Positions 1 through 64,000 of a stretch of DNA of 64,000 bases are shown here, piece after piece (within the stretch, counting starts at the first letter, position 1; every line of letters starts with the position of its first letter). The position numbers and the translations under genes were made by a program. Below the pieces are notes generated by a model that worked only from the letters and a program-made list of their open reading frames with translations, did not search any database and was not told the DNA's origin. The DNA is from Amphiura filiformis (lineage: Eukaryota; Echinodermata; Ophiuroidea; Amphilepidida; Amphiuridae), in the NCBI RefSeq assembly GCF_039555335.1, contig NC_092636.1, positions 53,871,706-53,935,705 of the forward strand. The letters run 5' to 3'.

Positions 1-535
1 GCTACTGGCCTGTGCTATTGAACAAACAAGCCTTATATTATTCATATGTGTTTTATGCCCGGGTTTTATGTAATAAATATGATTTGAAATAAACTTCCAA
101 GCTTTGGCTTTCATTTGAGACTAAAATGAAATTAAGGCCTACCAATCTAAATAATACCAATAAAAATTTGACGTTTTGCCACCTGTATTTAAATAAAACA
201 AAGATATGTAAATTTATCCTTTCGTTTATTTGATATTATTTGCAAAAAAAATCGTGTCACGTTTCTGTTGCAATTGTCACAAAATAAATTTCTGAGAAAT
301 TAGTATCATGATTGTCGTCGATCATCAGGAAAAAGTATACCGACCCTTTCCGCCCACACTGAGGTCGTTCAAGAGGCATACAGCATACAAACAAGTAACA
401 AGAAGAGTCATCTAGAAATATATTTATTTATCATTTTCTTTATTATATTTCTATGTCGTATAATTTTGTTGCATAATAGCTGTCCGGGTGAAATAGTGCA
501 CGTTTTAAGCCCCATTTTATCATCCACTCTTATAC
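1..535. other. AT-rich non-coding stretch
   Basis: No exon, RNA gene or clear repeat boundary was recognised here. The sequence is AT-rich with short homopolymer runs and has no convincing open frame. Confidence 0.5.
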
Positions 536-713
536 CAGTGGCGTAGCCAGGGGGCAAAGGGGCAGCTTCCCCCTGTGAAAAGCCTTGCCCCTCTTGCTCC
601 CGTGGGAGGCCTTTTTTGTAATTTTTAGCCCATTTTTGACAATTTTCGTCAACGTTTATCCCCCCTGGAAATTTTTCTTGCCTCCTCTGAAAAAAGTCCT
701 GGCTACGTCACTG
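536..713. repeat. Short inverted-terminal repeat element, CAGTGGCGTAGCCAGG family
   Basis: The left end CAGTGGCGTAGCCAGG is mirrored at the right end by CCTGGCTACGTCACTG, giving a non-autonomous element of about 180 bp. A related copy lies near 60713-60862, and relatives with diverged ends occur near 20755, 21372 and 28539. The interior is C/G-run rich and any open frame across it is incidental. This kind of sequence is a widely dispersed genomic repeat; I do not assign a superfamily. Confidence 0.6.
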
Positions 714-2658
714 CATTTAATGACAGGTGTCAGAATCTTGACGCAATATTTTTTAAAATCATTTTTGCCCCCCCATATAGCAGGATTTTCGGGATGGGGA
801 GGGGTCGGAGGAGGGGACAGAATAACTATACAGCATCCCTATAGGCAAATACACCAGTAGGCACTGGTGTATTAATTCAGAACAATGGTCATTTATAAAC
901 AGATGTTCGATCCCTCTGACCCAAATTCCCTTGGAAATATAATTGGATGGGGGGGTAATCTGCCTCCCTGTGCCCCACTGTTACCCCTGTAGGCATATGT
1001 ATGTTTGTTTATTTGTTTGTTTTAAAAACAAATGTGTAGAAAAAGACTTTTCAGGATGTCAAAAATGTTGAAAGAAAAAAAACCCTTTTTCTGGAATTTC
1101 CAAAATTAGGGTCGGTATTCATATGTACAGTAAAAAAAAATTCCAGATTTTCCAGATTTCTAGGGTCGGGCGGTGGAGGACAGCAAACAATCTTTTTGGG
1201 CTTAAAATGACGAATTTTAACTACATTTTTTACTGAGTATTATTTATAGAGGGTCGGAGTAGAGTGCCTAATTGGAAGTGCAGGGCTAAAAATAGCGTTT
1301 ATATTGAACAGATAAAACATTTTTTACAGATAAATGTAATAATTCGGTTCCAAAAAGACGCGTAAAGTCAAATAGTACATTTGGCTGGTTCAAGAACATA
1401 CCGCACCGGTATGTGGGTCAGGTGACTCGGGTCTTAGGCAAATTCCTTCTAAATCCAAGTTAATTCCCAGATTCTTGAAACAAGTTGGAAGTTCATTGTT
1501 ACCCGCATTTGACCCTACTCGGAAACTGTCAAGGTTACTATTGTACTATTTTATACGACTGAATGGCAAGACCAAAAGTGATACCTGATTGGTCAATCCG
1601 GCTTAATCTACCTACGCTAAGACAAAGAATATGTTCTGATCATGTTCAATATAAGAGAAGTTGCTGTTCAACTTGTACGGAAACAAAACAGTGGATGCAT
1701 TTTGAGTATTACATTTGGAAAGTAAGGTGCGAAGAAATTCAGATAATCGTATTTAACGCAAAGGTAAGTACTCTTTTACATTATTTTATTGGAGAATTTT
1801 AACAAAAGGTTGCTTTAAAATTGACAAATGAGTTGATTATATGTTGATACGCATGTAGGAGGCCTACATGTACTGACCATGCTGACTGCGGCATCGGGTA
1901 CAACCTTAAAACGAATCTTATTGAATCATTTATAAAGCAGGATGAAAATTGGGGTTTATAGGCCTTATACTTGTGAAAGACTTGAAAGGGCAAGTTACCC
2001 CGCAAGTTACCTGATGAGGATATTCAAGGATCAACACAAACGACATGTTGACAAAAAAGCACCGCATGCCGCACTCACATCAGCTCATCAGGCCATTACT
2101 ATATATACATTTCAGCTCATTTCATTGCCTAAACATGATGAATTCGTTTGTTTCTAAACAATTAATTGGTTGTTAAAACATTGTCGTATTCATATTTGAT
2201 TTGCATGCCATTCTTTTCGTTTATTGAACCAAAAATTTCCATTTCAAATAAAAATAAATGTACAACGCACACGCACGTAAAATGGTGATGAATTTTATGA
2301 ATGAGGTGAAAATGTTATAAATATATACTTCAAAGGAGCATTTCGTGATCCTATCATCCTCTTTTTATGACATTTTTCAGCAGATATCCACAAATAAAGC
2401 TTATTCCCAATATTCAGTTGATTCCGATTTTGTGTTCGCGAGTTTATGCATGATTATGTATATTACACTGCTCCATAGACAATGTGTTGTAATTTCGTTT
2501 CTGGTATACCAGAATGAAATTCAAATTTGACGATATTTTTGCTAAACGAATTAATCTGCAACAATTTTTAGGTACATAAACATTATGTAGCCAGAGGTTT
2601 CCAGTGGTATAAAAATCTCAACTTTTTCTGAAAAAGTGGGGATGAGGTTATGGATTAC
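714..2658. other. Non-coding, with one weak exon-like frame
   Basis: Mostly AT-rich sequence without recognised genes. One plus-strand frame at 1563-1763 encodes 67 residues with several Cys and ends exactly at a good donor (AAAG/GTAAGT), so a short exon is possible. I recognise no domain in it and found no partner exon. Confidence 0.3.
2335..2512 (+). repeat. Dispersed repeat shared with 44333-44487
   Basis: The stretch starting GGAGCATTTCGTGATCC matches 44333 onward in the same orientation with scattered substitutions and small indels. At 44488 the similarity gives way to the start of segmental copy B. No coding potential was seen, so it is probably a fragment of an interspersed element. 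Confidence 0.6.
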
Positions 2659-2661
2659 TAA

Positions 2662-3006
2662 GGGGCGCACCATTAGATTTCCAGGGGGGGGCATGGGAGT
2701 TTTTTGAAAAAAAAAAACTTTGCCCACTAGCGAGAAAAAAAAAAAAACTTTGCCCACTAGTGAGAAAAAAAAAAAAAATTTTGCCTCACTGATGAGTAAA
2801 AAAAAAAATTTCCCCCACCCAACTTTGTATAAAAATATACATTAAAATTGAAAAAAAAAACTTCGCCGCCAAAGGCGGCGAAAAAAAAAAAATTTTGTGC
2901 TCTTGGAGGCGAAAAAAAAAAAATTCCGCCGCCTTCGGCGGCGAAAAAAAAAATTCTGCCTGACCCAAACTCCCATGCCCCCCCTGAGAATCTAATGGTG
3001 CATCCC
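2662..3006. mobile_element. PIF/Harbinger-like MITE with A-rich interior
   Basis: About 40-bp terminal inverted repeats begin GGGGCGCACCATTAGAT on the left and GGGATGCACCATTAGAT on the reverse complement of the right end. Both ends are flanked by TAA (2659-2661 and 3007-3009). A 3-bp TWA target duplication and G-starting ends are typical of PIF/Harbinger elements; the assignment is inferred from this alone. The interior has runs of 10-14 A separated by GCCCACTAG spacers, plus two GCCGCC/GGCGGC hairpins. No transposase was seen. Confidence 0.6.
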
Positions 3007-4349
3007 TAAATGCTCTTTAACGTGTGACGGCGGTGATACCGCAGTTTTGAAGTTAAATGTCAGTCTTGGTAGGGCCTGATAATTATCAATTAATTTTAGG
3101 AATACATTTCTTATAATAATTATATATTGAATTGTTGCGGAATTATTAGTCCATAAAAGCTCATAAATGCATGCATGTACTATTTGGCCCATTTTTACAC
3201 ATACCTATACATCGGAACCATTTACGTCAATTGCAAATGTAAGGTTATCGCCCGTTTAATTTGCTACCAATTCTCATTAATATGCGTCAAATCCGTAGAA
3301 GGTCATAACAAAGGTGAAAACCTCACATATTTGAACAAAATAATGAATGAGCGAAACAGGTGTTGGGCAAGTTCAAAGTCATTTTGAAATCCCAGGTGTT
3401 GATAGGTGTTTGCAAGTTCATTTATGTTGAGAAATAATGCATTGGATTTGTACTGTGTGCTATAGGAATGAGGTGACATTACAAATAGGCCTACAGGGTG
3501 GTCCAAAAAGAACTTTACCCAACTTGAACTTAATTTCTCGGAGTTTAGAGCAGCTATTCCATTATTGTTACATATTTTAAATATATACATGTATCTTTCT
3601 TAGAATATGTGCTGAAAGAATGAGAGAAAAATAAGTAATTTAACAAATAATGGCAGTAATTTTATTTCAGAGGGTCGATAATCACTTTGTCCACGCGTAA
3701 TGGGATGTATCCGATTACCATCAGCATTCTTACATTTCTGGAAACGAATTCGAATAATGGGAGACTTGTTAAAGGATGATTATCACAAACAAACTCATGA
3801 GTATCTAAATCTTGTTTATTCATATTCATTTTTTACCAACCATTTACAAATCAACCAGAATAACTGAACACAGTGCTACAATTATTGATAATATTCTTAC
3901 AAATAACTATAACGATATTAAAAAGGAAATAATTGTTACAGATATCAGTGATCATTTACCAACTATAATGATCAACAAACAGGTAGCAAGGAAAACGCCA
4001 ACTGAAAAGAGAAACTATTTCTATAAGAGGACTCACAATGAAAGTAATATTAACAACTTAAGACAAAAACTTTCGAATGTAGATTGGAATGGCAGAATTG
4101 GATAACGAAGATGTTAACGATAGATACAATAAATTTGTACATATACCTTTAATAAATTATATGATGAATCGAATGCATACCTTTAAAGAAACATAAGTGT
4201 AATAACAAAAAAGAACCGAAATCTCCGTGAATAAGTAAAGGTCTTCTCACAAGTATTAATGTTAAAAATATATAAAAGGTATATTCAAAAATCATGTGAT
4301 GATAGGCTTGCAGCATTCAAAAAATATAGAAATAAGTTGAATGCTTTAA

Positions 4350-7292
4350 GAGCCACTGTCTGTAAGATTCAGACTCTTGTGATTCAAGTGCGTCATAAAT
4401 TTTCTTTAAAAAAAATAGGATGATGCAACATTGGTCCAAGAAAATAACCCCAAAGTTTTAGCTTCCTCGCTCATTTCGTTTGTCCGCAAAAAAATAATGA
4501 AATTTTGGCCCCAAAAACATCGTTAAATGGTTTATCATCTAGCAATGACTACAAAATTGTGCGCCAACATTGGCCCAGTAAATAGAAAACAGTTTTTGAA
4601 TCCTTCTATGGGTGTCATTACAATTACACGAAAAAATGGTTGGGTTACCATTGGCGCGTCGTAATAAACAAGTTTAAAATATTAGTGAAAAGCGCCCTCG
4701 TGTTGTTTTCTGTGGCTTGAAACTTGTTGCGCCATTAAGCACCCATATAAAAAGCAAGCTGAAATGGATAAACTAATTATTTTGAAGCAAATGCAAATGC
4801 AAAATTGATGGGTGCTCGTTGGCGCTAGAAGAAAATTGGGATCAAAGGTCAAATTTTCTTATTTTGCGCCATTTTCACGCCTCATTAATTTTGTGCGCCA
4901 AGGTCAAAGCACATTAAAAGTGGTGTTCAGTAGTAAACAAACTATAACTCTAATAAAAGAAACAGAAACAAGCTTGGGTCCTGTTGGTTTAGTATTTTTA
5001 ATGATTTTCTAAATATCACCCTAAAGCCTAGTAAATAGTAAATAATAGACCAAATCGGGGTTCCATCAATATTCAAGCATCCACAACAGGACGCGCCAAC
5101 AGGTACCCGTGGTGTTTTTATTTCATTCACCATATTTAAGTGCTGTTATTTGCATTTATGTAGAAATTAGTTTGGGCTCATGTTGGCGCAAGGATGTTTT
5201 AGGGGTCAAAGGTTAATCCAAAACCATAAAGCGCTGCTTTATGATAATTTGTGCAACCAATATGCAATCTTCAAGCATCCACTACTATGTGCCAAAGAGT
5301 ACCCATGATGTTTTTACTTCAATCAGTTTATCTAAGTGCTGTCAATTGCATAGAAATTAGTATGGGTTCATGTTGGCACAAGGATATTTTTAAGGTCAAA
5401 GGTAAATACAAAACCATAAAATGCTACTTTTTGATAGTTCCTGCAACTAATACGCTATCTTCAAGCGTCAACTACTAGATGTGCCAAAAAGTACCCATAA
5501 TGTTTTTACTACAATCAGTTTATCTAAGTGCTGTTCCTTGCATTTATGTAGAAATTTATTTGGGTTCATGTTGGCGCAAGGATATTTTAAGGGTCAAAGG
5601 TCAATCCTAAAGCACAAAGAGCAACTTTTTTGCGAGTTTGTGCAACTGTGAAAATGTGCGCAAACATTGTCCCAATTTCTACCTCAAATGGAGTGTATAT
5701 TTGCTTGTTGAAGTCATAACAATGGGATGCTCATGGCACAGTGATATTTAAGAATAAAACACTTTAATTTTGTTGAATGCAGAATGTGTATAAATTGAAA
5801 CTTACCCTGCATTTTCAGATCATGTGACCATCCACAACAAACCAAGTGGAAGGTACACATTTTAAGTTTTCATGGTTTACAAAAATATTTAGGAACTCCA
5901 AAATATTATAAGCCTGCACATGTTACAAGTATATTGATTCATTGCAGTCAAAATGCACTATTGATCTTCATATAATAATATTAAGCTTGTAACTTCTGCA
6001 TTTTTATTTAAAATTGGTCACATACTTGTAATATTTGGCTCTTTAATTTAAAGTTTAAATATCAATATGCCAATATTATCCCAGGGATTTTTATTAAGAA
6101 ATTTAATAAATCGAGTTGGCAGGTTATAGGTAGTGAAAAATTATGGGATCTTGTTGCCATTGAAATTACCAACACTCAAAGAATGCAATTTGTCATATTT
6201 TTTTATAGTTTTTTGTATTGACCTTTGACCCTCAGAATATCATTGCGCCAACATGAGCCCAAACATATTCCTATAGATACACAAGTAACAGCACTTGGAT
6301 AAACTAAATGAAGTTATAACACCATGGGTACTTGTTGGCGCATCGAGAAATGGATACTTGAAGACTGCATATTGGTCGCACAAACTAACGTAAAAGTAGC
6401 ATTTTGTGATTTTGAAGTGACCTTTGACCCTTAAAATATCCTTGTGCCAACATGAGCCCACACCTATTTCCACAGAAATGCAAGCAACAGCACTTGAATA
6501 AACTAACTAAAGTTAAAACACCATGGGTACTTGTTGGCATATCTAGTAGAGGACGCTTAAAGTTCGCATATAGTACGGCATGGCATATTATTTACAGTTT
6601 ACTTGCCTTTTAGATGATATTTAGAAAATCATAAAAAATACTAAACCAACAGGACCCAAGCCTTTTACTGCTTCTTTTAGTAGAGTTACAGTTTGTTTAC
6701 CACTGAACACCACTTTTTCTGTTCTTCGACCTTGGCGCATGAAATTAATGAGGCGTGAAAATGGCTCAAAATTAGAAAATTTGACCTTTGACCTCCATTT
6801 TCTTCTTGCGCCAACGAGCACCCATCAATTTTGCATTCGCATTTGATTCTAAATAATTAGTTCATCCATTTCAACTTGTTTTTTTCATGGGTGCTTAATG
6901 GCGCAATGAGTTTAAAGCCACATAAAACAGCACGAGGGCGCTTTTCACTAACATTTTAAACTTGATTATTACGACGCGCCAATGGTAACCCAACCATTTT
7001 TTGTGTCATTGTAATGATACCCATAGAAGGATTCAAAAACTGTTTTCTTTTCACTGGGCCAACGTTGGCGCACAATTTTCTAGTGGCTGCTAATTGATAA
7101 ACCATTTAACGATGTTTATGGGGCCAAAATTTCAATGATTTTTTTCGGACAAACGAAATGAGCAAGGAAGCTAAAATTTTTGGGGTAGTTTCTGGGACTG
7201 ATGTTGCATCATCCTATTTTTTTTAAAGAAAATCCATGACGCACTTGAATCACAAAGTCCCATTTCGGTCCCATTCTTACCGACAATGGCTG
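4350..7292. mobile_element. 2.9-kb foldback element at a TTAA target
   Basis: The element is flanked by TTAA (4346-4349 and 7293-7296), and the paralogous site in copy 2 (near 9706-9710) has a single TTAA and no insert. Ends are GAGCCACTGTCTGTAAGA and, reverse-complemented, CAGCCATTGTCGGTAAGA. Long arms (roughly 4350-5650 and 6230-7292) are inverted copies; mirror-image 66-codon frames at 4812-5012 and 6621-6821 are shadows of that symmetry, not genes. The arms contain direct subrepeats of about 195 bp (near 5170, 5365 and 5565). TTAA duplication suggests piggyBac-type mobilisation; no transposase was seen, so it is non-autonomous. Confidence 0.8.
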
Positions 7293-7706
7293 TTAATACG
7301 AAAATAAAAAAAGAGTATTATCAAAAGAAATTTGAGTCAGTTAAACACAATTTACAAAAGACATGGAAAACAATTAATTCTATAATTGGACGTAAGAAAA
7401 ATAGAAATGTACAAGCTCAATTTAAAAATACTCAAGGTGATATTATACTTGATTCTGAGAAGATTTCAAATGAATTTAATAACTTTTTGTCAATATAGGA
7501 CCAAAATTAGCCTCCAATATCAAATTTACTGGGAACAATTATTATGATTATTTAGAAAAACCATTTAGCAGCAGTATGTATATGAAACCAATCGTAAGAA
7601 ATTATAAAAATTATACATAAGTTCAATCAAAATAAGAGTGCTGGTCATGACAACATTGGTAACTACATTGTTAAAAGAATTGCTAAAGAAATCTCAGATC
7701 CATTAA

Positions 7707-8115
7707 GGAAGTCTCCGGCAATCACAACATTATGCCTTATATGAAAGAAAATAATTATCAAGCACGAATCACATAGTTTTAATTAAAACAAACTCATAGT
7801 GACCATAAAAACGAATAAAAACATCCGACTCTCAACACGCGATATTCAAAATTCCCGGGCACCGAAATTGTCGAGTGCAATGACGTCCCAATAATACAAT
7901 GAAGGCTGACGACAATTGAGCACAAACAATTATTACGTCATTGCACTTAAACTATTTCAGTGCGGGAATTTTGAATATCGCGTGTTGAGAGCCGACTGTT
8001 TATATTAGTTTTTATGGTCAATATGAGTTTATTTTAAATAAAACCATATGATTCGTGCTTGATAATTATTTTTCTAACATATAAGGTATAATGTTATGAT
8101 TGCCGGAGACCCCCT
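7707..8115. mobile_element. TTAA-flanked MITE in LINE copy 1
   Basis: A 409-bp element with inverted arms of about 180 bp. The left end is GGAAGTCTCCGGCAATCA and the reverse-complemented right end is AGGGGGTCTCCGGCAATCA, flanked by TTAA (7703-7706 and 8116-8119). It splits the LINE reading frame between residues Asp-Pro-Leu and the next block. The same element is at the same site in copy 2 (10120-10529), so it was there before the tandem duplication. Confidence 0.8.
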
Positions 8116-9154
8116 TTAACAATAAATAATTTGTAATCTCTCTCTCAGGGAAGGTGTCGTTCCAGATGAATTAAAAATAGCAAAAGTAATTCCTATCTAT
8201 AAAAAAGAGAATCCTGAATGTTTTTTTAATTATCGTCCTGTTTCAGTTTTGCCATGTTTTTCCAAAATACTTGAAAGACTTGTGTTTAACAGATGCATGA
8301 ACTATACTGACAAATATAACATATTAAATGATAAACAGTTTGGATTTAGACCAAAACATTCTACATATATGGCAATTTTAGAATTTATTGACAAAATTAG
8401 TAATTCAGTTGAAAAAAAAGAAACAACCTTAGGAATATTCCTGGACTTGTCAAAAGCCTTTGATACTCTTGATCATAGCATATTATTATATAAGTTGGAA
8501 TACTATGGATTTAGAGGTAATGCCTTGAAATGGTTTGAAGATTATTTATCAAATAGAAAACAGTATGTGTATTATGATTCATGTAAATCTCAATATAAAA
8601 ATATTCAATGTGGAGTGCCCCAAGGATCAATCCTGGACCCATTATTATTTCTTTTGTATGTAAACGACATCATAAACACCTCATCGATTCTTGAATTTTT
8701 GTATTGTTTGCCGACGATACCACCATCACCTATTCACATGCAGACATTTTGTCTAAGCATCACGAATTCAAGTCCTATCATATATGTTTTGTTTACTTCT
8801 TTAACACGCAAAGTATAGACCAGACAGGTCAACTAATAGCACTCTTAATGTGGGTCTACTTTTCGGCGTAGTGGTAAAGCCTAACATTTCCCGCCGAGTT
8901 TAGAGCAGCTATTCCATTATTGTTACATATTTTAAATATATACATGTATCTTTCTTAGAATATGTGCTGAAAGAATGAGAGAAAAATAAGTAATTTAACA
9001 AATAATGGCAGTAATTTTATTTCAGAGGGTCGATAATCACTTTGTCCACGCGTAGTGGGATGTATCCGATTACCATCAGCATTCTTACATTTCTGGAAAC
9101 GAATTCGAATAATGGGAGACTTGTTAAAGGATGATTATCACAAACAAACTCATG

Positions 9155-11250
9155 AGTATCTAAATCTTGTTTATTCATATTCATTTTTTACCAACCATTT
9201 ACAAATCAACCAGTATAACTGAACACAGTGCTACAATTATTGATAATATTCTTACAAATAACTATAACGATATTAAAAAGGAAATAATTGTTACAGATAT
9301 CAGTGATCATTTACCAACTATAATGATCAAAAAACAGGTAGCAAGGAAAACGCCAACTGAAAAGAGAAACTATTTCTATAAGAGGACTCACAATGAAAGT
9401 AATATTAACAACTTAAGACAAAAACTTTCGAATGTAGATTGGAATGGCAGAATTGGATAACGAAGATGTTAACGATAGATACAATAAATTTGTACATATA
9501 CCTTTAATAAATTATATGATGAATCGAATGCATACCTTTAAAGAAACATAAGTAAAAAAAAAAAAAAGAACCGAAATCTCCGTGGATAAGTAAAGGTCTT
9601 CTCACAAGTATTAATGTTAAAAATAAGTTATATAAAAGGTATATTCAAAAATCATGTGATGATAGGCTTGCAGCATTCAAAAAATATAGAAATAAGTTGA
9701 ATGCTTTAATACGAAAATAAAAAAAGAGTATTATCAAAAGAAATTTGAGTCAGTTAAACACACTTTACAAAAGACATGGAAAACAATTAATTCTATAATT
9801 GGACGTAAGAAAAATAGAAATGTACAAGCTCAATTTAAAAATACTCAAGGTGATATTATACTTGATTCTGAGAAGATTTCAAATGAATTTAATAACTTTT
9901 TGTCAATATAGGACCAAAATTAGCCTCCAATATCAAATTTACTGGGAACAATTATTATGATTATTTAGAAAAACCATTTAGCAGCAGTATGTATATGAAA
10001 CCAATCGTAAGAAATTATAAAAATTATACATAAATTCAATCAAAATAAGAGTGCTGGTCATGACAACATTGGTAACTACATTGTTAAAAGAATTGCTAAA
10101 GAAATCTCAGATCCATTAAGGAAGTCTCCGGCAATCACAACATTATGCCTTATATGAAAGAAAAATAATTATCAAGCACGAATCACATAGTTTTAATTAA
10201 AACAAACTCATAGTGACCATAAAAACGAATAAAACATCCCGACTCTCAACACGCGATATTCAAAATTCCCGGGCACCGAAATTGTCGAGTGCAATGACGT
10301 CCCAATAATACAATGAAGGCTGACGACAATTGAGCACAAACAATTATTACGTCATTGCACTTAAACTATTTCAGTGCGGGAATTTTGAATATCGCGTGTT
10401 GAGAGCCGACTGTTTATATTAGTTTTTATGGTCAATATGAGTTTATTTTAAATAAAACCATATGATTCGTGCTTGATAATTATTTTTCTAACATATAAGG
10501 TATAATGTTATGATTGCCGGAGACCCCCTTTAACAATAATTTGTAATCTCTCTCTCAGGGAAGGTGTCGTTCCAGATGAATTAAAAATAGCAAAAGTAAT
10601 TCCTATCTATAAAAAAGAGAATCCTGAATGTTTTTTTAATTATCGTCCTGTTTCAGTTTTGCCATGTTTTTCCAAAATACTTGAAAGACTTGTGTCTAAC
10701 AGATGCATGAACTATACTGACAAATATAACATATTAAATGATAAACAGTTTGGATTTAGACCAAAACATTCTACATATATGGCAATTTTAGAATTTATTG
10801 ACAAAATCAGTAATTCAGTTGAAAAAAAAGAAACAACCTTAGGAATATTCCTGGACTTGTCAAAAGCCTTTGATACTCTTGATCATAGCATATTATTATA
10901 TAAGTTGGAATACTATGGATTTAGAGGTAATGCCTTGAAATGGTTTGAAGATTATTTATCAAATAGAAAACAGTATGTGTATTATGATTCATGTAAATCT
11001 CAATATAAAAATATTCAATGTGGAGTGCCCCAAGGATCAATCCTGGGCCCATTATTATTTCTTTTGTATGTAAACGACATCATAAACACCTCATCGATTC
11101 TTGAATTTTTGTATTGTTTGCCGACGATACCACCATCACCTATTCACATACAGACATTTTGTCTAAGCATCACGAATTCAAGTCCTATCATATAGGCCTA
11201 TGTTTTGTTTACTTCTTTAACACGCAAAGTATAGACCAGACAGGTCAACT
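9155..11250 (+). pseudogene. CR1/L2-like LINE fragment, copy 2
   Basis: Paralogue of the fragment at 3800-8830. Endonuclease tail at 9167-9460; linker running on through the intact TTAA site near 9707; RT block at about 10550-11195 with FGFRPKHST, FLDLSKAFDTLDH and GVPQGSILGPLLF (copy 1 has Asp for the Gly of LGP). It shares with copy 1 the MITE insertion and the frameshift before FADDTT, so both lesions predate the duplication. It retains the Trp codon that is a stop in copy 1. It is not functional as it stands. Confidence 0.8.
10120..10529. mobile_element. TTAA-flanked MITE in LINE copy 2
   Basis: Same 410-bp element as 7707-8115 at the orthologous position of the duplicate, with TTAA at 10116-10119 and 10530-10533. 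Its arms differ from the first copy by a few bases. Confidence 0.8.
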
Positions 11251-11779
11251 AATAGCACTCTTAATGTGGGTCTACTTTTCGGCGTAGTGGTAAAGCCTAA
11301 CATTTCCCGCCGATTACGAGCTGATCAAACTATAGCATGACTAGTGAGGAATAAGATCTTAGATTGTAATTCATTCATGCATGTAAAATTGTGAATGACA
11401 AGCCGAGTGTGTTTACCAATATGCATGCCTAACGCAATACTGTTGGTAATCGGATAATTGAATTACGTGTGGACAAAGCTTGTGATTTTGGACCCTCTGA
11501 CGTAGTAAAACTGCTGCCATTTTGTTACTTTAGCTTCTTTTTTTTTCTAATTTTTTCACCACATATTCTTAGAAAGACACATATTTAGCATATGTTACAC
11601 TTCTGACCGGGACTTCTGAGAATAGCTGCTCCAAACTCCGAGATATTGACCTTTCAAATCGGGTAACGTTCTTTTTGGTCCACCCTGTATGTTAACTTCT
11701 TAATTTCACCAAAAAAGTTAAGACTGGATAAAGAAATAAAGACAATATCAGAATCTCTAAAACGGACAGAAAACATGTT

Positions 11780-11945
11780 TTTTTTTTATTTTGCCTAATT
11801 ATATTAGTATTATTATTATCATTGTCATATAGGTCTAGTTATTATTATTTTATTAATTTACATTATCAATATCATTCATATCATTAATATTATTATTATT
11901 ATTTATTATTACTATTGTTATGATTATAATTATTATTAATTATAT
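11780..11945. repeat. ATT/TTA-rich simple sequence
   Basis: Imperfect ATT/TTA trinucleotide repetition directly upstream of gene 1. I recognise no TATA box or other promoter element with confidence in this low-complexity stretch. Confidence 0.5.
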
Positions 11946-12009
11946 TTTTGCGATGTTATATTTATCTGTTTATAAATTTCATAGAATATATCACCAAGAA
12001 GAACCCAAG

Positions 12010-15000
12010 ATGGAGACGCATCACACATGTATATTACTTGTATTCGCTCTAACTTATTTGGCAACATACACAACAGCTCGTGCACAACCATCAGATGAAT
12101 TAGCACAAAGACAGTACCAATTAACTCTAGATACATTTGGGTATATTAATGAACAATTACGGGCCCAAGAGAGAATGTTAGAGGAACGAATTAGACTCTT
12201 GGAGGAGAAAGTAACAGAACTGGAGTCACGACCCCGCCAACGACCTGCTGGAGGGAGGGGAGGGGGAGGCAAAGGAAAAGAAGGTGGTAGCAAAGGTATG
12301 TTTGACTTAATATGTTTTTTTTTGTTGGTTCGCCCTTTTATTTCTTCTTTTTTTGCCAAAGTCGCTGACGAATTTGGCTACGCAATCCATAATTCCATAC
12401 TACATGTACTACATTGTACCTCATGCCAAAAGAAGACCTGAATATCCACGTACCTCCTATCTAAGGTATGATGAGGACATGATTCAAGCAAAACAGATAG
12501 CCGCACTTGCCAAAGATAATAATAATAATAAAACGGCATTTCGCTTTCTGAATACTCAGATTCCTCAAAGCGCGTCACGGGTCGATATGCTGCCAAGCCC
12601 CAAAGGGCAGCGCAAGTTGACCTCAATGCTGAGTGTGACAGACAACAGGCCCGGGCTGATCCCCTGCTCTTTACGAAAAAGGCCTGCAACTTTTACATGT
12701 CCAGATATTGCTCTTCTGGTACATGGGACCACCATTTTACGTGACTCTCCGAACCACGGCATGCTATGCACCAACTGTGGTGTCTGCACGTTTAGGGCCA
12801 CAATGAGTGGGATAGAGGATAAATGAGAAAGCTCATGATCTTACAACCTTCGGACCTATAGCCTAGCACACCAAACTACATGACCACCCTCTACTTCTAG
12901 GCTAATACTGTAGCCTTCTACAGGGTGGACTAAGGATGACCACCATTTCCCTTCTCCTCTGTTCATCCGCCACTCGACCGCCAGTGGACTGCCGTTGACT
13001 TTGGATGTCGTAACTCATCCGCCTTCACTACTGATGCTAACTGCTGGTGCTAGCTCGCTAGATCCGCCGTTGATCTTCGCCATAACCCTGGCCAGGGAGG
13101 CTAAGGGGGTACCCAGTGCTTGCCATGGGCACTGCCCCCACGTCTATGGAAAGGGGAGGGGTGACTCACTGTCCCTCCATGGGCTGCCTTAAAAAGGGTC
13201 CCATGCCGTATCCAAAGATCACTGTGCATTGAGAAATTTTGTGGTCGCCTGCTCCGCAACCGAAGTATGAGGAGTCTGTTAGTTTATATTTAAATAAAAT
13301 TAAAACTTCTATACAGATGTAAATCCTCGATGTTATAATTTTATTACATATATATTTATTACACATATATAAACCGTTATAAGACCTGGCTGTAAATTAA
13401 CTAATTGTTGAATTCCATGCGTAGAATGTTCATCGTGTGATTACTACTGCAATGATGCAGCATCTGCCTAGATGTTAATATCAACAGCAAAGGATTTACA
13501 TGTATACCTATAACGCATTAACATAATGACATTGCATATCAAAATAATTTCTCAAGTCGCATTCAAGTTGAAATTATAGCATGTGGTGTGGGGTGTGTAG
13601 TGTGTTTGCCAGAGGTTCATCATCTATGCTATCCTCCTGAAGTTCTGAGGACTTCAACATAACATTTAGCAACACCCCGATCATGCCGATGCACCACTGA
13701 AGACCTCTTTAGTTGTGTATGGGTGTATTGTATGGGTGTTGTCTAACTTGTCTTACCTATCCCAGCGGCTTCATTTACCATCACGTTTCACGTTTGTTCT
13801 CCACAGACCCAGGAGATGCGGCACCACACACAGATGAGCCGGTTCTTACACAGGTAAGACAATGCCTCAGTATTTCCTTGAACAGTTAACATGTTAAATG
13901 GAAATTATTTCAACAATCCTACATTATAGACTTATCCAATTCCTACACCTCAATGGCAGACATTTACAGGATCCATCCCAACTGAAATGTGAAATAATAC
14001 AGGCACAGTGGTGTCATCGAAGTTGGAGCAGGTAATAATATAACATATATTATCATTTATAATTCTGAAGGCTCGAACTACGACGAAGGCCCCAACTACA
14101 ACGAAAGCTCCGACTACAACAATGAAAGCTCCAACGACGACAATGAAAGTTCCAACGACAACAATGGAGGTTACTACAACAATGAAGGCACCAACCACAG
14201 TCAAGTCAACTACCGTTGCACCTGTACCTACAACTCTTGCAGCTTTCCTGTTTTTGAATACACATGTGCTTCTATCTATCAGAGTGGTTACACTACATCT
14301 GGAGATTACACCATCGATCCCGATGGCTTTGGCTCAAATGCACCATTTGCGGTCTACTGCGATATGGATAATGGTGAAGGTAAATATATACAATATTAAA
14401 TGTTCATATAGTTCATATCAATGCATTGGTTTACAACCCTGAGTGTCCAATTATGCCCATCTCTCTTTCGAAGCGTTAAGCTGAATTTATATCGATCGCC
14501 AAGCGATTGCGATGTGCACACCGCTTTTGGAAAGCGATGTGCAATCGCCGAATTATCCCCAGACACTGAAATGACGAAAGCACTTACACCAAAATTTGGG
14601 CCTCTGGTCAGCCATTCAGAAAGAACGCATAATTTATTCAAGCAATGTTTTTAGAAAATTCCCTGGAATCAGCCAAATAATAATGATTTCTGGACAACTT
14701 TTTCGCCCGAAGTAAATACCCGACCGAGCATCCCAACAATTACTGGGAAGCTAGTTGCGCCTATAACCCAAGAGTTCCCCTTAACACTGGGAACTATTTC
14801 GCTAGGCACTCATCTAGCGATCAACTCCTTATCGAGGAGGAAAAGCTCCATATACCAATGGACAAATATTTCGCTAGGCAATCCTCTACACGATCATCTC
14901 CTCGGAGGAGGAAATAAAAAGCTCCATAATACCAATGGAGAGAATATAAAATGCCGCGGACTTACATGAATTCGCTAGGCAGTCATCTAGCGCGTCAAAA

Positions 15001-18000
15001 GAAATTAAATGGCTGATACCTTTCTCATTTTCTTATTATATTCATATTCAGATTACATAGTGGACATCGGTAAATTTACCCATGCCAAATACCCAGTAGG
15101 TAGATGCCTACGGATATTGGAACTACTAAATAGAATTGATTAATGTAGCACATGTATAATTCTGTACATTAAATCGATCATTTTAGAAAAATGATCCAAA
15201 AACTGCCACAAGGACTAAGTTGTTAACATCCGTACCCTGTACCATGGAATAAGCTATTTCTGATCCCCTCATTTCCTTTGCTAGTAAATACCGCAAGATC
15301 CACACTTGTGATTATTTGAAGAGCCTCTGAATTTTACGGTTGAGGCCTCTTCACCACAGTGGACCATTAACCCGATTTTTTGTTTGAACATGTTGAAGGA
15401 GTTAATTGCAAAACCCGTTATTTTTCGCTGCCAACGCCAAGCAAACACAGTGCCATGCTCTGCACATTTATAAATTCGAATACATAACTAGGATACCATG
15501 TCTAATACAAAAGGCAGCCTTTAACAGAAATTAACGCGATAACCAGCCGGCTGCGCAACCTCATAAAAACTTGAACCCAATATTTCATTTTTATTTATAC
15601 TTTGATGAACAAGAAAATCTGAGGGCATAGTACTTGGCCCCTGTCTAGCTATCCCATGCCAACCTGGTGTTAATTCCTTCCTTCCTGCTATAAATAAAAT
15701 TACTCGGCCTAAGACTGAAGGGCATTACCACCTAAGACTGAAAGTGGTACCAATTGTATCGATTTTGTTAATGCTTCTGAAGACACCCTAGAGTGAACAC
15801 ACCTATACAAAATAGAATTTAAGAAAATACAACTGCGCAACAGAATATAATGTGTTTCTGAGATAGAAATTGAACCTAAAGTGATCTACCCACGCACACT
15901 CTCACACCCGTATACAATAGTCATACTACTATGTAACTAAAAAACCTCAATGTAATTAGAATATTATTCAAATTCGGAGAACTCTCAATCGAATATATTT
16001 TCATTTCTCTTTCGTATTTCATCTCATTCCTAATTACCTTTTAATTTGAAGACCGACACTTTATATGTACTTGTCTCACTACTGCGAGACTCAAATTTTA
16101 TGACACACTATCAAACTCTTGAAATCAATTTTAAACAGATATCAAATATGACATATGGGGAGTGGTGGGTGGGATAAAAAATTTCTGCATCCGTTCATCT
16201 GAAAAACTGACAGAGAATGGCCTTAGCCAACAAAATGGCCACCGACGGCTCCGAGCAAGGATGCCCGTGATTGGCCCTCCTGATACCAAACAAGGCACCC
16301 AATTGGCTCCCCATGAAAACAACGCGTGACCTCACGAGGGCGATCCCATTTCAGCTGCAGGGATAATTTTACGTTTCATTTGATGTACAAATTAAACTGC
16401 ATTTTCCGATATCACTGTATTATTGCCATTACCTTTCTAACTTTCTTCGTGCAGGTATTACCATTGTTGGACACGATAGTGAACAAGAAAATATCATTGT
16501 GAATGGTCATGACGCACCCGGATCTTATATCTTACAACCACGTTACGGTAGTCGTGGCAACGAGATTAGTATGAGACAGCTAGGGGCTCTTACTGATGCG
16601 TCCTGGGAATGCCGACAGTTCGTCAGGGTGGGTGTTATTTGATTATCGTATAACTTTACATGTGCAAACGGCCCTTTTCAGAGCCACCATTTCGGATATG
16701 GTATATTTAATGTCCAACTAAATTCACCTGACACGGACAGTTTAACACGGTCATGTAATGTACATAGTTACACGTGCATATGGTTTGCCAATTTTCTGTG
16801 TCATCGCACTCATGCGAGACGCATCATCACTGAGTGTCAGCCTCTGCTATATGAAATATTTCATACATATAGGCCTATAATGTTACGTACTCACTGAGTT
16901 TAGTTCCAGACATTTTTAGAGTAGAATACTGCATTATCAATGGTTTGAGATGGACCACAGGCCTCTAGGTCTGTGGATGGGCTGGTGACACAGTCGTAAT
17001 TCTTGGAATAGTTTGCAAGCTACTCACTCCCTAGGTTGTGGTTTGGTTGCACTATGTGGATGACACTTTTGCAATCATCTATCAAGCCCATGTGCAGAAA
17101 TGTACAACACGCATTGGCACAGTAACAGCACTAGCATCATATCACATATCAAATTCGCTAACGAATCTGCTATTATTATAATGGGGAAACTCCCCACACG
17201 TAGTGAAACTCCAACTCTTATAAGGAACTCTCCAGATATCGGTGTATGCCTCCAGAAAACAACTCAACAAAAACCTCCAAAAACTTGGTGAGTGCTGTTG
17301 AAGACTTGTTATTTGAACAACAATTTCACAAATCGTTCACAATTCCAACTTTTTTTTTCTTCAAAAATGTCAGTATGGCTGCAGGAATTCTGCTATGATG
17401 AAACGAGACAGGAAGAGTGGCTTGACATACGCTTGGTGGGTTGATCGCTATGGTGTAAAACATGTCAACTGGGGTGGTGCTCCTACCGACAGCGGCAAGT
17501 GTGCTTGTGGAGGTAAGTGCGCGAGGGATTGGCTTCAATTGGTTTTAGTGTGTTGCATAATAATAGCCTAGTAAAAGGTGTGGCAAATGTGCATGGTAAT
17601 TGTAGGCAGCTCACATAAAAACATATCAAAATTCCCGGAAAATCCACTGCAGCAGTGCCTAATTAGCATAAATCCAAAATGGCCGCTTTTGCAGGTAGTG
17701 GAATTTCAGAGTTGGTCATATCTTGTTAAAAAAACCTTACCAATGTATTCCTCTGGTCATAAGGGTTTAGAAAAAGTATAGTTTGACCACAGAATTAACT
17801 TCTAAATTCCACCCCTGCATAAGCGGCCATTTTGGAATGATGCAAATTAGTCCCGGTTCCACTACTTGGATTTTCGGGGACTTTCGATGTGTTATTTAAT
17901 ATTTCTGAAATGAATGGTGATTAAGTGGATGCTGTAATTTCTGTTGCAATTATTGTCAGCTTAACCCCTTTTGTTTTTAATTTGAATGGCCTATAGTGTA

Positions 18001-18319
18001 GTTTGATTTAATTGACTTTAATATTGCTAATTATATCGCTATATATTTTTTAACATCATCCACACATAAATGTTCTCCATAATCATATAGATCATGATTA
18101 TTAATTTATTTTGTTTGTTTGATTTTTTAAGTGACCGACACGTGTTTCAATGGAGTACCAACTTGTAACTGTGACCATGATAAAGCAAGGAACCAAGCTG
18201 ATGAGGGATATTTAGATGATCGATCTCTCTTACCAGTCATGACCATCAACCTTGGTGACACTGGAAATAAAAAGGAACGAGGTGCAATTACTCTCGGCAA
18301 GTTTATCTGCCAAGGATAA
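12010..18319 (+). CDS. Secreted coiled-coil protein with CNTNAP-type fibrinogen-like domain (gene 1)
   Basis: Split gene. Exons supported by splice sites and phase: 12010-12295, 13807-13853, 13970-14031 (weakest), 14243-14379, 16455-16627, 17374-17512 and 18132-18319 with TAA stop. Joined, they are 1032 nt with no stop, 343 residues. Residues 1-25 look like a signal peptide (hydrophobic ILLVFALTYLA, cleavage after ARA). About 30-76 is a Glu/Arg-rich coiled coil (ERMLEERIRLLEEKVTELE), then a Gly/Lys tail. The C-terminal about 210 residues resemble the fibrinogen-like region of contactin-associated proteins: DYTIDPDG, VYCDMDNGEG, TIVGHDSE, SWECRQF, YGCRNSAMM, CNCDHDKARNQADEGYL, LPVMTINLGDTG. 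The coiled coil suggests oligomerisation and the domain extracellular binding; both are inferred. Ligand unknown. Start chosen as the Met giving the signal peptide. An alternative Thr-rich exon (14069 onward) conflicts in frame. Confidence 0.8.
12560..13270. repeat. GC-richer block in intron 1 of gene 1, probable repeat
   Basis: About 700 bp clearly richer in G+C than its surroundings, with CCCGGGCTGATCCCC-like and GGGTACCC segments. Open frames on both strands are unconvincing and carry no recognised domain. Base composition suggests an inserted element, possibly a SINE or other dispersed repeat, but I could not define its ends or a polymerase III box. Confidence 0.3.
14069..14230 (+). other. 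Thr/Pro-rich mucin-like linker frame inside gene 1
   Basis: In the frame continuing from exon 2 (phase 0), this stretch encodes repeats of the type KAPTTT / MKAPTTT, about 54 residues, like O-glycosylated linkers. Between repeat units most changes (AAG/AAA, GCC/GCT, CCA/CCG, ACT/ACG) fall at third positions of this frame, which argues that it has been coding. However, it runs out of frame with the Cys-rich domain that follows at 14243. The frame that does match the domain is also open across the repeats but gives an Asn/Asp/Ser-rich peptide. A cassette exon, a 1-nt loss or an assembly error are all possible. Confidence 0.5.
14797..15000 (+). repeat. Three short direct repeats in an intron of gene 1
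   Basis: The motif TTTCGCTAGGCA recurs near 14797 and 14868, with a third copy (TTCGCTAGGCA) near 14971. The first two are followed by segments containing GGAGGA, AAAGCTCCAT and ACCAATGG; the third by CATCTAGCG. Spacings are about 72 and 102 bp. The rest of intron 14380-16454 shows nothing I can annotate. Confidence 0.5.
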
Positions 18320-18699
18320 AACTCGGCAAACTTTGAAAGGATAAAGCTCGCCAGACTTTGAAAGAATGAAGACGTAATTCGGTGAATACGCCGCAAACAT
18401 TCAATCATTCTACAATTTACAAATAGTTTTCTTGAATAATTATTATATATGTATATTGTGTTATTTTTAAATGGGGATGATTTGGATTGTTTCAGTTCTA
18501 TATTCTTCAATCATCATAATGAAAAGACTGTGAAAGTAGAGATACTCGAATCTTAGCCCCGCTGCATATTTTTATTAAGTTGGCATATTCGATCCAACAT
18601 GTCTTCGTTATTTAAGCTATTCCCATTTTCAAGTGAAATGTTTTATCTTCCAACACATGTTTGATGACGTCGACATCACATATAATTTATTTTCCGTCA

Positions 18700-19566
18700 A
18701 CACACAAGAAGATAAAAACGTGTTCTATAGACCACTTGACATCACTGTTTATCAACAAAGGCGAGGGACTCGTCTATCGATATGCTCGAACGAGCCACTA
18801 CAGTGACTACACTGATCAATGGCTTTCTTGTACTTTATGAAATGTGGCGGGCGATTTAAAATACACGTGCCCTTAGCAGACTATGATGCGTACGCACACT
18901 GCAGGGCAAAGAACAGTGTGAGAACAATGTAAATTGTCATAATGCGCACGCATACTGCCGGGCAATGACGTCACATGCCAAGTGGTCTATAAGCTGCATA
19001 TTCTATCAGCGACTGCTAGGCCTTTACCTTGTTTAGGATTTTCAAAAGAAGTACTTGCATGTGCAACCATGACTGTTTCAAATAGCCCGCCAAAGTCATG
19101 CAGGTAACTCCGAGGTTGTGCATTGAATTGGTTTGAATGAAGAATACTACGGAAATAAGCGCCTTTTGTTAGGAAAGAAGTTCCACATGAGTAACGTGGA
19201 CATTGTGGATATTAACCTCTATAGTGAATACGAATACGGTACTTGTTGAATGAATATTCTTCGTCGAGTATTTGGATGGTGAATGACCCTTTATATATAT
19301 AACTAATTGTTGGTCTAATCACTTGAATGATTTTACAAATCTACGTTTATTCAATAGAGGTTATCCACTTTACTCATGTGTAACTTCTAACAAAAGGCGC
19401 TGATTCCCGTAGTATTCCTTATTCAAAACATTTCAATGCATGACTCCTGGCGGGCTATTTTGAAACAGTCATGGTTGCACATGCAGGTACTTCTATTGAA
19501 AGTCCTAAACAAGGTATAGCAGTCGTTGATAGTATATGCAGCGTATAGAACACGGATAACCTCTAT
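18700..19566. mobile_element. Foldback element with nested MITE
   Basis: The left arm, from about 18720 to 19230 apart from the MITE at 18728-18989, matches the reverse complement of about 19350-19566. Shared blocks include TACCTTGTTTAGGA, TGCAACCATGACTGTTTCA and GCGCCTTTTGTTAG. The left arm has TAGGCCTTTA at 19017 where the right arm reads TATA-type sequence, a small insertion of the GGCCTA kind. No coding capacity was seen. Confidence 0.65.
18728..18989. mobile_element. TA-flanked MITE nested in the foldback
   Basis: Perfect inverted ends TAGACCACTTG / CAAGTGGTCTA with TA on both sides (18726-18727 and 18990-18991). The interior is imperfectly palindromic, with ATGACGTCA near the right end. 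The host foldback's other arm reads straight through the site, so the insertion is clear. Confidence 0.65.
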
Positions 19567-19841
19567 TCATGTAACAAACATTTTAAATCTTTATAATTCA
19601 AGAAGGTGGTTACGGATGATTTGAACTATAAACACCTGGATCGTGATGGGTAATGCTATAGAAATTTTACATAAAGCTGACAAGTCAATGTATTTTTCAA
19701 TCGCACCTGCAAAACCATTGTTATTATTACGGTATCAATCAGCAATTGATCAATTTGTAAATGAGCAACCTATTTCTATAAAACTCCATTCGTGGAAAAT
19801 AATGGAGCGATAAAACAATAGCGCGACGTCATAGGTGTGTA

Positions 19842-20470
19842 TAGACCTTTTTCCCTCTTTCCCATCATGCACTATTCCAGGGGGGTATGAGTGTCGCAAA
19901 ATACATCATCTCCCCGGGGAGTACAGAGTTATGTTCATCACATTCTGAATACGGACATTTCGACTGGTGCCTTCATCACAAAAAAGGAATCCCCGATAAT
20001 GATGATAATGGCGCCACAGTCACTAATACCTTTCGGGGGCAAAAAACAACATTTCTATGCCTTATGGACATGGTGTATTCACCCAAAAAAGTTTCCTGTT
20101 ATTGAAACCTAACTTTGCATACATTTTATAGACCTAATGGTGAAAAACTGATGACGGGACACGCAGTGATATTTTACCGGCGTCCGTTTCACTTTTTTTC
20201 GGAGTTGAAAATAAAACGAACACAAAATCTCTTACACAGATGTTCTGCATCGCCCGTAACTGCATCACTCGTGTATTCAATAATTGCATAATTAGTAACA
20301 TCGATGGCCTTTACGATAATCCGCATATATGGAATCAGTATGACCATATTAAGACAAAATAATTGCAAAGGCCTGGCAAAGACCATCGGATGCACACGAT
20401 CTATGAGGTTGATGAACTACGTCATACCCCCCTGGAATAGTGCATTGTGGGATAGAGGGAAAAAGGTCTA
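19842..20470. mobile_element. Inverted-repeat element, TAGACCTTTTTCCC ends
   Basis: About 50-bp inverted ends: TAGACCTTTTTCCCTC on the left, and the same read from the right end (GGGAAAAAGGTCTA), followed on both sides by CACTATTCCAGGGGGG or its complement. Length is about 629 bp. No transposase was seen. The first bases resemble those of the MITE at 18728. Confidence 0.6.
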
Positions 20471-20480
20471 TTAAGTCGGT

Positions 20481-20577
20481 TAATGGCCGCGGATTAGAAC
20501 GTTCGTGGATAAGAATGGCCTTGGGCCTTCGGCCCGCGGCCATTCTTATCAACGAACGTTCTAATCCGCGGCCATTA
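20481..20577. repeat. Near-perfect 97-bp hairpin
   Basis: Two 40-bp arms (20481-20520 and 20538-20577) are reverse complements with one mismatch, around a 17-bp GC-rich centre that is itself mostly self-complementary. It starts TAATGGCCGCGG and ends CCGCGGCCATTA. It abuts the right end of the inverted-repeat element at 19842-20470. Confidence 0.85.
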
Positions 20578-20622
20578 TCCTATACATACTGGACAAGTGG
20601 ACTTTCTGCTTGCAGCATGATT

Positions 20623-20710
20623 AATTGAGTTATCGTCACTACACACAGTGCTCCAAGAGTACTATAACTTTAGTGTTCCATGAGCACTATGTGGTGACGA
20701 TAACTCAATT
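20623..20710. repeat. 88-bp imperfect palindrome
   Basis: AATTGAGTTATCGTCACTAC at the left is mirrored by GTGACGATAACTCAATT at the right, with a short AT-rich centre containing further GTGCTC/GAGCAC complementarity. It lies only 45 bp from the previous hairpin. Confidence 0.75.
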
Positions 20711-23700
20711 TTGCTCCATATCACTACAAGGACAGGGGTGGACCCGACCCGAAATAGGTGATCAAGACGTGGCCAGGGGCGGTCCCAGGTTTTTGAGAGT
20801 ATGGGCAGTTAGCGCCCATGAATACCCGGTGAATACCCCCACCCCGAGTCCATCCGGATTCGTCCTTGGTTGTGGATAGGCAAACATGCAATAAAACTTA
20901 TCAGCATTAATGTTAGGAACTATTTTAAACTGTTGCGATTTGGTAGTTCACAGCATCTTGCAAATGGTGGTGAACTTTGGCATAAATTGCATTTTCATAG
21001 CGAGTGTGTATAGAAGAATTTACATATCACAGATATACTTTTGTAGGTCCTGTGGTTCTTGAGTTATGTTGTAAAGAGGGCTGAAACAACAACACTTGTA
21101 AAACGTACATAACTCATTAACAACAATAAATAAAGCAAGTTTTCAAAGTATATAATTTGTAGAATGAACTTTTGCAAAACAAAGTGTTATTTTCCAATAA
21201 TAGTGATCCTATAATGATTAAGATAATGAAAATCGATATTTTGGCTGCTTCGACCAACAATACCACGTCTACCTTTCAGGACCGTATGGAGTAAATAAAG
21301 GTAGAAGTTATTGTTGTTTTATATACTTATAAAAATGCGTCTTTTACACCTGCAGGAGCTCACATTAAAATCAGTGGCGTGCGCAAAAAAAGGGGGGCCA
21401 CTTTTGTTGGTCATTCGGGGGATTTGGGTAAAAAACGTTAAAAACGTCAAAATTTGCTCCTAATCAGACTCAATTCGGGGGAACTGAACAACCTGCCCCC
21501 CCCCTTTCAATGTGCTGCCACTCGTTAAAATCAGCAATTCTTTTAATTCTCTTCACAATTTCACGTACCCTAGGAAAGACATCTATGCAGTCACTGAATA
21601 CGAAAATATTGTGATCAAAATGTCCTGATCATGATAATTTGCATTCATACATCATTTGCCGTTGCCTGATGACCCGGAAAAAGTTGTAAACTTTCACAGA
21701 CGTTTTAAGATCAATGTTTTGTTCAATGTGTAATTAGCTGTGAAGATTCTAATTATAACTTTCATCTGCATTTAGTTTTATCTGTGACCTTATTTGGGCA
21801 TATCAACAACGGTTCATGGAATACAGTATGAATATGCCGCGTCATGGAGAAAATACACAGTCAGAGTACAATTTAAATTCTAAATGTCCTCTATTTATGT
21901 ACTACAGTTTCGTGCAAGACAGAGCTAGTTGGGAAAGTTGTTTTTTAGTGATAGTGGGTCTGTGGAAGGGTTTTTTAGTGACAGTGGGGAAAGGTTTTTT
22001 TTTTCGCTCATGTAGCGGGGAAATGTTTTCTCCAAAATGTCCAGCGCCCCTCCCCCTCTGATGCATGCTTGCCGCTGATGTCACTCTATAAAGCAATATC
22101 AAATTTTATTACCTTTTCACACAACTATAGGAAAAAATATTATCATCATTTTGCTTTTCCGGTGCCAAAATATGTAAATGAAGTTTTTGAAATGATAGAC
22201 CTATCGCAGGCCTATAGTCAAACAAATAATATGATGCTCGGGGAGGGGAATGCAGTGATAATTGTGGTTGTGCATTTTGTCAGGCTTCAACATATGGATT
22301 GATAAGGCAGGTTCCAGTGAGGGGCAGGCAGCTATAGTGACACTACCGTTCTATCTACCCATAACACCCCCCCCCCAAACTTAAGGCATATGCCTATTGA
22401 CACGTCTTTATTATGCATGATCTAACAGTGGGGGGGGGAGGTGAAATGATCACATGTCGCTTTTCGGTCATGTTAAATTTGTGATTGTACATATATTTTT
22501 GTAAACAAAGTCACTTTCCTGATGTTAATGGGATTATATATACAGTTTAACATGGTCAAAATGTTGCTCTCTGGCCCTTGAATGCTGAAAATTGCGAAAA
22601 GTATCATATTTTCACTCAGTCCAAGCTTGTTTGGAGCCCTGTTTTGTAACTTTGGAGTGAAAAAAAAAAAAAAGCAATTACACTTTTTTAGGATGTTGAC
22701 CACTGATTCCAAAAATAAAGAATATCAAAAATATTTTTTCTTATAAGGGTGCACTACACTAAATCCTTCCGCATTTGGTGTAACCCTTCATAGTTCCGGT
22801 AAAAAATAGCACCTATGCGAAATATATCGGCGTCCCGAGGGAACCAAATTTGAGTGACTCTTGGTTGTTTTGATAAAAAGATAGAATAGGAGCTCAACAT
22901 TACATATCTGTTCAGAAAATGTTCTGAATCGAATGTGCACGGGTAATAGGCCCTCGGAACAATATCATGGCCGGAACTGGTAAGGAGGCGAGCGTGTCGG
23001 CTGAAATTCGGGATGGCGCTGTTCAGGAGTTCGTATCTTTTAAGTTTGTCTCAACTTGTCCAAAAAATTAAATTTAAATAAAAGTTTAATCTTTATTTAA
23101 GACACTGGTTTGATCAAAATATTAAAAATGTTGTTACATGGTGTAGAAAAACAAACTTACTTTCTTGTATTTTCCCGTGTATTTCAATGGGACGATTATT
23201 TAGTGGTGTGTGCCCTTCGAAGACTCATTTTTAAATGCTATGTACATGATTAATACCTGATTTTAAGTGCCAAAAGGTGAGATTTTTGACTGAAACTGAT
23301 GTCTTTGCAAAGAAAAAAAAAGTCTGTTTTTCTATTTCCGTCTACAAATACGCGATTTCATTCTTAAACGCACGAGAAATTAGCTTCAAAACGCAAGTTC
23401 CCGGCGAATTGACAATTTAAGACCGTGCTTGAAATTGAGCTATTTTGGCCCCAATATCATAGAAGTGGTCACTTTTGGTTATCTCGGTGCTGAAAAAATG
23501 AAACATCTTTGGAATTATTTTGATGCAAAATGTAATTATAAGATCAAAACTCAATTATAACCGTTTTGAAAATAATCACTGAACCTTTAATTGGGTCTCA
23601 ATAGACATTTAAAGTCAAAGCATACTATATTATGGCCTAATGATGACAAAATAACGGCATTTTTATCTCATGACCAAATGTTCAATTCCCAAGAGAGAAA

Positions 23701-24649
23701 TTTATCAATTAATTCTAATGATGGGGTTTCTTAATTTTAGATCTTGCAAAAATAATACACGCAACTTGGAAATTTAACATTTTAGAGTGTCAAATTACCA
23801 GTGATCGAATTTAGGGAAAATAAATGGTTGTCCCATGGACAACCAGATTACAATTTCTGGTTGTCCGTCTAAGTTTTTGGTTGTCCGTAAGCCTACAAAT
23901 GTGACTTTTTGCTAGATTTATGGTTGTCCGGCGGACAACCGAATCAGTATTTTTGGTTGTCCGGCGACTTTTTTAGTTGTCCCGGGCAACCGGACAACCA
24001 AAATTTCGAACCCTGGTGACACACAATAAGTAAAACAAATGCCGCTGAATCGCAATTTTAAGGGTGGGGAGGAGATTCACGATGTTGACACAAAGGAGCC
24101 AGACATAATCATCTGATATGTGTAATTAAATTACTTTACATTACTTAAAATCACTTTTTCGTATCTTATAACCATGACTATGAGTTTTTATTTTTACGTC
24201 AAAAGTCACACTAAACCGCCAAAGGCATAGCCTAAATACTCGATCAATGATCAATGCACATCAAAAGGAATTTTCGTAACCATGAATAATATTTATGCCT
24301 TTTGTTGTTTCAGACAATCTTTGACGATGACCTCTGAAATTTTCTAGAACACCGATGAATTGGCACCAATCGTTAACAAATCTATTTTTGGTAATATTTG
24401 TTGCGTCTCACTCAATACGGGCAAACCCCAACAAAACCAATTTGGCAAATAGTCCTATTGTTATTCGCCAGAGCATCAAACAATAATATGAGTCATGATA
24501 TACCGCCCTCGAATCGAGGCTATTCGTATTTCACCAACTCCCAACCACTGCATCCACTTCTGCAACAGGTTGCCTGTATGCTAGTATTCATAGCTACGCA
24601 CGCAAAAAGAGACAATTTTAAATGAAAATGCTAAGAAAACGTACACAAA
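20711..24649. other. Intergenic stretch between gene 1 and gene 2
   Basis: No gene was recognised. It contains a partial CAGTGGCG-type repeat near 20755, a related short element at 21372-21522 (CAGTGGCGTGCGCA to TGCTGCCACTCG), G9/C9 runs near 22367 and 22430, and a GGTTGTCC motif cluster near 23825-24008. A promoter for gene 2 should lie near the end of this stretch, but I cannot point to one. Confidence 0.5.
23825..24008. repeat. Cluster of GGTTGTCC motifs in both orientations
   Basis: GGTTGTCC or its reverse complement GGACAACC appears about nine times in under 200 bp, twice as a compact palindrome (GGTTGTCC-CAT-GGACAACC type). This is low-complexity self-complementary sequence, probably the end of a dispersed element. 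Confidence 0.55.

Positions 24650-64000
<39,351 letters not shown>

Follow-up and report, generated by a model that had tools for sequence, protein, structure and literature searches.

A TA-flanked GGCC octamer is over-represented in a 64-kb window, with exact six-base differences at TA between related copies

Described footprints at TA and a highly iterated octamer

Transposons of the Tc1/mariner/IS630 group, including Sleeping Beauty, ZB, Tc1, Passer, and ISY100, target TA, duplicate it, and leave a few base pairs behind after end joining (PMC7913693, PMC9976928, PMC7827188, PMC3878927). The footprints described are 2 to 4 bp at TA for Tc1/mariner (PMC7913693) and 0 to 4 bp for Passer (PMC9976928), and Tc1/mariner overhangs are given as 2 or 3 bp (PMC3878927). 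Sleeping Beauty and mariner have 3-nt 3′ overhangs and footprints equal to the overhangs (PMC7827188), and the footprints listed for Sleeping Beauty include C(A/T)G (PMC3878927). For somatic Tc1, the typical scar is +4, at 78% (PMC13148408, citing earlier work). The cut vector ends, or backbone, of ISY100 were efficiently religated to the predicted TATATA junction (PMC2170065); in our reading, the junction was as predicted because the TA overhang is self-complementary. HIP1, by comparison, is a palindromic octamer that is highly iterated in cyanobacterial genomes (PMC4390886).

The window, by which we mean the whole 64-kb stretch of DNA that was analyzed, repeatedly contains the octamer TAGGCCTA, in which GGCC stands between two TAs. 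The likeness to the Tc1/mariner/IS630 group is one of form: at a LINE copy, at a satellite unit (52824), and at a shorter form with GGC (47247), extra bases lie between two TAs where the empty site has a single TA, and they number 4 (GGCC) or 3 (GGC), within the 2- to 4-bp range. Unlike in that group, the sequence here is GGCC, one product dominates at a density of about one per 3 kb, and no matching donor was found in the window. As with ISY100 (PMC2170065), the junction would be one predicted with a self-complementary overhang, although the 2-nt TA overhang of ISY100 was tested in vitro, whereas the pairing here, through GC or GGCC, is one that we infer. The likeness to HIP1 lies in a single palindromic octamer at high genome frequency (PMC4390886); HIP1 is associated with DNA methyltransferases, whereas two of the sites here are 6-bp insertion differences at TA and the sequence is eukaryote-like. 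piggyBac likewise has cohesive flanks that rejoin uniformly (PMC3878927), but it targets TTAA and leaves no footprint, in contrast to the TA target and putative 4-bp footprint here. An earlier note on this DNA, made from the letters alone, had held that no named system does this. That was too strong, since footprints of 2 to 4 bp at TA are a known class (PMC7913693). The kind of footprint is thus known from Tc1/mariner-type elements, and what sets this case apart is a uniform product with a core of GGCC, at a density of about one per 3 kb. Among the titles and abstract openings listed from the literature, none describes a GGCC footprint at this density.

Abundance of the octamer and its relatives

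In total, TAGGCCTA occurs 22 times in the 64-kb window, compared to a mean of 0.48 and a maximum of 2 in 100 dinucleotide shuffles. The earlier note had counted about 20 occurrences by eye and had expected about one from composition; the count was borne out, and all 13 further positions that it listed are correct. Because five pairs of TAGGCCTA are mutual copies arising from a segmental duplication, the 22 occurrences collapse to 17 independent sites in the 64 kb. The copies outside the LINE and satellite sequences are listed here by window coordinates (no strand is assigned), with those marked as pairs or counterparts resting on the count and a flank comparison and the others on the octamer count.

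3486..3493, TAGGCCTA
16870..16877, TAGGCCTA
28955..28962, TAGGCCTA
33090..33097, TAGGCCTA, pair with 46030
33946..33953, TAGGCCTA, pair with 46872
35242..35249, TAGGCCTA
37069..37076, TAGGCCTA; the counterpart at 48800 is TAGGCATA, one substitution away
38644..38651, TAGGCCTA, pair with 50308
39134..39141, TAGGCCTA, pair with 50797
43096..43103, TAGGCCTA, pair with 54897
43673..43680, TAGGCCTA
44016..44023, TAGGCCTA
46030..46037, TAGGCCTA, duplicate of 33090
46872..46879, TAGGCCTA, duplicate of 33946
48051..48058, TAGGCCTA
50308..50315, TAGGCCTA, duplicate of 38644
50797..50804, TAGGCCTA, duplicate of 39134
54897..54904, TAGGCCTA, duplicate of 43096
61235..61242, TAGGCCTA

For the Markov comparison, masking removed the arrays, one copy of the segmental duplication, and parts of the duplicated LINE, leaving 48,583 bases; the satellite octamers at 52824 and 53986 fall in the masked part and are excluded from the count. 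In the masked sequence, TAGGCCTA was found 15 times, with 0.46 expected under an order-2 and 0.60 under an order-3 Markov model, and 60 simulated order-3 sequences contained at most 3. Among all octamers of the de-duplicated window, it ranks first by z-score and, when octamers with fewer than five copies are set aside, by ratio as well. The shuffles and Markov expectations rule out chance and composition as the source of the excess, which is real and nonrandom and is accompanied by exact six-base differences at TA. Only two of the 16 octamers formed by a palindrome between two TAs stand out, namely those with GGCC (TAGGCCTA, 15 versus 0.46) and CATG (TACATGTA, 11 versus 1.62); some of the others, which are largely A/T, are moderately raised. 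Within AT..AT, AA..TT, TT..AA, or TG..CA, GGCC is not enriched in the masked sequence. The titles and abstract openings listed from the open-licence literature contained no mention of TAGGCCTA as an inserted or over-represented sequence. The matches listed for it, judged by their titles, were mostly primers or bacterial work, with a few fish papers.

An octamer so far above its Markov expectation (15 versus 0.46 to 0.60) is HIP1-like, and it could be made or kept by a point mutation bias or by selection, as a binding site or through methylation-linked repair, with the filled and empty pairs described below being incidental. HIP1 itself is a precedent for one highly iterated octamer (PMC4390886), TAGGCCTA is perfectly palindromic and heads the enrichment ranking of octamers in the de-duplicated window, and for most of the 17 sites there is no empty counterpart to compare. 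We nevertheless consider this explanation unlikely: the 24 octamers with one mismatch sum to 19 versus 12.07 expected in the masked sequence, a mild rise only, and substitutions do not account for the two exact 6-bp differences at TA.

In a comparison of 22-bp flanks, the octamers shared no flanking sequence except in the segmental duplicates, the LINE copies, and the satellite copies. TAGGCCTA is therefore not the core of a longer repeat, and that explanation was rejected. The earlier note had offered a tiny self-spreading insertion as its alternative, and a very short mobile element or a dispersed-repeat core would suit the high copy number and sequence identity. Nothing else points to it, however; the flanks of independent sites have nothing in common and six bases would hardly be able to move alone, so that we regard this origin as most improbable.

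Related lengths were counted with the arrays alone masked and duplicates still included. The +4 form, TAGGTA/TACCTA, is below expectation (15 versus 25.5), and TAGGCTA/TAGCCTA is weakly raised (9 versus 4.2, seven sites without duplicates). TAGGGCCTA/TAGGCCCTA, a possible longer relative of the octamer, occurs 5 times versus 0.25 expected (four sites without duplicates), and TAGGGCCCTA does not occur.

28367, 32219, 43979, and 33515/46446 (the last two being duplicates), strand not given, TAGGGCCTA or TAGGCCCTA, from the count

The CATG octamer, TACATGTA, has 17 raw sites (e.g., 1865, 3586, 12401, 39753, and 59667). Ends of the form CA...TG, as in Tc1-type elements, would leave TA-CATG-TA. It was rejected as a proven footprint: it is enriched, yet its five duplicate pairs are all filled on both sides and no pair is filled in one copy and empty in the other. 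At 48806, the copy and its counterpart are set apart by 4 bp deleted from, or inserted into, the octamer.

The 17 sites tend to have an A six bases before and a T six bases after the octamer (22/34 when symmetrized, versus 10.8 expected; permutation P = 0.0088 over 16 positions with 5,000 samples of TA sites, for a pattern found after looking). The preference is not evenly symmetric, since the T follows at 14/17 sites and the A precedes at 8/17, and it is absent from the TAGCCTA/TAGGCTA and TACATGTA sets. It is suggestive of a possible target preference.

Filled and empty sites in related copies

Only the LINE octamer, the satellite octamer at 52824, and the GGC form at 47247 have a clean empty counterpart; for the other octamers, the window contains no empty copy. 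The sites compared are as follows (no strand is assigned).

11193..11200, TAGGCCTA, filled, second LINE copy; the first copy differs by exactly TAGGCC at TA; not polarized
8783..8784, empty TA, first LINE copy (paralog alignment)
52824..52831, TAGGCCTA, filled, degenerate 34-bp satellite unit; relatives at 41489, 53973, and 42233 empty
41489..41490, empty TA, duplicate counterpart of 52824 (satellite comparison)
53973..53974, empty TA, related satellite unit, position equivalent to 52824 (satellite comparison)
42233..42234, empty TA, related satellite unit, position equivalent to 52824 (satellite comparison)
53986..53993, TAGGCCTA, related satellite unit, origin ambiguous (sister-unit alignment)
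47247..47253, TAGGCTA, 3-nt relative, filled; duplicate at 34321 empty
34321..34322, empty TA, counterpart of 47247 (duplicate alignment)
50943..50949, TACAGTA, form of a known Tc1/mariner-type footprint; counterpart at 39279 without TACAG

LINE copy 1 reads TATCATA-TA-TGTTTTG from 8776, and copy 2 reads TATCATA-TAGGCCTA-TGTTTTG from 11186; the alignment thus confirmed what had been noticed by eye, an exact 6-bp difference at TA between flanks that are otherwise identical. The empty TA lies within an open frame of copy 1 (8126-8818) that matches the Pfam reverse transcriptase family RVT_1 (E = 1.2e-22). Outside indels, the two copies are 99.4% identical, and the difference is therefore recent; it is not polarized, because no third copy covers the site. 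In the satellite, the octamer at 52824 is filled and the equivalent TA is empty in the units at 41478, 53962, and 42222. These three empty relatives polarize 52824 as a gain, the one polarized exact gain in the window. In two independent clean contrasts, the LINE and satellite site 52824, exactly six bases were gained or lost at TA.

In six paralogous pairs (10,025 aligned bases, 44 indels), the sole 6-bp indel was the TAGGCC at TA in the LINE. A wider table of 15 partly overlapping pairs (13,402 aligned bases), with 58 indels kept after a flank-quality filter, contained six 6-bp indels; two of the six were TAGGCC at TA, one in the LINE and one in satellite unit 52813 versus its duplicate 41478, and no other 6-bp sequence was found twice. 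Of 11 indels of 3 to 12 bp with 2-bp microhomology, 5 were on TA.

The octamer at 53986 was rejected as a clean third case, because its alignment to the sister-unit sequences TACCACTTA/TAGCACTTA is no worse than that to an empty TA, and its direct counterpart in the other array (42222) is rearranged. It is ambiguous, being readable as a TA insertion or as a change of bases between two preexisting TAs, and the latter would favor mutation bias or selection. The GGC difference at TA between 47247 and its empty duplicate at 34321 is not polarized; a third copy near 59230 was rejected as an empty outgroup, and the direction is not set because that copy has a deletion spanning the site. At TA, TACAG is present at 50943-50949 and absent from the counterpart at 39279. 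This has the form of a Tc1/mariner-type footprint, with slippage as an alternative given the 4-bp microhomology.

The differences could also be losses, with the octamer ancestral and GGCCTA deleted by slippage between the two TAs, short direct repeats that could mediate such a loss. The LINE pair and the GGC case, being unpolarized, would allow for this. At 52824, however, the site is empty in three related units and filled in a single one, and deletion leaves the commonness of the octamer unexplained; we consider it very unlikely.

The relative ages of the octamers can be gauged from an interrupted segmental duplication of approximately 11 kb (31598-43437 versus 44488-55238), each copy of which carries the 34-bp satellite. 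Its blocks lie at 31.6 to 34.9, 37.0 to 40.0, and 40.6 to 43.4 kb and match parts of 44.5 to 55.2 kb, with 94 to 98.5% identity in the nonarray aligned parts. Five octamers are present in both copies (33090/46030, 33946/46872, 38644/50308, 39134/50797, and 43096/54897) and are therefore probably older than the LINE difference; in a sixth pair, 37069/48800, a single substitution separates the copies. The gain at 52824 is absent from the other copy of the duplication. Together, the shared octamers and the unshared gain suggest that the insertion process was active both before and after the duplication. Under a constant-rate decay model, the one-mismatch excess (approximately 7 per 15 intact octamers) corresponds to a rough 0.10 to 0.15 substitutions per site of accumulation, an estimate on which none of the readings here depends.

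Candidate origin as excision footprints

We tentatively read the copies of TAGGCCTA as excision footprints of a TA-targeting cut-and-paste transposon with a self-complementary cut tip, an origin that we hold to be quite possible, if short of probable. A Tc1/mariner/IS630-like element would insert at TA and duplicate it; on excision, the transposase would cut inside the element, so that a few tip bases would stay on each flank as an overhang. With a GGCC tip and a 4-nt stagger, the overhangs would pair perfectly to give TA-GGCC-TA. With a GGC tip and a 3-nt stagger, the GGC-3′ overhangs would anneal by their terminal GC, fill-in would complete the GGCC, and GGC or GCC between two TAs, as in TA-GGC-TA, would be the by-products of this route. 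Because the cut tip would be self-complementary, the flanks would rejoin uniformly. What we infer is the transposon, together with its tip, stagger, and route of repair, as well as a shared origin of the other octamers; for the transposon and overhang, this is because no GGC-tipped donor was found in the window.

The evidence for excision footprints consists of the clean contrasts in the LINE and at 52824, the GGC form at 47247, and the strong excess of the octamer. Further points in their favor are the excess of a second TA-flanked palindrome (TACATGTA), GGCC that is not enriched between other outer dinucleotides, the microhomology indels that sit on TA, the flank preference, and the precedents of Tc1/mariner, Passer, and ISY100. 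Against them stand the very high density and the dominance of one product, whereas experimental footprints vary, as well as the search of the window that yielded no GGC-tipped element, the under-represented +4 form, the weakly raised by-products TAGGCTA/TAGCCTA, the lopsided flank preference, the TACATGTA pairs that are all filled on both sides, and the basis in one polarized gain and a single 64-kb window. The earlier note had envisaged a TA-targeting transposon with GG...CC ends cut with 2-nt overhangs. Its reading of GGCCTA at TA as having the form of a TA transposon footprint stands in the two clean cases, but the 2-nt overhang fits worse, because the TAGGTA/TACCTA expected from it is not enriched (15 versus 25.5). 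Since the +4 product is not in excess and ISY100 provides a precedent, a footprint of cohesive tips is favored.

The same six bases could be added in one step without a transposon, if a TA-specific staggered break (made, e.g., by a domesticated transposase) had each 3′ end extended by GG and the ends were joined to TA-GG-CC-TA. Such a process would account for a product that is one exact palindrome, for a window in which no GGC-tipped donor was found and the +4 form is not in excess, and for a LINE difference that is recent, in copies 99.4% identical outside indels. Untemplated addition should, however, yield a spread of lengths; TAGGGCCTA/TAGGCCCTA (5 versus 0.25) hint at some spread, but TAGGGCCCTA is at 0. 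No polymerase known to us adds exactly GG, which also counts against one-step addition, and we judge this route rather unlikely. A wider proposal is that a TA-targeted process, ongoing and genome-wide, uses self-complementary GGCC ends to write exact GGCCTA and thereby contributes a main share of the small insertions in this genome; behind it would stand either a very mobile low-copy element of which this is the sole trace or a host-encoded TA-specific cutting and joining activity. This seems to us doubtful.

Donors for the favored excision footprints were sought in three ways: as inverted ends flanked by TA, exact over 8 bp and no more than 6 kb apart (best 30); as pairs of TAGG...CCTA spaced up to 8 kb (best 15); and in the sequence after every TAGGCC and TAGGC in the window. 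No GGC-tipped element was present in the 64-kb window among the best 30 or best 15 pairs or in the TAGGCC/TAGGC listing, and by eye no tip recurs after TAGGCC in the window. The earlier note had suggested searching for full elements with TA-flanked GG...CC ends, and two such pairs exist in the window, at 4416-7216 (18/20 matching) and 19034-19507 (17/20 matching). Both were rejected as donors, since each is the inner part of a longer inverted repeat and itself begins with GGA rather than GGC. TA-flanked inverted-repeat stretches at 20481-20577, 57673-58203, 59110-59356, and 19025-19516 are candidate miniature transposons; their outer ends, as listed, are not GG...CC. No transposase domain was matched among the eight open frames scanned with Pfam. 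The two LINE frames had no relatives in IMG/VR, and none were found with the reverse transcriptase alignment in a prokaryote genome set and IMG/VR.

Should this density extend across the whole genome, approximately 1 Gb of sequence (an assumed genome size) would carry approximately 300,000 identical six-base scars of transposon departures. Were they true footprints, the scars would allow excisions to be counted directly and bursts to be dated from scar decay, and the scar by itself would suffice to predict the tip of an undiscovered element. If there is no such element, mutation research would gain a new kind of process, one that inserts an exact sequence at TA. In both cases, scar tables of this type can be drawn up for any two related genomes.

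Paired octamers are also present in external contigs, in at least 120 stretches. The flanks of 10 stretches were inspected, and the open frames of three (L067, L085, and L089) look phage-like by eye. Within the window, exon-like frames at 60296-61950 and 13998-14396 match nidogen-like (NIDO) and fibrinogen C-terminal domains and, together with the LINE, point to an animal as the host; the long open frames in a 1-kb array of CATTA pentamers (29441-30462) look like repeat translations only.
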